Shown here in pieces: positions 1-64,000 of a stretch of 64,000 nt of DNA. The position numbers and the translations under genes were made by a program. The DNA is taken from NCBI GenBank assembly GCA_017999985.1, contig JAGNKU010000010.1, positions 119,387 through 183,386 of the forward strand. The letters run 5' to 3'. Position 1 is the first letter of the stretch. Every line of letters begins with the position of its first letter. Source of the stretch: Phycisphaerae bacterium (GTDB taxonomy: Bacteria; Planctomycetota; Phycisphaerae; UBA1845; Fen-1342). Under the pieces are notes generated by a model, which saw only the letters and a program-made list of their open reading frames with translations, made no database searches and had not been told where the DNA came from.

Positions 1-2033
1 AGACACTCGGCGATGGCCGGCATGTCGGCCGGCGGCTCGCCGCGGAAGCCGCGCAGCAGCTTGTGGGCGCGGATGTCCATGATCATCTCGAGCGCCACGT
101 TCTCGCGCAGCGGCGCCAGGCGGAACGAGACGTCCTTCAGCGCCTCGGTGTAGATGCCGCCCAGGCCGAACATGAGCAGCGGGCCCATGCGCGGGTCGCG
201 CGACATGCCGAGGATGATTTCCTTGCCCTTCGGCAGCATCTTCTGGACGAGCACACCCCAGACCTCGACGTCCGCGCCCATCTTCGCGCGGACCGATGTG
301 ATCATCTCGTCAAACGCTGTCCGCACGCCGGCCTCGTCCGTCAGATTCAGCCGCACGCCCCCCACGTCCGTCTTGTGCAGGATCCTGGGGCCGGAGATCT
401 TCAGCACCACCGGGAAGCCGATCTTGGCCGCGGCCTCGGCGGCCTCGTCGGCGGTGGTCGCGAGCTTGTACGGCACGATCGGAAAGCCGTAGTGCCGGAA
501 GACCTCCAGGGCCTTCAACTCGACCAGCGTACTGCGGCCGGCCGCCAGCTCTTCATCCAGCAGCCCGGCGACCGCCTGGCGATCGACCTCGAAGGTCTTG
601 TACGCCAGCGACGGCTGCCGCGTCCACTCGGCGAAACGGCACTTGGCGGCCATCGCCTTCATCGCGTCCTCCGGGAACGCGTACGCCGGCACGCCGTGCT
701 TGCGGAGCAGTTGCACGCCGGCGGAAACATCGACGAGGCCCATGAGGCAGCCGACGATCGGCTTGCCGCAGAAGGACTTGGTCTCGCGGATCACGTCGGC
801 GATGGCCGTGACGTCGGTCATGGTCTGCGGCGTGACGATGACCATGAGCTGGTCCACGCCTTCGTCGGCCGACACGGCGTCGAGGGCCGCGCGGTAACGG
901 TCGTGCTTGGCATCGCCGATCACGTCCACCGGGTTCTTGAGACTGCTGGTCGGCGGGAGCTGGTAGCGCAGCGATTTCAGCGTGTATTCCTGGAACTTCG
1001 TGAGTGTCATACCGTTCCGGATGCACGCGTCGGTTGCCATGATGCCGGGGCCGCCGGCGTTGGTGACGACCGCGGTCCGGCGGCCATGCGGCAACACCGG
1101 GTCGACGAAGACCTCGGCGCAGTCGAACAGCTCCTTGACCGAGTCCACGCGCCGCACGCCGGCCTGGGCCAGCACCGCGTCGTAGACCTCGTCGCGCCCG
1201 GCGAGCGAGCCGGTGTGCGAGGCGGCGGCGGCGGCGCCTTCTTGCGTGCGGCCGGTCTTGATGGCGATGATCGGCTTCGGGTTGGAGCCGTGCGTGATCT
1301 TGTGGCAGGTCTCGATGAAGTTCTGCCCGTGCGAGAGCTCCTCGACGTACATGAGGATGGCCTTGGTGAGCGGGTCGGCCGCGAGTGCGAGCAGCAGGTC
1401 GTTCTCACTGACCGCGACCTTGTTGCCGAAGCTGACAAAGCGCGAGAAGCCGATGCCCACGCCCTTGGCATAGTCGAGCAGGGCGGTGCAGAGTGCGCCG
1501 CTCTGCGAGATAAGCCCGAACGGGCCGGCCTCGGGCATGCCGCGGGCGAACGTGGCGTTCATGGCGACCGTGGGCGCGGTGTTGATGATGCCCAGGCAGT
1601 TGGGGCCGACGATGGTCAGGCCGCGCTCGGTCGCCAGGGCCTTCAGGTCCTGCTCGCGTTTGATGCCCTCGCCGCCGACCTCCTTGAACCCGGCCGAGAT
1701 CACGACGAAGTGCCGGGTGCCCTTGTCGGCGCAGGCCTCGACCACGCCCTGCACGTGTTGCGCCGGGATCACCAGGACCGCGAGATCGACCGGCTCGTCG
1801 ATGGCCGGGATGCTCGGCACGCAACGGTTGCCGAGGATCGACTTGGCCTTCGGGTTCACGGGGTAGACCACGCCGGTGTAACCCCCGAACACGAGGTTCG
1901 AGATAATGGCGTTCCCGACCGAGCCGGGCGTACGCGACGCGCCCACGACGGCGATCGAGTGCGGGGCGAACAGGGGTTCGAGGTCACACGCCCCGGCTGG
2001 CGGAGCGGCGGCGGTAACGGCAGTCTGGCTCAT
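1..2033 (-). CDS. Acetyl-CoA synthetase (ADP-forming), fused alpha-beta chain, 3' end beyond the window
   Basis: Converts acetyl-CoA (or another acyl-CoA), ADP and phosphate to the acid, CoA and ATP, or the reverse, in the cytoplasm. Reading the minus strand gives about 677 open codons that run off the window edge. An N-terminal Rossmann CoA-binding domain (about residues 20-150, with SIAVVGASRTPGSVGNAI) is followed by a succinyl-CoA-ligase-like domain. The phosphorylated histidine region ASHTGSLAGRDEVYDA is near residue 270. A C-terminal ATP-grasp (beta) domain starts near residue 480 with GFPVVLKISGPRILHKTDVGG. ATG at 2033 is chosen because AGGAG lies nine bases upstream, and a -10-like TATGAT is at 2094-2089. 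Fused chains of this family are usually about 690-720 residues, so only a short C-terminal piece is missing. Substrate preference (acetyl or other acyl) cannot be read from the sequence. Confidence 0.9.
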   Translation of the reverse strand, partial: MSQTAVTAAAPPAGACDLEPLFAPHSIAVVGASRTPGSVGNAIISNLVFGGYTGVVYPVNPKAKSILGNRCVPSIPAIDEPVDLAVLVIPAQHVQGVVEACADKGTRHFVVISAGFKEVGGEGIKREQDLKALATERGLTIVGPNCLGIINTAPTVAMNATFARGMPEAGPFGLISQSGALCTALLDYAKGVGIGFSRFVSFGNKVAVSENDLLLALAADPLTKAILMYVEELSHGQNFIETCHKITHGSNPKPIIAIKTGRTQEGAAAAASHTGSLAGRDEVYDAVLAQAGVRRVDSVKELFDCAEVFVDPVLPHGRRTAVVTNAGGPGIMATDACIRNGMTLTKFQEYTLKSLRYQLPPTSSLKNPVDVIGDAKHDRYRAALDAVSADEGVDQLMVIVTPQTMTDVTAIADVIRETKSFCGKPIVGCLMGLVDVSAGVQLLRKHGVPAYAFPEDAMKAMAAKCRFAEWTRQPSLAYKTFEVDRQAVAGLLDEELAAGRSTLVELKALEVFRHYGFPIVPYKLATTADEAAEAAAKIGFPVVLKISGPRILHKTDVGGVRLNLTDEAGVRTAFDEMITSVRAKMGADVEVWGVLVQKMLPKGKEIILGMSRDPRMGPLLMFGLGGIYTEALKDVSFRLAPLRENVALEMIMDIRAHKLLRGFRGEPPADMPAIAEC

Positions 2034-2143
2034 GAGGTACAACTCCTGCGGGTGCCTGTCTGGCCGCCTCAGGGGCGGCGGACCCGGCATCATACCATGC
2101 CGCCGGGCGGTGTGCAGCCCGGATTCAAGGTGCCGAGGCTTGG

Positions 2144-3520
2144 TCAGGCCGCGGCCCGGGTGGTGAGCCGCCGATAATTCCACAGCAGGAGCATGACGGC
2201 CAGCGCGAGCAGGGCGGCACCCACCACCTGGTGCGCGGTGGTGATGGCCACGTCGAGGGCCCGCGGACGTCGCTGGGGCGCATCGTCGCCGGTGACGATC
2301 AGCGCGGCGATGCCCAGCACGATCTGCACGCCGATGAGCAGCAGGAGCCCGTGTCCCAGGCGATTCAGTACCGGGATCGTCCGGTACAAACCCCACGCGC
2401 GCACGCCGACGGCGACCGCGAGCAGCGCGACGACGACGGCCAACGTGATGTGCGCGTGGAGCGCCCACTGCCCGATGTCCGCCAGGCGCGCGGGGTCCAC
2501 GGCGAGACCATAGCGCAGGATGTCCAGTGCCCAGGTGAAGTGCCGCACGAGTGCGCCGAGCACGAGCTGGCCGATCAGCGTGATCAGCAGCAATGCGGTG
2601 AACGTCCGATCGGTGCTGGCGGCCGGGGCGTACGCGGGCGTGACCGGCACGGACCAGGCGCGCGCGCGACACACCGCCAGGGCGACGAGCGCCACGAACA
2701 CGATCTGCCCGAAGACGCCATGCACGATCGCGAGGATGACGCTCGGGCTGGTGTCGGCGGGCTGCGTGCTCAGAGTGAGCCGGCCGGTGACGCGCAGACC
2801 GCCGAGCATACCTTGGATGACCACCAGCAGCAGGGCGGTCCAGGCCAGCAGTTTGATGCGCCGGTCCCGTGCGGTCACTTGCGTGTGGATGGCCAAAACG
2901 AGCGTCGTCAGGCCAACCAGCGAGCCCAGCAGCCGATGGGCGTGCTCCAGATAAACCCCGCCGGTCATGCGCGCCAGCGGATAGAGGAACATGTTGTAGC
3001 CTTCGGTGTTGGGCCAGTCGACGACCGCGAGCCCTTCGTCGAAGCCGGTCACCAGCCCGCCCGCCGCGAGCAACACGAACGTCGCCGCCACGGCGACCGC
3101 GGCGAATACGCCCGGCCAGTCCGACGGGGTGCGCTCGGCCCGATAGAACGAGCGGCCGGCGAGGGCGCCGGCGCCGCCGAGAATCGCGGCGATCAGCACC
3201 GTGCCGGGTACCCACATCAGGGCGCCGTGCTTGACGGCGTTGGGCGTCTCTCCGCTGATCAGGCTGCCGACGATGAGCAGGTTCAGCGCGCCGGTCAGCA
3301 GCCCGGCCAGCACGCCCGTGCGCAGGCCGTTGCGCGCCAGGCGTCCGGCGAAGAACCCGCCCGCGAGCTGGCACAGCAGAAACAGACCGAAGAGCGCGGG
3401 GGCGGGCAGCGCGTCGCCGAAAAGGCGGCAGAAATAGCCCAGCGCCCACATGGCGACCGTCGTTCCGAACCCCAGCGCCAGCACGCTGCCGCTGTCTTCT
3501 CGCGCCGTCTGTGCCGTCAC
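2144..3520 (-). CDS. ctaA: Haem A synthase, COX15/CtaA family, with N-terminal membrane extension
   Basis: Oxidises the C8 methyl of haem O to the formyl of haem A for aa3-type cytochrome oxidase; integral to the cytoplasmic membrane. The 458-residue product has the family haem-ligand motif EHAHRLLGSLVG (near residue 195) and a second set of histidines in the C-terminal half (ALVRHFTWALD, ALHAHITL, ITTAHQVVGAALL). It is about 120-150 residues longer than typical CtaA because of an N-terminal block with three or four predicted membrane segments and a glycine/alanine-rich pattern. GTG at 3520 is preferred over ATG at 3592: GGAG lies eight bases upstream of it, and the extra residues of the longer form look non-coding. 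It is divergent from ctaB, which supplies its haem O substrate; the shared 197-bp gap probably holds both promoters. Confidence 0.88.
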   Translation of the reverse strand: MTAQTAREDSGSVLALGFGTTVAMWALGYFCRLFGDALPAPALFGLFLLCQLAGGFFAGRLARNGLRTGVLAGLLTGALNLLIVGSLISGETPNAVKHGALMWVPGTVLIAAILGGAGALAGRSFYRAERTPSDWPGVFAAVAVAATFVLLAAGGLVTGFDEGLAVVDWPNTEGYNMFLYPLARMTGGVYLEHAHRLLGSLVGLTTLVLAIHTQVTARDRRIKLLAWTALLLVVIQGMLGGLRVTGRLTLSTQPADTSPSVILAIVHGVFGQIVFVALVALAVCRARAWSVPVTPAYAPAASTDRTFTALLLITLIGQLVLGALVRHFTWALDILRYGLAVDPARLADIGQWALHAHITLAVVVALLAVAVGVRAWGLYRTIPVLNRLGHGLLLLIGVQIVLGIAALIVTGDDAPQRRPRALDVAITTAHQVVGAALLALAVMLLLWNYRRLTTRAAA

Positions 3521-3660
3521 GCTTGCAGCTCCGTGGTCGTCGATCAGTGCGTTCTGTGCCCGGCCCGGCCCGAAACAAGGGCACCCGCACAAGATAGCGG
3601 CCCGCCACCGCCGCGGCCAGACACGGTCGTTCTCAATGGTAGCTCGGGTTGCGCGCTGCG

Positions 3661-3688
3661 TTTACGTCGTGCCGTGCCGGACTACAAT
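3661..3688 (+). promoter_or_regulatory. Putative sigma-70-type promoter for ctaB
   Basis: TTTACG at 3661-3666, a 16-base spacer and TACAAT at 3683-3688 resemble a housekeeping promoter. It lies 30 bases upstream of the GTG start of ctaB, which supports that start over the earlier in-frame ATG at 3649. Seen by eye only. Confidence 0.45.
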
Positions 3689-3717
3689 CAGGGCGTGTTG
3701 CCTGGAGGAGACTCCGC

Positions 3718-4737
3718 GTGCCGCGGCCCCTGACGAACGGACTTGCCCCTGCATCGGTCCTGCAGCCACGGATAGGGCTACGCACGCTGCCCCTCTTTCT
3801 CGAGCTGGGCAAGGCGCGCCTCAGTGCCCTCGTCCTGTTCACGACCATCGTCGGGTTCGTGCTTGCCAGTCCGGACGCGGTCGCCTGGCGGCAGCTCGCC
3901 TGGACGGCGCTCGGCACGAGCCTCGCGGCGCTGGGCGCGAACGCGCTCAACCAATGGCTCGAGGTCGCGCGCGACGCCCGCATGCAACGCACGCGCGGGC
4001 GCCCGTTGCCGTCCCGGCGACTCACGGACACGGCCGCGCTGGCTTTTGCGCTCACGGCTGGCGCCGTCGGCCCGCTGCTGCTCGCGCTCGCCGTCAGCGC
4101 GCTGGCGGCGCTGCTCGCGCTCGCCACGCTCCTGATCTACGTGCTGATCTACACGCCTCTGAAGGTCCGGACACCGTTGAACACGCTGGTGGGGGCCGTG
4201 GTCGGAGCACTGCCGCCGCTGGTGGGGTGGGCCGCGGCGGCCGGGCAGCTCGAACCGGGGGCCTGGGTGCTCGCCGGCATTTTGTTCATCTGGCAGATCC
4301 CGCACTTCCTGGCACTGGCGTGGATACATCGCGAGGATTATCGCCGCGGCGGCTTCCGCATGCTCCCCGTGCTGGACCCGGACGGGCACCTCACCGGCTG
4401 CATTGTGGTGGTGTACATTCTGCTGATTCTGCCGCTGGCGCTGGCGCTCGCCTTTCTGGGTGTGGCCGGCTGGGTGTACGGCGTGGGCTCGCTGCTGCTC
4501 GGCGGTGGGTTTCTCGCGGCCGGCGTGGCGCTGGAAGGGTGTCGGTCGCGCGGCGCCGCGCGGCGCGTCTTCCTGGCCAGCGTGATCTACCTGCCGATGT
4601 TGCTGGGGCTGATGCTCATCGACCGCCGGTCCGGGGTCGCGGACCGCGCGGGGCTGGCCGCCACTGCGCCGCAGCACACGGCGCGCGCCGCGCCATCCCC
4701 GCCGCCGCCGAAGGAGATGCGCAGTGTCGCAGGCTGA
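3718..4737 (+). CDS. ctaB: Protohaem IX farnesyltransferase (haem O synthase)
   Basis: Transfers farnesyl to protohaem IX to make haem O, the substrate of CtaA; a UbiA-superfamily integral membrane prenyltransferase. The prenyl-diphosphate motif is visible as NALNQWLEVARDARMQRTR (about residue 78), followed by GRPLPS and a second aspartate region near YTPLKVRTPLNTLVGAVVG. About nine hydrophobic segments follow. GTG at 3718 is used because GGAGG sits nine bases upstream and a promoter lies just before it; the product is then 339 residues, slightly longer than usual because of a proline- and alanine-rich C-terminal tail. The end overlaps the next gene by 14 bp, so translational coupling is likely. 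Confidence 0.9.
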   Translation: MPRPLTNGLAPASVLQPRIGLRTLPLFLELGKARLSALVLFTTIVGFVLASPDAVAWRQLAWTALGTSLAALGANALNQWLEVARDARMQRTRGRPLPSRRLTDTAALAFALTAGAVGPLLLALAVSALAALLALATLLIYVLIYTPLKVRTPLNTLVGAVVGALPPLVGWAAAAGQLEPGAWVLAGILFIWQIPHFLALAWIHREDYRRGGFRMLPVLDPDGHLTGCIVVVYILLILPLALALAFLGVAGWVYGVGSLLLGGGFLAAGVALEGCRSRGAARRVFLASVIYLPMLLGLMLIDRRSGVADRAGLAATAPQHTARAAPSPPPPKEMRSVAG

Positions 4738-5809
4738 GCCGACGGTCACGGCGCCATCCGCGCGGCTGTTCGATTTGCGCAGCGGTGGCTGGCTCGTGCT
4801 GGTCGCGGCGACGTTGTGCCTGGCCACCGTGGTGATCTGGGCGATCCGCATCGCGCGGCAGCCGCTGCGCGTCGGAGACGGACACGACGTCGCCAGCTAC
4901 CGCTTCGACCTCACTACCTGCCTTGTGCCGCGCGCGCAGATTGTCGGCTCGGGCCTCTCACGCGACGGTCTGCCGGCGCTGACCAGTCCGCGCGTGTTCA
5001 CCGTGGCGGAGGCGGACGCGTACTCGCAGGAGCTGCGCAGCCGGCACCAGGGCAAGTTCCTGGTCGGCACCGAGCGCGTGATCGGCGTCGTCGTGGAGGG
5101 CGTTGCGCGGGCGTATCCGTTGCGCATCCTGAACTGGCACGAGGTTGTCAATGACACGCTCGGGGGGTGGTCACTCGCGGTCACATACAACCCCCTTTGC
5201 GACAGCGCCGTGGTCTTCGATCGCCGCGTCGGCGACGAGACACTTGAATTCGGCGTCAGTGGACTGCTGTACAACTCGAACCTGCTGCTCTACGACCGCC
5301 GCCCGGGCTCGCGGGGCGAGAGTCTCTGGAGTCAGCTGCAGGCCCGCGCGATCACAGGCCCGGCCGCCGAGCGGGGGCGCACCCTGCGGATTGTCGCGGC
5401 GGCAGTCGTGCCGTGGAGTGCCTGGCGGGATCGCCATCCTGAAACGACGGTGCTCGCCCCCGATCCGGCGCGGCTGAAGGCGTACAAGAACAGCTACAAG
5501 CCGTACTTCGGCTCTGACCAGTTGTACTTTCCAGTGACGCCACTGCCGCCGGCTGACGGTCCGCACGCCAAAACTCCGGTTCTGGCGGTGCGCACGACCG
5601 GCCGCTGGCACGCGTTCGCCGTGCCGGAGATCGTGGCGCAGGCCGGCGTGGGGGACGTGTGGCGGCGGACGATCGATGGACTCGAGGTACAGTTCGCCGT
5701 GTGCGCCGATCCGCTGACCGTCTGGCCGCACGACGCCGACGTCGAGACGATCTACGCTTTCTGGTTCGCTTGGCACGCGTTGCACCCGGACCTGGCCCTG
5801 GAGCGCTGA
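4724..5809 (+). CDS. DUF3179 domain-containing membrane-anchored protein
   Basis: Function unknown. The 361-residue product has one N-terminal membrane segment (about residues 24-44, GWLVLVAATLCLATVVIWAI). A long soluble part then matches the DUF3179 pattern: VIGVVVEGVARAYPLRILNWHEVVND, then YNPLCDSAVVFDRRV with the conserved cysteine, then FGVSGLLYNSNLLLYDR and ETLWSQ-like SLWSQL. The topology predicts that the domain lies outside the cytoplasm. It overlaps ctaB and ends 50 bp before a membrane glycosyltransferase-like gene. The link with haem A synthesis is only positional; a cysteine in the conserved core could suggest a metal or redox role, but nothing here proves it. Confidence 0.8.
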   Translation: MSQAEPTVTAPSARLFDLRSGGWLVLVAATLCLATVVIWAIRIARQPLRVGDGHDVASYRFDLTTCLVPRAQIVGSGLSRDGLPALTSPRVFTVAEADAYSQELRSRHQGKFLVGTERVIGVVVEGVARAYPLRILNWHEVVNDTLGGWSLAVTYNPLCDSAVVFDRRVGDETLEFGVSGLLYNSNLLLYDRRPGSRGESLWSQLQARAITGPAAERGRTLRIVAAAVVPWSAWRDRHPETTVLAPDPARLKAYKNSYKPYFGSDQLYFPVTPLPPADGPHAKTPVLAVRTTGRWHAFAVPEIVAQAGVGDVWRRTIDGLEVQFAVCADPLTVWPHDADVETIYAFWFAWHALHPDLALER

Positions 5810-5858
5810 ACAGCGCCCCGCTTGACGCCGTGCACGCGGTGGTGGAACGTGTGCACCC

Positions 5859-7895
5859 ATGTCCGCCCCGGCACTGCGCATGTCCAGGAGAATCGACCGC
5901 GCTATCGCGCTGCCATTGCTCACGCTGCTGGTGGTCACAGCGCTGCTGGTGACGGCTCTCGGCGCGACGGCCTGGATCGTGCTGCTGCACGACGGGCTGT
6001 ACGTCGCCGCGGTGCTTCTGGCCGGGTGTGGTTGGGGCATCTGGCCGGCGGCGTGGCTGGGGCTCGCTCGACGCAGCGCGCTGCAGCAGGTGTGCGCGGC
6101 GCTCGCGTTGGGGCTCGGCATGCTGAGCAGCGCAACGCTGGCGCTGGGCACCGCCGGCGTCCTGAACCGACCGACGGCGTGGGGATTGATCGCGGCCGGC
6201 GCGGTGTTCGGCATCGCGCGGGTGGCCATGGCCGGGCGGCGCTGCGACATGCCGGGCGTGGTCGGGGGGATTCCAGTACGCGCCAGCGACGAGGTCAGGA
6301 GCGGGTCAGCCCCCTGGCTGGCCGTCGGGCGCACGTTGCTGCTTCTGCCGCTCGCGGTGCCACTGGCGATCGCGCTGTTCGGCGCCTGTCTGCCGCCGGG
6401 CATGCTCTGGCACAGCGAGGCGCGCGGGTACGACGTGCTGGAGTACCACCTCCAGGTCCCGCGCGAGTACTTCGACGCCGGCCGCATCCACTTCCTCCCA
6501 CACAACGTGTACGCATCGTTTCCGCAGCAGATGGAATCACTCTACCTGCTCCTCATGCACGTGGTGGGTGGCGTTCTGCCCGCCGCCATTCCGAGCCAGT
6601 TGCTGCACGTCGCCTGCGGCGTGCTAACGGTCGTGGCGCTGGCGGCGTGGTCCCCGACCGGCTGGCTGCGCTGGATCGTCGTGCTGGCCGGCGGTTCGGT
6701 CCCCTGGCTGGTGTACCTGGGCAGTCTCGCCTACGTCGAGCTGGGCATGCTGTTTTTCGCGGCGGTGGCGGCCGGGCTGGTCCTCGACCAGCTTCGTCCG
6801 GACACACCGACGGATTGGCGTACAGCGCTCGCCGCGGGGCTGTGCGCGGGGTTGGCCGGCGGGTGCAAGTACACGGCGCTCGCGCTGGTCGCCGCGGCGC
6901 TCGCACTTGCCTGGCTGGCGGCCTGGCGCGCGCCGCTGCGGGTGCGGCTTGGGCGGCTGTCGCTGTATGTCGCGGGCGCGGTGGTCGCGTTCAGTCCCTG
7001 GCTCATCCGCAACACGGCGTTCACCGGAAACCCGGTGTATCCGTTTGCCTATCGCTGGTTTGGCGGAGCGGCGTGGAGTGCCGAGCAGGACCAGCGCTGG
7101 TCGCACGGCCACGCGGTTCGCGCCGACCGCAGCGCGCTCGGCGCGCGCTTACGCAGCGCATGGGACGAACTGCCGGCGGGGCGCTTCTATGGATCCGGTC
7201 TGTTTCTGCTTGCCGCGTTCGGGCTGGCGCTCGGCTGGTCGCGTCGTGCGGCGCTGCTGCTGACCTGGAGCGGACTGATCGTCGTGCTCTGGATGATGCT
7301 CACGCACATGCCGGGGCGCTTCGCCCTGCCCCTGGTAATACCGCTGGCGCTCCTGGTCGGCGGCGTGCAGGCGTCGATACACGTGGCCGTCCCCGTGCTG
7401 GCGTGCATCGCGTTGGTGGGCGCGGTTCTCAACGCCGACGACTGTGTGAAGGAGTTCCGTCGCAACGTGGCCACCTGGCAACGATACGGCGTGGCGCTGC
7501 CGGAGCTCGTGGGCGGGACGGAGGGCTTCGCCCAGAGCCAGCCGCTGGAGGGTTGGCTGCCGGCGGATGGATCGGCGTGGATCGTGGGCGAGGCGCGCGC
7601 GTTCTACCTGCCCCGCAACGTGCACTACACAGTCGTCTTCAGCCGCGACCCCTGGCTCGAATACTGCCGGACGGCGACGCCAGCGGAAGCGGTGGCGTGG
7701 CTGCGTACCCAAAATGTCTCATCTGTGGTATTTTCGTGGGCCGAGATCGAGCGGTTGCGGGGCACCTACGGCTTCGCGGACTGGGTGACGCCCGACTGGG
7801 TGGCGTCGCTGGCCGCGGCCGGTCTGCGGCGCCTGGAGCCGCCGGCCGGAGTCCGGCTGGGCGACGTTGAGGTATACGCGGTGCCACGCGAATGA
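5859..7895 (+). CDS. Multi-spanning membrane protein, probable GT39/ArnT-like glycosyltransferase
   Basis: The 678-residue product has about twelve hydrophobic segments and a long extracytoplasmic C-terminal part. Its first large loop contains RGYDVLEYHLQVPREYFDAG followed by a proline- and asparagine-rich stretch, the position at which lipid-linked-sugar transferases (GT-C fold) carry their acidic catalytic residues. This suggests transfer of a sugar from a polyprenyl-phosphate carrier to a lipid or protein outside the cytoplasm. It is followed by a flippase-like protein and a second GT-C-like protein, so the three probably belong to one envelope glycosylation unit. ATG at 5859 is used; ATG at 5880 is also possible. 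The exact donor and acceptor cannot be told. Confidence 0.65.
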   Translation: MSAPALRMSRRIDRAIALPLLTLLVVTALLVTALGATAWIVLLHDGLYVAAVLLAGCGWGIWPAAWLGLARRSALQQVCAALALGLGMLSSATLALGTAGVLNRPTAWGLIAAGAVFGIARVAMAGRRCDMPGVVGGIPVRASDEVRSGSAPWLAVGRTLLLLPLAVPLAIALFGACLPPGMLWHSEARGYDVLEYHLQVPREYFDAGRIHFLPHNVYASFPQQMESLYLLLMHVVGGVLPAAIPSQLLHVACGVLTVVALAAWSPTGWLRWIVVLAGGSVPWLVYLGSLAYVELGMLFFAAVAAGLVLDQLRPDTPTDWRTALAAGLCAGLAGGCKYTALALVAAALALAWLAAWRAPLRVRLGRLSLYVAGAVVAFSPWLIRNTAFTGNPVYPFAYRWFGGAAWSAEQDQRWSHGHAVRADRSALGARLRSAWDELPAGRFYGSGLFLLAAFGLALGWSRRAALLLTWSGLIVVLWMMLTHMPGRFALPLVIPLALLVGGVQASIHVAVPVLACIALVGAVLNADDCVKEFRRNVATWQRYGVALPELVGGTEGFAQSQPLEGWLPADGSAWIVGEARAFYLPRNVHYTVVFSRDPWLEYCRTATPAEAVAWLRTQNVSSVVFSWAEIERLRGTYGFADWVTPDWVASLAAAGLRRLEPPAGVRLGDVEVYAVPRE

Positions 7896-7950
7896 GTATG
7901 GGCATGAAGCAACCCGCACGAATGGGCAGGGCGGCGCCCCGGTGCGTCGC

Positions 7951-9189
7951 ATGAAGAAGGCAGCGCTCCGGTGGCTGTTGCCGTTCCTGCGTTACGGCCT
8001 GTGCGCCGTAGCGATTGTGTACCTGGTGCGGTGCGTGGACTGGCACGACCACGTGCGGCTCAGCGCGCCGGACGCGCACGGCAAACCAGTCTTTGTGCGG
8101 CTGGTCGCGCAGGAGGGTGACGAGCAATTCCTGGTGATTCGCAACGGCCGCGAGGAGACGCTGCCGGCCGAGCAGATCTTCTTCGCCGAGATCGGCGCGC
8201 GCCGACTGCCGGAAATCCGCCTTGGTATCGCGAGCGTGGTCCGCGATGCGAACAAGCTCGGCGCGCTGTGGGCGATCCTGCTGTTCCTGCCCGTTAGCCT
8301 GGTCCAGTGCAGTCGACTGGTCGTGATGCTGGCGATCCAGGGCGTGCGCATCTCGTTCTGGACGTCCACCAAGCTCACGTTCGTGGGAAACTTCTTCAAC
8401 TTCGCGCTGCCGGGCACGACCGGCGGCGACCTGATCAAGGCCTACTACCTCACGCGCTACACGCACCTGAAGACCGAAACCGTGACGACGGTCTTTCTCG
8501 ACCGCGCCATCGGACTGCTCGGGCTGGTGCTGATCGCCGGCGTCTCCATCCTGTTGACGCACGACCGGCAGAAATTCGGCCAGGTCATGGCGTCGCTCGC
8601 CGTCCTCTGCGCCGTGCTGGCGGCCGGCTCGATCGTCGTCTTCAGCCGCCGGATGCGCGAGTTGTTCCACCTCCGCCAGATCGCCGAGCACCTGCCGATG
8701 GGCGAGCAGCTGCTGCGCGTCGGGCGGGCCACGGTCGCGATGCGCCAGCACAAGCCGCTCGTCCTGCTGTCGCTCTTCATGACGCTCGTGCTCCAGGCGA
8801 ACGTCATGATCTGCGCGGTCGTCATGGCGCGGGCGCTGGGTATGCACGGCGACGCGTCCTACTACTTCATCTACGTCTCCATCGGCTTCCTGATTGCGGC
8901 CATTCCCATCGCGCCGCCGCAGGCCTTCGGCGTCATGGAGGCGTTCTATGTGCAGTTCTTCACGCAAGGGGGCCTCGCGAATGATCCGGCCCAGGCCGTC
9001 GCCCTGGCGCTAGCCATGCGCCTGATCCAGCTCGTCTGGGCTCTCCCGGGTGTCCTGGTCCCGATCCTCGGCGCGCACCTGCCGGGGAAGGCCGAACTGG
9101 CGCACCTCGGCGCGGAAGCGCAGGCCTCGCTGGGAGCCGCCGACTCCACGGCCCAACCCGCCGCCAGCACCGCGGCCACACCCGAATGA
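7951..9189 (+). CDS. Lysylphosphatidylglycerol synthase transmembrane-like (UPF0104/YbhN) protein
   Basis: A 412-residue integral membrane protein of the flippase-like LPG_synthase_TM family. The family core NFFNFALPGTTGGDLIKAYY is present (near residue 150), and PPQAFGVMEAFYVQFF matches the second conserved segment. Between the first membrane segment (residues 10-26) and the core lies an approximately 80-residue loop with strand-like character (FVRLVAQEGDEQFLVIRNG). There is no C-terminal aminoacyl transferase domain, so it is not a full MprF. Proteins of this type often accompany glycosyltransferases and may move lipid-linked intermediates. ATG at 7951 is chosen over the upstream in-frame ATG at 7867, which would overlap the preceding gene and add charged, low-complexity residues; the start remains uncertain. 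Confidence 0.75.
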   Translation: MKKAALRWLLPFLRYGLCAVAIVYLVRCVDWHDHVRLSAPDAHGKPVFVRLVAQEGDEQFLVIRNGREETLPAEQIFFAEIGARRLPEIRLGIASVVRDANKLGALWAILLFLPVSLVQCSRLVVMLAIQGVRISFWTSTKLTFVGNFFNFALPGTTGGDLIKAYYLTRYTHLKTETVTTVFLDRAIGLLGLVLIAGVSILLTHDRQKFGQVMASLAVLCAVLAAGSIVVFSRRMRELFHLRQIAEHLPMGEQLLRVGRATVAMRQHKPLVLLSLFMTLVLQANVMICAVVMARALGMHGDASYYFIYVSIGFLIAAIPIAPPQAFGVMEAFYVQFFTQGGLANDPAQAVALALAMRLIQLVWALPGVLVPILGAHLPGKAELAHLGAEAQASLGAADSTAQPAASTAATPE

Positions 9190-10985
9190 TTCCGCCCGAG
9201 CCTGCGCCGCCACACCGCGCTGCCGCGTGGCAGCTGCTCACGGCGTACGCGCTCCTCGCCGCGCTTATCGTTGGATTGCATGGCACGGCCCTGCGCGGCG
9301 GCCTGTTTATGGACGACTACGCGCATTACAAGCAGTTGCGGGAGAGCGACTGGACGCTGGCCGGGCTCGCGCAGGCTTGCCGTCTGGAGCTGGTCGGCGG
9401 CGTCATCCAGCTCTGGTGGCTGCCCGAAACAACCCTGCGCTTCTTCCGCCCGGTCGCGTTCGGCCTGATGAAGCTCACGTACACGCTCACCGGTTGGAGC
9501 CCGGTGGCGCTGCACGCGGCGTCACTTGGATGGCATTTCGCCGTGTGCGTCCTGCTGATGATGCTGCTGCGGCGGTGTGGGGCGACGCTCTGGCTGGCGT
9601 GGGCGGTGGCGGGGCTCTTCGCGCTGCACCCCGGGCAGGTAGCCACGGTGCAGTGGATCGCGTGCCAGACCGAGCTCATGGTCACGGCGCTGCTGCTGGG
9701 TGCGACACTCTGCTACGGCCGGTTCCGCGCGTGGCCGGGGTTCGGGACCGGCGCAGCCGGCGCGGCGATCGGCGGCGGCGTCCTGTTCGCGCTCGCGCTG
9801 GGCTGTCGCGAGAACGCCATCGTCTTCCCGCTTGTGATGGCCACTGTGGACGCCACGTTGTGGTGGCAGCGCAGACGGCTCAGGACTGGCGGCGATGCGC
9901 CACATCCCACTGCTGCGCGCGGGCGCAGTACATACCTGGTTCTCAGCTTCTATACCGTCATTCTCGCGATCTTCGTCGTATACCTCGCCGTACGCGGCCG
10001 CATCCTCGGCGGGAACAGTGTCCCCCCGCGTCCGTACGTCATTCCGCCCACGGCACCCGATTTCGTCCGCTTCATCCTGGACAAGACCTGGTACTACCTG
10101 CTGGGCGAATTCCTGCTCGCCCCCTGCGTGCCCATCGGCGGGCTGCCGTACCTCCAGGCGCGCCCCCTGATGTTCTACGGGCTGACGGCACTGGTGCTCG
10201 CACTCTTACTGGTGGTGGTGCTCCGCTGCCGCCGGGAGCCGGCGGGCGTGCTCGCGCCGGCATGGTTGCTCGGGTTCATGTTACCGGTGTTGCCGGTCTT
10301 CGTTTCGCCGCACCACCTGTACCTGCCGGCGGTTGGCTGGGCCCTCGTCGTCATGCTGATCCTGCGCGGGCTCGGCGCCGTGCGCAGCGAGCCGGACGCA
10401 TCTGCGGCGCGCCGGCGTCGCTGCGTCATGTGGATTACTGTCGCTCTGGTCGGCACCGCGTTCGGCACAGCCACGTTCTATTTCGGGCTGGCGATCGAAA
10501 CCGGCGTGGGCGTGGAGGATTGCCTGACCGAGGAACTCGCGGCCGCCCCCAGCGGTCTGCACGATGGCGACACGCTCTACATTGCCAACCTGCCGGTGCT
10601 GGGGCACTACGTCCGCCTGGCTCTGGAGCAGCACACCGGCCGGCGGGGACTGCGCGTCATCCCGCTGACGTGGTCGCCGCGCCTGCTCGGGCCGGCAACG
10701 CCGACCGAGTTGATCTGGATCGATGACCGGACGATCGAGATCCGCGTGGCGGACGACCGTTATTTTGCCGGTCCGCTCGGACTGCTCGTGCGAGAAGCAA
10801 CGGGCCGCGATGTGCCGGATGAGGTCGATCGGCTGGCCGACCTGGGCTTCCGCGTGCGCGTGTTGGAGCGCGACGTCGGCGGAATCGCGGCCCTGCGTTT
10901 CGAATTCTCGCGGTCATTGGGCGCCCCGGGTGTACACTTGTTCTGGGGCTCGCGAACCCGCTGGGCCTGTGAAGTGAGGCCGTGA
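9186..10985 (+). CDS. Integral membrane protein, probable GT-C glycosyltransferase
   Basis: A 599-residue membrane protein with about ten to twelve hydrophobic helices. After the first helix comes LRGGLFMDDYAHYKQL, the paired-acid motif typical of GT-C transferases of the PMT/ArnT kind, followed by FFRPVAFGLMKLTYTLTG and LFALHPGQVATVQWIACQTE. This order (DD, RP, HP-Q-V-W) is seen in TMTC-like and related bacterial transferases. The C-terminal approximately 160 residues are soluble. It overlaps the preceding gene by ATGA and so is probably translationally coupled to it. The acceptor and donor are unknown; a protein-O-glycosylation or lipid-glycosylation role is inference. Confidence 0.65.
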   Translation: MIPPEPAPPHRAAAWQLLTAYALLAALIVGLHGTALRGGLFMDDYAHYKQLRESDWTLAGLAQACRLELVGGVIQLWWLPETTLRFFRPVAFGLMKLTYTLTGWSPVALHAASLGWHFAVCVLLMMLLRRCGATLWLAWAVAGLFALHPGQVATVQWIACQTELMVTALLLGATLCYGRFRAWPGFGTGAAGAAIGGGVLFALALGCRENAIVFPLVMATVDATLWWQRRRLRTGGDAPHPTAARGRSTYLVLSFYTVILAIFVVYLAVRGRILGGNSVPPRPYVIPPTAPDFVRFILDKTWYYLLGEFLLAPCVPIGGLPYLQARPLMFYGLTALVLALLLVVVLRCRREPAGVLAPAWLLGFMLPVLPVFVSPHHLYLPAVGWALVVMLILRGLGAVRSEPDASAARRRRCVMWITVALVGTAFGTATFYFGLAIETGVGVEDCLTEELAAAPSGLHDGDTLYIANLPVLGHYVRLALEQHTGRRGLRVIPLTWSPRLLGPATPTELIWIDDRTIEIRVADDRYFAGPLGLLVREATGRDVPDEVDRLADLGFRVRVLERDVGGIAALRFEFSRSLGAPGVHLFWGSRTRWACEVRP

Positions 10986-10991
10986 CGTGCA

Positions 10992-12197
10992 ATGACGACT
11001 GACAACAAGCTGCCGGCGGTGCGTCCGATCGAGGTGGTCCCGTTTCGCCGCGACGACGGAGAGATCTACTTCGCCCTGCACGATCCGGCGCAGCTTTCGA
11101 CCGACTCGCTGGCGATTTCCCCGGCCGGCTATTTCGTGCTGGCCCACCTGGACGGCGAGCACACCGCCGCAGACATCCAGGCTGCGTTTCGTGAACATGC
11201 CGGCATGGAGCTGCCGGCCGCGGAAATTCACCAACTGGTCGAAGTGCTTGACGCGGCGCTGCTGTTGCAAGGCGACCGTGTGCTACAGGTGCTGGCCGAG
11301 CGGCGGGCGGCGTATCAAGCGGCCCCGGCGCGCGACAACCGCGATTACGCACCATCGGCGGATGAACTGCGGACCGAGATCGCGGGCCTGCTCGCGCGCG
11401 GCGTCGCGGCCCCGGTCCGCGACGTGCGGGGGATCATCGCTCCGCACCTGGACTACGCCCGCGGCGCGCCGTGCTACGCGGATGCCTACGCCACGCTGGC
11501 TCAGGCGCCGCCCGCGGACAGGTATGTGATCCTTGGGACGAACCATTTCGGCGAGTCGACCGCCGTTGTGGCCACACGCAAGGACTTCTGGACGCCGCTG
11601 GGTGCGGTGCAGACCGACCGCGAGTTCATTGCGCGGCTGGAGTCGGCGCTGGGGACGTCTATCTGCGCGGGCGAGCACGACCACGCACGCGAACATTCGG
11701 TTGAGCTACAAGTCCATATCCTGCAAACGATTATGGGTTCACGACCCTTCGAGATCGTGCCCTTGCTGTGCCCGGGGGCGTGCGGCCCGACCGGCACGGC
11801 TCCGATTGACGGCCACGGCCCGGACCTGCACGCGGTGGCGCAGGTGCTCGCGAACCTTGTCGCCGACGGCGATCGCCGGACGGTGCTGATTGCCGGGGCC
11901 GACTTGAGCCATGTGGGGCAGCGGTTCGGCGATCCGGAGCCGACGACGCCCGAATTCCTCGCAGCGGTGGCCCGGACGGACCGCGAACTGCTCGACATGC
12001 TGGAGCGCCGGGAGGAAGAGGCGTTTGTCGCCAAGCTAGCGGCGGACGACAACCCCACGCGGGTGTGCAGCTCGGGGGGAATTTTCACCATGCTCCAGGC
12101 CCTGCCCGGTCGGTCCTGCAAGGTGCTGAGCTACCATCAGGCCGTGGACATGGCCCACGAGACGCACGTAACTTGCACAGCGGCGGTGGTTTGGTAA
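10992..12197 (+). CDS. MEMO1 family protein (AmmeMemoRadiSam protein B) with N-terminal PqqD-like domain
   Basis: A 401-residue protein in two parts. Residues 1 to about 100 resemble a small winged-helix/PqqD-like peptide-binding domain (GEIYFALHDPAQLSTD, GYFVLAHLDGEHTAADIQAAF). From about residue 135 it follows the MEMO family: RGIIAPHLDYARGAPCYADA, VILGTNHFGES, AREHSVELQVHILQ, LIAGADLSHVGQRFGD and a C-terminal CSSGGIFTMLQAL. Histidines in the APHLDY, NHFG and EHSVE segments are the family's metal or active-site positions. In many bacteria MEMO occurs with AMMECR1 and a radical SAM protein in a set of unknown chemistry; those partners are not adjacent here. It lies six bases after the membrane transferase gene. 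Confidence 0.85.
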   Translation: MTTDNKLPAVRPIEVVPFRRDDGEIYFALHDPAQLSTDSLAISPAGYFVLAHLDGEHTAADIQAAFREHAGMELPAAEIHQLVEVLDAALLLQGDRVLQVLAERRAAYQAAPARDNRDYAPSADELRTEIAGLLARGVAAPVRDVRGIIAPHLDYARGAPCYADAYATLAQAPPADRYVILGTNHFGESTAVVATRKDFWTPLGAVQTDREFIARLESALGTSICAGEHDHAREHSVELQVHILQTIMGSRPFEIVPLLCPGACGPTGTAPIDGHGPDLHAVAQVLANLVADGDRRTVLIAGADLSHVGQRFGDPEPTTPEFLAAVARTDRELLDMLERREEEAFVAKLAADDNPTRVCSSGGIFTMLQALPGRSCKVLSYHQAVDMAHETHVTCTAAVVW

Positions 12198-12388
12198 CGC
12201 GCGGCGGGCTCGCGGTCAAAAAAAGGGTCCCCGAATGGGCTTTTGGTTTCCCACTCGGTGACCCGTGCGCTGGGATGGGCTTATTAAAACGTTCCACCAT
12301 TAACAACAACGCCGCAACGTGAAGGTGTCGCGGCGTGTGCGGTTACGGCCAGCATTTTCGGGGGTCGCCAGTACGTGAGGTGGCGCGA

Positions 12389-13186
12389 TCACGCGCGGCG
12401 GTCAGTGCCGCGTTCGCCCCGCTCAGCGACGAAGGCGAGTCGGTGCAGCCGCTGGACTGAATTTGCCAGGCGCTGCAGCACCATGCGTCCGTCGACGGTC
12501 AGTTCAAGGCCGACGAACTGAAGTGCCAGGTTGAGGGCGCCGGATTCATCGGTGCGGGCGCCGCGGTAGCGCGCGTCCACCAGGATCGGTGAGCGGCCGT
12601 CCGGCAGGTGCATCTCAACGCCGATGGTCTGCTCCATGACCCATTCCGGCGGGGCGGGATGATGGAGGCGCACCAGCGCGCCCCCGCACGAAAGGTCACA
12701 CAAGTCGCCGGAGATGACCTGCAGGGCTTCGGTCTGGGCGCGCGCGCGGGCCAGGACGCCGCCGGCCCAGATGCTGACGTTCAGTGGCATCTCCGCCGGG
12801 ATCGGCGTGCGGAAATACGCACGCCGCTGCAACTCGGTCATGCCGTCCGGCCAGCGATAGCGGATCGCGGGCACGGTGGTCTGGTCGTCGAGGACGAAGT
12901 GCCCCTTGGCCTCGACGATGGTCGCGAAGAGCAGTTTGCGGCTCCGCTGCCGGAAGCTGACGCCCAGGTATTGTCCGGGTGCGACCGCCGGCAGGGGGTG
13001 GTCGTCCACGGCCTGGTAGTCGAGCACGAAGAAGCGGCGTTGGGCATCGCGCTCAAGGAAGCGCGACTTGAACGAGTACCACTCGTGGCCGTCCTGGAAG
13101 GTCAGCACCGCCAGGGCGCGTTCCTGCACGGCACGATCAAAGATCGCGGACGCGTCGAGCGGGGTGAGCATGCGCCGGGGCTTCAT
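12389..13186 (-). CDS. PilZ-type protein, third gene of a three-gene PilZ operon
   Basis: A 265-residue cytoplasmic protein with YcgR-like organisation: an N-terminal beta-rich domain (about 20-125) followed by a PilZ domain. The c-di-GMP binding signature is present as LQRRAYFRTPI (the RxxxR arginines) and DLSCGGALVRL (D/NxSxxG). Proteins of this architecture bind cyclic di-GMP and act on flagellar motors or exopolysaccharide synthesis; the target here is unknown. Its start overlaps the end of the upstream PilZ gene by four bases (ATGA). It is convergent with the MEMO gene. Confidence 0.82.
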   Translation of the reverse strand: MKPRRMLTPLDASAIFDRAVQERALAVLTFQDGHEWYSFKSRFLERDAQRRFFVLDYQAVDDHPLPAVAPGQYLGVSFRQRSRKLLFATIVEAKGHFVLDDQTTVPAIRYRWPDGMTELQRRAYFRTPIPAEMPLNVSIWAGGVLARARAQTEALQVISGDLCDLSCGGALVRLHHPAPPEWVMEQTIGVEMHLPDGRSPILVDARYRGARTDESGALNLALQFVGLELTVDGRMVLQRLANSVQRLHRLAFVAERGERGTDRRA

Positions 13187-13896
13187 GGCTGGCCCTCCGA
13201 TTCCGTCAGGCGCGCCGCCTCGTCCTGCAGGGCGTTGCGCAACCGCTCCAGCAAGGCTTCATGGCCGGCAGCGACGAACTCGAAACCAATGATCACGTGA
13301 CCTTCCTCGCGGCAGCGTGTCTTGCTGCAGGCGATCGCCGGCAGGCTGTACACATCCTCGCCCCAGGGCAGGACGAACTCGACGCGCACCTCGTCGCCGA
13401 TGAAGAGGACGTCGTCGATGTCCGTGCTGATCACGCGACAGGCCACGCCGTGCGGGCCGATGTTCGACATGATCGCCACGAACGGTGGCTGGGCCGCCGG
13501 GACGAAGAACCGCACGGGCACCGGGTCCACCGGTGCGTGCCGCGCAAAGCGCCGGCGGTTGGCGACCTGGATCGTCTCCGGGACGGCGAGCACGACACGC
13601 TGCGGGACGGTGCGATCGGAGACTTCCCGCACATGAGTTGAGAACAGGCAGAGCTGTCCGGAGAGGATCATCCGCACATCGCACATGGCGCCGATCAGCG
13701 CGGCGAGCGACACGTTGGGCCCGACGTCGTGCAGGTCCACCTGCAGCGTCCCCTTGTCGTTGCCGGCCAGCGTGCCCCAGAGCAGGGCGCTGTGGGCGTC
13801 CGGCCGGGGTTCGATCTCGAATTTCGCGCGTGTGCGGACGGCCTGTGCGAGCACGCGGTGCGCCTGGCGCTCCGTCAGATCGAGCGTGACTAGCAT
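13183..13896 (-). CDS. PilZ-type protein, second gene of the PilZ operon
   Basis: A 237-residue protein again made of an N-terminal YcgR-N-like beta domain (about 1-110) and a C-terminal PilZ domain. The arginine patch is ANRRRFARHAPVD, and the second motif is degenerate: MSNIGPHGVACRV in place of D/NxSxxG followed by small residues. Cyclic di-GMP binding is therefore likely but less certain than in its two neighbours. It lies three bases downstream of the first PilZ gene and overlaps the third by ATGA, so the three are almost certainly co-transcribed. A preceding stretch (MILSGQLCLFSTHVREV) contains the buried strand that links the two domains in this family. Confidence 0.78.
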   Translation of the reverse strand: MLVTLDLTERQAHRVLAQAVRTRAKFEIEPRPDAHSALLWGTLAGNDKGTLQVDLHDVGPNVSLAALIGAMCDVRMILSGQLCLFSTHVREVSDRTVPQRVVLAVPETIQVANRRRFARHAPVDPVPVRFFVPAAQPPFVAIMSNIGPHGVACRVISTDIDDVLFIGDEVRVEFVLPWGEDVYSLPAIACSKTRCREEGHVIIGFEFVAAGHEALLERLRNALQDEAARLTESEGQP

Positions 13897-13899
13897 GGG

Positions 13900-14658
13900 T
13901 TATTTTCCTCCGCCGTCGTGAACGATGACCCGGCGCAGCTTGGCGCGTTCGCGCGCCGTCACGAACTGCTCGACGCGCTGCACCTGCTGCGTGTGCAGAT
14001 CGGGGTCCTCGCCCGCACAGAACATGCAGCCGAGGACCACGGACTCGCTTTGCGTTACGACGCGCGCATGGGTGATCCGCATCACGAACTCGATCGGCTG
14101 CGGGTCGCCCGGCAGGTTGAAGCGGGCCCAGTACACATCGCCGGCCTTGATCTGACGGCCGTGGTTGAGGGCGGCCGTCGCCCGCATCCCCCCGGCGGAG
14201 ATATCGTGCAGTCGCACGGGGAAACTGCAGGGCTCGCCACGCACCTTGGTTACGCTGGCGTAGATCGGCTCGAGGTCGGCGAGCGACACGCGGTAGTGCC
14301 GCCGCTGCTGGCGTTGCTCGACACACGTGGGCAGGCTCATCCGCCAGGCCGCGACGCGCCCGCGCCGCTCGCAGCGCCACCAGACGCGGCCGCGCGTCTG
14401 GGTGTGACACGCAACCGTCTCGCCCTCGTGCGTGAAGTAGATGTCCGCCGGTGCGCCTTCGGTGGGCAGGTCGGCGGGCGGCTGGGTCGGCCACTCCAGG
14501 AGGACCGTGTCGCCCTGCAACGCCAGGAAGCGCGTATGAACTTCTTTGCCCGCATGGGCGCGCGAAACGAATGCCACCCGCGCGCGGCGCCGCTCGTCGC
14601 ACGCCAACTCCAGGACGCGCAGTTGAGTCTTCCGGCGTCTGAACGACAGGACCGCCAT
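13900..14658 (-). CDS. PilZ-type protein, first gene of the PilZ operon
   Basis: A 252-residue protein with a basic N-terminus (MAVLSFRRRKTQL), an approximately 100-residue beta-rich domain and a PilZ domain from about residue 125. The nucleotide-binding elements are RQQRRHYRVSL and HDISAGGMRA. ATG at 14658 is chosen because a strong AAAGGAGGAG ribosome-binding site ends three to six bases before it; the reading frame stays open for another 159 codons upstream but that stretch is arginine/alanine-rich and looks untranslated. The three adjacent YcgR-like paralogues share little identity, which suggests different partners reading the same second messenger. Confidence 0.8.
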   Translation of the reverse strand: MAVLSFRRRKTQLRVLELACDERRRARVAFVSRAHAGKEVHTRFLALQGDTVLLEWPTQPPADLPTEGAPADIYFTHEGETVACHTQTRGRVWWRCERRGRVAAWRMSLPTCVEQRQQRRHYRVSLADLEPIYASVTKVRGEPCSFPVRLHDISAGGMRATAALNHGRQIKAGDVYWARFNLPGDPQPIEFVMRITHARVVTQSESVVLGCMFCAGEDPDLHTQQVQRVEQFVTARERAKLRRVIVHDGGGK

Positions 14659-15128
14659 GGCTCCTCCTTTGTGGCCGCCATTGGCCGGTCTTGTCTTCGT
14701 CGTACGTATTGCGCGACTTGACTCGCGGGCGACCCGGCGAATGCGGACGTTGCACGGCGGACAGCGCCCGCGCACGTCCGATGCGCGGAGCGTCCGAAGC
14801 GCGACGCGCGCGGGTGCGAGACTATCGGAGCCCGCCCCAGCGGTCCCGAAAGATCGCGCCGCGCTGCGCCGGAGCGCGGGTGGCGTGCGGCCGCCGGTGG
14901 CGAGTCGCGAAACGTGATGGCGTGCCGCTGGGCGGGGGCGGGCGCCGCGGCGCCGCTCAAAATAATCCGCGTGACACGCCGTGCGGGCCGCCGCGAAGCC
15001 CGCATAATCAGCGCCGCGCGGTCGGGCGGTGGTGACGCGTCGCGCGCCGGTGGCTAGAATGCGGGCCACGTCGGCGGGCGCGCTGGGCTGAGCCCCGCGT
15101 ACCGTCGACTCCGGAGCGAGGATCCGCG
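14659..15128. other. 470-bp divergent intergenic region
   Basis: Lies between the PilZ operon (minus) and the PEGA lipoprotein gene (plus). It is extremely GC-rich, open in several frames but without protein-like composition. The only supported content is the ribosome-binding site of the first PilZ gene at its left end and a promoter-like pair for the lipoprotein gene at 15032-15060. I see no RNA gene or repeat in it. Confidence 0.5.
15032..15060 (+). promoter_or_regulatory. Putative promoter of the PEGA lipoprotein gene
   Basis: GTGACG at 15032-15037, a 17-base spacer and TAGAAT at 15055-15060. The predicted start of transcription is about 60 bases before the ATG. Match is good in the -10 and moderate in the -35 element. 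Confidence 0.4.
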
Positions 15129-15551
15129 ATGTCAACTCCGCGATGCGGTGTGCCTCACCTGTCCGTGGTCCTGGCGGCTGCGGCGGCGCTGGGTGGCTGC
15201 GTGGAACGCACGGTGAAGATCGAGACCCGTCCGCCGGGCGCGCTTGTCGTCGTCAACGATGAAGAGGTCGGCGTCAGCCCGGTGAAGTTCGCATTTCTGT
15301 GGTATGGCGACTACGACCTGGTGCTGCGCAAGCCGGGTTACCAGACGCTGAAGACCCACTACCGCCTCGAAGCGCCGTGGTATCAATGGCCGCCGTTCGA
15401 CATCATCGCCGAGACGATGGTGCCCGCCATGATCACCGACGAGCATGTCCTGCCGCCCTTCGCGTTGCAGCCGGCCGAACAGCCCAACACGGACGAGCTC
15501 ATCGGGCGGGCGAACGAGCTGCGCGAGCGCGCGCTTTTCGAGGGCCAGTGA
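15129..15551 (+). CDS. PEGA domain lipoprotein
   Basis: A 140-residue exported lipoprotein. The signal peptide ends in a lipobox LGGC (cysteine near residue 24). The mature part opens with KIETRPPGALVVVNDEEVG, a PEGA repeat (a short beta structure found in envelope and cell-surface proteins), then GDYDLVLRKPGYQTLKTHY, the second half of the same unit. The C-terminal 40 residues are helical and charged. Molecular role unknown; a structural or anchoring role in the envelope is the usual guess for the family. It is convergent with the uracil-DNA glycosylase gene, 26 bp away. Confidence 0.82.
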   Translation: MSTPRCGVPHLSVVLAAAAALGGCVERTVKIETRPPGALVVVNDEEVGVSPVKFAFLWYGDYDLVLRKPGYQTLKTHYRLEAPWYQWPPFDIIAETMVPAMITDEHVLPPFALQPAEQPNTDELIGRANELRERALFEGQ

Positions 15552-15577
15552 GCAACGGGGCGTGGTGATTCAGCCGC

Positions 15578-16552
15578 TCACGAGCGCTGCGGTGCCGGCA
15601 GCCCCAGCAGTCGCATGACCTGCTGGAGGTCGGCCCAGGCGTCGCCCTTCGCGGCGGGATTGCGCAGCAGGTAGGCGGGGTGGAAGGTGGGCATCAGCCT
15701 GGCGGGCGGCAGCCCGACGAGGGCCAGAGCCGGCGGCGGGAAATCGTGGAACGCGCCGCGCAGTTTGGATATCGCGACTTTGGTTGCCAGCAGCGTCTGC
15801 GTCGCCGGCCGCCCCAGCGAGATGATCACCTGCGGCCGCAGAATAGCGAGCTGACGGAACAGGAACGGCGCGCACGTCTCCATTTCGTCGTCCGCCGGTG
15901 TCCGATTGCCCGGCGGACGGCACTTGACGACATTGCAGATGTACACTTGGTCGCGGGTCAACGACATCGCGGCGATCATGCGGGTCAGGAGCTGCCCCGC
16001 GCGGCCGACGAACGGAATCCCCTGCGCATCCTCATCCGCCCCGGGCCCCTCACCGACGAACACCAACGCGGGGCGCGGATGGCCGACGCCGAACACCGTT
16101 TGTGTGCGACCGGCGTGCAACCGGCACTTCGTGCAGCCGCGCACGTGGGTCGCATCGAGGTGCGCGAGCGCGGCCGCGGCATCTGCCTTTGAGAGCTCTG
16201 CCCGGCACGGCGGCGGAAGCCCGGTATCGTCGCCGAACAGCGCCGGGGTGCTCGCTGGCAAGGTCGTCGCACGCACTGCCGCGGCTGTGGGGAGACGCTC
16301 AACAACCGGCGACGGAGGCGCGGGGCGTGCGCCCTCACGGTTGCCAACGCCGGTGACCACTGCCGCGGCGGGTGTGGTGGAAACGTCCCAGTGTGGCACG
16401 CCCAGCCGGCGCTCGTTGCGCAGCCACTCGCGCAGCGTCGATTCGACTGTATCCGGGGGCGGCTCGGTCACGATGGGTAGTGTAGGGATGCAGCGCGCCG
16501 GCGACAAGCACGCGCCGTCGGCTGCGAATTGCCCCCGGTACCGGCGGCTCAT
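15578..16552 (-). CDS. Uracil-DNA glycosylase, family 4 type
   Basis: Removes uracil from DNA to start base-excision repair. The glycosylase domain occupies about residues 150-324 and has motif 1 GEGPGADEDAQGIPFVG, NVVKCRPPGNRTP and the C-terminal motif TFHPAYLLR. Cysteines CTKC, the cysteine of KCRPP and CAPF are placed like the four ligands of the [4Fe-4S] cluster of family 4 enzymes. The first approximately 145 residues are low-complexity, proline/alanine-rich and probably disordered, which makes the protein about 100 residues longer than simple members. ATG at 16552 has GGGGAG ten bases upstream; GTG at 16471 would remove 27 unremarkable residues and is an alternative. Confidence 0.85.
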   Translation of the reverse strand: MSRRYRGQFAADGACLSPARCIPTLPIVTEPPPDTVESTLREWLRNERRLGVPHWDVSTTPAAAVVTGVGNREGARPAPPSPVVERLPTAAAVRATTLPASTPALFGDDTGLPPPCRAELSKADAAAALAHLDATHVRGCTKCRLHAGRTQTVFGVGHPRPALVFVGEGPGADEDAQGIPFVGRAGQLLTRMIAAMSLTRDQVYICNVVKCRPPGNRTPADDEMETCAPFLFRQLAILRPQVIISLGRPATQTLLATKVAISKLRGAFHDFPPPALALVGLPPARLMPTFHPAYLLRNPAAKGDAWADLQQVMRLLGLPAPQRS

Positions 16553-16615
16553 AGAATCGCCGCTCCCCGCGCCCTGTTGTGGCCGCGCTGGTCGGGTCAC
16601 CTGGAGAAGCTTGTC

Positions 16616-17365
16616 GTGGACCGCCCGCCGCTCAAGCCGTTGTCGCTCACGATCATGTATCCGTGCTACAACGAGGAGGCCAACGTCGAGCGGGTGACGC
16701 GCGCGGCGGTGGAAACGGCGCGGGCGATCGCGGACGACTGGGAGGTGGTCATCGTCAATGACGGCAGTCGTGACCGCACGGGCGAAATCGCCGACCGGCT
16801 CGCGGCCGAGTTGCCGAACGTACGCGCCGTGCACAACCGCCCGAATCGCGGCTATGGCGGGGCGCTGGCGCGCGGGTTTCGCGAGGCGCGCAAGGACTGG
16901 ATCTTCTACACCGATGGCGACGGGCAGTTCGATTTCAACGAGATTAGCAAGCTCCTGCCGCTGCTCGCAACGCATGACATCGTGTCGTGCTACCGGCTGG
17001 ATCGCAAAGACTCGTTCATGCGGAAGTTGAACGCGTTTGCCTGGTCCACGCTGGTCAACCTGCTCTTCCACATCGGGCTGCGGGACATCGATTGCGCGTT
17101 CAAGATCTACCCGCGCACGTTCATCGAGCGCATCGAAATGAGGAGCACGGGCGCGCTGATCGACACGGAAATGCTCGCCAAGGCCCGCAATCTCGGGTAC
17201 TCGATCGCGCAGCTCGGCGTGCACCACTATCCGCGCACCGCCGGCGCGCAGACCGGCGCCAACCTCAAGGTCATCGCCCGGGCGTTCAAGGAGCTGTTCA
17301 AGCTGTACCGCCAGATCAAGCGCGAAGGCCGCGCGGCACCGGCGGTCGATGCGGCCCGCACGTAA
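16616..17365 (+). CDS. Family 2 glycosyltransferase, dolichyl-phosphate mannose synthase-like
   Basis: A 249-residue cytoplasmic-face GT-A enzyme. It begins with LTIMYPCYNEEANVERV, then VVIVNDGSRDRTGEI, the nucleotide-sugar motif FYTDGDGQFDF and GLRDIDCAFKIYPR, all typical of polyprenyl-phosphate sugar synthases (DPM1/GtrB type). It lacks the C-terminal membrane helices of GtrB, apart from one hydrophobic stretch near AFAWSTLVNLLFHIGL. It could make the lipid-linked sugar used by the GT-C-like membrane transferases at 5.9-11 kb, but that is inference. The start is GTG with GGAG nine bases upstream. It is divergent from the uracil-DNA glycosylase gene. Confidence 0.85.
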   Translation: MDRPPLKPLSLTIMYPCYNEEANVERVTRAAVETARAIADDWEVVIVNDGSRDRTGEIADRLAAELPNVRAVHNRPNRGYGGALARGFREARKDWIFYTDGDGQFDFNEISKLLPLLATHDIVSCYRLDRKDSFMRKLNAFAWSTLVNLLFHIGLRDIDCAFKIYPRTFIERIEMRSTGALIDTEMLAKARNLGYSIAQLGVHHYPRTAGAQTGANLKVIARAFKELFKLYRQIKREGRAAPAVDAART

Positions 17366-17390
17366 GGCACGTGTCAGGCTGGTTCACGGT

Positions 17391-17819
17391 TCACGGGGCG
17401 GGGCGCGGTGTGTGCGCGTCGGCGTCCTCGGCTTCTTCCTCGATCTCGAGCAGCTCGAACAGGTTGCCGTCCGGATCGGCGATCGTCACGATCCGCAGGT
17501 CGTTGTAGCTTTCGATCTCGTCCACCTGTTGCCCGCCGTGCTCGATCAGTCGCACGAGGACGTCGTCGAAATTCGTGGTCGTGATGTCGAAGCGGACGGT
17601 GGGGTACTGGCCCGGCGGCGGTTGCACCTCGGGGTCCCAGGGTGCGACCGGTCCGAGCAGGCGGATCGACGAGCCTCCGTCGGGGAAGTTCAGGCGGGCA
17701 TAAGCGCTGCTCGCGCTAACCTCCTTCTCCGCCACTTCGAGCCCCAGGCCGTCGGCCCAGAAACGCAGGGCCAGGGTGAAATCGCTGACGTAGATGTGCA
17801 CGTCGCCGATGAACAGCAT
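17391..17819 (-). CDS. VOC family (glyoxalase/bleomycin-resistance fold) protein
   Basis: A 142-residue protein of one VOC module. It opens with FIGDVHIYVSDFTLALRFW and continues with GLGLEVAEKEV, then SSIRLLGP, and later VRFDITTTNFDDVLVRLIEHGG and TIADPDGNLFELLE; these are the two paired beta-alpha-beta-beta-beta units. The terminal E in FELLE and a first-strand histidine (VHIYV) are at usual metal-ligand positions. The substrate is unknown. Two ATGs (17825 and 17819) are possible; the second has AGGG at a good distance. Its short acidic tail (EIEEEAEDADA) is unusual. It is convergent with the family 2 glycosyltransferase, only 25 bp apart. Confidence 0.75.
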   Translation of the reverse strand: MLFIGDVHIYVSDFTLALRFWADGLGLEVAEKEVSASSAYARLNFPDGGSSIRLLGPVAPWDPEVQPPPGQYPTVRFDITTTNFDDVLVRLIEHGGQQVDEIESYNDLRIVTIADPDGNLFELLEIEEEAEDADAHTPRPAP

Positions 17820-17921
17820 GAGCATGACCCTGGGCGCCGGCACTCCGCCGCCGGCACGGGTGTTCGTCGTTCGCCGCGGGCTGGAGTGCGGAGACGCCGG
17901 CCCGCGGGGCGCACACAACCC

Positions 17922-19172
17922 CTAGGCGCCGAGATCGGTGCGATACTGGGCGCCGTCGAAGTGGATGCGCTCGACAGCAGTGTAGGCGCGTTTGCGGGCG
18001 TCCGCGAGCGTGGCCCCCAGTGCCGTCACGCCAAGCACACGCCCGCCGGCTGTCAACACCTGGTCGCCGGCCTGCCGCGTGCCGGCGTGGTACACCACGA
18101 GGTCGTCGGTGTCGTCGGGCAGCCCGGTGATCGGCAGGCCGGTGGGGTATTTGTCCGGGTAGCCATCGGAGGCCATCACGACGCACAGCGCGGCGCGCGG
18201 GTCCCAGCGCACGTCCGCCGCTTCGAGCTCGCCGTCAACGGCCGCGTTCAGCAACTCCAGCAGGTCTGATTGGAGGCGCAGCAGGATGGCCTGCGCCTCG
18301 GGATCGCCGAAGCGGCAATTGAACTCAAGCACTTTCGGGCCGGCCGTCGTGAGCATCAGGCCGATGTAGAGCACGCCGCGATACGGCATGTGCTGACGGA
18401 TCAGCGCATCGAGCGTCGGCACGAGAATCTGCGCCTGCACCTGCTGAATGACGCGGTCATCGACGGCCGCTGATGGGCAGAATGCGCCCATACCGCCGGT
18501 GTTCGGCCCTTCATCGTGATCACGGAGCCGCTTGTGATCCTGTGCCGGCTCCAGCAGGTACGACGTGTGCCCGTCCACGATCGCCAGCAGCGACGCCTCG
18601 CGGCCCAGCAGCCGTTCCTCCACGACGATCTGCGCGCCGGCGTCGCCGAAGATTCGGTCGACCAGCATCTTCTCGGCCGCCAGGATCCCGTCCGCTGGAT
18701 CGTCGCAGACCATGACGCCCTTGCCCTTGGCCAGCCCGGCGGCCTTCACGACCACGGGCTCGTCGCGCGTGGCGATATACTGCCGCGCGTGCTCGAAGTC
18801 CGTGAAGAGCCGCGCATCGGCGGTCGGCACGGCGTATTGGCGCATGAGCTGCTTGGCGAACGCCTTGTCGCTTTCCAGGCGCGCGGCACCGGCACGGGGC
18901 CCGAAGATGCGCAGCTTCGCATCTTCAAACGCGTCGACAATGCCGGCGGCGAGCGGGTCCTCGGGACCGACGATCGTCAGGTCGATCCCTTCGCGCCGGG
19001 CCACCTCCAACGCGAGGCTGATGTTCGCCGGGTCGCCGGGGATGTTCGTGCCCAGCTTCGCCGTGCCGGCATTGCCCGGCAGGATGAACAGGCGCTTCAG
19101 GTGGGGGGAGCGGGCGAGCGCGTGGCACAGCGCGTGTTCGCGACCGCCGGAGCCGATGACCAGTACGTTCAT
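17922..19172 (-). CDS. purD: Phosphoribosylamine-glycine ligase (GAR synthetase)
   Basis: Second step of purine synthesis: ATP-dependent joining of glycine to 5-phosphoribosylamine, in the cytoplasm. The 416-residue product is of standard length. It starts MNVLVIGSGGREHALCHAL, has DLTIVGPEDPLAAGIVD, then the ATP-grasp core PVVVKAAGLAKGKGVMV and the metal-binding LEFNCRFGDPEAQAIL. It lies 20 bp downstream of the giant Ser/Thr kinase gene on the same strand and may be read from the same transcript, an odd pairing. No other pur gene is in the window. Confidence 0.95.
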   Translation of the reverse strand: MNVLVIGSGGREHALCHALARSPHLKRLFILPGNAGTAKLGTNIPGDPANISLALEVARREGIDLTIVGPEDPLAAGIVDAFEDAKLRIFGPRAGAARLESDKAFAKQLMRQYAVPTADARLFTDFEHARQYIATRDEPVVVKAAGLAKGKGVMVCDDPADGILAAEKMLVDRIFGDAGAQIVVEERLLGREASLLAIVDGHTSYLLEPAQDHKRLRDHDEGPNTGGMGAFCPSAAVDDRVIQQVQAQILVPTLDALIRQHMPYRGVLYIGLMLTTAGPKVLEFNCRFGDPEAQAILLRLQSDLLELLNAAVDGELEAADVRWDPRAALCVVMASDGYPDKYPTGLPITGLPDDTDDLVVYHAGTRQAGDQVLTAGGRVLGVTALGATLADARKRAYTAVERIHFDGAQYRTDLGA

Positions 19173-19192
19173 GCTCTCTCCTCACGCCGGCC

Positions 19193-22100
19193 TTACCGCG
19201 GGGGGACCGGGGCCGGTGCGGCGGCGCTGTCGTCTGGCGCGGCCGCCCGGTTCTGTGTCAACTGCGACAGGCGATAGCGCGCCCAGTTCGCGGGCCACTC
19301 GTCGCGCGCCAGGTCGAGGCAGCGCTGATAGTGCTCGACCGCCTCCGCGGGTGCGCCGCGCTGCGTCGCCATCTCGCCGGCGAAAAAGTGCTCGTCATCC
19401 TGGAAAAGCAGAGGCCGCTCGCCGAAGCTGGCCAACAGGCTGTCGAGCACGGCCGCCGCGGCGCTCTCGCGCTCGACGCCGGTCAGCAGCCGGGCGATCA
19501 CGCTGGCATAGGTCGTCGCGACGACTTCGCTGCGGCGGCCGAACGGATCCGGGTCACCGATATGCAGGGCCGCGCGCCGCGCCTCGCCGGTGCGACCGGC
19601 ACGGAGCAGCGCAACGACGCGCTGCAGCGCGGCCGCCGGCGCGCCGGCCGGATCCAAATCGGGCTGGCGCAGCACGCCGGCCAGGCCCTGCGCGGCCTCG
19701 TCGTACGCGCCGACCAGGTAGTCACACTGCGCCAGCCGCAGGCGCGTCAGGGCATCGACCGCGGGCAGCGGTGTGGTGCTCGGGGCGCGGGCCGCGGCAG
19801 ACTCGTCCTCGGCCGTCAGGTCAAAACCGCGCCGCAGCCAGCTCCGCGCCAACTCGTAGCGCTCACCGTCGTACGCCGCGTGCCCGAGACGCAGGCACGT
19901 TCGCGCGGCGGCCGCCGGCGCCTCGGTCATCGTCGGGCAGGCGGCTTCGATCCACGCCGCCGGGACTTCGACGTTCGGCCGGCGGAGCGCGGCGTCGAGC
20001 ACCGCCAGTTGCACCGCGCTGCCGCGCTGCGCGTCCAGTTCGCGCAGCTCCGTCGCGGCCTGCCAGGCGTCCGCATAGTTGGCGTTGGCCAGGCTTTCCG
20101 CGACCCGCCGCTCGCGGGCGTAGGCCCGGTTCCGCTCGATGATCGCGTCGGCGGCGGCGTAGCGATACTCGAAGACCCGGTGGTCCTGGCCCAGCAGCAT
20201 GGCGTCGGCGTCGTCACCCACCCACGCCGCGAGGGGTTGTTCCGACTCGGCGGCGAGCGGCCAGTTCGCGAGGCCCTCGCCGGTCGCGGGGTCGTAGAGG
20301 CGCACGGTGCCGTCCACCGTGCGGACCAGCAACACGTCGTCGCGCGGGTTGAAGGCGAGCGCGCTGACGCTTTGCCCGATGGCGATGCGGTGCCGGATCT
20401 CGCGCCGCCCCACGGAGATCAGGCGCAGGATGTCGTCCTCGCACGCGACCGCGAGGTACTCGCCGGTGCGATTGAACGCGAGGCTGGTCGCGGGAGCGTC
20501 GAGCCGCAGCCATGGATCCGTGGAGGGCAGGCGGCTGTAGCGGGAGCGTACCAGGGCTGGTGCGGTTGCGGTCTGCGGGGCATCGCGCCAGGGGTCGAGT
20601 AGCAGCAGATGCCCGTTGGAGCGCACGATCAGCAGCTTCTGTGTCCGCGGCAGGAAGGCGATCTCGCGGACCAGCGCGCCGCCAAACTCAAACGGCGCTG
20701 GCACGCGGGCAGCGCGCCCGGCAGGCTCATCCCCCGCGCCGCTCTCCCAGGCCCGAAATGCGATCTGCTGCCGATCCCCCGTGGGGCTGCGCGCCAGCAC
20801 CGCGACCAGGTCGCCCTCGTCGCTGATCGCCACTTTGTCCGGCACGGTCAGCGTGGGGTGGTTCCAGACTACCACGCGCCCCGCCAGGTCCGCGAGCCGC
20901 ACCAGCCGCAGCGTCGAACGCTCGCGAATCACGGCTCGCTCCCCGTTGGCGTTCACGGCCAGCGCCATGCTGCCGCCCAAGCCCAGCAGCCGTGGCCGCA
21001 GGATCGTGCGTGGCGTCGCGGTCCCGCCCGTCAGCCCGCGCCGGGGCGGTGCGTAGGCCACGACCTGGCCGCGGGACAGCGCCATGAGCACCGCGGAGCC
21101 GTCGGCCGCCGCCGCCCACAGCTTCGGCGCCGTGTCCACGACCAGGCGGCGCTGCTCGACGCGCTCGGGTGGAATCCAGTGTGTGACCGTGCCGCTGTCG
21201 TCGAGCGTGATCACCGAGCGATGGTCATCGGACAGCGACAGTTGCTCCACGTGGTCGACCGTAGCGCGCCAACTGAACGCGCGCTCGCGATTGCGATACA
21301 CCGCCACTTGTCCGTCGCGCGCGGCGAAGACCATCGTGGCCACGCGTGGCTGCAGGTCGAGCAGGGTCCACGCCGGCTCCGCGTCGAGGATGCGCGTCCA
21401 GTTGCCGTGCGGCGCGTTGCCCACGTCCGCGACGTAGACGCCGTCCGCGAGGACCGCAAGCTGCCCTTGGCCGTCAAAGCGGACGGCGCGCGCCGGCTCG
21501 TCGCCGGTCCACGCCAGCGCGACCTGCAGCGTGCCATCTGCGGCCACGGACACCAGCTCGACGCCGGCCGTCGTGGGCACGGCGAGTTGCCGCGCCTGTG
21601 GCTGGTAGTCGGCGGATCCGATCGGTGTGCCATTCAGCAACACCGTCTGCCGCGCGTCGCCCGTGGCGCCCGACAGCAGGTGGACCGGACGTGCGCCCAG
21701 CAGGAGCAGGCTACGGCCGCCGTCGACGGGGTACGTCGCCAGCGGACGCGTGCGGTCGGACAGCTCGACGGCGACCGCCGGGAGCAACGCGCCGGGCTGC
21801 CACACGCGGGCCCAGCCGTCGCCGGCCGCCGCGAGCGAGCCGTCGTCCGCGACGCTGAACACGGTTACCGGCCCCGGCGCACGGACCCAGCCCTCCGGGG
21901 CACCAGGCTTGAGGGCGCGCAGCGTGATGACGCCCGGCTCGTCACACACCGCGGCGATGCGCCCGCTGGGGGCCAGCCGCCCGGCGGGCAGTGGAACTCC
22001 GCTGCAGCGGGTTTGCGGCTCGAAGGTGAGCAGCGTGGCCGAGCTGTCCATGGTCTGCAGGTAATAGCGCCGCAGCGCCCAGATGGCCGCAGGACTGGGG

Positions 22101-23482
22101 GTGACCTCGAGCGCCTGCCAGTAGCTGTCCCGCGCCTCGCGGATGTCGCCTCGGGCCAGCGCCAGGTCGCCGCGCTGGATTTGTTGGCGCACCAGGGCGT
22201 GCCGCAGGTTCTGCTGGGCGAGCATGGCTTCGGCGGTGCGCTTGCGGGCTTCGTGCAGCGCACGTTCCTGGTTGAGCACCGCCTGACGGGTTTCCTCGGT
22301 CTTTTGGTCGGCACGCTCGCGCGCGGCACGCTCACCCGTGAACAGCACCGCGAGAGTGACCAGGAAGCCCAGCAGCATAAGCAGAATGAGCCCGGCCATC
22401 GCGGCCTGCAGCCGGTAGCGCCGCAGCGCCTTCTTAAACATGTACAGGCCGCTCGCACGCTTGGCCTCGATCGGCTCGCCGTGCAGGCGGCGATGCAGGT
22501 CGCGGGCGAGGTCGCCGGCGGTCTGGTAGCGTCGCTGCGGCTCTTTCTCCAGCGCCTTGAGCAGGATCGTGGCCAGCTCGTCGTCGATCTTCAGGTCGGC
22601 GTGGACGTAGCCGACGTGGGAGCGCGGATTCGCGGGCTCGGTGTGTGCAATGCGGTTGAGGATTTCGCCGAGCGGGCCGTCGACCGGGTAGGGCGGCTGC
22701 CCGACCAGCGCTTCGTAGAACACGACGCCGAGCGAGTAGACGTCGGTGCGCACGTCGAGGTCCTGCGCGCCGGCGGCCTGCTCGGGCGACATGTAGGCGA
22801 CCGTGCCGAGCAGTTGTCCACTCGTGGACAGCATCTGCACGGTCGAATCGCCGCTGCCCAGTCCGTGCATCGGCTTGGCGAGGCCGAAATCCAGGATGTG
22901 CGGCGCGCCGTCGGCGTCCACCAGGATGTTGGGCGGTTTCAGGTCGCGGTGGATGACGCCGCGCTGGTGCGCGAAGTTCACCGCCTCGCACACCTGCTCG
23001 AACAGCAGCAGCGTGGCGTCGAGGGTTGGCCGGCGCTGGGCGAGGTAGCGGTCCAGGCGGACGCCGTCAATGTACTCCATGGCGAAGAAATAACGCCCGC
23101 GGCTCAACCCGGAGTCCAGGATGGTCACGATGTGCGGATGGCGCAACGAGGCCGCGAGCTCGATTTCCCGTTCAAACCGGCGGCGGGTCGTCTCGCTCGC
23201 AAATGGGCCCTCAAGCAGCACCTTGAGGGCCACCTGCCGCTTTGTGCCGAGCTGCAGCGCCCGATACACCACGCCCTGGCCGCCGCGGTGCAGTTCCTCG
23301 AGCAGCACGTACCCTTCAATGCTCGGCCCCAGGGGGATGTCACCGCTCCCGTCGGCCACGCCGCCGCCGGAGCCGGTGGTTACGCGGGTCGGCTCGTCGG
23401 CGTGCGACGGGCCGCCGCTGCCCGAAGTCGGTGAAACCGGGGCGGGCTCGTCGGGCAGACTGTCCTGGGGCGCTGGGGGCAT
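19193..23482 (-). CDS. Giant membrane Ser/Thr protein kinase with propeller-like extracytoplasmic region
   Basis: A 1,429-residue Hanks-type kinase. A disordered acidic N-terminus (1-50) precedes the kinase domain (about 55-330). Visible are the glycine loop HRGGQGVVYRA, the ATP lysine in VALKVLLEG, the catalytic loop VIHRDLKPPNILVD, DFGLAKP and the activation-segment end MSPEQAAG. One membrane helix lies near 350-375 (AGLILLMLLGFLVTLAVLF), then a coiled-coil rich in A, R, E and Q. A long C-terminal part (about 470-1250) has repeated beta-propeller-like sequence (for example LAFNRTGEYLAVACEDDILRL) and a helical, TPR-like end. This layout is common in planctomycetes. ATG at 23482 has AGGTGAG at ideal distance. 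Likely senses an envelope or cytoplasmic ligand; targets are unknown. Confidence 0.9.
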   Translation of the reverse strand: MPPAPQDSLPDEPAPVSPTSGSGGPSHADEPTRVTTGSGGGVADGSGDIPLGPSIEGYVLLEELHRGGQGVVYRALQLGTKRQVALKVLLEGPFASETTRRRFEREIELAASLRHPHIVTILDSGLSRGRYFFAMEYIDGVRLDRYLAQRRPTLDATLLLFEQVCEAVNFAHQRGVIHRDLKPPNILVDADGAPHILDFGLAKPMHGLGSGDSTVQMLSTSGQLLGTVAYMSPEQAAGAQDLDVRTDVYSLGVVFYEALVGQPPYPVDGPLGEILNRIAHTEPANPRSHVGYVHADLKIDDELATILLKALEKEPQRRYQTAGDLARDLHRRLHGEPIEAKRASGLYMFKKALRRYRLQAAMAGLILLMLLGFLVTLAVLFTGERAARERADQKTEETRQAVLNQERALHEARKRTAEAMLAQQNLRHALVRQQIQRGDLALARGDIREARDSYWQALEVTPSPAAIWALRRYYLQTMDSSATLLTFEPQTRCSGVPLPAGRLAPSGRIAAVCDEPGVITLRALKPGAPEGWVRAPGPVTVFSVADDGSLAAAGDGWARVWQPGALLPAVAVELSDRTRPLATYPVDGGRSLLLLGARPVHLLSGATGDARQTVLLNGTPIGSADYQPQARQLAVPTTAGVELVSVAADGTLQVALAWTGDEPARAVRFDGQGQLAVLADGVYVADVGNAPHGNWTRILDAEPAWTLLDLQPRVATMVFAARDGQVAVYRNRERAFSWRATVDHVEQLSLSDDHRSVITLDDSGTVTHWIPPERVEQRRLVVDTAPKLWAAAADGSAVLMALSRGQVVAYAPPRRGLTGGTATPRTILRPRLLGLGGSMALAVNANGERAVIRERSTLRLVRLADLAGRVVVWNHPTLTVPDKVAISDEGDLVAVLARSPTGDRQQIAFRAWESGAGDEPAGRAARVPAPFEFGGALVREIAFLPRTQKLLIVRSNGHLLLLDPWRDAPQTATAPALVRSRYSRLPSTDPWLRLDAPATSLAFNRTGEYLAVACEDDILRLISVGRREIRHRIAIGQSVSALAFNPRDDVLLVRTVDGTVRLYDPATGEGLANWPLAAESEQPLAAWVGDDADAMLLGQDHRVFEYRYAAADAIIERNRAYARERRVAESLANANYADAWQAATELRELDAQRGSAVQLAVLDAALRRPNVEVPAAWIEAACPTMTEAPAAAARTCLRLGHAAYDGERYELARSWLRRGFDLTAEDESAAARAPSTTPLPAVDALTRLRLAQCDYLVGAYDEAAQGLAGVLRQPDLDPAGAPAAALQRVVALLRAGRTGEARRAALHIGDPDPFGRRSEVVATTYASVIARLLTGVERESAAAAVLDSLLASFGERPLLFQDDEHFFAGEMATQRGAPAEAVEHYQRCLDLARDEWPANWARYRLSQLTQNRAAAPDDSAAAPAPVPPR

Positions 23483-23524
23483 GCGACGCTCACCTGTTCC
23501 TGGCACCGTGCGCGACGGGGGCGG

Positions 23525-23553
23525 ATTGTACCGCCCCGCAGCGCGGATGGCAC
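23525..23553 (-). promoter_or_regulatory. Putative promoter of the kinase-purD unit
   Basis: On the minus strand GTGCCA (23553-23548), a 17-base spacer and TACAAT (23530-23525), about 43 bases before the kinase ATG. Confidence 0.42.
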
Positions 23554-23648
23554 GACGCCAAGCGGCAGGTGGCCCCCTTGCAACCCACCCGGGAGTGGGC
23601 CACAATAGGGCTGTCTAGGAAACAGTGGAATTCTTGCCCGGTGACGCC

Positions 23649-23972
23649 ATGCTCAAACGCAAGCCGCAGATCAACTTCCAGGTCGACGAGCCGTTGAAGC
23701 TGTTGTACGACGAGGCGCGCATCAGCGGCCACTGGGTCGCGCGGTTCTGCGCCGCCGGCCTGCTGCTGATGGTGGAGGACCCGCGGACCCGCGTCCGGGC
23801 GCTCAACCGGCTGCGCGACTGGGAAGCCGAGTACGCCGACGCTTCCCCCGAGCAGATCCGCGCCTTCGTGCAAGGCGCCGAAGCCGCGCTGCAACGCGGT
23901 GCTCGAGGTACGCCGCGAGCCCAGCCAGCTCGGCCGGGGCGAAAAACGGCAAAACGCGGCAGATCCGGTTGA
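23649..23972 (+). CDS. Small protein with possible ribbon-helix-helix N-terminus
   Basis: Not assigned to a family. The 107-residue product starts MLKRKPQINFQVDEPLKLL, a short strand followed by a helix, then ISGHWVARFCAAGLLLMVED, a pattern like a ribbon-helix-helix DNA-binding unit. The central part (RVRALNRLRDWEAEYADASP) is helical and charged. The last 30 residues are basic and rich in arginine, glycine and proline, and look unlike the rest. ATG at 23649 is preceded by GGTGA four bases upstream. It is divergent from the kinase gene and its 3' third overlaps a weak minus-strand ORF. A transcription-factor role is a guess. Confidence 0.5.
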   Translation: MLKRKPQINFQVDEPLKLLYDEARISGHWVARFCAAGLLLMVEDPRTRVRALNRLRDWEAEYADASPEQIRAFVQGAEAALQRGARGTPRAQPARPGRKTAKRGRSG

Positions 23973-24018
23973 TTTGCTGCTGGCGGGCAACTGCCTGCTG
24001 CGGTGGGGAGGCGTGCAT
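23803..24018 (-). CDS. Weak candidate small ORF, antisense to the end of the preceding gene
   Basis: A 71-codon ORF beginning MHASPPQQAVARQQQINR, with GAGG eight bases before the ATG. A good promoter-like pair lies about 170 bases upstream on the same strand. The first 45 residues (RICRVLPFFAPAELAGLAAY) have helical, protein-like composition. The last 25 are arginine-rich and look like a shadow of the plus-strand gene. It overlaps that gene tail to tail by 170 bp. At most one of the two overlapping tails is likely to be real; this entry is a candidate only. Confidence 0.2.
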   Translation of the reverse strand: MHASPPQQAVARQQQINRICRVLPFFAPAELAGLAAYLEHRVAARLRRLARRRGSARGKRRRTRLPSRAAG

Positions 24019-24377
24019 GGGCTGATCCTCGCGCCAAGGTCCTGCGGAAACGCGCGGGTGCGCTCCACGGCGCGGCGTGCGGCGTTTCCACTGCGGGACG
24101 GCATGCCCTCCATAGCATCCGATTCCATGGCCCGTCCGGCCCGCCAACCCAGGGGGAGGCATTCGCAACAGCGAATCCACATCGGTAATATACGGCATCT
24201 GTTAGGTATTGTAAAGGGCCGTCGGACTGCCCTGCAGATCGCAAAGGCGGGGTGCCGGGTGGTCGCACGACACCGTCCCATAACATCGACCGGACACCCC
24301 TGCTGCCTGTGTCGCTTGCCGGGCGCCTGAACGAACCGGCGATAGGACGATGGGCCGGCTGCCGCTAAGATCGGGCC
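23973..24377. other. 405-bp intergenic region
   Basis: Between a small plus-strand gene and the transglutaminase-like gene. It contains the 5' part of the weak minus ORF (to 24018) and a minus-strand promoter-like pair at 24187-24215. No repeat of the dispersed families and no RNA gene is apparent. Confidence 0.4.
24187..24215 (-). promoter_or_regulatory. Minus-strand sigma-70-like promoter without a convincing gene
   Basis: TTTACA (24215-24210), exactly 17 bases, TATATT (24192-24187), in an AT-rich island inside GC-rich DNA. It points toward the candidate ORF at 24018-23803 and away from the transglutaminase-like gene. Confidence 0.45.
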
Positions 24378-25292
24378 GTGATGGCTCTTGCGAATATGCA
24401 TGCACCTGCCGATACGTCGACGCGCTGCGGGTGGTGGCACCGGCTGCATGCCTGGCGCTGGTACGCGCGCTGGCCGCTGAAGGTCGCTGCCTTGGCGCTG
24501 GTTGTGATGCTGGTGCTGTATCCGAAGGTGTGGCTGATTCCCGTCTGGGCGGCGCGGCTGAACGATCTCAACTCGGTGGTGGATCCGAACGATCCCGCGC
24601 TTGCGCCGCTCGAGGCCGAAGTTCGTGCGCAACTTGCGCCGGGGACGCGCCTGCCGGCGGCGCTGGTTCCGGTTGAAAAAGTAGTCTACGCGCATGTGCC
24701 CTATGCGTTCGACTGGGACACGTGGGGTGTCATGGACTACCTGCCGACGGTGGCCGAGGTGTTCGCGCAGGGCCGTGAGGATTGCGATGGCCGGGCCGTC
24801 GTCGCCACGGCGTTGCTGCAGCGGCTGGGCTACGAGGCGTGGTTGGCGTGCGATCTCAAGCATACGTGGGTAGCGGTGCGCGATCCGTCGTTGGCCACGG
24901 CCGACTCGTTTGAGCTCATGGCGCCCGGCAAGGGGGAGAAGACGCTGGTTGGCGCGGGCGCGGGCACGCGCTGGAGTCTGACGCTCGGCACGTTCAGCAA
25001 TTTCGGCCGCGCGCTGGCGTTCGGGATCGCGGCTTTCCCGTTGGGCCGCGAGATCATCATACTGATCGCGCTGTGCGCGGTGCTGCTGCAGCCCCGCGCG
25101 TCGCCGTTGCGGCGCATCGTCGGATGCGCTGTCCTGACCGGCGCGCTGATCCTGCTGCGCGTCGGCGGCACAGCACCCAGCGGCATGATGCTGTGGGCGT
25201 GGCTCGGCGTGATGGCTGTCGTGGCCGGCTGCCTGCTCTTGGCGGTTCCACACCGAACGGTCCACGCCGGCGGCAGAGCTGAGACACAATGA
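24378..25292 (+). CDS. Membrane protein with transglutaminase-like domain
   Basis: A 304-residue protein. A membrane helix at about 34-54 is followed by a transglutaminase-like core (about 100-185): GREDCDGRAVVATALLQRL carries the candidate catalytic cysteine, DLKHTWVAV the histidine and VRDP the acid. Three further hydrophobic helices make up the C-terminal half (about 215-290). The fold is shared with papain-like peptidases and peptide-processing enzymes; the substrate is not evident. The ATG overlaps nothing upstream; the end overlaps the cyclase gene by ATGA, so the two are probably made together. Alternative start ATG at 24381 differs by one codon. Confidence 0.7.
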   Translation: MMALANMHAPADTSTRCGWWHRLHAWRWYARWPLKVAALALVVMLVLYPKVWLIPVWAARLNDLNSVVDPNDPALAPLEAEVRAQLAPGTRLPAALVPVEKVVYAHVPYAFDWDTWGVMDYLPTVAEVFAQGREDCDGRAVVATALLQRLGYEAWLACDLKHTWVAVRDPSLATADSFELMAPGKGEKTLVGAGAGTRWSLTLGTFSNFGRALAFGIAAFPLGREIIILIALCAVLLQPRASPLRRIVGCAVLTGALILLRVGGTAPSGMMLWAWLGVMAVVAGCLLLAVPHRTVHAGGRAETQ

Positions 25293-25924
25293 GTGCTGAA
25301 TGGCTGGACATCTCTGTGCCGCTCTCGCCGGCGCTGGTGCAGTGGCCGGGGGACCGGCCGGTGCGGATCGAACGCGTGAGCAACCTGGCAACGGGCGCGG
25401 ACTGCAATCTCTCCGACCTGTCGCTCAGCGCGCATACAGGGACCCACGTCGACGCACCTGCGCACTATCTCGCGGATGGCGGCGGTGCGGATACCATCCC
25501 GCTCGACGCCGTTATTGGTCCCGCTCGCGTGGTCGAAATCGCGATGGCGGACTCGATCCGGGGCGCGGATATCGCCCGGTTGCGGGTCCAGCCCGGGGAG
25601 CGCTTGCTTTTTAGGACGCGGAATTCGAGCGCCGCGTGGCACGACGCGCCGTTCCGGACAGACTACGTGTATCTCACGCCGGAGGCGGCGGACGAACTGG
25701 TCCGCCGTCGTGTGCGCACCGTGGGCATCGACTACCTGTCGGTGGGGGCGATGAACGAGTCGGGCGCAAGAACGCATCGCACGTTGCTGCAGGCGGGCGT
25801 CTGCGTGATAGAGGGGCTCAACCTGGTGGGCGTGGCGCCGGGAGCATACGAACTGGTTTGTCTGCCGCTGCGGCTGGTGGGCGCGGATGGCGCGCCGGCG
25901 CGTGCGGTCCTGCGCAGGCTGTGA
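25289..25924 (+). CDS. Cyclase family protein (kynurenine formamidase-like)
   Basis: A 211-residue metal-dependent hydrolase. The family signature HTGTHVDAPAHYLADGG (near residue 48) supplies the zinc-binding histidines and aspartate. DISVPLSPALVQWPGD at the N-terminus and VGIDYLSVG plus LEGLNL-like IEGLNLVGVAPG later match the KynB/cyclase family. KynB hydrolyses N-formylkynurenine, but many relatives act on other amides or lactones; no kynurenine gene is near, so I do not assign a symbol. Overlaps the transglutaminase-like gene by four bases and is convergent with the YkgJ-type gene, six bases away. Confidence 0.8.
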   Translation: MSAEWLDISVPLSPALVQWPGDRPVRIERVSNLATGADCNLSDLSLSAHTGTHVDAPAHYLADGGGADTIPLDAVIGPARVVEIAMADSIRGADIARLRVQPGERLLFRTRNSSAAWHDAPFRTDYVYLTPEAADELVRRRVRTVGIDYLSVGAMNESGARTHRTLLQAGVCVIEGLNLVGVAPGAYELVCLPLRLVGADGAPARAVLRRL

Positions 25925-25930
25925 CGCGCA

Positions 25931-26377
25931 TCAGAGTGGGCGGCGGCCGTTGTCCCTCAGCGCGGCTTGGATCACCGGCAGGGGGTGGTGTTCGCCCCGA
26001 TTGATCCCCGGGCACCCGGTTGCCGCCGACTGCCAGTCCCCGGGAGTTGACAGATTCGACTTCCAGAAGGGCCAGGTCCGGCACTGGACCGGGCGCACGG
26101 GATGAATTCGGCACTGGGTCTGGCCGTCGGTGAGCCGGTCCAGAAACTCGCAATCCCCGCCGGGCAGCTCGAGCAGGCTCCGGCCGAAACCGACGCGCCG
26201 AAGATGCCGGCGGCTGAAGTCCTCGACGGTGAGGTTGCAGAAAGCGGCGATGCGCTCAATCTCCGCCGTAGTGACCCAGACATGGCCGGGCGCACCGCTG
26301 CAGCAGTTGCCGCACTGGGTACAGGAGAAGCAGAGTCCGTCGGCGTACCAGGGAGTAGCGTCTGCGGAATCGCTCAC
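25931..26377 (-). CDS. YkgJ family cysteine-cluster protein
   Basis: A 148-residue protein with the family's leading motif [13 protein letters not shown] and later cysteines in [27 protein letters not shown]. Such proteins are predicted to bind iron or zinc, or an Fe-S cluster; biochemical function is not settled. The chosen GTG at 26377 overlaps the TGA of the SEC-C gene (GTGA), which suggests coupled translation; ATG at 26422 is in frame but would lie inside the upstream gene. The pairing of YkgJ with SEC-C proteins suggests a shared metal-related task. Confidence 0.78.
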
Positions 26378-26583
26378 GAGGCTTTCCCGCAGCACTTCTT
26401 GAACTTTTTCCCGGACCCGCATGGGCAGGGATCATTGCGGCCGGCGGCGTGCTGGGCCTTTGCCTGTTCGACGGGCGCGTCGGGGATGGGGGGGGCATCC
26501 GGGTCGACGACCTCGCGGGTGAGCCGTTCGCGCTCTTTGCGACGGTCCCAGCGCTTTGAAAATTGATCCTGACTGCTGGTCAT
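26374..26583 (-). CDS. Small SEC-C motif protein
   Basis: A 69-residue protein: a charged helical half ([20 protein letters not shown]), a proline-rich linker and a C-terminal SEC-C zinc motif [17 protein letters not shown]. The motif is the metal- and SecB/ribosome-binding tail of SecA and is found alone in many small proteins of unknown role. It is the first gene of the pair with the YkgJ-type protein. Confidence 0.8.
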
Positions 26584-26696
26584 GGGAATTTCCTTCGATA
26601 TCAGTCTGGTGCCATTATATACGATGGTGCGAACGACCGGGGAGTGGATTCGTCACGCGAGGCCGGGGCCATGAACGGATGAAAAAAAAACGGGGC

Positions 26697-26725
26697 TTGA
26701 CGAATGGCGGGTCGGCAAGTATGAA
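26697..26725 (+). promoter_or_regulatory. Putative promoter of the acidic protein gene
   Basis: TTGACG at 26697-26702, a 17-base spacer and TATGAA at 26720-26725. Transcription would start about 35 bases before the AAGGAG site of the gene at 26768. Confidence 0.5.
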
Positions 26726-26767
26726 CCCGCGCAATTCGTCAGAAACCGCTTTACAAGGAGCGTCGCG

Positions 26768-27121
26768 ATGTTCCAGGATGCAGAGTGGAACCTGTGGGAA
26801 GAGGCGGACCCCGTGGGCACCGGGCTGCTCGAAGAGGACGGCCTGGACGATGAACCGCTGCCCGACGGGGACGACTCGGAAGTGGTGGAAGATGCGGGCG
26901 AGGAGCACGACGATGCGGTCGGTGCGCTCGGCCTGCGGGGTGATGGTCGGCGGCGGTCGTCCGATGACGAAGACGACGTGGACGAGGAATTCGACGACGA
27001 AGAAGACGACTTCGGCGAGGAAGAAGACGACTTGGACGAGGACTTTGACGACGACTTCGACGAAGACGATGACGACCTCGACGACGATCTGGACGATGAT
27101 GCGGACGATGACGACCTCTAG
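26768..27121 (+). CDS. Very acidic low-complexity protein
   Basis: A 117-residue protein with no recognisable domain. The first 60 residues are acidic but mixed (MFQDAEWNLWEEADPVG); the last 50 are almost only D and E with a few F, L and V. An AAGGAG site seven bases before the ATG and a promoter just upstream argue that it is expressed. Acidic tails of this kind occur in histone- or DNA-mimic proteins, metal-buffering proteins and chaperone tails; nothing in the sequence selects among them. Predicted pI is extremely low. Expected to be disordered. Confidence 0.65.
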   Translation: MFQDAEWNLWEEADPVGTGLLEEDGLDDEPLPDGDDSEVVEDAGEEHDDAVGALGLRGDGRRRSSDDEDDVDEEFDDEEDDFGEEEDDLDEDFDDDFDEDDDDLDDDLDDDADDDDL

Positions 27122-27269
27122 CAGGGCGGCGGGGGGCGGGGGTGACGACTGGCGGGGCCGGTGGCCGCGTGAATGACCGCGCGGCCGCAGGGGCTCGGAT
27201 GCGGGGTGGGGAGGCCGGCGGTTGGGTGCCGACTTCAGCCGGTGGGGGGTATACGACGATAAGTCGATT

Positions 27270-27653
27270 ATGGACCATGCTGAGAATTACGCACCCGCGG
27301 GGGCGCCCGGCGAACCAGTGGCTGCGGCCGCGCGAGAGCGGCGGGCCGGGGGCGAAGATCGCCGGGGCGGAAGCGACCGGCGCTCGAAGCTCGACCGCCG
27401 CCGGGGCCCAGGTCGCCGGCGGACCGATTACCGTCGTGCCGCTGAAGAAGGGCACATGACGGAGGAACAGCTCGATTTTCTGAAGGCGGTGGACGAGTAC
27501 AAGCGTGTAAACGACCGGGCCTTCCCGTCGCTGACGGAGATGCTGGACATCGTGCTGTACCTGGGCTACCGGCGGGTGGCGCCGGTGGGGGAGTTCAAGC
27601 TGAGCAAGGGGCGGCAGAACCCGCGGCCGGGCGACGAGGAGGGTGCGGCCTAG
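27270..27653 (+). CDS. Small protein with arginine-rich linker and conserved C-terminal helical domain
   Basis: A 127-residue protein, function unknown. Residues 20-60 are rich in R, G and D in a repeating pattern (EDRRGGSDRRSKLDRRRGPG), followed by TDYRRAAEEGHMTEEQLDFL and a compact helical segment KAVDEYKRVNDRAFPSLTE then LDIVLYLGYRRVAP. The tail resembles a small winged or helical DNA-binding unit, which I recall from planctomycete proteins of the same layout. ATG at 27270 is used; a shorter form from ATG at 27456 would keep only the C-terminal domain. The basic linker could contact nucleic acid (inference). Confidence 0.6.
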   Translation: MDHAENYAPAGAPGEPVAAAARERRAGGEDRRGGSDRRSKLDRRRGPGRRRTDYRRAAEEGHMTEEQLDFLKAVDEYKRVNDRAFPSLTEMLDIVLYLGYRRVAPVGEFKLSKGRQNPRPGDEEGAA

Positions 27654-27673
27654 CTGGCGCGTCGTTTTCGACC

Positions 27674-27702
27674 TTGACAGGGGGGCACCAACTGCGTAGC
27701 TT
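27674..27702 (+). promoter_or_regulatory. Possible promoter of the rpmF-plsX-fab operon
   Basis: A perfect TTGACA at 27674-27679, a 17-base spacer and a weak TAGCTT at 27697-27702. It lies about 110 bases before the rpmF ATG and is the only such site in the gap. Confidence 0.35.
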
Positions 27703-27810
27703 CAACTGTTCTAGCGGTCGGCCGGACCGTGCGCCGGGCTTGTGGCGCGGTGTGCCGGGCGCGCCGGTCGTGATGCGCCGCGCTGGAATTCGCAGCCTGA
27801 GGTAGAGACG

Positions 27811-27996
27811 ATGTTACCGGTAACCAAGAAAAGCAAGATGCGCAAGCGGACCCGCCGAGCGCATCACGCCCTGACGCCGGCGCAGTTGTCGGCCTGCCCG
27901 CAGTGTGGCCAGGCGAAACTGTCGCACCGCGCGTGTCGCAACTGCGGCTATGTCAACGCGCATACGCGGATAGAGGTCGGCTCGGAGGAGTCGTAG
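27811..27996 (+). CDS. rpmF: Ribosomal protein bL32, zinc-binding form
   Basis: A 61-residue large-subunit protein. MLPVTKKSKMRKRTRRAHHA is the usual basic N-terminus, and CPQCGQ with CRNCGY provide the four zinc ligands. A GAGGT site lies seven bases before the ATG. Start of the rpmF-plsX-fabH-fabD-fabG order that links ribosome and membrane synthesis in many bacteria; plsX begins 12 bp after it. Confidence 0.93.
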   Translation: MLPVTKKSKMRKRTRRAHHALTPAQLSACPQCGQAKLSHRACRNCGYVNAHTRIEVGSEES

Positions 27997-28007
27997 GAGA
28001 GGACTCC

Positions 28008-29015
28008 ATGCGGATCGGCGTGGACGCGATGGGCGGCGATCACGCACCCGGGGAGATCGTGCGCGGAGTGCAGCAGGGCCTGCAGTTCCTCGCCGCGGGT
28101 GACGAGATCGTGCTCTACGGCGTGCAGGAGGCGATGGAGGCCCACTGCCGCCAGTGTGAGTTGAATGACCCGCGGGTCAAGCTCGTGCACTGTGCCCAGG
28201 TCATCGAGATGGACGACTCGCCCGTCGAGGCCCTGCGCCAGAAGCGGCATTCGAGCATCGTGCAGCTCGCCGTGGACGCCGCGGACGAGAAGCTCGACGC
28301 GGTGATTTCGGCCGGCAACACGGGGGCGTTTGCGGCGGCGTGCCAGCTCAAGGTCGGGGCGATCGAGGGCGTCTCCCGGCCGGGTATCGCGGTCGTGCTG
28401 CCGACGTTCCACGGGCCGGTGCTGATCTGCGACGTCGGTGCCAACGTGGCGCCGAAGCCGCACCATTTATACGAATATGCGCGGATGTGCGCGTGCTATG
28501 CTCGGCTGATCCTGCAGGTGCCGGAGCCGCGCATCGGGGTGGTCTCGATTGGCGAGGAGGCCGCGAAGGGCAATCCACTCGTCAAGGAGGCGCGGGCCAT
28601 CATCAAGCAGGACGCGACGCTGCGGTTCGTCGGCAACGTCGAGGGGCGCGACATCTTCGGCGGCCACTGCGACATCGCGGTCTGCGACGGCTTTGTCGGC
28701 AACGTGATCCTGAAGCTGACCGAAGGGCTGGCCGAGGGCCTGTTCAAGACCATCGTCCACGAGATCAAGGAGGAGAGCCTGGAGCTCGTGCCGCGCTTCG
28801 AGCCGATCGTCGACCGGATCTGGAAGCGGCACGACTTCGCCGAGTACGGCGGGGCCCCGCTGCTCGGACTCCGCAAGATCGCGATCATCTGCCACGGCCG
28901 CAGCGACCACCGGGCCATGAACAACGCCATCCGCGTCGCCGTGGAGCAAGTCCGCCTAAACATCATCACCGCGATCGCCACCGAGCTCCGGCGCCGGCAT
29001 GAGGACGCCGCATGA
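28008..29015 (+). CDS. plsX: Phosphate acyltransferase PlsX
   Basis: Makes acyl-phosphate from acyl-ACP for phosphatidic acid synthesis; peripheral to the membrane. The 335-residue product has the family start MRIGVDAMGGDHAPGEIVRG, then SAGNTGAFAAACQLKVGAIEG, RPGIAVVLPTFHGP and VCDGFVGNVILKLTEGLAEG. ATG at 28008 follows a GGAGAGGA site; a longer frame exists upstream but overlaps rpmF. The end overlaps fabH by ATGA. Confidence 0.95.
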   Translation: MRIGVDAMGGDHAPGEIVRGVQQGLQFLAAGDEIVLYGVQEAMEAHCRQCELNDPRVKLVHCAQVIEMDDSPVEALRQKRHSSIVQLAVDAADEKLDAVISAGNTGAFAAACQLKVGAIEGVSRPGIAVVLPTFHGPVLICDVGANVAPKPHHLYEYARMCACYARLILQVPEPRIGVVSIGEEAAKGNPLVKEARAIIKQDATLRFVGNVEGRDIFGGHCDIAVCDGFVGNVILKLTEGLAEGLFKTIVHEIKEESLELVPRFEPIVDRIWKRHDFAEYGGAPLLGLRKIAIICHGRSDHRAMNNAIRVAVEQVRLNIITAIATELRRRHEDAA

Positions 29016-30004
29016 AGCTGGGGTGGCCGGTCGAAATCGTCGGTACCGGCATGTGGCTGCCCGAGACCGTCGTGACCAACGACGATCTCGCGCGCGTGGT
29101 GGATACCACCAACGACTGGATCGTGCAGCGCACGGGCATTCGCGAGCGGCGCCGGGCCAAGCCGGAGGAGGCGACGCTGCTGCTCGCGACCCGGGCCAGC
29201 CAGGCGGCGCTCGCCGACGCGGGGGTAACGCCGGAAGAGGTGGACGCGATCATCGTCGCGACCGTGACGCCGGAATACCAGTTGCCCGCGACCGCCAGCC
29301 TGCTCCAAACGGAACTCGGCTGCCGCTGGATCCAGGCGTTCGACCTGGGGGCGGCGTGCAGCGGGTTTGTCTGGGCGTTCCAGGTCGGGGCACAGCAGAT
29401 CATCACCGGCGTGGCGAGGACGGTGCTCGTCGTCGGCGCCGAGACGCTCACGCGCATCACGGACCAGCAGGACCGCGGGACGTGCGTGCTGTTTGGCGAC
29501 GCGGCGGGGGCCGTGGTGCTGCGGGCAGCGACCGACCCGGCACGCAGCATCCTGGCGATGCGTGCGGGGGCCGACGGCGCGCGTGGCCGGCTGATCTACA
29601 TCCCGGGCGGCGGCTCGAAGGAGCCGGCTTCGCACCGCACGGTGGACGAGCGGCTGCACTACATGCACATGCAGGGCCGCGAGGTGTACAAGTTCGCCGT
29701 CACGCAGATGCACACGGTGCTCGACGAAACCTGTGCCGACGCCGGCGTGAGCGTCAGCGATCTGAAGCTCGTGATCCCGCACCAGTCGAACCTGCGGATC
29801 ATCGAGTCGGCGTGCGAGAAGGCCGGCCTGCCGATGGAGAAGGTCCTGATCAACATCGACCGCTACGGCAACACGTCGGCGGCCTCGGTCGCGGTGGGAC
29901 TGCACGAGGCGCGGGCGGAGGGGCGCATCGGTCCGGGCGACCTGGTGATGCTGCTCGCGTTCGGTGCCGGTCTGACGTGGGGTTCGGTCCTGTTGAGGAT
30001 GTAA
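29012..30004 (+). CDS. fabH: 3-oxoacyl-ACP synthase III (FabH)
   Basis: Condenses an acyl-CoA primer with malonyl-ACP to start fatty-acid synthesis. The 330-residue product has the Cys-His-Asn triad in its usual settings: GAACSGFVWAF, VIPHQSNLRI and INIDRYGNTSAAS. TNDWIVQRTGIRERR near the N-terminus is the family's substrate-tunnel segment. Translationally coupled to plsX and one base from fabD. Confidence 0.95.
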   Translation: MKLGWPVEIVGTGMWLPETVVTNDDLARVVDTTNDWIVQRTGIRERRRAKPEEATLLLATRASQAALADAGVTPEEVDAIIVATVTPEYQLPATASLLQTELGCRWIQAFDLGAACSGFVWAFQVGAQQIITGVARTVLVVGAETLTRITDQQDRGTCVLFGDAAGAVVLRAATDPARSILAMRAGADGARGRLIYIPGGGSKEPASHRTVDERLHYMHMQGREVYKFAVTQMHTVLDETCADAGVSVSDLKLVIPHQSNLRIIESACEKAGLPMEKVLINIDRYGNTSAASVAVGLHEARAEGRIGPGDLVMLLAFGAGLTWGSVLLRM

Positions 30005-30005
30005 C

Positions 30006-30932
30006 GTGACGACACGCGCCGCGATCTTCCCGGGTCAGGGGGCCCAACTGGTCGGCATGGGGCAGGACGTCGCCGGGCAGTATCCCGTCGCGGCCGAAAC
30101 CTTTGCCGAGGCCGACCAGGTTGTCGGCTTCGCGCTGAGCAAACTGTGTTTCGAGGGGCCGGCGGAGCGACTGAACGCGACGGACATCCAGCAGCCGGCG
30201 ATCTTCACGACGAGCGTGGCGCTCTACCGGGCCGGCCTGGCCGCGGGACGCTATCCGGCGGATGCATTCGTCGCGCTCGGCGGACTCAGCCTGGGCGAAT
30301 ACACCGCGTTGCACCTGGCCGGGGCCATGTCGTTCGCGGACGCGCTGCGGCTGGTCATGCGTCGCGGACAGCTCATGCAGCAGGCGGCCGAGCAGCAGGC
30401 CGGCGGCATGGTCTCGCTCATCGGCGGCGATGAGGCGAAGGTGCTGGCGCTGTGCGAGGCGGTCGCCGCGCAGGGGCGTGTGCAGCCGGCGAACTACAAC
30501 TGCCCGGGGCAGATCGTGATCTCGGGCGACAAGGGGGCGTGCGACGTGGCCGCGCAGCGCGCCGAGGAGTTCGGTCTGCGCGCTGTGCCGCTGCCGGTCG
30601 CCGGCGCATTTCACAGCAAGCTGATGCGATCGGCGGCCGAGGGACTGCGGCCAGCGCTGGAGGGCTGTGCGTTCCAGACGCCGAAGGCGCGCGTGATCGC
30701 GAACGTCAACGCCGAGTATCACCGCGATCCGGCGGCGATCCGTGAGGCCCTGTATCAACAGGTCGTCAGCCCGGTGCGCTGGCAGGCGTGCGTGGAGCGG
30801 CTGATCGCCGACGGCTGCGGCGAATTCTGGGAGATTGGGCCGAATCGGCATCTGACCGGTATGATGCGCAAGATCAACCGCAAGGTGCCCACGACGAATG
30901 TGAGCACCGCCGCGGATCTGTCTGCCCAGTAA
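30006..30932 (+). CDS. fabD: Malonyl-CoA:ACP transacylase (FabD)
   Basis: Loads malonyl groups onto acyl carrier protein. The 308-residue product begins with GTG (TTRAAIFPGQGAQLVGMGQD). The nucleophile serine is in GLSLGEYTALHLAG and the catalytic histidine in VAGAFHSKLM. The usual GHSLGE has leucine in place of histidine two residues before the serine; the residue is not the catalytic histidine, so activity is expected. Start is one base after the fabH stop. Confidence 0.94.
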   Translation: MTTRAAIFPGQGAQLVGMGQDVAGQYPVAAETFAEADQVVGFALSKLCFEGPAERLNATDIQQPAIFTTSVALYRAGLAAGRYPADAFVALGGLSLGEYTALHLAGAMSFADALRLVMRRGQLMQQAAEQQAGGMVSLIGGDEAKVLALCEAVAAQGRVQPANYNCPGQIVISGDKGACDVAAQRAEEFGLRAVPLPVAGAFHSKLMRSAAEGLRPALEGCAFQTPKARVIANVNAEYHRDPAAIREALYQQVVSPVRWQACVERLIADGCGEFWEIGPNRHLTGMMRKINRKVPTTNVSTAADLSAQ

Positions 30933-31009
30933 TGTCGGGCACCTTGGCCTGACAGAGAGATGTTGGGCCACCGCAGCCGGCGGACCCGTGAGAGCGACGG
31001 AGGTTGTCC

Positions 31010-31756
31010 ATGAGCATGAGTCTCGAACAGCAGGTCGCGATCGTCACGGGCGGGTCGCGCGGGATCGGGCAGGCGATCTGTCTGTCGCTGGCGCGGGCGG
31101 GGGCGACGGTCATCGCGGCGGCGCGGGGCCTCGAGCGGACGCAGGCGTGGGTGCGCGAGGCGGGCGAGTGCGCCGCGCGGATCATTCCGACGGCGTTGGA
31201 CGTGACCGACCGGGCGGCGGTGAACCAGCTCGTCGAGGATACGGTCGAGCGGCACGGGCGGATCGACATCATCGTCAACAATGCGGGCATCACGCGCGAC
31301 GGGCTGCTCATGAGCATGGAGGACGAGCAGTTCGACCAGGTGCTGGACACGAACCTGCGGGCGGCGTTCTCGATGATGCGGGCAGTGAGCCGGCACATGG
31401 TGCGGGCGCGGCGCGGCCGGATTATCAACATCGCGAGCGTCTCCGGCCTGATGGGCAATCCCGGTCAGGCGAACTACTCCGCGGCGAAGGCCGGGTTGAT
31501 CGGCATGACGAAGTCAGTCGCGAAGGAGCTGGGCAAGCGCAACATCACCTGCAACGCGGTTGCGCCGGGCTTCATCGAGACGGATATGACCGGGGAGCTG
31601 CCGGAGAAGCTCAAGGAGCAGGTCAAGACGATCATCCCGCTGCAGCGTTTCGGTACGCCGGCGGAAGTCGCGTCGCTCGTCGCGTTCCTGGCGGGCCCGG
31701 ACGCGGCGTACATCACGGGCCAGGTGTTCGTGGTGGACGGCGGGCTGCATATGTAG
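31010..31756 (+). CDS. fabG: 3-oxoacyl-ACP reductase (FabG)
   Basis: NADPH-dependent reduction of 3-oxoacyl-ACP. The 248-residue SDR protein has the nucleotide motif [25 protein letters not shown] and the catalytic serine and YSAAKAG pair. [11 protein letters not shown] and the end [14 protein letters not shown] are typical of FabG. ATG at 31010 has GGAGG six bases upstream. Last gene of the fab run; acpP and fabF, which commonly follow, are absent here. Confidence 0.94.
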
Positions 31757-31764
31757 GGGAGCTG

Positions 31765-31790
31765 TCAGCGTTCAGCTATCAGCTTTCAGC
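31765..31790. repeat. Solitary short array of TCAGCNN heptamers
   Basis: Three and a half units (TCAGCGT, TCAGCTA, TCAGCTT, TCAGC) just after fabG. Similar in design to the tandem-unit arms of the elements in dnaE2, but alone and without an inverted partner nearby. Confidence 0.55.
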
Positions 31791-31796
31791 CGGATG

Positions 31797-31830
31797 TAGG
31801 GCGGGTTGCATCGATGTGCGACCTGCCGGT
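31797..31830. repeat. Hairpin repeat, family A, degenerate copy 1
   Basis: Follows the pattern TAGGGCRGGTYGC, eight loop bases, GCGACCTGCC. Here the left arm is GGCGGGTTGC and the right arm GCGACCTGCC, so pairing relies on G-T pairs. Other copies at 47523 and 50390. Confidence 0.6.
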
Positions 31831-31979
31831 CGGCTGACGAGCGCGCGGGTACAATGGCAGAAGACGGCCCGGCGGCGTGACCGGGTCAGTCGGTCCGGGA
31901 CATCTCGATCCGACTTGCAGACGGTTGCCACTCTGACGCAGACGGCACTTGCCGGGTCCATGCAATGGAGGTGACTGGG

Positions 31980-33368
31980 GTGATCGCCGTGAGCACGTGT
32001 TGCATGAACTGGCTGTGTGCCGCCTGCGTCTGCGCGCTGCCGCCGAGTGCGGTTTCTACCCAGCCACAAGGGGCCAACCTGGTCAGCAACGGAGACTTCA
32101 GAGGCCCCGTGGTCAACGGTTTGCCCGCGGATTGGGTCGTCAAGACCGCGCGCGTCGCCCTGTCCCCGGAGATCCGCGTCGTGGACAGGCACGGCCAGCG
32201 TTACCTCTGCATGGCGGGCGGCGGCAATCCTGACTGTGTCGGTGGGGTGTCGACCCAGGTCTCAATCGTCGCGGGAAAGACGTACTGGTTCCGCGTGCGG
32301 TTCAGGAAGAGCGCGGACGTCAATCCCATTCAGCACCTGCTCTTCGAGGTCGCCGCGCAGGGTAATTCGCAGCCGATTGTCGAGTTCCATCAACTCCCGG
32401 AAGACCGGGCGGAAGGTGAAGCGCGGGTTACCTTCCCAGGCGCGGGAGCTGTGCGCGCAGAAGTGCACCTCATGTACCGACTGTGCGCCGCGGGCGAAGT
32501 GTGGATCGAGCACGTATCTCTGATTGAGACCGATCCGGTTCCGCCGCGTTGGGCCCGGATCGCCTGCACGGGCGGCCCGGCCGCCCTGGAGCAATACGGA
32601 CTGCCCGCTTTCTCCAAAGCGCTGGACGTCATGGGGCACGCCAAGGTCGATCTCGCGCTGCTGCCTGAATACTTCGCGGGCGAGAAGGTTCGCGAAACGC
32701 TTACAGGCCCCTCCGCGACCTTGATGTCTGAGAAAGCCGCCGCGTACAAGATGTACGTTGCGGGCACGATCGGCCTTTACGACCCGGCGTCAGATCGCCT
32801 CTTCAATGCGGCCTTGCTCTTTGATCGCACCGGGAAGCTGATCGGGCGCTATGACAAGATTCATCTCTATGGCCCGGAGCTGAGCGTGGGCGGCGTGACG
32901 CCGGGTGACGATGTCCCGGTGTTCCAGACCGACTTCGGGAAGGTGGGGTTCATGACCTGTTACGATAGCTGGTTTGTGGACGTGGCCGAGCTGGTCGCCC
33001 TGCGCGGCGCGGATCTCCTCTTGTTCCCAAGCCTGAATTACGATCGGGCGTTAATGCACGCGCGGGCGATGGACAACTGCATCAGCATTGTGGCCAGCTC
33101 GCGCGCGGGCGGCTGTGGCGTGTGGGATGCCGAGGGCAAGGAGCTGCTCCCGACCGCGCGTGCGGAAGACCCCGCCGCCAGGTTCAAAGACATCGTGAAG
33201 CTTCAGGTGGAAGGGCTCGACATTCTGGTGGTCACACTCGACCTCAACTTTCCGCCCACGGGCGGGACGCGCGCCCCCGCGATCCGCACCAAACGGCACC
33301 TGGCGAATCAGCGGAGCGGGTTGGAAGACCGGATTCGTCGCGAAAAGAGCCGCTGGTGGGTGGATTAG
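31980..33368 (+). CDS. Exported carbon-nitrogen hydrolase (nitrilase superfamily) with N-terminal beta module
   Basis: A 462-residue protein. Residues 1 to about 25 are a hydrophobic, cysteine-rich leader. Residues about 28-185 form a beta-sandwich-like module (GANLVSNGDFRGPVV, like carbohydrate-binding modules). The nitrilase domain follows from about 195, with the catalytic triad visible as LALLPEYF (Glu), RYDKIHLYG (Lys) and GFMTCYDSW (Cys). It should hydrolyse an amide, nitrile or related bond outside the cytoplasm; the substrate is unknown. GTG at 31980 has GGAGG eight bases upstream; ATG at 31965 is the in-frame alternative. The leader lacks early basic residues, so export is not certain. 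Confidence 0.78.
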   Translation: MIAVSTCCMNWLCAACVCALPPSAVSTQPQGANLVSNGDFRGPVVNGLPADWVVKTARVALSPEIRVVDRHGQRYLCMAGGGNPDCVGGVSTQVSIVAGKTYWFRVRFRKSADVNPIQHLLFEVAAQGNSQPIVEFHQLPEDRAEGEARVTFPGAGAVRAEVHLMYRLCAAGEVWIEHVSLIETDPVPPRWARIACTGGPAALEQYGLPAFSKALDVMGHAKVDLALLPEYFAGEKVRETLTGPSATLMSEKAAAYKMYVAGTIGLYDPASDRLFNAALLFDRTGKLIGRYDKIHLYGPELSVGGVTPGDDVPVFQTDFGKVGFMTCYDSWFVDVAELVALRGADLLLFPSLNYDRALMHARAMDNCISIVASSRAGGCGVWDAEGKELLPTARAEDPAARFKDIVKLQVEGLDILVVTLDLNFPPTGGTRAPAIRTKRHLANQRSGLEDRIRREKSRWWVD

Positions 33369-33651
33369 AACCCGTCCTCAGACCCCTCTCTTCTTTGGGG
33401 AGAGATTGGGAGCGGGGCGAAAATGCCAAGGATTTCGACGCTCCTCGGACTCCTCCCGGCAGGGGAGTGAGTTATGTGGTAGCTTCTAACCTGAGCGAGG
33501 CTGGCGCGTGGCGCCAAGTCAGTGCTGCGCAATGCGGCCGAGCATGCACTTGCTCCGAACCCGCGTTGTATACTGCGGAATGTCGCAGCGGGCACGCACA
33601 CTTCGCCGCTCTCGACTCGGACTGAGAGGGCGACGTGGTGGATACGAATCA

Positions 33652-33683
33652 CGGCCTTGCTGCGCAAGACCGTGCCACGCGAG
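33652..33683. repeat. Family B repeat, copy 1 (core CCTTGCTGCGCAAGACC)
   Basis: Contains the 17-base core followed by GTGCCACGCGA. Lies between the convergent nitrilase and zinc-ribbon genes. Other copies at 42829, 47751 and 50454. Confidence 0.7.
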
Positions 33684-33824
33684 TGCGCTTGACATGTGGG
33701 TCGCGGTATAGTGGCGGACCTTGCGCGGTGGGCCAAGACGGCGCGCGTGGACGAACTCGAAAGGGCGCTCGCGCGTCGCGGGCGCCGCCTTTTTGTCCCG
33801 ACATGGGGAAGCATCATGCAAGCA

Positions 33825-33852
33825 GGAAATTAGTAAGATGTCCCCGGAATTC
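33825..33852. repeat. 28-base repeat, copy 1
   Basis: Core TTAGTAAG, one variable base, TGTCCCCGGAATTC, preceded by GGAAA. Identical to copy 2 at 26 of 28 positions. Read on the minus strand it encodes EFRGHLTNFL. Confidence 0.65.
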
Positions 33853-33974
33853 CCGGGCGCCATTGCTAAATTGCCGCCGCTGAACGTCGGCGTCGTTTGG
33901 ATCGTCGTCGATCACGACCTTGGCTTCGTACCACGCGTCATCGGTCAGGCTCACGGCGGTGTCTTCTGTCCCGA

Positions 33975-34002
33975 GGAATTTAGTAAGCTGTCCCCGGAAT
34001 TC
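33975..34002. repeat. 28-base repeat, copy 2
   Basis: Second copy of the repeat at 33825, in the same orientation, followed by a partial third (ATCCCCGGAATTCC to 34016). On the minus strand it encodes EFRGQLTKFL in frame with copy 1. Confidence 0.65.
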
Positions 34003-34077
34003 ATCCCCGGAATTCCGACTCGCTTGACAAGCACCGCTTCATAGATGTACTCAGAGTGGCCTTGCTCAATTGCCCAT

Positions 34078-34764
34078 TCACTCCTCTACGACGAAGTACC
34101 AACCGGCGCCGAGACGATCCCTTCTCCAAAACTGCGCGTCATTCATCACCACTTGTGGCGGCACTCTGAGAAAGCCGGTGCAGCCGGTAGGGTCTACGTT
34201 CATCCACAGGTACACCGTGCCGGCGGCAGTTGTCCGCGTCCTTTGGATCACGAACGGGCCGATGCGCTCCGCGCACGTCGCGAGGTAACCTCGCTGAACA
34301 CGGTCGGCATACCTCCCCAGCTCGCCTTGATAGACCGCGAACGCGCAGCGGAGAGGCCATTGTGTCACGAGAACTGTCAGCCCGAGCGCCGCGAGAGTCA
34401 AGATCAGGGCACAGCCGCATTTCGCAGAACGTCTCGCTTCGAAGCAGTACAACACGACCCAGCCGGCGCTTAACACAACCGAGAGGGCCGTGCCCAATAT
34501 CCAGACCGTGATCGCCTTGGCGGAGTCGTTGCCCATAGCTGACATGGTGACGATTACGGCGTTCACGCCGCCAGCTAATATCCATGCCGTTCGACCAGCA
34601 CACTGCCCGGTGACCTCCAGCCATCCAATTCGACGCCGCAACCGAAAAGTGCGGCCGTCGGCTGGATCAAATGTTGTCCCACACTCGGGGCAGCGGCTTT
34701 CCGGCAACCCCTGCAATGCGTAGGAGCACTTGAGGCAGTACATGCCGTGCCCATCATTGATCAT
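34078..34764 (-). CDS. Membrane protein with planctomycete-type zinc ribbon
   Basis: A 228-residue protein of unknown function. An N-terminal rubredoxin-like zinc ribbon (CLKCSYALQGLPESRCPECG) is followed by TFDPADGRTF, a pattern very common in planctomycete membrane proteins. Three hydrophobic segments follow (about 50-130), then a soluble C-terminal part of about 90 residues. Possible starts are ATG at 34776, 34764 and 34743; the last would begin directly before the ribbon. Lower GC than its neighbours. It stands alone, convergent with the nitrilase gene. Confidence 0.65.
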   Translation of the reverse strand: MINDGHGMYCLKCSYALQGLPESRCPECGTTFDPADGRTFRLRRRIGWLEVTGQCAGRTAWILAGGVNAVIVTMSAMGNDSAKAITVWILGTALSVVLSAGWVVLYCFEARRSAKCGCALILTLAALGLTVLVTQWPLRCAFAVYQGELGRYADRVQRGYLATCAERIGPFVIQRTRTTAAGTVYLWMNVDPTGCTGFLRVPPQVVMNDAQFWRRDRLGAGWYFVVEE

Positions 34765-35167
34765 GAGCCAGAGCATCCTGTCAACGTGGCATCGCAGTCA
34801 CGCGGTCGCCTGCACGGTCCATCAGTGCGCGGACTTGGGGGCCATCTATGCGCACCGCCACCGCGCTGACGTAGTGCACCCGTCCAATGACAAACGCGCA
34901 GGCACAGATCGCGCCGTACTTGACTGAACATCCAGTATCTCCGCGTGCACTACACCTACGCGTCGCCCAGCCAGGGCTAAGTGCCAATCTAGTAGACTGG
35001 CTGTGCTGGCACGCCCGGCGGAGGCTCATTTCCGAACGTACCAGGCGGAACAGTATACGGACATTTCTTGCCGAGGCACGCAGCAATGATATTGACGCAA
35101 CAATAGCTGTTTACCGAGCCGCCGCTGCATGAAAGTTCTATGCACGTGCTGCCATCGATCTTGTGAA
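34765..35167. other. 403-bp region between the zinc-ribbon gene and the IS element
   Basis: Lower GC than surrounding genes. It contains the cysteine-rich ORF remnant described separately (34989-35167, minus) and an overlapping minus-strand ORF that ends at 34781 with no recognisable family. I see no promoter, RNA gene or dispersed repeat in it. Confidence 0.4.
34989..35167 (-). pseudogene. C-terminal remnant of a cysteine-rich protein cut by the IS element
   Basis: About 59 codons read from the left IS end to a stop at 34989: SVHKIDGSTCIELSCSGG, then NSYCCVNIIAACLGKKC and a proline-rich end. Six cysteines in 30 residues and low-GC codons (ACT, GTT, CCT, GGT) differ from the local style. The frame runs into the IS terminal repeat, and no matching N-terminal part is found on the far side of the IS. 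I do not recognise the family. Confidence 0.35.
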
Positions 35168-36875
35168 CCGACATTTCCCAGATGACCTGGCCCGGCTCCG
35201 CTGTTGGGCCGTCCAGGGGCATTGTACCGCGCCCCGGTGCCAGGCGAACACGTTCTGTGGACTCTTCTGCGGCTTGCCCGGGCCGGACGGTGCCGCTGCG
35301 GCCTGCTCCGAGGGCGGGTGGAAGCCCGAGAAGGTCGAACACGACCCTGTTTCCCGCACGGGACGCGCGGAACCAGCCGGAGCAAACAGGGTGGCAACGT
35401 TTTCCGGCGATGGACCGGCTCATCCGGAAGGCCCCACGGCAGCTTCGAACCGCCGCAGCCGCTGGATACGTTCCAGGATGGCGGCGAACAGCGTTCGCGG
35501 AACGGCCACCTCGGCCATCTGGAAGATCACGTAGCGGGAGTGGGCGACGACTTTGGCACCGATCTTGACCAACTTCTCCCGCAGCGTGGTCAGCGTCCAG
35601 TGCTTCACGCTATGCGGCAGCGCCAGCCGCCGCAGAAAGTTGCCCAGGTTGTACGCCAGCGCGAAGAGCTGGAGCCGAACCTGATTGTCCACGAAGTCGT
35701 GACAGCTCAACCGTGTCCACTTCACCGCGTTTTTGCCCTCCTTGATCCACTGCTCCGCCGTGCCGCGGCCGTTGTAGAATTTCACGACTTGCCGGGCCGG
35801 CCGACGTAGGTTCGTGACGATGAAGCCCACCCGCGGGAACAGTTCGCCCTGGTGCCACTCGATCTTCGCCACCACCCGCCGCGGGCGATCCCACGTCTTG
35901 GCCTGGTACAGGAACTCATGATGCCAGACGATCGGCCGCCGGGGCGGACGACCCACAGGGCGGGTCAAAAACGGCTCGATCTCGCGCTGCAAGACCTCGT
36001 TGGCCGGCAGGCGAATCGTGTACCCGTAGCCCTCGACTTCGAGGTACTCGTACAGCTCCGGCCGGGCAAACGCAGCATCCCCGCGGAAGAACCGACGCAG
36101 CTCGCCGTCTCGGTAGCGTTTCGCTACGGGCTCCAGCACGGAGCGCCAGTCGTCGGCGCTGGCCACGTTTCCCTTCCGCAGCAACGCCCGCTCCAGGTCA
36201 CCGAACTGGTTGAAGCAGAACAGCGGGTGGTAGCACGTGCAGCCGAAGTGTCCGTTGTACGCAGAGCCCTCCTGTTCGCCGTAGGTCTCGCTGACGGAGC
36301 TGTCCAGGTCGAGGATGATCTGCGCGCCCGGCTGCTGCTGTCGCACGCGGTCGATCCACAGCCCCGGCAGGTTCATGAGGGCTTTCAGATTCTTCCGGTC
36401 CGTCAGCACTTCAGTCTCGAAGCGGCCCATCTGGCTGGTCGAAGCCGCCTGCCGATCTCGGGCTCGCCCCCCGACGACGTACCGCATGGCCGGATCGACG
36501 CTCAGCCGCTCGGCGTCGTTGGTGTCTTCATAGCCGGCCAGGCGGCTGAAGATCGTCTGTCGCAGCAGGGCCATCAGCGTGTGCTGCGTGTTCTTGCCCG
36601 TACGCCAGTCGTGCAGCAGGTCCCCGGCCAGAGCGGTCAGGCCGAGCGCGTCGTCCAGGTCGCGCTACGGCAGCAGCCCGGCATCCGACGTGATCTGCGA
36701 GCCGTGGAATTCGAGCTTCAGGCCCCCGTCAAACCCGACCCGCAACGCCTCCGTGCGTGCGTCACCCATTGGGTTCTCCGCCCTTTTCGAGTCGCGCTGC
36801 CGAAAACCCCGTGATTTGCAGGTCCAACTGCATGTCTACTATTCTACATTATAGACATCATCTGGGAAATCCGGG
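35168..36875 (-). mobile_element. IS1380-type insertion sequence, about 1.7 kb
   Basis: Bounded by imperfect inverted repeats: CCGACATTTCCCAGATGA at 35168-35185 and, on the minus strand, CCCGGATTTCCCAGATGA ending the right side (36875-36858); 15 of 18 bases match, with 13 in a row. The single transposase gene reads right to left. No 4-bp target duplication is apparent next to these ends, and the exact outer bases may be off by a few. About 250 bp between the left repeat and the transposase stop do not code for anything recognisable. Confidence 0.8.
35420..36769 (-). pseudogene. IS1380 family transposase, interrupted by an early amber codon
   Basis: Conceptual product of 449 residues, a normal length for the family. 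It starts MGDARTEALRVGFDGGLKLE, and codon 35 is TAG (36667-36665) in the context [22 protein letters not shown]. From codon 66 on, a 384-residue open frame remains. DDE-type features are visible: [18 protein letters not shown] (first acid), [19 protein letters not shown] (second) and [19 protein letters not shown] (the YREK-like region with the last acid). The stop removes the N-terminus unless translation restarts at ATG 36574, so the copy is probably inactive or needs suppression. Confidence 0.85.
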
Positions 36876-36886
36876 ATAGTGTCGGC

Positions 36887-37939
36887 GTGTGGCGAGCGTG
36901 GTTCATCGTTGTTGCGATCTACGCCGCCGTCGGCGGCTGCATCAACAGCCCGCCGGCGGAAGTCGGCGTCTGGAGCGAGTTCCTGCCGTACGGTGAAGTC
37001 CAGGCGGAGCTGGCGACGCTCGCGGCGTACGATGCCGATCTGTATGTCGCCGTCACGCCGGACACCCTGGGCGACGCGCTCTGGCAGTTGTGCAACGCAG
37101 CCCGCGCCGCCGGGGTCGATGTGCGCCTCTGGCTCCAGCTTCCGGCGGACGGGGTCTGGCTGAACGAGGAAAACGTCGATGACTTCGCCGAGTTCGCCGG
37201 CACGGTGCTGGACGGGGCGCTGGCGGCGGATGTGCCGGTCGAATGGCTGGTCTTTGATCTTGAGCCGGCGCTGGCGTATGCGGAGGCACTGCGGGATACG
37301 ATCGCGCGCGATCCGGCCGCGCTGCTGAGCCTGCTCGGGGAGCATCGCGATCCGGCGGCGTTCGCGGCGGCTCACGGAGAGCTGCGCGCGTTGGTCGATA
37401 CGCTGCACGACCGCGACGTGCAGGTTATGGCCGTGACCCTGCCGTGGATCGTGGATGATCTGCTGGACGGCGACGTGGATATCCAGGACATCTTTGATAC
37501 GCCGCTTGCCGGACTGCCCTGGGACCAGGTATGCGTGATGGTCTACCGCCCGACGTTCGCGGAGATGCTTGGCGTCGAGCTGTGCCCGGGGTTCGTCGGT
37601 AGCTACGCCGCGACGGTGCGCGAGATTTACGGGCCGGGTGCGCAGGTGGCGATCGGGAACGTGGGGCAGCCGGGGTTGCTGGTGGCGCCGGGGTACGCGG
37701 AGCCCGCGCAACTGGCGGCGGACGTCGCCGCGGCACGATCCGCGGGCGTGACGAGTATCAGCGTGTATGCGCTGGACGGCATGGTCGCGGTTGGCGACGT
37801 GGCGGCGTGGCTGGTGGCGGTTGCGGGTGAAACGCCGCGCGTCGTTGACACGGACCCGCTGACGGGTGTGCTGCGGCAGGTCATCGGGTGGTTGGATCGT
37901 GCCGCGGATGGATGGGATGGGACGGTGGGGACGCCGTGA
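36887..37939 (+). CDS. Lipoprotein of unknown function, possible TIM-barrel glycosidase-like fold
   Basis: A 350-residue exported lipoprotein: GTG start, signal WRAWFIVVAIYAAVGGC with lipobox cysteine at residue 17. The mature part alternates strands and helices in a barrel-like rhythm: DADLYVAVTPDTLGDALW, VDVRLWLQLPADGVWLN, VEWLVFDLEPALAYAEAL, VQVMAVTLPWIVDDLL, DQVCVMVYRPTF and VTSISVYALDGM. The DLEP acid after strand 4 is a position where such barrels carry a catalytic residue. I do not recognise the family. The gene begins 11 bp outside the IS right end, where TATAGA (36850-36855) could serve as an outward -10 element. Confidence 0.6.
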   Translation: MWRAWFIVVAIYAAVGGCINSPPAEVGVWSEFLPYGEVQAELATLAAYDADLYVAVTPDTLGDALWQLCNAARAAGVDVRLWLQLPADGVWLNEENVDDFAEFAGTVLDGALAADVPVEWLVFDLEPALAYAEALRDTIARDPAALLSLLGEHRDPAAFAAAHGELRALVDTLHDRDVQVMAVTLPWIVDDLLDGDVDIQDIFDTPLAGLPWDQVCVMVYRPTFAEMLGVELCPGFVGSYAATVREIYGPGAQVAIGNVGQPGLLVAPGYAEPAQLAADVAAARSAGVTSISVYALDGMVAVGDVAAWLVAVAGETPRVVDTDPLTGVLRQVIGWLDRAADGWDGTVGTP

Positions 37940-38037
37940 AGCCGGCCGTCGCGGCTCTTACTTGTCACGGCACGCTCGCGGTACGATGCGGCGGTCATGA
38001 AAGAGTGCGCCCTGACCATTAAGCGGAGATCTGCACC

Positions 38038-39345
38038 ATGCACGTCGCCGGCGGGTCGGTATTGCGGTTTCTGCTGTCGGCGACTGCCGTGGCGGGACTT
38101 TCAGCGGCCCTGCAGGCGCAGGAGGCCGGCGTGAACAATCAACGCGAACGACTGACATCGGCTCCGACCTCGGTGCCGACGTCCGCGCCGACCCCGGCCC
38201 CGGTGCCCATCGTCATGACCGACGAAGGCCGGCGCATTCACGCCGGCGGGCTGCTGATCGACGGGCACAACGACCTGCTGTGGCGAGTCTGCGAGGAGGC
38301 CGAGTCGTCCTTCGACAAGCTGGACATCGCGCTACCGCAACCGACACTCCAAATAGACATCCCGCGCCTGCGGCAGGGCGGCGTGGGGGCGATGTTCTTT
38401 GCGGTCTACGTGCCGATGGAGGCGGCCAAGGATGGGACGGCGGCGCAGGTGGCGCTGGAGCAGTTCGACCTGCTGCGCGCCATGGTGAAGCGCTACCCCG
38501 AGACGTTCGACCTGGCGCTCACCGCAGACGACATCGAGCGCATCCATAAGCAGGGCAAGATCGCCGCGCTGATCGGCATCGAAGGCGGCCAGGCGATCGA
38601 GAATTCGCTGGAGAAGCTCGACCGGTTCTACGAGCTCGGCGCACGCTACCTCGGCCTGACACATACGGAAACCATTGACTGGGCGGATTCATCGACGGAC
38701 GAGGAGCGCCATGGCGGGCTGACGCCGTTCGGCGAGAAGGTCGTGCTGGAGATGAACCGGCTGGGGATGCTGGTCGATCTGGCGCACGCGTCGCACGACA
38801 CGATGCGTGACGTGCTGCGTGTGGCGAAGGCGCCGGTGATCGCCTCGCACGCCGGTGCATACGCGGTCGCGGCGCACGGGCGCAATGTGCCGGATGATGT
38901 GTTGCGACTGATCGCGCAAAACGATGGCATCGTCATGGCCGTGTTCTTCTCGGGGTACATTCACCCGGAAGGCGTGCAGATCATGGCGGACTATTTCCAG
39001 AAGGAGCGCGAGCTGCGGGCGCAGTACCCGGATGACGCCGAGTTCAAGGCGGCGTGGAACGCGTGGCGGCGCGGGCGCCCGATCCCGGCGGGCACGGTCC
39101 ACACGGTCGTGGATCACATCGACCACGTTGTGCGCGTCGCCGGCATCGATCACGTCGGTTTGGGCAGCGATTTTGAAGGCGTGCGGAAGCTCCCGCTGCA
39201 GCTCGAAGACGTGTCCGGCTATCCGTTCATCACGCAGGAATTGCTGAATCGGGGGTACAGCGAGCCGGACATTCACAAGATCATGGGTGGGAACCTGCTG
39301 CGCGTGCTGCGCCGGGCGGAAAAGGTCGCGCGCGAGATGCGCTGA
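38038..39345 (+). CDS. Membrane dipeptidase, peptidase family M19, exported
   Basis: A 435-residue zinc dipeptidase with an N-terminal signal (MHVAGGSVLRFLLSATAVAG) and a Thr/Pro/Ser-rich linker to about residue 60. The binuclear zinc site is visible: LLIDGHNDLLWR, the bridging glutamate in IGIEGGQAIEN, DLAHASHDTM and the SHAG position that is usually SHS, then HVGLGSDFEGV. Family members cleave dipeptides, including D-residue ones, and may help in peptidoglycan turnover or peptide uptake. The long insertion IMADYFQKERELRAQY is usual for bacterial members. Stands alone between the lipoprotein and radical SAM genes. Confidence 0.88.
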   Translation: MHVAGGSVLRFLLSATAVAGLSAALQAQEAGVNNQRERLTSAPTSVPTSAPTPAPVPIVMTDEGRRIHAGGLLIDGHNDLLWRVCEEAESSFDKLDIALPQPTLQIDIPRLRQGGVGAMFFAVYVPMEAAKDGTAAQVALEQFDLLRAMVKRYPETFDLALTADDIERIHKQGKIAALIGIEGGQAIENSLEKLDRFYELGARYLGLTHTETIDWADSSTDEERHGGLTPFGEKVVLEMNRLGMLVDLAHASHDTMRDVLRVAKAPVIASHAGAYAVAAHGRNVPDDVLRLIAQNDGIVMAVFFSGYIHPEGVQIMADYFQKERELRAQYPDDAEFKAAWNAWRRGRPIPAGTVHTVVDHIDHVVRVAGIDHVGLGSDFEGVRKLPLQLEDVSGYPFITQELLNRGYSEPDIHKIMGGNLLRVLRRAEKVAREMR

Positions 39346-39480
39346 GGTCGCGCTGCAGATTTTGCCAGTTGTGCGCATCGCGGCCTGCGGGTAAAGTGTG
39401 CACGCCCTCCGTCGAACACGCTGCGGGACGATGCTGAAGCGTCGTCCACGGCGCCGCACACGCAGGCCGCTGAGAACCCG

Positions 39481-40956
39481 ATGAACATCTTGCTGGTTTC
39501 GCCGGCCGTGCCAGACACGTTCTGGAGCTTCAAGCACGTCCTGCGCTTCGTATCGAAGAAGGCCGCGTTTCCGCCACTGGGGCTACTGACGGTGGCGGCG
39601 ATGCTGCCGCGCACGTGGCACCTGAAGCTCGTGGACTTGAACGTGGCGCGGTTGTCGGATGCGGACATCGCCCGGGCGGACTGTGTGTTCGTGTCCGCCA
39701 TGCTCGTGCAGGAAGCATCCGCGCGCGAGGTCTTGGCACGCTGCGCGGCCCACGACAAGGTTGTCGTCGCCGGCGGGCCGCTGTTTGGTACTGGTTACGA
39801 GCGCTTCAGTGGCGCGAAGCTGCATTTTGTGCTGACGGAGGCCGAGGACGTGATGCCGGCACTCGTGGCCGACCTGACCGCCGGCCAGCTCCAGCCAACA
39901 TACCGCGCGACGGAGAAGCCCGATCTCAGCCGCACGCCGCCGCCCCGGTGGGATCTGATCGACGTGCGCGATTACGCTACGCTGGCGGTGCAGTTCTCGC
40001 GCGGCTGTCCGTTTAACTGCGAATTCTGCGACATCGTGGCGATGTATGGTCGCGTGCCGCGGGTGAAGTCGCCGGCCCAGATGATCGCTGAACTGGACGC
40101 GGTACTGGCGACCGGCTGGGACGGGGCGATTTTCATCGTGGACGACAACTTCATCGGGCACAGGCCGAAGGTGAAGGAGCTGCTGCGGGCGATCGTGACG
40201 TGGCGGACGCAGCGGCGGGTGCGCCTGCCGCTGCTGACGGAAGCCTCGCTGAACCTGGTGGATGATCCCGAGCTGCTCGAGCTGATGGTGGCGGCGGGCT
40301 TCAAGAAAGTCTTCATCGGGCTGGAGACGCCGGACGAGCACAGCCTGGCCGAATGCGCGAAGGTGCAGAACACGGCGCGTGACCTGGTGGGTGCGGTGAA
40401 GCGCATCCAGGAGGCGGGGATCGAGGTGATGGGCGGGTTCATCGTGGGGTTCGACAGCGACACGAGCAGCATTTTCGAGCGGCAAAGGCGCTTTATTCAG
40501 GAGGCGGGGGTGGTGACGGCGATGGTGGGGCTGCTGAACGCGTTGCCGCAGACGCGGCTGTTCGAGCGGCTCAAGCAGGAGGGGCGGCTGCTGCGGGCGA
40601 CGACCGGCAACAACCTGGACGCGGTGATGAACTTCATCCCGAAACTGGATATGGACACGCTGATCGCCGGCTACCGGTCGCTGGTCAAGCAGCTTTACGC
40701 GCCGCCGGAATACTATCGCCGTGCGCTGACGTTCCTGCGGCAGTATCGGCAGCGTGGGCCGCGGATGCGGCGGCCGTGGAGCGACGTGCGGGCGTTCGTC
40801 CAGTCACTGTGGATCATGGGGGTCTGGACGCGTGGGCGGCGGGAGTACTGGAAGTTCTTCGCCCGATCGCTGCTGCGGCACCCCGGCTCGTTCGGCGAGG
40901 CCATGACGCTGGCGATCTGGGGGCACCATTTCCGCAAGGTGGCGGCCAGCCTGTAG
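39481..40956 (+). CDS. B12-binding radical SAM protein with DUF4070 tail
   Basis: A 491-residue cytoplasmic enzyme. The N-terminal cobalamin-binding-like domain (about 1-140) begins MNILLVSPAVPDTFWSF. The radical SAM core has FSRGCPFNCEFCDIVAMYG, the CxxxCxxC cluster ligands, then FIVDDNFIGH and KVFIGLETPDEHSLAE. The C-terminal region (LNALPQTRLFERLKQEGRL, MDTLIAGYRSLVKQLY) matches DUF4070. The family contains HpnP, the hopanoid C2-methylase, and many uncharacterised methylases; there is no hopanoid gene here, so the substrate is open. The typical DxHxxG cobalamin motif is not evident, as in other members with base-off degenerate sites. Confidence 0.82.
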   Translation: MNILLVSPAVPDTFWSFKHVLRFVSKKAAFPPLGLLTVAAMLPRTWHLKLVDLNVARLSDADIARADCVFVSAMLVQEASAREVLARCAAHDKVVVAGGPLFGTGYERFSGAKLHFVLTEAEDVMPALVADLTAGQLQPTYRATEKPDLSRTPPPRWDLIDVRDYATLAVQFSRGCPFNCEFCDIVAMYGRVPRVKSPAQMIAELDAVLATGWDGAIFIVDDNFIGHRPKVKELLRAIVTWRTQRRVRLPLLTEASLNLVDDPELLELMVAAGFKKVFIGLETPDEHSLAECAKVQNTARDLVGAVKRIQEAGIEVMGGFIVGFDSDTSSIFERQRRFIQEAGVVTAMVGLLNALPQTRLFERLKQEGRLLRATTGNNLDAVMNFIPKLDMDTLIAGYRSLVKQLYAPPEYYRRALTFLRQYRQRGPRMRRPWSDVRAFVQSLWIMGVWTRGRREYWKFFARSLLRHPGSFGEAMTLAIWGHHFRKVAASL

Positions 40957-41320
40957 GCGGAAATCACGACCGGGGGTGGCTGCCGGCAGCCTTTGCGCGT
41001 CGCTCGGGCGGGGCCTGGGCGCTCGACAATCTGCCGGTGGACGGGTGGCGGAATTGGGGGGGATCGACTACACTATGGTCGAAGCGCGGTGTCGGCGTCG
41101 CGGTGGCGCGGGCAGTAGCGCTGGTGCCCGGCCGGGGTAGTGACGGCCCACAGCGCGACCGAAGAGGACCAGGGTGGGCCCGCTCGTGGGCCACGTCGGG
41201 TCGCTGTAGCGGCCCGTTTTTGTTGGCGGGCGGCCGGGCCCGCGCGGATGTCGGCGCGTGGTACGGTGCGGCTGAGCCGAACGCGGTCGATGTTGGCAGG
41301 ACCGCAAGGACGCAAAGACC
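40957..41320. other. 364-bp leader region of nusA
   Basis: Contains the intrinsic terminator at 41197-41221 and a GC-rich segment before it (GGGCCCGCTCGTGGGCC, 41176-41192) that could form a competing hairpin. No rimP homologue lies here, although rimP usually precedes nusA. TACACT at 41069 is the best -10-like site, with no good partner. Confidence 0.45.
41197..41221 (+). terminator. Rho-independent terminator in the nusA leader
   Basis: CGGGTCGC, loop TGTA, GCGGCCCG, then five T. Eight base pairs with one G-T pair. It lies 100 bases before the nusA ATG, downstream of the radical SAM gene by 240 bases, so it may attenuate nusA rather than end the upstream gene. Confidence 0.65.
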
Positions 41321-42748
41321 ATGAACCCAGACCTGATTCGCATCATCGACAGCATCAGTCGTGACAAGAACATCGACCGCGATTCGCTGATCGCGGACAT
41401 CGAGGCGGCGATGGTCAGCGCGATCCGCAAGAACTACGGCGAAGAGGCCGAGGTCACCGTCAAGCTCGACCTGCTGAGCGGGAAGTTCCAGGCCAGCGTC
41501 AATGGTGAGCCCGTCGATGTGCAGATCCTGGGCCGCATCGCCGCGCAGACCGCGAAGCAGATGATCATCCAAAAAACGCGCGAGCGCGAGCGCACCAGCA
41601 TCTACGAGGACTTCACCGAGCGGCGCGGGACGATCGTCACTGGCACCGTGGTCCGCTCCGAGGGCGGCAACCTGCTGGTCAATATCGGTCGGACCGAGGG
41701 CTTCCTGCCACGCAGCGAGCAAATCCCCGGCGAGACGCACCAGCCGGGCGAGCGGCTGCGCGTCCTGATCCTCGAAGTGCGCGAGCAGCCCAACCAGGTG
41801 AAGGTCATCCTGTCGCGGTCACACCCGGAATTCATCGAGCGGCTCTTCGAACTCGAAGTGCCGGAAGTGGCCGAGCAGATCATCGAGATCCGCGCCCTGG
41901 CGCGCGAGGCCGGCTACCGCACCAAGGTCGCCGTCAGCAGCATCGACTCGAAGGTCGACGCGGTGGGGGCCTGCGTCGGCGTCCGCGGCAGCCGCATCAA
42001 GAACATCGTCGATGAGCTCGGCGGCGAGAAGATCGACATCGTCCGCTGGAACGAGTCGAGCCAGATTCTCATTCAGAACGCCCTGAAGCCCGCCGAAGTG
42101 CAGGAAGTTGCGCTGTGCTTCGAGCTGGTGAAGGCGACCGTCGTGGTCGCCGAGGACCAGTTGTCGCTGGCGATCGGCAAGCGCGGGCAGAACGTGCGGC
42201 TGGCGGCCCGGCTGACGGGGTGGGACGTCGATATTCTCACGCCGGCCGAGTACAGCAAGCACCTCGAAAACCTCGAGCGGACGCTGAAGAGCATCGAGGG
42301 CGTCGATGACGTGCTGGTCGACAAGCTGGTCGCCTTCGGCTGCGTGTCGGTCGCCGACATCGATGAGATCGGCCCGGACCCGCTGGTGAAAGAGCTGGAT
42401 CTGGAGCCGGAGCTCGCGGAAAAGGTCGTCGAAGCGTGCGGCGAAGAGGTCATCCGGCTCGAGGAGCAGCGCGAGGCGGAGGCCAAGGCGAAGGCCGAGG
42501 CGGAGCGCCTGGCGGCTGAGCGCGGCGAGCCGCTGGTGCAGGCGACGCAGCCGGCCGATCTGGTCGCAGGCACGACGATGACGCCGGGCGCGGGCGAGGC
42601 GGCGGGCGAGCCGGCGGCACCGCTGAGCGAGGGGGCAAGCTTCGAGGCGGCCGGCGACGTCGGCGGAACCGAGCCAGTCCCCGAGCCGCCGGTGGCGCAG
42701 ATTCAACCCGACACGAGTTTCCAGCCGGCCCCGCCGCCGGCGCCGTAG
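41321..42748 (+). CDS. nusA: Transcription termination/antitermination protein NusA
   Basis: Binds RNA polymerase and nascent RNA, affecting pausing and termination. The 475-residue product has the N-terminal polymerase-binding domain (1-125), S1 (about 128-200, [19 protein letters not shown]), KH1 ([19 protein letters not shown]), KH2 ([18 protein letters not shown]), then one helix-hairpin-helix region ([18 protein letters not shown]). The last 65 residues are an alanine, proline and acidic tail. Start follows CAAAGACC; it is the first ATG of the frame. Unusually it is not followed by infB or rbfA: the next gene is convergent. Confidence 0.95.
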
Positions 42749-42828
42749 GAACGGACGTGCGCGACTGGGGGGTGACATGGCCTGCCGGAGCGGCAGCGCA
42801 GGCAGGCCGTGTGGACGTGGAGCATCAT

Positions 42829-42863
42829 GTTCCACGACCATGCTGCGCAAGACCGGGCCAGCC
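42829..42863. repeat. Family B repeat, copy 2
   Basis: CCACGACCATGCTGCGCAAG (from 42832) followed by ACCGGGCCAGCCC; one base change in the core. Lies in the 140-bp gap between convergent nusA and the rhomboid gene. Confidence 0.6.
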
Positions 42864-42888
42864 CATCAGAATGCGAAATTTCACGGCG

Positions 42889-44082
42889 TTATCGCGCGCT
42901 CGGGTCGCGACCGAGCAGCCGGGCTTCCGCGAGCCGTAGCTCCTCTTCGGCGAGCGTGCGTTGGGCGTCGAGGTGGAGTGCCTCCAACGCCGTGCGGAGC
43001 TGCGCGACGGCGCGTTCATACTCACCCAGGTACCGGCTGTAGAGCAGGCCCAGGAACAGCCGGACCTGCGCGACGTCCGCCGCACCCGGGTACGCGGCCA
43101 GGAACGCTTCGTACGCGGCGGCGGCCTCGCGGTAGCGGCGCGCCTGGGCGAGGCAATTGGCGATCTCGAGTTGCTGGGGGCGCGCGAGGACTTGCTGCTC
43201 GTCCAGCGACAGCAACCGCAGGTAAGAACCCACCGCGCCGCTGACGTCATGCGCGGCCAGCCGGTCGGCGATCTCCTCGCGCAGGCTCTCGATCGGTGTG
43301 AGCGGGACGTCTGCGAGCGGGCGCGAATCCAGCTCCTCGGCACGCACCGGGCGGGCCATGTACGGCGCGGATTGGGCGAACGGCACTTCGATTCCCGAGC
43401 GGCGTCGCCAGCGGTCCCACAGCGCCAGCATGTCGAACTGGTTGCGGGGCAGGATCCGCAGGGCCAGCAGGCCCATCGCGACCGCGAAGCCGAACGCGTA
43501 GCCGCCGAGGTGCGCCGAGAACGCCACGTTGGACGCGGCCGCGCCACCCTCGATCTCCGGCGAGATGATGTTGTCCCAGAGGATCATCTTGAAGACGATC
43601 AGGATCATCGCCGGGACCTGGAACGTGAACACGAAGATCATCCACACCAGCATCGTCACGTGCACGCGCGGCAGCAGCGCGAGAAACGCGGTGGTCACGG
43701 CGGCGATGGCCCCGGATGCACCGACCAGCGGGTTCTCCGCGCCCGCCGTAAACGCCACGCCCGCGATGACGCCGCCGGCGAGATAGAACAGGACGTATCC
43801 CGCCCCGCCCATCCGGTCGCAGACGGCGTTGCCGAAGATCCAGAGGAACAGCATGTTGCCGGCGAGGTGCCAGACATCGCCGTGCAGGAATTGGTACGTG
43901 AGGTACTGCGCGAGTGCCGGTCGAGCGGCATCGAGAGCGTAGTACGCCTTCAGTTGTGCGCCGGCCTGGCCGCCCAGGAAATCGGTGAACAGGAATATGA
44001 CCACGTTCAGGCCAATCAGGACCCAGTTCGCCACGGGCGGCCGGCGAGTGCGGAATTCGGTGCCGATCGGGATCAGCGGCAT
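42889..44082 (-). CDS. Rhomboid family intramembrane serine protease with TPR-like tail
   Basis: A 397-residue membrane protease. The rhomboid domain (about 1-215) has QFLHGDVWHLAGNMLFLWIF, the nucleophile serine in GASGAIAAVTTAFL and the histidine in FSAHLGGYAFGF. A long loop (WMIFVFTFQVPAMILIVFK) is typical of planctomycete members. From about 265, the soluble part has TPR-like helices (REAAAAYEAFLAAYPGAADV, ALRTALEAL). The protease cuts transmembrane or juxtamembrane segments; targets unknown. It is 39 bp downstream of the zinc-ribbon protein gene and probably co-transcribed with it. Confidence 0.88.
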   Translation of the reverse strand: MPLIPIGTEFRTRRPPVANWVLIGLNVVIFLFTDFLGGQAGAQLKAYYALDAARPALAQYLTYQFLHGDVWHLAGNMLFLWIFGNAVCDRMGGAGYVLFYLAGGVIAGVAFTAGAENPLVGASGAIAAVTTAFLALLPRVHVTMLVWMIFVFTFQVPAMILIVFKMILWDNIISPEIEGGAAASNVAFSAHLGGYAFGFAVAMGLLALRILPRNQFDMLALWDRWRRRSGIEVPFAQSAPYMARPVRAEELDSRPLADVPLTPIESLREEIADRLAAHDVSGAVGSYLRLLSLDEQQVLARPQQLEIANCLAQARRYREAAAAYEAFLAAYPGAADVAQVRLFLGLLYSRYLGEYERAVAQLRTALEALHLDAQRTLAEEELRLAEARLLGRDPSAR

Positions 44083-44121
44083 GTGCGTCCTTCGCGTTCC
44101 GTGTGGGTCGCGGCCGGCGGC

Positions 44122-46053
44122 CTACGGTGCCGCGCGGTTTGCTGCCTTCGCCGCCGCCAGCAGCCGGTCCCGCAGCCGCGTGGGCAACGGGGCGGGCTTG
44201 AAGTCGGCCGCGCGCTCCAGCATACCCGGACCGCCCGCCACCAGCACGCGACCAAACGGCTCCCAGCCGGGGTCGCCGCTGTCCAGAGTGGTCACGTCGC
44301 CAGGATCGAGCCCGGCGGGCCAGCCGCTGGTCCACTTGCCGGTGCGCGCGTCGAGGCTGCCGAGCACCGTGTAGGCGAGCGCGCGCAGCCAGGCCGGCTG
44401 TTCAGTCGCTTCGTGCCACAGTTCCAGTTGCGGCCGCAAGGCCTGCGCGTTGCTCGTCGCCGCGATCACCAGGGCCATCGTCACCGCCGGATAGTCCGGG
44501 TCGCGCTGCCCGGGACTGACCAGCGCGGCGATACGCGGCGTGCAACCCAGCTCGGCGGCCAGCCAGTCGTCGAGCGTCCGGCGGGCCGCGGGCCAGCCGC
44601 CGTGCAGTTGAGCCAGCAGGTCGCGCTCCAGCAGGCGCGTGGCGGGCACGGCGCGCCATTTCAGCACCGGGGCTGCGGGATACGGCCCCTTCAGCGTCGG
44701 CTTGCTCCCGGGCTGGCCCCACTCCGCGGCCGCGGCGATCTCGGCCGGCGTGACGTCGAGCGGGTCGGCGCGGCCGGCCTCGCCGAAAAGCTTGCCGCGC
44801 AGCCGGGCGATCGCCCAGGTGAGGCGCTGCTGGTCGTGGGGGTCGCACGTGGGCAGGAGCTGGGCGAGGCTCTCGGCGATCGTGTGGCACGCGCTGCGAT
44901 ACTGTGGGCCGCGCTGCTCGAGCACCAAGCCGGCGGCGGCCCGCACGGGGGCGGCGGCGCTGGCCCCGATCCGTTTCAGGATATCGCGCGGCTGGCGGAC
45001 ATCGCGCGGGTCGAAGTTCAGGGATTGTTGCGCGGGCCGCGCCAGGTCGAAGATCGCATCGGCCAGGCGCTCGCCGCGCTGCTGCCCGAGCCAGGACCAG
45101 CTTTCCCAGTAGCTGGCCAGAAGCCGCTCGAAGACGCCGAGCGGCTCGTTCTGCGCGAGGATCCGCAGGCCGGCGGTCGTGCGGCTCAGGTCGGTCGTCG
45201 CCTGCCGCAGACCGAGGCGGGTACCCGGCTCGTCGTTGCTCCGGGCTGCGCCGGCGACACGGGCGAGGAGCAGACTGCGCTGCAGCTCGGAAAGCCACAG
45301 GTCGGCTAGGTCGGCCGCGACGCGTTCGTCGCCGAGCTGGGCGCGGGCGCGGAGCGCCGTCGCGCGCAGGCCGCGCTGCTGCTGGCAGCGTTCCAGGAGC
45401 GCGAGCCAATCCGCGCGGGCGCTGAGATGGGCGTCCCGGGTGCGCACCAACAGGTCGAGGGCGGCGCGGACGTTTGCGCGGGCCTGCGGCGCGTCGGTGT
45501 ACTTGTCGAGCGCCGCAGCCAGCGCATCGGCCACGGCCGGCGCAGCGCGTTGCTCCACGCCGGAAAGCGCGCATAGCGCCGCCTCGCGGTCAGCACTGGT
45601 GCGGGCGGCGAAGAGTTGTGCGGCGAGCTCCGCGCCGGCGATCTCCTTCGGCGCGGTGGGCACGAAGGGCGCCGGAGGTGGTTGGCGCTGGATGCGGACC
45701 ATGTGCAGCACGGCAAACAACACCAGCACGCCGACCGCGACGCTCGCGCCAGCGATGGTCCAGAAACGCCAAGTGAGGAATCGGAGACGTTGCCTGAGCG
45801 GCAGACGTTTGCCGGTCGCGAGGTTCGTGTGGCACTGGTGGCACCAGACGGCGGTGGGCGCGACCTCGGCGTGGCAGCGCGGGCACGTCGGCACGTTGGA
45901 CTGCGCGGCGGCGGGCTTCTGGGCCATGAGCTCGGACGGCAAGGGGACGTTGAAGTTCTGGCCGCACGCCGGGCAGAGCTTGGTCTGGCCGGCGGTCTCG
46001 TCGGCGGCGACCAGGACGCGGAGGCAGTGCGGACAGCGAATCTTCAGCGGCAT
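44122..46053 (-). CDS. Zinc-ribbon membrane protein of unknown function
   Basis: A 643-residue protein. Two zinc ribbons open it: CPHCLRVLVAADETAG with CPACGQ (residues 8-33) and CPRCHAEVAPTAVWCHQCH (about 57-76). One membrane helix follows (about 98-118, WTIAGASVAVGVLVLFAVL). The remaining 500 residues are alpha-helical and rich in A, R and L, with HEAT/ARM-like rhythm (AAPAVADALAAALDKYTDAP). No enzyme motif is evident. The layout (ribbon, helix, repeat) is common in planctomycetes. It precedes the rhomboid gene and might scaffold its substrates (speculative). Confidence 0.65.
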   Translation of the reverse strand: MPLKIRCPHCLRVLVAADETAGQTKLCPACGQNFNVPLPSELMAQKPAAAQSNVPTCPRCHAEVAPTAVWCHQCHTNLATGKRLPLRQRLRFLTWRFWTIAGASVAVGVLVLFAVLHMVRIQRQPPPAPFVPTAPKEIAGAELAAQLFAARTSADREAALCALSGVEQRAAPAVADALAAALDKYTDAPQARANVRAALDLLVRTRDAHLSARADWLALLERCQQQRGLRATALRARAQLGDERVAADLADLWLSELQRSLLLARVAGAARSNDEPGTRLGLRQATTDLSRTTAGLRILAQNEPLGVFERLLASYWESWSWLGQQRGERLADAIFDLARPAQQSLNFDPRDVRQPRDILKRIGASAAAPVRAAAGLVLEQRGPQYRSACHTIAESLAQLLPTCDPHDQQRLTWAIARLRGKLFGEAGRADPLDVTPAEIAAAAEWGQPGSKPTLKGPYPAAPVLKWRAVPATRLLERDLLAQLHGGWPAARRTLDDWLAAELGCTPRIAALVSPGQRDPDYPAVTMALVIAATSNAQALRPQLELWHEATEQPAWLRALAYTVLGSLDARTGKWTSGWPAGLDPGDVTTLDSGDPGWEPFGRVLVAGGPGMLERAADFKPAPLPTRLRDRLLAAAKAANRAAP

Positions 46054-46160
46054 CCCGAGCTCGCTTTACAGGTGCACACCCCACCGGGGCTGGGCACAAC
46101 TGACATTTGTAGACCCGGACGCGGCGCCCGGCAAGTGCGGCCCGCGGGCCGTTCATTCAG

Positions 46161-46235
46161 AGCCCCGAGCGTCAGCGAGCGGGTACCCGCGAAGCGCGGA
46201 TGTGATCCGCAGCCCGCTCGCTGACGCTCGGGGCT
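46161..46235. repeat. Perfect 23-bp inverted repeat
   Basis: Arms at 46161-46183 (AGCCCCGAGCGTCAGCGAGC then GGG) and 46213-46235, perfectly complementary, with a 29-base loop that contains a further small hairpin. It sits in the divergent gap between the zinc-ribbon gene and gcdH, just upstream of the gcdH promoter. I recall similar AGCCCCGAGCGT palindromes between genes in planctomycetes. Confidence 0.85.
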
Positions 46236-46239
46236 GTGA

Positions 46240-46268
46240 TTGGCGGGCGGGCGCCACTGCGCTAGAAT
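46240..46268 (+). promoter_or_regulatory. Putative promoter of gcdH
   Basis: TTGGCG (46240-46245), a 17-base spacer and TAGAAT (46263-46268), directly after the 23-bp-arm inverted repeat. ATG follows 46 bases later. Confidence 0.45.
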
Positions 46269-46314
46269 TCACCGCCGGATCGCCAGCCACTGCCAGTCGG
46301 AGGCTCAGCCACTA

Positions 46315-47478
46315 ATGCCTAACGCTACTGACCCGGACTTCATGCAGCTTGAAGGTCTGCTCACCGAGGACGAGCGGCATGTCCGCGACGCCGTCGGCCG
46401 CTTCGTGGACGAACGCGTGCTGCCGATCATCGCGGCGTGCTTCGAGGAGGAGCGCTTCCCGCGCGAGCTGATCCCCGAGATGGCGGCCATGGGGCTCTTC
46501 GGGCCGACGTTCAAGGACTATGGCTGCGCGGGGCTCAGTAACGTCGCGTACGGTCTCATCATGCAGGAGCTGGAGCGCGGCGACAGCGGGTTGCGCAGCT
46601 TCGCTTCGGTGCAGAGCGGGCTCGTCATGTACCCGATCCACCGCTATGGCTCGGACGAGCAGAAGGAACGGTGGCTGCCCGCGCTCGCCCAGGGCCAGGC
46701 GATCGGCTGCTTTGGCCTGACCGAGCCGGACGGCGGGTCCGATCCGGGGACGATGAAGACGCGCGCCCGCCGGGCCGGCGGCGACTGGGTTCTGAGCGGC
46801 GCGAAGATGTGGATCACGAACGGCACGGTTGCTGACGTGGCGGTTGTGTGGGCCCAGACCGACGAGGGCATTCGCGGCTTTCTGGTCGAGCAGGGTGCGC
46901 CGGGGTTCACGTCGCGGGACATCGCGCACAAGTTTTCGCTACGGGCGTCAGTGACATCGGAGCTGTTTTTTGACGACTGCCGGGTGCCGGAGCGCAATCG
47001 ACTGCCCGGCGCGGTGGGGCTGGCGGCGCCGCTGAGCTGCCTGACGCAGGCCCGCTACGGTATCGCGTGGGGAGCGATCGGGGCGGCGCAGGCGTGCTTC
47101 CGCGAGGCGCTGGCGTTCGCCCGGCAGCGGGTGCTGTTCGGCGAGCCGCTGATTCAGAAGCAGATCATTCAGCAGCGTCTGGCCGAGATGGTCCGGCGCA
47201 TCTCGACGGCGCAACTTCTGGTGTGGCAGCTCGGGCGACTGAAGGACCTGGACCAGATGCACCACACGCAGGTATCGCTGGCGAAGTGGAACAACGTCCG
47301 CATGGCCCTCGACGTGGCCCGCGACGCCCGCGACCTGCTCGGTGCCGGCGGGATCACGGTCGAGCAAGTCCCCATCCGGCACATGCTGAACCTGGAGAGC
47401 GTCATCACGTACGAGGGGACGGAGACGATTCATCAACTCATCGTCGGCCGTGAGATCTGTGGCGTAGAGGTGTTCTGA
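46315..47478 (+). CDS. Glutaryl-CoA dehydrogenase-like acyl-CoA dehydrogenase
   Basis: A 387-residue flavoenzyme that oxidises and probably decarboxylates glutaryl-CoA to crotonyl-CoA in lysine/tryptophan breakdown. Family features: RSFASVQSGLVMYPIHRYGS, CFGLTEPDGGSDPGTMKTRA, KMWITNGTVADVAVVWA, and the C-terminal base in VITYEGTETIHQLIVGREI. The RSxxSVQ and TYEGT(E/H)xIH segments are those of GcdH rather than short- or medium-chain enzymes. ATG at 46315 has GGAGG upstream at a rather long distance of twelve bases; the promoter just before it supports this start. Electron acceptor genes (etfAB) are not in the window. Confidence 0.85.
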   Translation: MPNATDPDFMQLEGLLTEDERHVRDAVGRFVDERVLPIIAACFEEERFPRELIPEMAAMGLFGPTFKDYGCAGLSNVAYGLIMQELERGDSGLRSFASVQSGLVMYPIHRYGSDEQKERWLPALAQGQAIGCFGLTEPDGGSDPGTMKTRARRAGGDWVLSGAKMWITNGTVADVAVVWAQTDEGIRGFLVEQGAPGFTSRDIAHKFSLRASVTSELFFDDCRVPERNRLPGAVGLAAPLSCLTQARYGIAWGAIGAAQACFREALAFARQRVLFGEPLIQKQIIQQRLAEMVRRISTAQLLVWQLGRLKDLDQMHHTQVSLAKWNNVRMALDVARDARDLLGAGGITVEQVPIRHMLNLESVITYEGTETIHQLIVGREICGVEVF

Positions 47479-47522
47479 GGGCGGGGCGCTGATAGTGCGT
47501 AACGTGGCGGCCGACAAGGCGG

Positions 47523-47556
47523 TAGGGCAGGTCGCGTCCGTGTGCGACCTGCCAGT
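47523..47556. repeat. Hairpin repeat, family A, copy 2
   Basis: GGCAGGTCGC at 47526-47535, loop of eight bases, GCGACCTGCC at 47544-47553; perfect 10-bp stem, preceded by TA(G) as in copy 1. Confidence 0.75.
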
Positions 47557-47750
47557 GGGCCCTCGTTGCTGAATACACAGACCCGCGGCGCCAAGGCAAG
47601 TGGCGCGGCGTATCGCCGAGCAACGCTGCGCGGGGACCGCAGTGAGGGTCGGCTGAAGCCGACCAGGTCGATGCACCGGGTCGCGCGAATGCGGGAGATA
47701 CGCTCTGCGGGCTGCGTGCGGTTCGTTCACTGCCGTTTCCGGCTCGGACC

Positions 47751-47801
47751 ATGACCTTGCTGCGCAAGACCATGCCGCACGGCCGACTCGGGGGTCGGCC
47801 G
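47751..47801. repeat. Family B repeat, copy 3, with terminal hairpin
   Basis: Core CCTTGCTGCGCAAGACC, then ATGCCGCA and the hairpin CGGCCGACTCGGGGGTCGG then CCG (47780-47801), which abuts the stop codon of the minus-strand gene. It could terminate transcription from both sides, although no T-run follows. Confidence 0.7.
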
Positions 47802-48086
47802 CTACATTGCCGTGCGGGTCACGCGGCCGAAGATCGTGTATTCGCAGCCAACCGCGGTGCTGCGGCAGACTTCGATTTCGGGGAGCGTCACGCGCCAGGT
47901 CTTGCCGTCGCGCGTGCCGACGATGACCAGCGGGCCGCCGCGCGTGCCTTCTGGCAGCGGTTGATGCGTGGTCAGCGCACCATGCGGCTCGTCGCTATCG
48001 GGGTTGTACAGCGTGACGGCGATCACGTCCGCGATGCGTTGCTCGCCGAACATGACCTCCGACGGAATGTAAGCTTCGGTTGCCAT
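47802..48086 (-). CDS. Small hypothetical beta-rich protein
   Basis: A 94-residue protein, family unknown. It starts MATEAYIPSEVMFGEQRIAD and consists mostly of predicted strands: VIAVTLYNPDSDEP, GGPLVIVGTRDGKTWRVTLP and CEYTIFGRVTR. The pattern resembles a small barrel or SH3-like fold. It lies 18 bp downstream of prfA on the same strand and may be expressed with it. ATG at 48086 is used; a TTG precedes it by one codon. Confidence 0.55.
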   Translation of the reverse strand: MATEAYIPSEVMFGEQRIADVIAVTLYNPDSDEPHGALTTHQPLPEGTRGGPLVIVGTRDGKTWRVTLPEIEVCRSTAVGCEYTIFGRVTRTAM

Positions 48087-48104
48087 CAACGCGGGGCTCC
48101 AGGC

Positions 48105-49202
48105 CTAGAGCGCTTCTAGCCGCAGGCGCAGATCGCGGTCGTGCAACTCGTGCAGGAACTCATCCAGATCGCCCGCGACGAGGATGCGCGGCAGATCGTA
48201 CACGTCCTTGTTGATGCGGTGATCGGTCACGCGATTCTGCGGGAAATTGTACGTGCGGATGCGTTCGCTGCGGTCGCCGGAACCGACCATGCTCTTGCGG
48301 TCGGACGCGACCTGCTTCTGTTGCGCCGTCTGAAAGTGCTCGTACAGCCGCGACAGCAGCACGCGGCGGGCCTTCGCCCGATTCTTGTGCTGGCTCTTCT
48401 CGTCGCGCATCGACACGGTGATGCCGGTCGGAATGTGCTCCAGTTTGATCGCGCTGGAGACCTTGTTGACGTTCTGGCCGCCGGGGCCGCCGGCCCGGCT
48501 GACGTGCTCCAGCACGTCCTTCTCCCAGTTGACGTCGATCTCAATCTCTTCCGGCTCGGGCAGGACGGCGACCGTGGCGGCGGACGTGTGAATGCGCCCC
48601 TGCGCCTCGGTCTTCGGCACACGTTGCACGCGGTGTCCGCCAGCCTCGAACCGAAAGTGCAGGTACACCTCTTCGCCGGTGACGTTCAGGATCGCTTCCT
48701 TGATGCCGCCCAGCTCGGATGGCGAAATCGACATGACCTCGACCTTGTGGCCCTTGCGGGCGGCGTAAGCGGTGTACATGCCGAGCAGGTCGCCGGCGAA
48801 AAGCGCGGCCTCATCGCCACCGGTGCCGGCGCGAATTTCGAGAATGATCGAGCTGATCGAGGCTTCGTCGCCGGTGACGAGGCGTTCCTTGAGGTCGTTC
48901 AGCAGCTTCTCGCGGCGGGCTTCCAGGTCCGGCAGCTCCGCCTCGGCGAGCTGGCGCAGGTCCGGGTCGGCGTCGTCGGCCAGCAGTTCCTGCGACTCGA
49001 CGAGCTGGTCGGTGACGCGGCGATAGTCGCGGTAGGGCCGGGCGATTTTCTCGAGTTCGCCGTGCTCGCGCGCCAGCCGCGTCATGAGGGCGCCGTTCGA
49101 GGCAACCTCGGGGCGGACCATCTGCGCGGCGATGTCGTCGCCTTTGGAGACCATCTCCTTCACGCGTTCCATCCAGGGCGGATCGGCTACGTTGACCGGC
49201 AT
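48105..49202 (-). CDS. prfA: Peptide chain release factor 1
   Basis: Recognises UAA and UAG stop codons and triggers peptide release. The 365-residue product has the codon-recognition tripeptide as P-K-T in QRVPKTEAQGRIHTSAATV (the RF1 form PxT) and the catalytic GGQ in GGPGGQNVNKVSSAIKL. The N-terminal helical domain and acidic linker (VLPEPEEIEIDVNWEKDV) are standard. It is upstream of the small beta-rich gene and 100 bp downstream of rpmE. The usual partner prmC is absent. Confidence 0.94.
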   Translation of the reverse strand: MPVNVADPPWMERVKEMVSKGDDIAAQMVRPEVASNGALMTRLAREHGELEKIARPYRDYRRVTDQLVESQELLADDADPDLRQLAEAELPDLEARREKLLNDLKERLVTGDEASISSIILEIRAGTGGDEAALFAGDLLGMYTAYAARKGHKVEVMSISPSELGGIKEAILNVTGEEVYLHFRFEAGGHRVQRVPKTEAQGRIHTSAATVAVLPEPEEIEIDVNWEKDVLEHVSRAGGPGGQNVNKVSSAIKLEHIPTGITVSMRDEKSQHKNRAKARRVLLSRLYEHFQTAQQKQVASDRKSMVGSGDRSERIRTYNFPQNRVTDHRINKDVYDLPRILVAGDLDEFLHELHDRDLRLRLEAL

Positions 49203-49301
49203 GGGGGGCTCAACTCAATGCGGGTGGCAGTGTGGCACGGACTCAAACAAGACGGCCCGGGCGCACTGCCCAGGCCGTCCACGTAATTCAGAGCCGTCCA
49301 G

Positions 49302-49544
49302 CTAATGACGGGCGCCGGGTTTCTCTTCTGCACGCGGCTTGAAGTAGTCGCCGCCGAACTTCTTCTGGAAACGCTCCACGCGCCCGGCGGCGTCGACAAA
49401 CTTCTGCTTGCCGGTGTAGAAGGGGTGGCAGACGTTGCAGATGTCCACCTTGATGACCGGGACGGTGGCCCGGGTGGTGAACGTGTTCCCGCAGGCACAA
49501 CTGACCTGCGCTTCACCGTACTTCGGATGGATGTCAGGCTTCAT
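49302..49544 (-). CDS. rpmE: Ribosomal protein bL31, zinc-binding form
   Basis: An 80-residue protein: [20 protein letters not shown], then [25 protein letters not shown]. The CxC and CxxC cysteines make it the zinc (C+) type. ATG at 49544 is the standard start; the open frame continues upstream but without family residues. It is followed by prfA, an arrangement seen in many bacteria. Confidence 0.93.
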
Positions 49545-49687
49545 GGCACTGGTTCCTGGTTGCGGCCCCACGGGGGCTTCCATGCGACTCACGAGCCCAG
49601 TATTATTGCAGACGCCGGCGGGTTCCGCAACAGGGTTTCCAGCCCGGGACCGCTGCCGGTCTGCCGTCCACCGGGTCGAGGTGCCGC

Positions 49688-50392
49688 ATGCCGCCGTCCA
49701 CACCGGAGCCGGTCGTTCGCCTCGATAGCGTCGTAAAGGTCTACCAGCCGGCGGCGGGGGTGGAGGTGCCGGCGCTAAGGGGCGTGTCGTTCACCATTTA
49801 CCGCGGGGAGTACATCGCGATTGTCGGGCCATCGGGCAGCGGCAAGTCGACGCTGCTGAACATCCTCGGCTGTCTGGACCGGCCGACCAGCGGCACGTAC
49901 TGGCTCGACGGGCACGACGTGTCGCGGTTCGACGATGATGCGCTGTCCGATATCCGCGGCCGGCGGATCGGGTTCGTGTTTCAGAGCTTCAACCTGATCG
50001 CGACGCAGACCGTGCTCGAGAACCTCGAGACGCCACTTTACTACCAGGGCTTCCGCGCGCGCGAGCGGAAGCAGATGGCGCTGCAGCTGATCGAGCGCGT
50101 CGGCCTGGCGGACCGGGCCGAGCACCGGCCGCACGAGTTATCGGGCGGCCAGCAGCAGCGCGTGGCGATCGCCCGGGCGCTGGCGAACGATCCGGCGATC
50201 CTGCTGGCGGACGAGCCGACCGGCAACTTGGACAGCAAGACGGGGCAACTCATTCTGCAAATGCTCGATGAGCTGAACGCCGCCGGCCGAACGGTCATCA
50301 TCGTGACGCACGACATGAACGTGGCCCGGCGTTGCGGGCGGGTGGTCGAGCTGAGTGACGGGCTGATCCAAGACGGCGGGAGTGCGGCATAA
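49688..50392 (+). CDS. ABC transporter ATP-binding protein, MacB/LolD type
   Basis: A 234-residue ATPase: Walker A in [20 protein letters not shown]-loop [16 protein letters not shown], signature [16 protein letters not shown], Walker [17 protein letters not shown] and the H-loop [10 protein letters not shown]. The [19 protein letters not shown] opening and the LDRPTSG motif are those of the MacB/LolD group that drives lipoprotein release or efflux by mechanotransmission. No permease gene is next to it: repeat sequence and a convergent gene follow, so the partner is elsewhere or has been lost. Divergent from rpmE. Confidence 0.9.
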
Positions 50393-50421
50393 GGCAGGTC
50401 GCGTGTGTTTGCGAGCTGCCG
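50390..50421. repeat. Hairpin repeat, family A, copy 3
   Basis: GGCAGGTCGC (50393-50402), eight-base loop, GCGAGCTGCC (50411-50420); one mismatch in ten. Directly followed by a second hairpin GGGTGGAATGTGCCACCC (50421-50438). It begins at the stop codon of the ABC ATPase gene. Confidence 0.7.
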
Positions 50422-50453
50422 GGTGGAATGTGCCACCCAGGTTCACACACAAT

Positions 50454-50508
50454 CCACGGCCTTGCTGCGCACGACCGCCACCCCGACGGCCGGCTGGGGG
50501 GGCGGCCG
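50454..50508. repeat. Family B repeat, copy 4, with terminal hairpin
   Basis: CCACGGCCTTGCTGCGCACG, then ACCGCCACCCCGA and the hairpin CGGCCGGCTGGGGGGGCGGC then CG, which abuts the stop codon of the glycosidase-like gene, exactly as copy 3 abuts its neighbour. The last eight bases before the stop read GGCCGCTA in both copies. Confidence 0.7.
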
Positions 50509-52104
50509 CTACCGCGTGAAGCGGAGGATGTAATCTTGGGCGCGGGCGACCGTCGCCTGGATGCCCGCCATGCTGCGTTCGAGCGTGTGCCGCGTGATCG
50601 AGAGCGTCGGGATGTAGAACGCCTCGTTGTCACGCTCGTCAATCCACGGTTTGTCCGGCCATTCATGCACGCCGGTCGTACCGTCGGGTGATGCCAGCGC
50701 GAGATAGCCGCAACTGCGAATGAAGCGGCCCGCCCACGCGCGCATCAGCGGCGATTTCTCTCGGCCGAAGCCCTTGCGCCCGTCCTGCGTCTCCTCCCAG
50801 ATCTGCACTACCGGCGTAAGGCCGAGCAGCATCTCGTTCCATTCCTCGCCCGCGATGAGCACGTCCGGCTGGCGCTCGTGCAGATCGCGCACGAGCCGGC
50901 GGACGCCCTCGACCTGGTCCCACGCGGGATCGTTGTAGAAGACGTTGCAGGTCTCGTCGAGAAAGACGGCGTCGATGCCGTAGTCACGCACGAGGCGGTC
51001 CACGGCGGCGACCAGGATTTCGCGCAACGCCGGCGGTTCGAGCGCGATGTACGCGTGGGCCGCGTCACCCAGCCCGTCATGATCCCAGTCGATGTGATAG
51101 GCGTGGCGCGGCAGGCCGTTCCAGTCGCGGATGACGTAGTCCTTCAGGTGCGTCAGGTACAGCGGGTGCCGCATGTTGATCGCCATCGCGTTCAAGTGCG
51201 GCATCACGTGAAAGCCAAGTTCGCGGGCCCGCGTGCAGAAGTCGCGGAAGCCGTCCTCGCCGCCCAGCCCCGGCGACGGGCGATAGTCGGGATAGTCGCG
51301 CATGTACCGGCCGTCCCAGCCGATCGGGTAGAGCAGCGTCTGCGCCGCGGGGAAGAGCCCGGCCAGCGCCTCGATCGCGCTCGTCATGCCGGCGAAATCG
51401 AGGTTCGTGCCGCCGTTCCAATCGGTGCCGTGCAGGTTTACGACGAGGCCGACGTGGCGCGTCCACGCAGGCATGTCACGCCGGCGGTCGAATTGCAGGG
51501 CACCGAACGCGCGCTCGACGAACGCGGCGTAGTCGTCCAGCATGGGCTCAAGCGCGTCGCGGTAGCCGATCTCCCACACGCTGGATTCGAACTTCCGCGT
51601 ACGCTCGCGAAGCGACGCGTCCTGCACGATTTGCAGACGCATGCGGTCGCCGTTGCGCAGCGCCAGCAGACGCTTAAAGCGCCACGGAGCTTCGTGCGTA
51701 ACGACGGTGAAATACCGGGAACCGTGCTGCCAGACGGCAAAGCCGGTGCGCCAATCGCGCGGGAAATCCCACTGCCGCCATGTCGCCTCGGCGAGGTCGG
51801 TCTGCTCGGGCGCGAGCATACGCATGTAGGGCAATTCGAGTGCGAGCTTGACGGCCTTGATCGCGTGCTCGTGTTCGGCGGTCACCTGTACGCGGATGCC
51901 CTCGGCGTCGGCGCTGTGCACGCGCACCATGAGCTGGCCGGCGGTGGACGGCCGCGCCTCGCCATCCGCGCCGTTCACGAGCTGATCGCATACGAACGTC
52001 TCGCCGGCGGATTGCCAGCCCGTCGCGTGATAGAACGTCCCTTCGCAGGTGTAGACCTGCACGTTGAGTTCAAAGGGTCCGATGGTGAGCCGGTCATTCA
52101 TCAT
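50509..52104 (-). CDS. Glycoside hydrolase-like TIM-barrel protein
   Basis: A 531-residue protein without signal peptide. The first approximately 190 residues are beta-rich; the remainder follows an amylase/GH-H-like barrel. Seen in order are HVGLVVNLHGTDWNGGTNLD, LLYPIGWDGRYMRDYPDYRP, LGFHVMPHLNAMAINM, RHAYHIDWDHDGLGDAAHAY, DYGIDAVFLDETCNVFYN (a candidate nucleophile aspartate and acid) and DVLIAGEEWNEMLLGL. This resembles uncharacterised DUF6259-type glycosidases; the specific family and substrate are not certain. It ends at a family B repeat, convergent with the ABC ATPase, and lies 25 bp downstream of ispE. Confidence 0.68.
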   Translation of the reverse strand: MMNDRLTIGPFELNVQVYTCEGTFYHATGWQSAGETFVCDQLVNGADGEARPSTAGQLMVRVHSADAEGIRVQVTAEHEHAIKAVKLALELPYMRMLAPEQTDLAEATWRQWDFPRDWRTGFAVWQHGSRYFTVVTHEAPWRFKRLLALRNGDRMRLQIVQDASLRERTRKFESSVWEIGYRDALEPMLDDYAAFVERAFGALQFDRRRDMPAWTRHVGLVVNLHGTDWNGGTNLDFAGMTSAIEALAGLFPAAQTLLYPIGWDGRYMRDYPDYRPSPGLGGEDGFRDFCTRARELGFHVMPHLNAMAINMRHPLYLTHLKDYVIRDWNGLPRHAYHIDWDHDGLGDAAHAYIALEPPALREILVAAVDRLVRDYGIDAVFLDETCNVFYNDPAWDQVEGVRRLVRDLHERQPDVLIAGEEWNEMLLGLTPVVQIWEETQDGRKGFGREKSPLMRAWAGRFIRSCGYLALASPDGTTGVHEWPDKPWIDERDNEAFYIPTLSITRHTLERSMAGIQATVARAQDYILRFTR

Positions 52105-52129
52105 TCATCCTCGATCACACCGTTGCCCA

Positions 52130-52987
52130 TCACGTGCGCAGGGCGATGACATCGGTGCGTGTGCCGGTTTCCGTGCCGACGGCCAGCGCGAACTTCGCCG
52201 CCGCCCGGGGGTGGTCGAACAGCCGAAAAAGCGCCGCGCCCGATCCGGTGAGCCGTACGGCCTGCCCGGTGACGGCGCTGATCTCCGCGGCCAGGGCACC
52301 GAGTTCCGGCGCGACCTGAAACGCTGCCGCTTCGAGATCGTTGAACAGCAGGTCCATCAGCGCGTTGGCGGACGTACGGGCGGCGAGAACCTCCGTGAGC
52401 GGCGGCCGTGGCGGCGGCGGGCCCAGGCGGTCGCAGGTGGCGTACACGGCAGGGGTGGCGCAGTGAATCTCGGGCAGGATCAGCGCGAGCCACAACGCCG
52501 GCGGTGCACCGAGGTCTTCGATTTGTTCGCCGCGCCCACGCAGTATGCAGAGCGGCGTGTGCAGGAACAGTGGCACGTCCGAGCCGAGCTCCGCACCGAG
52601 CGCGGCGAGTTGAGCGCGCTCAAACCGCGTCTGCCACAGGTCATTAAGCAGCGTGAGCGTCGTGGCTGCGTCGGAACTCCCGCCGCCCAGCCCCGAGCCC
52701 GCGGGGATGCGCTTGCGCAGGTCGATCTGCGTGCCGTGGTTCGTGCGCGCGGCAGCGTTGAGTGCCTTGGCCGCGCGCAGGACCAAGTTGGAGCCGTCGG
52801 ACGCCAGCGTCGGATCGTCGCAGGTCAGGCCGTAGCAGCCATCCTCGTGCGAGGCGACGGATACGGTGTCGCAGAGGTTGATCTGCGCGACGAGCGACTC
52901 GAGCTCATGAAAGCCATCCGACCGCACGCCGGTGACGCGCAGCGTGAGGTTGATCTTCGCCGGGGCATTGCGGAGCAGCGTTTCCAT
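52130..52987 (-). CDS. ispE: 4-diphosphocytidyl-2-C-methyl-D-erythritol kinase
   Basis: ATP-dependent kinase of the MEP isoprenoid pathway. The 285-residue GHMP-fold product has NAPAKINLTLRVTGVRSDGF at the start, the phosphate loop KRIPAGSGLGGGSSDAATTL and the C-terminal RLTGSGAALFRLFD. FLHTPLCILRGRGEQIEDL corresponds to the substrate-binding GRGE segment. Upstream of the glycosidase-like gene, possibly co-transcribed; ipk partners prs or ctc, often nearby, are not present. Confidence 0.94.
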   Translation of the reverse strand: METLLRNAPAKINLTLRVTGVRSDGFHELESLVAQINLCDTVSVASHEDGCYGLTCDDPTLASDGSNLVLRAAKALNAAARTNHGTQIDLRKRIPAGSGLGGGSSDAATTLTLLNDLWQTRFERAQLAALGAELGSDVPLFLHTPLCILRGRGEQIEDLGAPPALWLALILPEIHCATPAVYATCDRLGPPPPRPPLTEVLAARTSANALMDLLFNDLEAAAFQVAPELGALAAEISAVTGQAVRLTGSGAALFRLFDHPRAAAKFALAVGTETGTRTDVIALRT

Positions 52988-53113
52988 GCGGGCAGCTTCG
53001 GAGAGGCTTGGGCCGGCGTCAAGCCGGCGTGGGTGCCGGCGGGAGAGGCGGGTATTGAGCGACGGTCGGCGGGAGCTTGAGCGCGGCGGTAGAATTAGAC
53101 TGTGCGGCCGGGT

Positions 53114-53647
53114 ATGCGAGAGCGCGTGTCAGAATGGGCGGCGTCGCGGATCGCCGGCTTGCGACTCGCGCGGCGGCCGCGGTCGCGCCTGCGGCGGGCG
53201 GTGGAGATCGGCTGTGCCGTGCTGCTGGGGGCGATTCTGCTGAGCATGATCTGGTCGCTCAGCTATGAGGGGGCGTTGTTCTACGCCAGCTTCGATCGCG
53301 GGTCATTGTTCTTTTCGATGCGGGAGAGTGTGCAGCCGGAGGGTTGGTCGCTTTCGCTCAGCCGGACGGCACTGCGGTTCATGTTCAACCTGTTTCCGTC
53401 GCTGGGGGGCACGCCGCCGCGATACGTGTGGCGCGGGTATGTGCCACTGTGGATCCCGCTGGCGCTGCTGGCGTTGCTGACGGCGGCGCTGTGGTGGCGG
53501 GAGCGGCGACCGTTTCCGCCGGGGTGCTGCCGGACGTGCGGGTACGACCTGCGGGGGAATCAGAGCGGGCGGTGTCCGGAATGCGGGGTGGCCTGTGCGA
53601 TCGCCGGGGAACGGGCGGGGCCGGCGGGGGACATTTCGCGCAGTTGA
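53114..53647 (+). CDS. Membrane protein with C-terminal planctomycete-type zinc ribbon
   Basis: A 177-residue protein of unknown function. A basic N-terminus and first helix (AVEIGCAVLLGAILLSMIW), an outside loop rich in F, S and R, a second helix (YVPLWIPLALLALLTAALWW) and then the cytoplasmic ribbon CRTCGYDLRGNQSGRCPECG. The ribbon is the same type as in the protein at 34078 but placed at the opposite end. ATG at 53114 is used; GTG at 53102 is in frame. The dnaE2 promoter overlaps its stop codon. Confidence 0.6.
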   Translation: MRERVSEWAASRIAGLRLARRPRSRLRRAVEIGCAVLLGAILLSMIWSLSYEGALFYASFDRGSLFFSMRESVQPEGWSLSLSRTALRFMFNLFPSLGGTPPRYVWRGYVPLWIPLALLALLTAALWWRERRPFPPGCCRTCGYDLRGNQSGRCPECGVACAIAGERAGPAGDISRS

Positions 53648-53672
53648 CAGTTCGTAGTTTGTTAGGTATATT
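53644..53672 (+). promoter_or_regulatory. Strong sigma-70-like promoter upstream of dnaE2
   Basis: TTGACA (53644-53649), exactly 17 bases, TATATT (53667-53672); a perfect -35 and 5 of 6 in the -10. It lies in an AT-rich island 340 bases before the dnaE2 start. The spacer and flanks (GTTCGTAGTTTGTTAGG) show no obvious LexA-type palindrome. Confidence 0.55.
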
Positions 53673-54010
53673 ATAGGTGGGAACGGAATCAGCGCGCGGT
53701 GGGGCTACACGCCCGGCGGTGGGCCGCTGGGGAGAGACAGAGTATGCCCGGCCGGCGAAAGCCCGGAGTACGCGCGGGGGTAGGTGGCGGGGGCGACGGT
53801 GTACGTCGGCCACGGGAGGCCGATGGTCCGGCTCGACGGGAGCCGCGCGCTCCAGCTCGGCGGGAGCCTCGCCCTCCCTGCCAAGGGATATGGGCGAGCG
53901 ACTTCCGGTCGGTCGGCGGGACGATCGCCGCGGAGCCTCGGTCGCCCGGGCAGGGGGTTCGTGCATCGGCGGGAGTGCCGGTGCCACAGAGCTTCACCGG
54001 CGGGACGCCG
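53648..54010. other. 363-bp upstream region of dnaE2
   Basis: Holds the promoter at 53644-53672, then about 300 bases of GC-rich sequence assembled from degenerate dispersed repeats: a GGCGGGAGCCTCGCCCTCCC palindrome at about 53860-53880 and two GGCGGGA(N)GCCG(G/A)TGCCACA units at 53967-54018. The region is open in the dnaE2 frame but has no protein-like composition. No imuA, imuB or lexA gene is present. Confidence 0.5.
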
Positions 54011-54018
54011 ATGCCACA
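53967..54018. repeat. Two tandem GGCGGGA...TGCCACA repeat units overlapping the dnaE2 start codon
   Basis: Unit 1 at 53967-53988 and unit 2 at 53998-54018 match except for a one-base gap and two changes. The ATG of dnaE2 (54011) is inside unit 2. I recall this sequence as a dispersed planctomycete repeat. Confidence 0.55.
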
Positions 54019-57000
54019 TCAGGCGGCGTACGCCGAGCTGCACTGCCTGTCGAATTTCTCATTTCTGCGCGGGGCGTCGCACGCGGAGGAACTTGTCGCA
54101 CGCGCGGCAGAGTTGGGGTACGCGGCGCTTGCGATCACGGACCGCAACTCGCTCGCCGGCGTGGTGCGCGCCCACGTCGCCGCCAAAGAGCACGGCCTGC
54201 ATCTCGTCATCGGGGCGGAGATCACGCCGGTGGATGCGGCGCCCATTGTGCTGCTGGCCCCGAACCGGGTGGCTTACGGGCGGCTGGCACGGCTGATCAC
54301 ACGCGGGCGGTTGCGGTGCCGGAAGGGGGCATGCGAGATTCGGCTGGCGGACGTGGCGGAGCTGGGGAGCGGGGCCGGGTTGATTGGGATTGTTGTGCCG
54401 GCGGAAAGCCACGAAGCCACGAAGCCACGGAGCCGCGCAGGGGGAGGGCGGTGTCCGGTGGCCGCACCTGAACTGGCGGCGTTTGCGCCTTACGGCGCGT
54501 ATCGCGCCATCTTTGGGGACGACTGCTTCCTTGCGGCTGAGCTGGCTTATGACGTGCCGGATGCCGTGCGGCTTGAGCGGCTCCGCGCGCTGTCGGAGCA
54601 GACCGGGCTACCGCTCGTGGCCGCGAACGATGTGCACTACCACGTGCCCGAGCGGCGCTATTTGCAGGATGTGCTGACGTGCATTCGCGAGAAATGCACG
54701 CTCACGTCGGCGGGGCGGCGGCTGCTGGCGAATGCGGAACGGCACCTGCGGCCGCGCGACGAGATCGCGCGGCGGTACGCGCCGTATCACGAGTTGCTGC
54801 AGCGCACCGTGGACATCGCGCGGCGTTGCACGTTCAGCCTGGATGAGCTGCGCTATGAGTATCCGCACGAGCTGGTGCCGCCGGGCGTGACGGCGCACGA
54901 GTACCTGACGCGGCTGACGTGGGCGGGGGCACGCGAGCGGTATGGAAGAAGCCACGGAGCCACGGAGCCACGCAGCCACGAAGGAGAAGACGGTGGAGAT
55001 CAAGACGTTTCGCGACTTAATCGCCTGGCAGAAGGCGATGGAGCTGGCCAAACCGGTTTATCAGGTAACGACGCGGATGCCCGAGACAGAGCGCTTCGGT
55101 CTGACGGCGCCGATGCGTCGCTCGGTCGTGTCGATTCCGTCGAACATCGCCGAGGGGCACGGGTGACAGAGTCTGACGGAATACCTGCGCTTCTTGAAGA
55201 TAGCGCGCGGCTCGCTGATGGAATTGCAGACGCGGTTGCTGCTGGCGAAAGCGCTGGTGTTCATTCAGATTCCGCAGTTGCTGAACGAGCTTCAAATGGA
55301 AACCGACCGCGTACTACCGGGATTGATCTGCAGCCTGGAGAAATTGCCAGCGTAAGCTCTTCGTGGCTCCGTGGCTCCGCGGCTCCGTGGCTTCCGTCCT
55401 CGGTGCGACGCCAGCTCGACGCCGAACTCGCCCTGATCGCCGAGCTGAAATACGAGCACTACTTCCTCACCGTCTGGGACCTGGTGCGCTTTGCGCGCGA
55501 GCGCGGGATTCTGTGTCAGGGGCGCGGGTCGGCCGCGAACTCGGCGGTGTGCTATTGCCTCGGCGTCACCGCGGTCGATCCGGCGCGCATCGACCTGCTG
55601 TTCGAGCGCTTCATCAGTCGCGAACGCAACGAGCCGCCGGATATTGACATCGACTTCGAGCACGAACGGCGGGAGGAAGTGTTTCAATACATCTACGAAA
55701 AATACGGGCGCGAGCGGGCGGCGATCACCGCGGAAGTCATCAGCTATCGTCCGCGATCGGCGGTGCGCGATGTGGGTAAAGCGCTCGGTTTGTCGCTCGA
55801 TCGCGTGGATGTGTTGGCGAAGGCACTGGATTGGTGGAGTGACGAAGCCGTGCCGGAGGAAGCCTTGCGCGCAGCGGGGCTCGACCCGCAGGATCGCACG
55901 GTGCAAATGGTTGTGCGGCTGGTGCGGCAGATTTTGGGCTTTCCGCGGCACCTGTCGCAGCACGTGGGCGGGTTCGTGATCACGGAGACGCCATTGTGTG
56001 AAATCGTGCCGCTGGAAAACGGCGCGATGCCGGACCGCACCTTCATCGAATGGGATAAAAACGACATCGATGCACTGGGAATTCTCAAGGTGGATTGTCT
56101 GGCGTTGGGCATGCTGACGGCGATTGGGAAGTGCTTTGGCATGCTGCAGAGGCACGACAGGAGGGAACAGGGAACGGGGAACAGGGAACAGAGGGGGGGC
56201 GCGGGGCGAGGTCACGAGTGTCGCGCGGCGCAGCGATGTTATAGTGGCTGGGCGGCACAAATCGGAAAGGGAGCAGAAGATGACGGTGGATTATCGCGAA
56301 TTGGTTGTGTGGCAGAAGAGCATCGAACTAGCAAAGGTTGTGTATCGGCTCACACAACGCATGCCGGAGAGCGAGCGATTCGGGCTGACCAATCAGATGC
56401 GACGGGCCAGCGTCTCGATCCCGAGCAACATTGCGGAGGGCAACGCGCGGCAGTCGCGACGCGACTATTTGCACTTTCTGACGATTGCGCGGGGGTCGCT
56501 GGCCGAACTGGAGACGCAGGTGACAATCGCGGAGGCGCTGGAATTGCTGCCACGCGATTCGGATGCACGGAATCGAATCGCCGAAATCGGGCGCATATTG
56601 CAGGGACTGATCAGGAGCCTGCAGCCGGCGCGGTGAGCCGAGACACTGTTCCTTGTTCCCTGTTCCCTGTTCCCTCGTCTCTGACCGACATTCCCCCCGA
56701 AGACCCCCTTGTCTACGACATGATCTGCGCCGCCGATACCGTCGGCGTGTTCCAGATCGAAAGCCGCGCGCAGGTGTCGATGTTGCCGCGCCTCAAGCCG
56801 CGGTGCTTTTATGACCTGGTTATCGAAGTTGCGATTGTGCGGCCGGGGCCGATTCAAGGCGGGATGGTGCACCCATACCTCCGCCGGCGCGACGGGCTGG
56901 AGCCCGTGTGGTATCCGAGCCCCGCAGTGCGCGGCGTGTTGGAGAAGACGCTCGGCGTGCCGCTGTTTCAGGAACAGGTGATGCGCGTTGCGGTCGTCGC

Positions 57001-58219
57001 GGCCGGGTTCACGCCAGGCGAGGCGGACCAGTTGCGGCGGTCGATGGCGGCGTGGGGGCGCGGGGGAAAGATCGAGAGTTTCCAGATCCGACTGATCCAG
57101 GGCATGCTGGCCAACGGCTATCCGCCGGCGTTCGCGGAGCAGATCTTCAAGCAGATTCGTGGGTTCGGCGAGTACGGCTTTCCGGAGAGCCACGCGGCGT
57201 CGTTCGCGCTGCTGGTGTACGTGTCGGCGTGGCTGAAACGCTATCACCCGGCCGCGTTCACGGGGGCGATCCTGAATTCACTACCGATGGGTTTCTACGC
57301 GCCGGCACAACTGGTGCGCGATGCGCTGCGGCACGGAGTGGTGGTGTTGCCGGTGGACGTGGGGCGGAGTGGGTGGGACTGCAGCTTGGAGGAGAGGGAT
57401 CGAGGGATCGAGGGATCGAGGGATCGAGGCGAAGATGCACTGGATCGCTCAGGGACGCGTTCCCAGCCCTCGATCCCTTGTCCCCTTGATCCCTTGATCC
57501 CTGCCGTCGTCACGGCCCTCCGCCTCGGCCTCCGTCTCATTCGTGGCCTGAGCGCGGAGAAGGTCCGCGGCATCGAGGCGGCGCAGCGCGAAGGGGGCAT
57601 TACTTCGATCCATGCGCTGGCCCGCCGGCCGGATGTTTCACGCGAGACGCTGCTGCGCCTCGCGGCCGCCGACGCGTTTCGGTCGCTGGGCCTGAGTCGG
57701 CGTGCAGCGCTGTGGGAGATTCTGGCGCTCGATGATCATCCGGCACCGCTGTTTGCGGAAATGGAGCCGAGCGAGCCGCCGGCGAACCTGCCGGTAATGC
57801 CAATGGATGAGGTCGTCGTGCAGGACTACGACGCCCTGGGGCTGTCGCTGAATGCCCATCCGATCGGACTCGTCCGCGAGGAGCTGACGGCGCTGAAGGT
57901 CAGCCCATGCGAGCGGCTGCTGTCCGCGCGGGCGCGGCAGCGCATTGCGGTGGCGGGGCTGGTGACGCATCGCCAGCGACCGGGGACCGCGAAGGGGCTG
58001 GTGTTCATGACGCTGGAGGACGAGACGGGAACAGCGAACCTGATCATCCGGCCACAGGTGTGGGACCGCGATCGGCGCGTGGGGCGCGGCAAAGTGGCCC
58101 TCATTGCGGCCGGCGTCGTGGAGCGGGTCGGGGCGGTGATCCACGTGCAGGTGACGCGGCTGAGCGATCTTTCGGCACAGATCGCGCCGGTGCGCGCGAA
58201 GTCGCGGGATTTCCATTGA
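54011..58219 (+). CDS. dnaE2: Error-prone DNA polymerase DnaE2, with in-frame insertions
   Basis: C-family translesion polymerase used in damage-induced mutagenesis. The 1,402-residue frame has the PHP domain (AELHCLSNFSFLRGASHAEE), the palm acids in NEPPDIDIDFEHERREEVF and ILKVDCLALGMLTAI, QVSMLPRLKPRCFYDLVIEV, and a C-terminal OB fold (RQRIAVAGLVTHRQRPGT). Four segments have no counterpart in the family: residues 132-146, 313-461, 717-890 and 1129-1164 (about 375 residues). They coincide with repeat-bounded insertions, two of which carry four-helix-bundle genes. Without them about 1,027 residues remain, the normal length. The frame is never broken. ATG at 54011 precedes the PHP domain directly. 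No imuB neighbour is present. Confidence 0.9.
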   Translation: MPHQAAYAELHCLSNFSFLRGASHAEELVARAAELGYAALAITDRNSLAGVVRAHVAAKEHGLHLVIGAEITPVDAAPIVLLAPNRVAYGRLARLITRGRLRCRKGACEIRLADVAELGSGAGLIGIVVPAESHEATKPRSRAGGGRCPVAAPELAAFAPYGAYRAIFGDDCFLAAELAYDVPDAVRLERLRALSEQTGLPLVAANDVHYHVPERRYLQDVLTCIREKCTLTSAGRRLLANAERHLRPRDEIARRYAPYHELLQRTVDIARRCTFSLDELRYEYPHELVPPGVTAHEYLTRLTWAGARERYGRSHGATEPRSHEGEDGGDQDVSRLNRLAEGDGAGQTGLSGNDADARDRALRSDGADASLGRVDSVEHRRGARVTESDGIPALLEDSARLADGIADAVAAGESAGVHSDSAVAERASNGNRPRTTGIDLQPGEIASVSSSWLRGSAAPWLPSSVRRQLDAELALIAELKYEHYFLTVWDLVRFARERGILCQGRGSAANSAVCYCLGVTAVDPARIDLLFERFISRERNEPPDIDIDFEHERREEVFQYIYEKYGRERAAITAEVISYRPRSAVRDVGKALGLSLDRVDVLAKALDWWSDEAVPEEALRAAGLDPQDRTVQMVVRLVRQILGFPRHLSQHVGGFVITETPLCEIVPLENGAMPDRTFIEWDKNDIDALGILKVDCLALGMLTAIGKCFGMLQRHDRREQGTGNREQRGGAGRGHECRAAQRCYSGWAAQIGKGAEDDGGLSRIGCVAEEHRTSKGCVSAHTTHAGERAIRADQSDATGQRLDPEQHCGGQRAAVATRLFALSDDCAGVAGRTGDAGDNRGGAGIAATRFGCTESNRRNRAHIAGTDQEPAAGAVSRDTVPCSLFPVPSSLTDIPPEDPLVYDMICAADTVGVFQIESRAQVSMLPRLKPRCFYDLVIEVAIVRPGPIQGGMVHPYLRRRDGLEPVWYPSPAVRGVLEKTLGVPLFQEQVMRVAVVAAGFTPGEADQLRRSMAAWGRGGKIESFQIRLIQGMLANGYPPAFAEQIFKQIRGFGEYGFPESHAASFALLVYVSAWLKRYHPAAFTGAILNSLPMGFYAPAQLVRDALRHGVVVLPVDVGRSGWDCSLEERDRGIEGSRDRGEDALDRSGTRSQPSIPCPLDPLIPAVVTALRLGLRLIRGLSAEKVRGIEAAQREGGITSIHALARRPDVSRETLLRLAAADAFRSLGLSRRAALWEILALDDHPAPLFAEMEPSEPPANLPVMPMDEVVVQDYDALGLSLNAHPIGLVREELTALKVSPCERLLSARARQRIAVAGLVTHRQRPGTAKGLVFMTLEDETGTANLIIRPQVWDRDRRVGRGKVALIAAGVVERVGAVIHVQVTRLSDLSAQIAPVRAKSRDFH
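54404..54440. repeat. Solitary GCCACGAA/GCCACGGA array inside dnaE2
   Basis: Three to four units (GAAAGCCACGAAGCCACGAA, then GCCACGGAGCCGCGCAG) matching the left arm of element 1 (54948). Host residues 132-146 (ESHEATKPRSRAGGG) are absent from the family. No inverted partner nearby; may be a scar or half-element. Confidence 0.7.
54948..54983. repeat. Left inverted-repeat arm of element 1
   Basis: Thirty-six bases of 9-mer units; begins GAAGCCACGGAGCCACGGAG. Complementary to 55359-55394 at 34 of 36 positions. Confidence 0.9.
54993..55355 (+). pseudogene. Four-helix-bundle protein (23S rRNA IVP type), broken by one TGA
   Basis: Conceptual 120-codon product, starting at GTG with AAGGAG six bases upstream: EIKTFRDLIAWQKAMELAK, then RMPETERFGLTAPMRRSV and SIPSNIAEGHG. 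TGA at 55164-55166 falls where relatives have arginine (EGHG-R-QS); afterwards the frame continues QSLTEYLRFLKIARGSLMEL to TAA at 55353-55355. One CGA to TGA change would explain the break. The family (also related to Avd of diversity-generating retroelements) forms pentameric, basic four-helix bundles and was first known from intervening sequences in 23S rRNA genes. Confidence 0.85.
55359..55394. repeat. Right inverted-repeat arm of element 1
   Basis: Begins CTTCGTGGCTCCGTGGCTCC, four bases after the TAA of the four-helix-bundle frame. Pairs with 54948-54983. Confidence 0.9.
56161..56191. repeat. Left inverted-repeat arm of element 2
   Basis: Thirty-one bases of GGGAACA units; begins GAGGGAACAGGGAACGGGGA. 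Pairs with 56646-56676 at 29 of 31 positions. Confidence 0.9.
56280..56636 (+). CDS. Four-helix-bundle protein (23S rRNA intervening-sequence protein family)
   Basis: An intact 118-residue protein inside dnaE2, read in another frame. Family residues are clear: VDYRELVVWQKSIELAKVVY, RMPESERFGLTNQMRRASVS, IPSNIAEGNARQSRRDYLHF and LTIARGSLAELETQ. ATG at 56280 has AAGGGAG six bases upstream, an excellent site. A -10-like TATAGT lies 35 bases before it (56240-56245), so it may have its own transcript. Relatives bind nucleic acid in some systems (Avd with reverse transcriptase); no reverse transcriptase is in the window. Function in this setting is unknown. Confidence 0.9.
   Translation: MTVDYRELVVWQKSIELAKVVYRLTQRMPESERFGLTNQMRRASVSIPSNIAEGNARQSRRDYLHFLTIARGSLAELETQVTIAEALELLPRDSDARNRIAEIGRILQGLIRSLQPAR
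56646..56676. repeat. Right inverted-repeat arm of element 2
   Basis: Begins CTGTTCCTTGTTCCCTGTTC, nine bases after the stop codon of the four-helix-bundle gene. Confidence 0.9.
57395..57502. repeat. Element 3: inverted 8-mer arrays in dnaE2 without a gene (108 bp, 36 codons)
   Basis: Left arm 57395-57430 (AGGGATCGAGGGATCGAGGG and more) and right arm 57467-57502 are complementary at about 30 of 36 bases, with a 36-base loop. Host residues 1129-1164 (RDRGIEGSRDRGEDALDRSG and on to LDPLIP) are low-complexity and absent from other DnaE2 proteins. Same architecture as elements 1 and 2, but too small for a four-helix-bundle gene. Confidence 0.8.
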
Positions 58220-58232
58220 GCGCGAAAGGTCG

Positions 58233-58850
58233 CTACACCTCGGGGATCTTCAACTCATAGGGTTGCGTGACGTTGCAGTACCACGATCCGCCAAGGCGGC
58301 CCACCGTCGACAGCTTGTGCGGGTCGACGAGGCCATTGGCATCGAGAATCTCGTCCGCGAGGTGAATGGCGAGAATGTCGCCGAAAACGACGTTGCCGCC
58401 GCCGGGACGCTCGCCGGTGGTCACGATCTGGCGCAGGCTGCATTCGATGTTGACCGGCGCCTCCTTCACGAGCGGCGGCTGGACCTTGGTCGCGGGCACC
58501 GGCGTGAGACCACTGAAATCAAACTCACTCTGCCCGGTCGGCAGCTCCGCCGCACAACGGGTCATGGGCGTCGCGAGCGCGGCCGAGACCGTGGCGATCA
58601 CGAATTGCCCGGTAGCCTTGATGTTTTGCAACGTGTCCTTCGATTCGCCGCTGCGGCGAAACGTGGGGCAGAAGAGCACCACGGGCGGGTTGCCGGAGAC
58701 CATGTTGTAGAAGCTGAACGGCGCGAGATTGAGCTCGCCGGTCGGTGCGCGCGTGGAGACGAGGGCGATTGGGCGCGGGTTGATGAAGCCGATGCAGAGC
58801 TTGTAGACGTCACGCCACGGCTTCTGGCCGGCTTGCAGGTCGAGGTACAT
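58233..58850 (-). CDS. Flavin reductase family protein
   Basis: A 205-residue FMN-binding split-barrel protein. It opens DLQAGQKPWRDVYKLCIGFI, then NPRPIALVSTRAPTGELNLA, PFSFYNMVSGNPPVVLFCP and SGESKDTLQNIKATGQFVIA, all flavin-reductase-like segments; the NPRPIALVST and APFSFYN parts line the flavin site. Proteins of this type reduce flavin or act as small FMN-dependent enzymes; the partner is unknown. The start overlaps the 3' end of folK by 41 bp, and the gene is convergent with dnaE2, 13 bp apart. Confidence 0.85.
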   Translation of the reverse strand: MYLDLQAGQKPWRDVYKLCIGFINPRPIALVSTRAPTGELNLAPFSFYNMVSGNPPVVLFCPTFRRSGESKDTLQNIKATGQFVIATVSAALATPMTRCAAELPTGQSEFDFSGLTPVPATKVQPPLVKEAPVNIECSLRQIVTTGERPGGGNVVFGDILAIHLADEILDANGLVDPHKLSTVGRLGGSWYCNVTQPYELKIPEV

Positions 58851-59319
58851 GGCAGGGGTGCTCCGCTGGGGAGTCGTGAGGTGCATGACGCGCGGCGAGG
58901 CGCTGCAGATCACTGATCTCGGACAGGGGGTCGGTGACGAAACGCCGCTGCCACATGCGCGGGTGCGGGACCTGCAAGTCGTGTTCGTCGATGCACCGGT
59001 CGTGATACAGCAGCAAGTCGAGGTCGAGCGGACGTGAGAAGCGCCCGGGCGCGCGTTCGCGGCCGTGCCGACGCTCGATTTCCAGCATACGCAGCAACAA
59101 GGCTCGCGGCTCGAGCCCGGTCGCGATTTCGGCGACGGCATTCAGGAACGGCGGCGCGTCGGGCGGCCCGTCGACCGGTTCCGTCTCGTGCAGCGACGAG
59201 CAGGCGAGCACCTTGATGTCGCCCGCGGCGGCGAGTTCGCGGAGCGCGTCGTGAATGTGCCGGGCGCGGTCGCCGAGGTTGGATCCCAGGGCGATGAAGA
59301 CGCCGCCACCCGCTACCAT
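58810..59319 (-). CDS. folK: 2-amino-4-hydroxy-6-hydroxymethyldihydropteridine pyrophosphokinase
   Basis: Pyrophosphorylates the pterin precursor in folate synthesis. The 169-residue product has FIALGSNLGDRARHIHDAL, SSLHETEPVDGPPDAPPFLN, LLRMLEIERRHGRERAPGRF and SRPLDLDLLLYHD. The motif that is usually RxGPRxLDLD reads RFSRPLDLD, keeping the acids that bind magnesium. A C-terminal tail of about 25 residues is rich in H, P and A and overlaps the flavin reductase gene. Its start overlaps the end of the aminotransferase gene by seven bases. Confidence 0.9.
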   Translation of the reverse strand: MVAGGGVFIALGSNLGDRARHIHDALRELAAAGDIKVLACSSLHETEPVDGPPDAPPFLNAVAEIATGLEPRALLLRMLEIERRHGRERAPGRFSRPLDLDLLLYHDRCIDEHDLQVPHPRMWQRRFVTDPLSEISDLQRLAARHAPHDSPAEHPCHVPRPASRPEAVA

Positions 59320-60482
59320 GTCAGCTTCTCCATGCGCTGCAGCGCCGCCGTGATCCGCTCGGCGGGGACGCCCAGCGAGAAGCGCACGTAGCCCTCCCCG
59401 GTTGGGCCCAGGCCGCCGCCGGGGACACCCACGACATCGGCCTCGTCCAGAAGTCGATTGCAGACCGTCATTGAGTCGAGGCCGATGGGAACGCGGGCCC
59501 AGACGTAGAACGTCGCGCTGGGCGGCGTGGCGTGGAACCCCAGCTTGCGCAGTCCATCGCAAAGCAGCGTGGCGCGACTGCGATACAGGGCGCGCATCGC
59601 ATGCAGCTCGGGCCGGTCGATGTTCGCGTACGCTTCGCACGCCGCTTCCTGGATGGCCGCGAACACGCCGGTGTCGAAATTTGACTTGATGCCGCTGAGC
59701 GCGGCGATTGCGTCCGCGTTGCCGACGGCGAAGCCAATGCGCCAGCCGGTCATGTTGAATGTCTTCGATGCCGAGTGAAACTCCAGCGCGATCTCCCGCG
59801 CGCCGGGCACCTGCAGAATGCTCGGCGGCCGCTCGTCGCCAAGGTACATCTCGTTGTAGGCCGCGTCCTGCGCGAGCAGGATGTCGTGCTGGCGGGCGAA
59901 GGCGACGGCGCGGGCGAAAAAGTCGAGACGGGCGGTCGCGCCCGTCGGGTTATTCGGGTAATTCAGGAACATGAGGACTGTTTGGCGCGCGATCTCCGCC
60001 GGGATGGCGTCGAGGTCCGGTAACCACCCGCCGGACTCGGTCAGATCGAGCACATGCGGCACGCCGCCCGCAAAGACCGTGCCGGCGACGTAGGCGGGGT
60101 ACCCGGGCGAGGGGACGAGCACCGTGTCGCCGGGGTTCACGACCGCGAGCGGCAGGTGACCGATGCCTTCCTTGCTGCCGATGAGGGCGACCAGTTCGCG
60201 CTGCGGGTCGATCTCGACGCCGTAGCGCTTCTGGAAGAACGCCGCGATCGTGCGGCGGAATTCGGCGGAGCCGCCGCCGAAGGGGTACACGTGGTTCGCG
60301 GGTTTGCGGATGGCCTGCTGCATGCGGTCGATGATGAACGCGTGCGTGGGGAGGTCCGGGTCGCCCACGCCGAAGTCGATGATGTCGCGTCCGGCGGCGC
60401 GGGCGGCCCGTTTTTTGCGGTCGATCTCGGCAAACAAGTAGGGGGGCAGGGCTTGCAGGCGCTGGCTATGTCGAATCGGCAT
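59313..60482 (-). CDS. dapL: Class I/II aminotransferase, probable LL-diaminopimelate aminotransferase
   Basis: PLP enzyme, most likely converting tetrahydrodipicolinate to LL-diaminopimelate for lysine and peptidoglycan. The 389-residue product has RDIIDFGVGDPDLPTHAFII, VLVPSPGYPAYVAGTVFAGG, FLNYPNNPTGATARLDFF and the PLP lysine in HSASKTFNMTGWRIGF. These sequences fit the DapL2 branch (short enzymes of 385-395 residues). Other class I aminotransferases, such as alanine or aspartate enzymes, cannot be ruled out by eye. First gene of an overlapping aminotransferase-folK-flavin reductase unit. Confidence 0.75.
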   Translation of the reverse strand: MPIRHSQRLQALPPYLFAEIDRKKRAARAAGRDIIDFGVGDPDLPTHAFIIDRMQQAIRKPANHVYPFGGGSAEFRRTIAAFFQKRYGVEIDPQRELVALIGSKEGIGHLPLAVVNPGDTVLVPSPGYPAYVAGTVFAGGVPHVLDLTESGGWLPDLDAIPAEIARQTVLMFLNYPNNPTGATARLDFFARAVAFARQHDILLAQDAAYNEMYLGDERPPSILQVPGAREIALEFHSASKTFNMTGWRIGFAVGNADAIAALSGIKSNFDTGVFAAIQEAACEAYANIDRPELHAMRALYRSRATLLCDGLRKLGFHATPPSATFYVWARVPIGLDSMTVCNRLLDEADVVGVPGGGLGPTGEGYVRFSLGVPAERITAALQRMEKLTW

Positions 60483-60894
60483 GTGTGGTACTCACCAATG
60501 GCGCCAACGGCAGATTGGGGGGACAGGCCTCCGGCCTGTCGCTTGACCGACCGCAGGTCGGTCCCCCAGGGCGAGCGCGGCGCTCGTCAGCACAAAACGG
60601 CCCACACATCGGGCCGCGGGGCGTCAGTGTAGAGGGCCGGCGGGTCGCGAACAAGGCAGGGCGCGTCATGCGGACGGGGCCGCGCGCCCGGTCCCGAAAT
60701 CGCGCCGCGCGGCCGGGAAGGGTGGCATCGGCCGCGGCACGCCGCTAGGATATATCGTTTCGCGGGAGTCGAGCAGTCACGGCGATGAAGTCCTGGCTCT
60801 CAGTGAACGCAAGCGGCTCGTTACACGCCAAGACCGAGGTGGCACACGGTGATCACGGTGCGCCGCCTCCCCGCTGCACCCCGATGTGAGACGC
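60483..60894. other. 412-bp divergent region upstream of korAB and dapL
   Basis: Contains the double-hairpin repeat of family C at 60517-60567, a small palindrome-rich stretch to about 60640 and an AT-rich TATATCG site at 60751 that may be the -10 of korA without a good -35 partner. No gene or RNA gene was recognised. Confidence 0.45.
60517..60567. repeat. Double-hairpin repeat, family C, copy 1
   Basis: Two perfect 8-bp hairpins in a row: GACAGGCC-TCC-GGCCTGTC (60522-60540) and GACCGACC-GCA-GGTCGGTC (60545-60563), enclosed by GGGGG and CCCCC. REP-like. Confidence 0.8.
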
Positions 60895-62778
60895 ATGATG
60901 GGTACTACTACCTCGCGCGACGTCAAGCCCGAGCCACGGTCCACCAAGCCAGTCAAGGAGCTGCCGCAGGCGGCGGTGCGGTTCGCCGGTGATTCCGGTG
61001 ACGGCATGCAACTGGTTGGGACCCAGTTCACGGCCACGTCCGCGGTGCTGGGGAACGACGTCGCCACCTTCCCGGACTACCCGGCCGAGATTCGCGCGCC
61101 GATGGGCACGCTGGCCGGCGTCTCGGGGTTCCAGGTCAACTTCGCCAGCCGGCACATCTTCACGCCGGGTGACCGGATCGACGTGCTGGTGGCGATGAAC
61201 CCGGCCGCCTTGAAGGCGAATCTGGGCGACGTGCTCGAGGGCGGCATCCTGATTGTGAACTCGGATGAGTTCAATGAGTCGAACCTTCAGAAAGCCCAGT
61301 ACGCGGCCAACCCGCTCGAGACCGACGAGCTGAAGCGCTACCGGCTGTACGCGATTCCGATCACGCAGCACACGCTCGAAGCGGTCAAGGAGACCGGCCT
61401 GGGCCCGCGTGACGCCGCCCGCTGTAAGAACTTCTACGCCCTCGGTGTGCTGTACTGGCTGTTTGACCGCGCGCTCGAGGCCACCGAGCGCTGGATCACG
61501 TCCAAGTTCAGCAAGGTGCCGGCCGTGTCCCGCGCCAACACCCTGGCGCTGCGGGCCGGCTACGCGTTCGGCGAGACGGCGGAGATGTTCACGCTCCGCT
61601 ATCGCATCAAGCCCGCCGAGCTGCGACCCGGCACCTATCGCAGCCTGACCGGCAACCAGGCCACGGCCCTTGGGCTGGTGACGGCCGCGAACCTCGCCGG
61701 CAAGCCGCTGTTCTACGGCAGCTACCCGATTACGCCGGCGAGCGAAATCCTCCACGAATTGAGCGGCTACCAGGAGCACGACGTACGCGTGTTCCAGGCC
61801 GAGGACGAGATCGCAGCGATGTGCTCGGTGGTGGGGGCCGCGTTCGGCGGGGCGCTCGCGGTGACCGGTACGAGCGGGCCGGGCATGGCGCTGAAACAGG
61901 AAGCGATCGGCCTGGCGGTCATGACTGAGTTGCCGTGCGTGATCGTCAACGTGCAGCGCGGCGGCCCGAGCACGGGCCTGCCGACCAAGACCGAGCAGGC
62001 GGACCTGCACCAAGCCATTCTGGGCCGCAACGGCGAATGCCCGCTGCCGGTGCTGGCAGCGCAGTCGCCGGCCGACTGCTTCTGGTCGGCGATCGAAGCC
62101 ACGCGCGTCGCCATCAAGTACATGACGCCGGTGATCCTGCTGACCGATGGGTACCTCGCGAACGGCTCCGAGCCGTGGCGGATCCCCGACGAGGGCGAAC
62201 TGCATAAAATCCCGGTGCACCACGCGACCGACCCGGCGACTTTCCAGCCGTACGCCCGCGATGAGAACGGTGCCCGACCGTGGGCGATCCCGGGCACGCC
62301 GGGCCTGCATCACCGCATCGGTGGATTGGAAAAGGCCGACATCACGGGCAACGTGTGCTACGTGCCGTCGAACCACCAGCGGATGGTCGATCTGCGAGCG
62401 GAGAAGGTTGCCAAGGTGGCGCGCGACATCGCCGATCAGGAGGTTTACGGCGCGCAGCGCGGCGAGCTGCTCGTGGTATCGTGGGGCGGGACGTATGGTG
62501 CCGTGCGAACCGCGATCGAGCGGGCCCGCGAGGACGGCAAGGACGTGTCCCACGCCCATTTGCGCTGGCTGAATCCGTTCCCGCGGAACCTCGGGGACGT
62601 GCTCCGGCATTTCAAGCAAGTACTGGTTTGCGAACTCAACATGGGTCAACTGCAACTGCTGCTCCGCGGCCACTTCCTCGTGGACGCCGTCGGGCTGCAC
62701 AAAGTGCAGGGGCGCCCGTTCATGGTCAGCGAGATTCTCGACCGGGTCGATGAACTGCTGGGAGGCAAGGCGTCATGA
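60895..62778 (+). CDS. korA: 2-oxoacid:acceptor (ferredoxin) oxidoreductase, fused gamma-alpha subunit
   Basis: Large subunit of a thiamine-dependent oxidoreductase, probably for 2-oxoglutarate. The 627-residue product joins an N-terminal gamma domain (about 25-200, AAVRFAGDSGDGMQLVGTQF) to the alpha (pyrimidine-binding) domain from about 245 (ATALGLVTAANLAGKPLFYG, then ITPASEILHEL and GTSGPGMALKQEAIGLAVM), which is the typical KorA arrangement. PSTGLPTKTEQADLHQA is the classic motif of this branch. ATG at 60895 is used; GTG at 60886 and ATG at 60898 are in frame. Overlaps korB by ATGA. Confidence 0.9.
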   Translation: MMGTTTSRDVKPEPRSTKPVKELPQAAVRFAGDSGDGMQLVGTQFTATSAVLGNDVATFPDYPAEIRAPMGTLAGVSGFQVNFASRHIFTPGDRIDVLVAMNPAALKANLGDVLEGGILIVNSDEFNESNLQKAQYAANPLETDELKRYRLYAIPITQHTLEAVKETGLGPRDAARCKNFYALGVLYWLFDRALEATERWITSKFSKVPAVSRANTLALRAGYAFGETAEMFTLRYRIKPAELRPGTYRSLTGNQATALGLVTAANLAGKPLFYGSYPITPASEILHELSGYQEHDVRVFQAEDEIAAMCSVVGAAFGGALAVTGTSGPGMALKQEAIGLAVMTELPCVIVNVQRGGPSTGLPTKTEQADLHQAILGRNGECPLPVLAAQSPADCFWSAIEATRVAIKYMTPVILLTDGYLANGSEPWRIPDEGELHKIPVHHATDPATFQPYARDENGARPWAIPGTPGLHHRIGGLEKADITGNVCYVPSNHQRMVDLRAEKVAKVARDIADQEVYGAQRGELLVVSWGGTYGAVRTAIERAREDGKDVSHAHLRWLNPFPRNLGDVLRHFKQVLVCELNMGQLQLLLRGHFLVDAVGLHKVQGRPFMVSEILDRVDELLGGKAS

Positions 62779-63794
62779 CAGCACCCTTCGATCCCGCCGG
62801 GCTGAGTGCCAAGGACTTCAAGACGGACCAGCAGGTCAAGTGGTGCCCGGGTTGCGGCGACCATTCGATCCTGATCCAGTTGCAGAAAGTCCTGGCGGCG
62901 CACGGCGCCGACAAGGACAACACCGTCTTCGTCTCGGGCATCGGCTGCTCCAGCCGCTTCCCGTATTACATGGACACTTACGGCTTTCACAGCATCCACG
63001 GCCGCGCGCCCGCGATCGCGACCGGCGTGAAATGCGCCAACCCGAACCTGAACATCTGGGTCGTCACCGGCGACGGCGACGCGCTCAGCATCGGCGGCAA
63101 CCACTTCCTGCACACGATCCGCCGCAACGTCGGCCTGAAGATCATCCTCTTCAACAACCGCATCTACGGGCTGACGAAGGGGCAGTATTCGCCGACCAGC
63201 GAGTTCGGCACGCGGACGAAGTCGTCGCCGGCCGGGTCCATCGACCACCCGATCCATCCGATCTCGCTGGCGATCGGGGCGGAGATCACGTTCGCCGCGC
63301 GGGCGGTCGACACGGACGTGCAGCATCTGCAGTACGTGCTCGAGCGCATGGTCGCCCACAGGGGCACGGCGTTCCTGGAGGTCTACCAGAACTGCCAGGT
63401 CTACAATCACAACGCGTACAGCTTCGCGACCGACCGGCAGACGAAGAACGAGCACGTCGTCTACCTGGAGCACGGCAAGCCGCTGATCTTCGGCAACAAC
63501 CGCGACAAGGGCATTCGCCTGAATGGCGATACGCCGGAAGTCGTTGAGCTGGCGCGCGTCTCACAAGACGATTTGATCATCCACGACGAGAAGGCCACGG
63601 ACCCGTCGATGGCGTTTCGGCTCGCGCGCATGGTGTATCCCGAGTTTCCGGAGCCGCTCGGCGTCTTTCGCGCGGTCGAGAAGCCGCCGTACGAGGAATT
63701 GCTCATGGGGCAGATCCAGGCGGCGAAGGAGAAGCGCGGCGTCGGCACGCTCGATCGCCTGTTCCACGCGGGCGATACGTGGAAGGTGGCATAG
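62775..63794 (+). CDS. korB: 2-oxoacid:acceptor (ferredoxin) oxidoreductase, beta subunit
   Basis: Thiamine-diphosphate and Fe-S subunit. The 339-residue product has WCPGCGDHSILIQLQKVLAA, GIGCSSRFPYYMDTYGFH, the TPP motif VTGDGDALSIGGNHFLHTI with ILFNNRIYGLTKGQYSPTS, and HNAYSFATDR. The CxxC cysteines at the N-terminus and the later cysteine of IGCSS match the cluster-binding pattern of KorB-type subunits. With korA it should oxidise 2-oxoglutarate (or a similar acid) to the acyl-CoA with ferredoxin reduction. Confidence 0.92.
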   Translation: MTAPFDPAGLSAKDFKTDQQVKWCPGCGDHSILIQLQKVLAAHGADKDNTVFVSGIGCSSRFPYYMDTYGFHSIHGRAPAIATGVKCANPNLNIWVVTGDGDALSIGGNHFLHTIRRNVGLKIILFNNRIYGLTKGQYSPTSEFGTRTKSSPAGSIDHPIHPISLAIGAEITFAARAVDTDVQHLQYVLERMVAHRGTAFLEVYQNCQVYNHNAYSFATDRQTKNEHVVYLEHGKPLIFGNNRDKGIRLNGDTPEVVELARVSQDDLIIHDEKATDPSMAFRLARMVYPEFPEPLGVFRAVEKPPYEELLMGQIQAAKEKRGVGTLDRLFHAGDTWKVA

Positions 63795-63808
63795 TCCGCG
63801 CAAGGACT

Positions 63809-63857
63809 GGGGGACCGACCTCTGGTCGGTCGCATGACCGACCAGAGGCCTGGCCTC
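63809..63857. repeat. Double-hairpin repeat, family C, copy 2
   Basis: Perfect hairpin GACCGACC-TCT-GGTCGGTC (63813-63831), then a second degenerate one starting GACCGACCAGAGGCCTGG (63836). Follows the korB stop by 15 bases; likely also the end of that transcript. Confidence 0.75.
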
Positions 63858-64000
63858 CGGAATCCGGGGTCGGCATCAATTCTGTTCGGCACTCGACTTG
63901 CTAGGGCATGCGAAAAACACACGCGGGTTTAACACGATCTTAATTTGCGCTTTGCCTCAGGCCTGCGCATTATCTCCCGCATGGGTAGGCCGCGACGCCA
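63858..64000. other. End of window, no gene seen
   Basis: AT-richer stretch (TTTAACACGATCTTAATTTG, 63928-63947) after korB. It may hold a promoter for a gene beyond the window; nothing more can be supported. Confidence 0.3.

What the first reader, a model, noticed from the sequence alone, without database searches (positions are those of the whole stretch)
54011..58219. A DNA polymerase gene that hosts four repeat-bounded in-frame insertions
Seen in the sequence: dnaE2 stays open for 1,402 codons although segments of 15, 149, 174 and 36 codons have no place in the family. Each segment coincides with short-unit tandem arrays, three of them paired as inverted repeats. All lie at positions where DnaE2 has variable loops (after IVVPAE, RYG, LQRHD and CSLEE). 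Lengths are all multiples of three. Known: four-helix-bundle intervening sequences with inverted-repeat ends sit in 23S rRNA genes and are cut out by RNase III without ligation. Inference: here similar elements sit in an mRNA, so they are either translated as loops, spliced at RNA or protein level, or excised from DNA. A dedicated element that preserves the host reading frame would be new to me.
Basis: partly seen in the sequence, partly recalled or inferred. Interest (0 to 1): 0.93.

Follow-up and report, generated by a model that had tools for sequence, protein, structure and literature searches.

The report
Selfish elements nested in polymerase gene
A bacterial gene for a mutation-prone DNA polymerase holds four in-frame insertions that carry short repeat arrays, two of them also carrying a nested gene (one of the two broken) of the family found in selfish elements of ribosomal RNA genes, and the extra stretches are likely translated as floppy loops of the polymerase instead of being cut out.

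Summary
dnaE2 (54011-58219) is one open frame of 1,402 codons with inserts at four loops. Three inserts end in inverted 7- or 8-base arrays; inserts 2 and 3 hold a PF05635 (23S rRNA IVS protein) gene, broken by a TGA in insert 2. Insert 1 is a single array, insert 4 a hairpin without an ORF. Twelve of 21 DnaE2 genes compared carry a PF05635 element at the insert-3 site; 49 of the 119 listed database homologues hold one in the same phase. PF05635 genes in many phyla sit between inverted arrays (30 of 60 in the family, 23 of 78 elsewhere, 0 at shifted positions). Left and right arrays match within an element (40 of 44), differ between elements, and their units follow the PF05635 protein. The polymerase frame is open through the element in 14 of 14 DnaE2 copies but in 5 of 56 free copies. 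So selection on the host, not the element, keeps the frame; translation as a loop is the best reading, and removal from RNA or DNA is not supported. The anatomy equals that of the 23S rRNA IVS; the protein-gene host with dual coding is the new part. How it moves is unknown.

The parts
54011..58219 (+). dnaE2, error-prone DNA polymerase, one open frame of 1,402 codons with four inserts
   Evidence: core dN/dS 0.105-0.135 against four relatives at 79-83% identity
54406..54440 (+). insert 1 (site A, after IVVPAE): one array of AGCCACGA/G octamers, no partner of its own
54944..55392 (+). insert 2 (site B, after ARERY): PF05635 element, 146 codons
   Evidence: end taken from the right array
54950..54983 (+). 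left array of insert 2, unit AGCCACGG
54993..55355 (+). PF05635 ORF remnant nested in insert 2, phase +1 to dnaE2, with one in-frame TGA
   Evidence: coordinates read
55359..55392 (+). right array of insert 2, inverted copy of the left array
   Evidence: RNA fold z -6.26
56159..56677 (+). insert 3 (site C, between the DNA_pol3_alpha and finger matches): PF05635 element, 173 codons
56162..56191 (+). left array of insert 3, unit AGGGAAC
56280..56636 (+). intact PF05635 ORF (118 aa) nested in insert 3, phase +1 to dnaE2
   Evidence: PF05635 E 1.8e-36; bAvd PF22296 41.4 bits; start read
56646..56675 (+). right array of insert 3, inverted copy (CTGTTCC)
   Evidence: RNA fold z -5.36
57394..57502 (+). 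insert 4 (site D, inside the HHH_6 match): array hairpin GAGGGATC / GATCCCTT without an ORF, about 36 codons
   Evidence: RNA fold z -6.23

Best explanation
Inserts 2 and 3 of this dnaE2 gene have the anatomy of the intervening-sequence (IVS) elements known from 23S rRNA genes, a PF05635 gene or its remnant between inverted arrays of 7- or 8-base units, and all four inserts are likely selfish elements or their remnants that survived only where the polymerase frame stayed open, so that they are predicted to be translated as disordered loops. Shown: the anatomy; the same loops occupied in many relatives; arms that match within an element while units differ between elements; the polymerase phase open in 14 of 14 DnaE2 copies against 5 of 56 free copies; substitution patterns of purifying selection in the nested PF05635 frame and in the polymerase core. 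Inferred: that the whole frame is translated; that the insert is a disordered loop; that inserts 1 and 4 are remnants or array-only forms of the same kind of element; that the element is mobile (free sisters sit elsewhere in another genome); and that the PF05635 protein recognises or shapes its own array. The step that moves the element is unknown; a search of this genome found no reverse transcriptase of Pfam RVT_1, so an Avd-like route through a resident RT is unlikely here.
For: Same loops in relatives: site C holds PF05635 in 12 of 21 DnaE2 genes and site B in 2 of 21; of the 119 listed homologues (best of 8000 scored) 49 hold 52 elements in the DnaE2 frame (48 at C, 2 at B, 1 at A, 1 at D; scrambled control 0; at least four of the 119 are the same genomes as before). 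All 14 nested ORFs are in one phase. Frame: 14 of 14 against 5 of 56 free and 7 of 73 elsewhere. Nested gene: dN 0.13-0.38 against dS 1.0-2.1 in six pairs. Core dN/dS 0.09-0.23 in seven pairs, motifs PPDIDIDF and KVDCLALG present. Inverted arrays around PF05635 in 30 of 60 family copies and 23 of 78 copies from many phyla, 0 at four shifted positions. Arms match in 40 of 44 elements with arrays on both sides; mean score 23.9, highest of 2000 shuffles 8.4. Units follow the protein: Mantel r 0.40, highest of 2000 shuffles 0.16, 58 rows. PMC4990558 (abstract, passages, section 16) describes the Coxiella 23S IVS: 428 nt, S23p ORF, 28-bp terminal stem, heptamer repeats before the ORF.
Against: No transcript or peptide was seen. 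The 14 DnaE2 copies are related, so 14 of 14 is not 14 independent trials. 30 of 60 family copies and 55 of 78 others have no detected array pair, so arrays are frequent but not general (in part one-sided). The dense enrichment of arrays in dnaE2 (82 in 21 genes) is more than tolerance alone would lead one to expect, as no other array pair in a gene turned up in 849 kb of this genome. Two of the 14 nested ORFs have a stop of their own, and PMC4990558 reports that the Coxiella ORF is decaying and likely not made, unlike the selection seen here. In the DnaE2 frame the insert shows no amino-acid constraint (dN 0.37-0.68, dS 0.19-0.32), only absence of stops. The AlphaFold model of residues 458-1164 is poor over most of its length (mean pLDDT 54), so the low score and lack of structure at 729-883 are weak support.
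Confidence: 0.74

Rival explanations
1. The inserts are removed from the mRNA: the paired arms are cut by RNase III as in 23S rRNA, and the ends are joined, or the two pieces are translated into a split polymerase.
For: Arms pair as RNA (z -5.4 to -6.3); RNase III cuts the Coxiella IVS at the first heptamer, and split 23S rRNA stays functional (PMC4990558, passages).
Against: Removal would free the polymerase phase from selection, yet it is open in 14 of 14. No Rfam family, introns included, reaches its threshold in 53900-58400. A cut without joining leaves an mRNA without a stop codon (established knowledge).
Confidence: 0.08
2. The hairpins have been recruited as an expression brake: RNase III or ribosome stalling at the arms keeps a mutagenic polymerase low, and selection keeps arms paired and in frame.
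For: Arrays are 1.02 per kb in 21 dnaE2 ORFs, 0.13 in their flanks and 0.024 in 849 kb of this genome; the other hosts found are DNA methylase and restriction genes; REPs too are reported in dnaE2 and repair genes (PMC3733652, section 15).
Against: Six of the 21 dnaE2 genes have no array (G024, G026, G016, G055, G033, G020). No expression data.
Confidence: 0.1
3. The arrays are simple repeat expansions by slippage in tolerant loops; PF05635 is a chance passenger.
For: All sites are variable loops; small inserts without an ORF are common.
Against: Slippage does not give an inverted partner some 400 nt away with a PF05635 gene between; units follow the PF05635 protein.
Confidence: 0.04
4. Assembly artefact or decaying pseudogene.
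For: Draft assemblies and repeats invite errors.
Against: The same architecture at site C in 12 genera and in proteins from NCBI, JGI and ENA sources; core dN/dS 0.105-0.135 for G000 against G016, G026, G010 and G021.
Confidence: 0.02
5. DNA-level programmed excision restores a short gene in some cells.
For: Inverted arms could be recombination sites.
Against: Frame kept; no recombinase family among the hits of the nested protein; arms differ from element to element.
Confidence: 0.02

Closest known systems
23S rRNA intervening sequence (IVS) with S23p ORF, e.g. Coxiella burnetii (PMC4990558; abstract, passages, section 16 read)
   Same: PF05635/S23p ORF, terminal inverted repeats of about 28 bp, heptamer repeats before the ORF, similar length (428 nt there; inserts 2 and 3 here about 440 and 520 nt)
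   Different: host is a protein gene and not rRNA; the host reads through in another frame; unit can be 8 bases; the ORF shows purifying selection here, decay there; RNase III processing untested
Rickettsia palindromic elements and in-frame REPs (as described in PMC3733652; passages and section 15 read)
   Same: repeats inserted in frame in protein genes; DNA repair genes, dnaE2 among them, are named as hosts
   Different: as described there they encode some 20 to 82 residues and no gene of their own is mentioned; here a nested gene in another phase and tandem-array arms of variable unit
Short tandem heptamer repeats of Xanthomonas and Nostoc (PMC4692102; passages read)
   Same: G-rich heptamers, preference for four units, convergent inverted pairs in Xanthomonas
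   Different: that paper generally found no link to mobile elements and does not hold the terms 'four helix' or 'S23'; here PF05635 lies between the pairs
Avd of diversity-generating retroelements (bAvd, PF22296)
   Same: the window protein scores 41.4 bits, cut-off 40; PDB relatives 2gsc and 2rld of PF05635; PMC10053308 (passages) notes the likeness of PF05635 to Avd
   Different: no reverse transcriptase (RVT_1) found in this genome
Coding palindromes of Nematomorpha mitochondria (PMC6649704) and tandem repeats of Borgs (PMC9879509); search listings only
   Same: repeats inside coding genes
   Different: the listings mention no nested gene of a mobile element

Membership tests
IVS element | ORF of the S23p / PF05635 family | tested here: met
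   inserts 2 (broken) and 3; inserts 1 and 4 have none
IVS element | terminal inverted repeats that form a stem of about 28 bp | tested here: met
   inserts 2 and 3, also 4; insert 1 not met (single array)
IVS element | tandem heptamers before the ORF | tested here: met
   7-mers in insert 3, 8-mers in insert 2; of 53 pairs 35 have period 7, 17 period 8, 1 period 9
IVS element | located in a 23S or 16S rRNA gene | tested here: not met
   located in dnaE2. So I say 'same kind and anatomy', not '23S IVS'
IVS element | cut out by RNase III without ligation | not testable with these tools
   needs RNA
Group I/II intron | catalytic RNA core | tested here: not met
   no Rfam family over its threshold in 53900-58400
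Diversity-generating retroelement | reverse transcriptase in the genome | tested here: not met
   PF00078: 0 matches in G000 (98.65% complete), control rings in 3 of 14 genomes
RPE / REP in-frame insertion | short palindromic repeat inserted in frame in a protein gene | tested here: inconclusive
   insert 4 fits in form; the GTAG/CGTC tags of REPs were not looked for
Intein | self-splicing domain in the host frame | tested here: not met
   no intein or Hint family among the Pfam and NCBIfam hits of the protein at E 0.001; residues 745-880 found only themselves

The most novel reading that the evidence does not exclude
PF05635 elements form one large class of bacterial mobile element whose ends are arrays of 7 or 8 bases that co-evolve with the protein; the 23S rRNA IVS is only its best-known habitat. 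In dnaE2 and restriction genes such elements have been taken in again and again as nested dual-coding inserts, and their hairpins now act as an RNA-level brake on genes that damage DNA when overproduced.
Probability: 0.08. Interest if true: 0.92.

Novelty: new variant of a known kind. Interest (0 to 1): 0.76.

Why it matters
It gives the family known as '23S rRNA intervening sequence protein' a wider life: a self-contained element with co-evolving array ends, found free, on plasmids, and nested in protein genes. It links three literatures that the papers I looked at keep apart: rRNA IVSs, heptamer repeats, and in-frame repeats in repair genes. It offers a natural system of dual coding in which a likely selfish gene and a host polymerase share bases in two frames, and it makes the open question of how IVS elements move testable by comparison of full and empty sites.

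Tried and rejected
Protein search with the insert alone (window residues 745-880) found only itself; with the insert of the methylase host L187 only that protein and one other PF01555 protein of 671 aa: the DnaE2-frame sequence is not conserved, so other hosts are hard to find that way. Near-identical DNA in phages: none; PF05635 in phages by tblastn with one query: none. Reverse transcriptase in the genome: none found. Y1 transposases: seven, one of them 0.7 kb from a free element; of the seven loci one has that element's array pair, two have a single array and four none (a run of N not counted). Eight recalled 23S rRNA motifs in 146 PF05635 loci: no locus with three or more (a weak test). 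Structure prediction of residues 458-1164: mean pLDDT 54, too poor to place the insert. A first signature for PF05635 in the DnaE2 frame was too narrow (17 of 47 large site-C inserts) and was replaced by a profile (46 of 47). Papers: ten searches listed no paper that I could see to describe PF05635 elements inside protein genes; several lists were capped at 15 or 20 rows, and the library holds open-licence papers only.

On checking I corrected some ranges, one in-gene claim (L189, now marked unsure), and lowered the novel case from 0.12 to 0.08, since it cannot exceed the brake rival that it contains.
Full report
WHAT IS THERE. The window gene 54011-58219 is one open frame of 1,402 codons and an error-prone DNA polymerase, DnaE2. 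I aligned 21 DnaE2 proteins, from this genome and 20 relatives that I picked by hand (there 59 of 61 genomes have a polymerase match, DnaE1 included; fetched, aligned). G016, G026, G020, G055 and G033 have compact genes (1,061-1,101 codons from stop to stop); most others are enlarged. G000 has inserts at four places: A after IVVPAE, B after ARERY, C between the DNA_pol3_alpha match (ends at residue 698) and the finger match (starts at 891), and D inside the HHH_6 match. Three end in inverted arrays of 7 or 8 bases; insert 1 is a single array with the unit of insert 2. The arms pair as RNA (z -5.36, -6.23, -6.26). Inserts 2 and 3 hold a PF05635 gene; that of insert 2 has an in-frame TGA.

NOT CHANCE. 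The 21 DnaE2 ORFs hold 82 arrays of 7- or 8-mers (1.02 per kb), and 14 of the 21 hold at least one inverted pair; six have no array at all. Their flanks hold 6 arrays in 45 kb (0.13 per kb); one codon-shuffled copy of each ORF holds 0. In 849 kb of G000 outside dnaE2 there are 20 (0.024 per kb), and the only two inverted pairs there surround free PF05635 genes.

A WIDER ELEMENT. The family has PF05635 in 21 of 27 genomes, the order in 86 of 114. I fetched 60 copies outside dnaE2. Of these, 30 lie between inverted arrays of very diverse units; at four shifted positions in the same loci the count is 0 of 46 to 0 of 54. Six of the 26 plasmid records with PF05635, all cyanobacterial, were looked at with lower thresholds: five have a clear inverted pair of heptamer arrays; in the sixth the nearest arrays on the two sides have the same orientation, amid more arrays in both. 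Over 53 pairs the period is 7 in 35, 8 in 17 and 9 in 1; arrays have a median of 34 nt and 4.5 copies; the arms lie a median of 417 nt apart.

ARMS AND PROTEIN CO-EVOLVE. Where arrays were found on both sides without regard to matching (44 of 74 elements), 40 match as inverted copies (between elements 4.7%), mean score 23.9 against a highest mean of 8.4 in 2000 shuffles. Unit similarity follows PF05635 similarity (Mantel r 0.40; highest of 2000 shuffles 0.16; 58 rows, some with one arm only). In a tree of 72 PF05635 rows (few columns, bootstrap not settled, most forks weak) the 12 site-C copies are not one clade against the other labelled rows (0% of 200 bootstrap trees): G001's is sister to free copy L098 (99/89), and with G005, G011, the two site-B copies and free copy L097 it forms a supported group (98/91) whose arrays are of the CACGA/GACGA type; the other site-C copies have mostly GGGATC-, GGGATT- or GGGAAC-like arrays. 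Site C was thus likely occupied at least twice, and the array goes with the protein and not with the site. G021, whose sites B and C are empty, holds the two free sisters on other contigs.

THE FRAME TEST. All 14 PF05635 copies in DnaE2 genes (12 at C, 2 at B) lie in one phase. By coordinates, compared by eye, the 13 copies that one search places in DnaE2 genes of the family are all among these 14; the other is G058. The polymerase phase is stop-free through the PF05635 gene in 14 of 14. Among free copies it is open in 6 of 57 (two short copies and L096 left out); one of the six, L102, proved to lie in a restriction gene, which leaves 5 of 56. Elsewhere it is 7 of 73 (three in-gene and four short or edge copies left out; ends partly approximate). 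L097 and L098 have two stops each. Frame keeping is thus selection on the copies in genes. The copies in DnaE2 are related, so 14 of 14 overstates the number of independent trials.

TWO GENES IN ONE STRETCH. In the 12 site-C copies identity is 61% in the PF05635 frame and 33% in the DnaE2 frame; differences fall on PF05635 third positions (0.56) more than on first (0.30) and second (0.24); in six pairs the PF05635 frame has dN 0.13-0.38 and dS 1.0-2.1 (near saturation), the DnaE2 frame dN 0.37-0.68 and dS 0.19-0.32. Two of the 14 have a stop in their own frame. The polymerase core has dN/dS 0.09-0.23 in seven pairs (0.105-0.135 for G000 against G016, G026, G010 and G021), and PPDIDIDF and KVDCLALG are present (motif meaning recalled).

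IN THE DATABASES. Of the 119 listed DnaE2 homologues (the best of 8000 scored), 111 have at least 10 extra residues at one of the five sites and 49 hold 52 PF05635 elements read in the DnaE2 frame (48 C, 2 B, 1 A, 1 D); 46 of the 47 site-C inserts of 100 residues or more are of this kind; scrambled proteins give none. P0044 is named Phycisphaerae bacterium RAS1, so the window is likely from that class.

OTHER HOSTS. Four more copies lie in frame inside large genes: L190, by its sequence a DnaE2 of another planctomycete with the element at site C; L096 and L102, Eco57I/TaqI_C/MmeI-type restriction genes of two genera at the same site; L187, an N6_N4 methylase. A fifth, L189, is less sure: its frame runs into an N6 methylase-like gene, but only 47 codons precede the left array. 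All are in the same phase, but they were found by an open frame, so that is no independent test.

WHAT IT IS. The Coxiella 23S IVS has an S23p ORF, a 28-bp stem of terminal inverted repeats and heptamers before the ORF; its ORF is reported as decaying and likely not made (PMC4990558; abstract, passages and section 16 read). Inserts 2 and 3 have that anatomy in a protein gene. In-frame repeats in dnaE2 and repair genes are known for REPs (PMC3733652; passages and section 15 read), and inverted heptamer pairs for Xanthomonas (PMC4692102; passages read; PMC4679880 on heptamers of Beggiatoaceae, passages read, names no such gene either). I found no paper that joins these. I therefore call it a new variant of a known kind.

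MECHANISM. Most likely the element enters a gene, is lost by selection unless it sits in a loop in the right phase, and is then translated as a disordered stretch while its own gene stays under selection. Array turnover with transfer between arms, or selection for the stem, would keep arms matched. Transcription, translation, mobility and binding are all inferred. The strong enrichment in dnaE2 leaves room for a regulatory role of the hairpins.

Noticed in passing
L096 (G021:C332) and L102 (G010:C115): Eco57I/MmeI-type restriction genes of two genera carry a PF05635 element in frame at the same site before DPACG; L096 shows two more small array-like inserts, one before NPPY.
   Followed up: partly
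L187 1055-4546: N6_N4 DNA methylase gene of a Phycisphaerae MAG with a PF05635 element in frame and further stretches that read as QLSVVSG / LTTDN, like translated heptamer arrays.
   Followed up: partly
L268, G000:C12:12136-12474: A Y1 transposase gene lies about 0.7 kb upstream of the free PF05635 element L092; a possible helper in trans, untested.
   Followed up: partly
G000:C4:153032-153125: Two solo arrays of unlike units (CGTGGGAA, GCTGAAA) sit within 0.7 kb of the free element L115, as if elements land near one another.
   Followed up: no
G010 dnaE2 site A (L037) and G051 dnaE2 site D (L049): Inserts of 165 and 142 codons in which the motif scan found no PF05635 ORF; the first has array arms around GC-rich sequence.
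   Followed up: no
L272 (Nostoc edaphicum plasmid) and L275 (Geminocystis plasmid): PF05635 elements lie between the two ribonucleotide reductase subunit genes, and between an AAA ATPase gene and a ParB-family gene.
   Followed up: no
L277 (Pseudanabaena plasmid) 1230-2712: A PF05635 gene between cas6 and cas4 lies amid long heptamer arrays of AAAAGCT type in both orientations.
   Followed up: no
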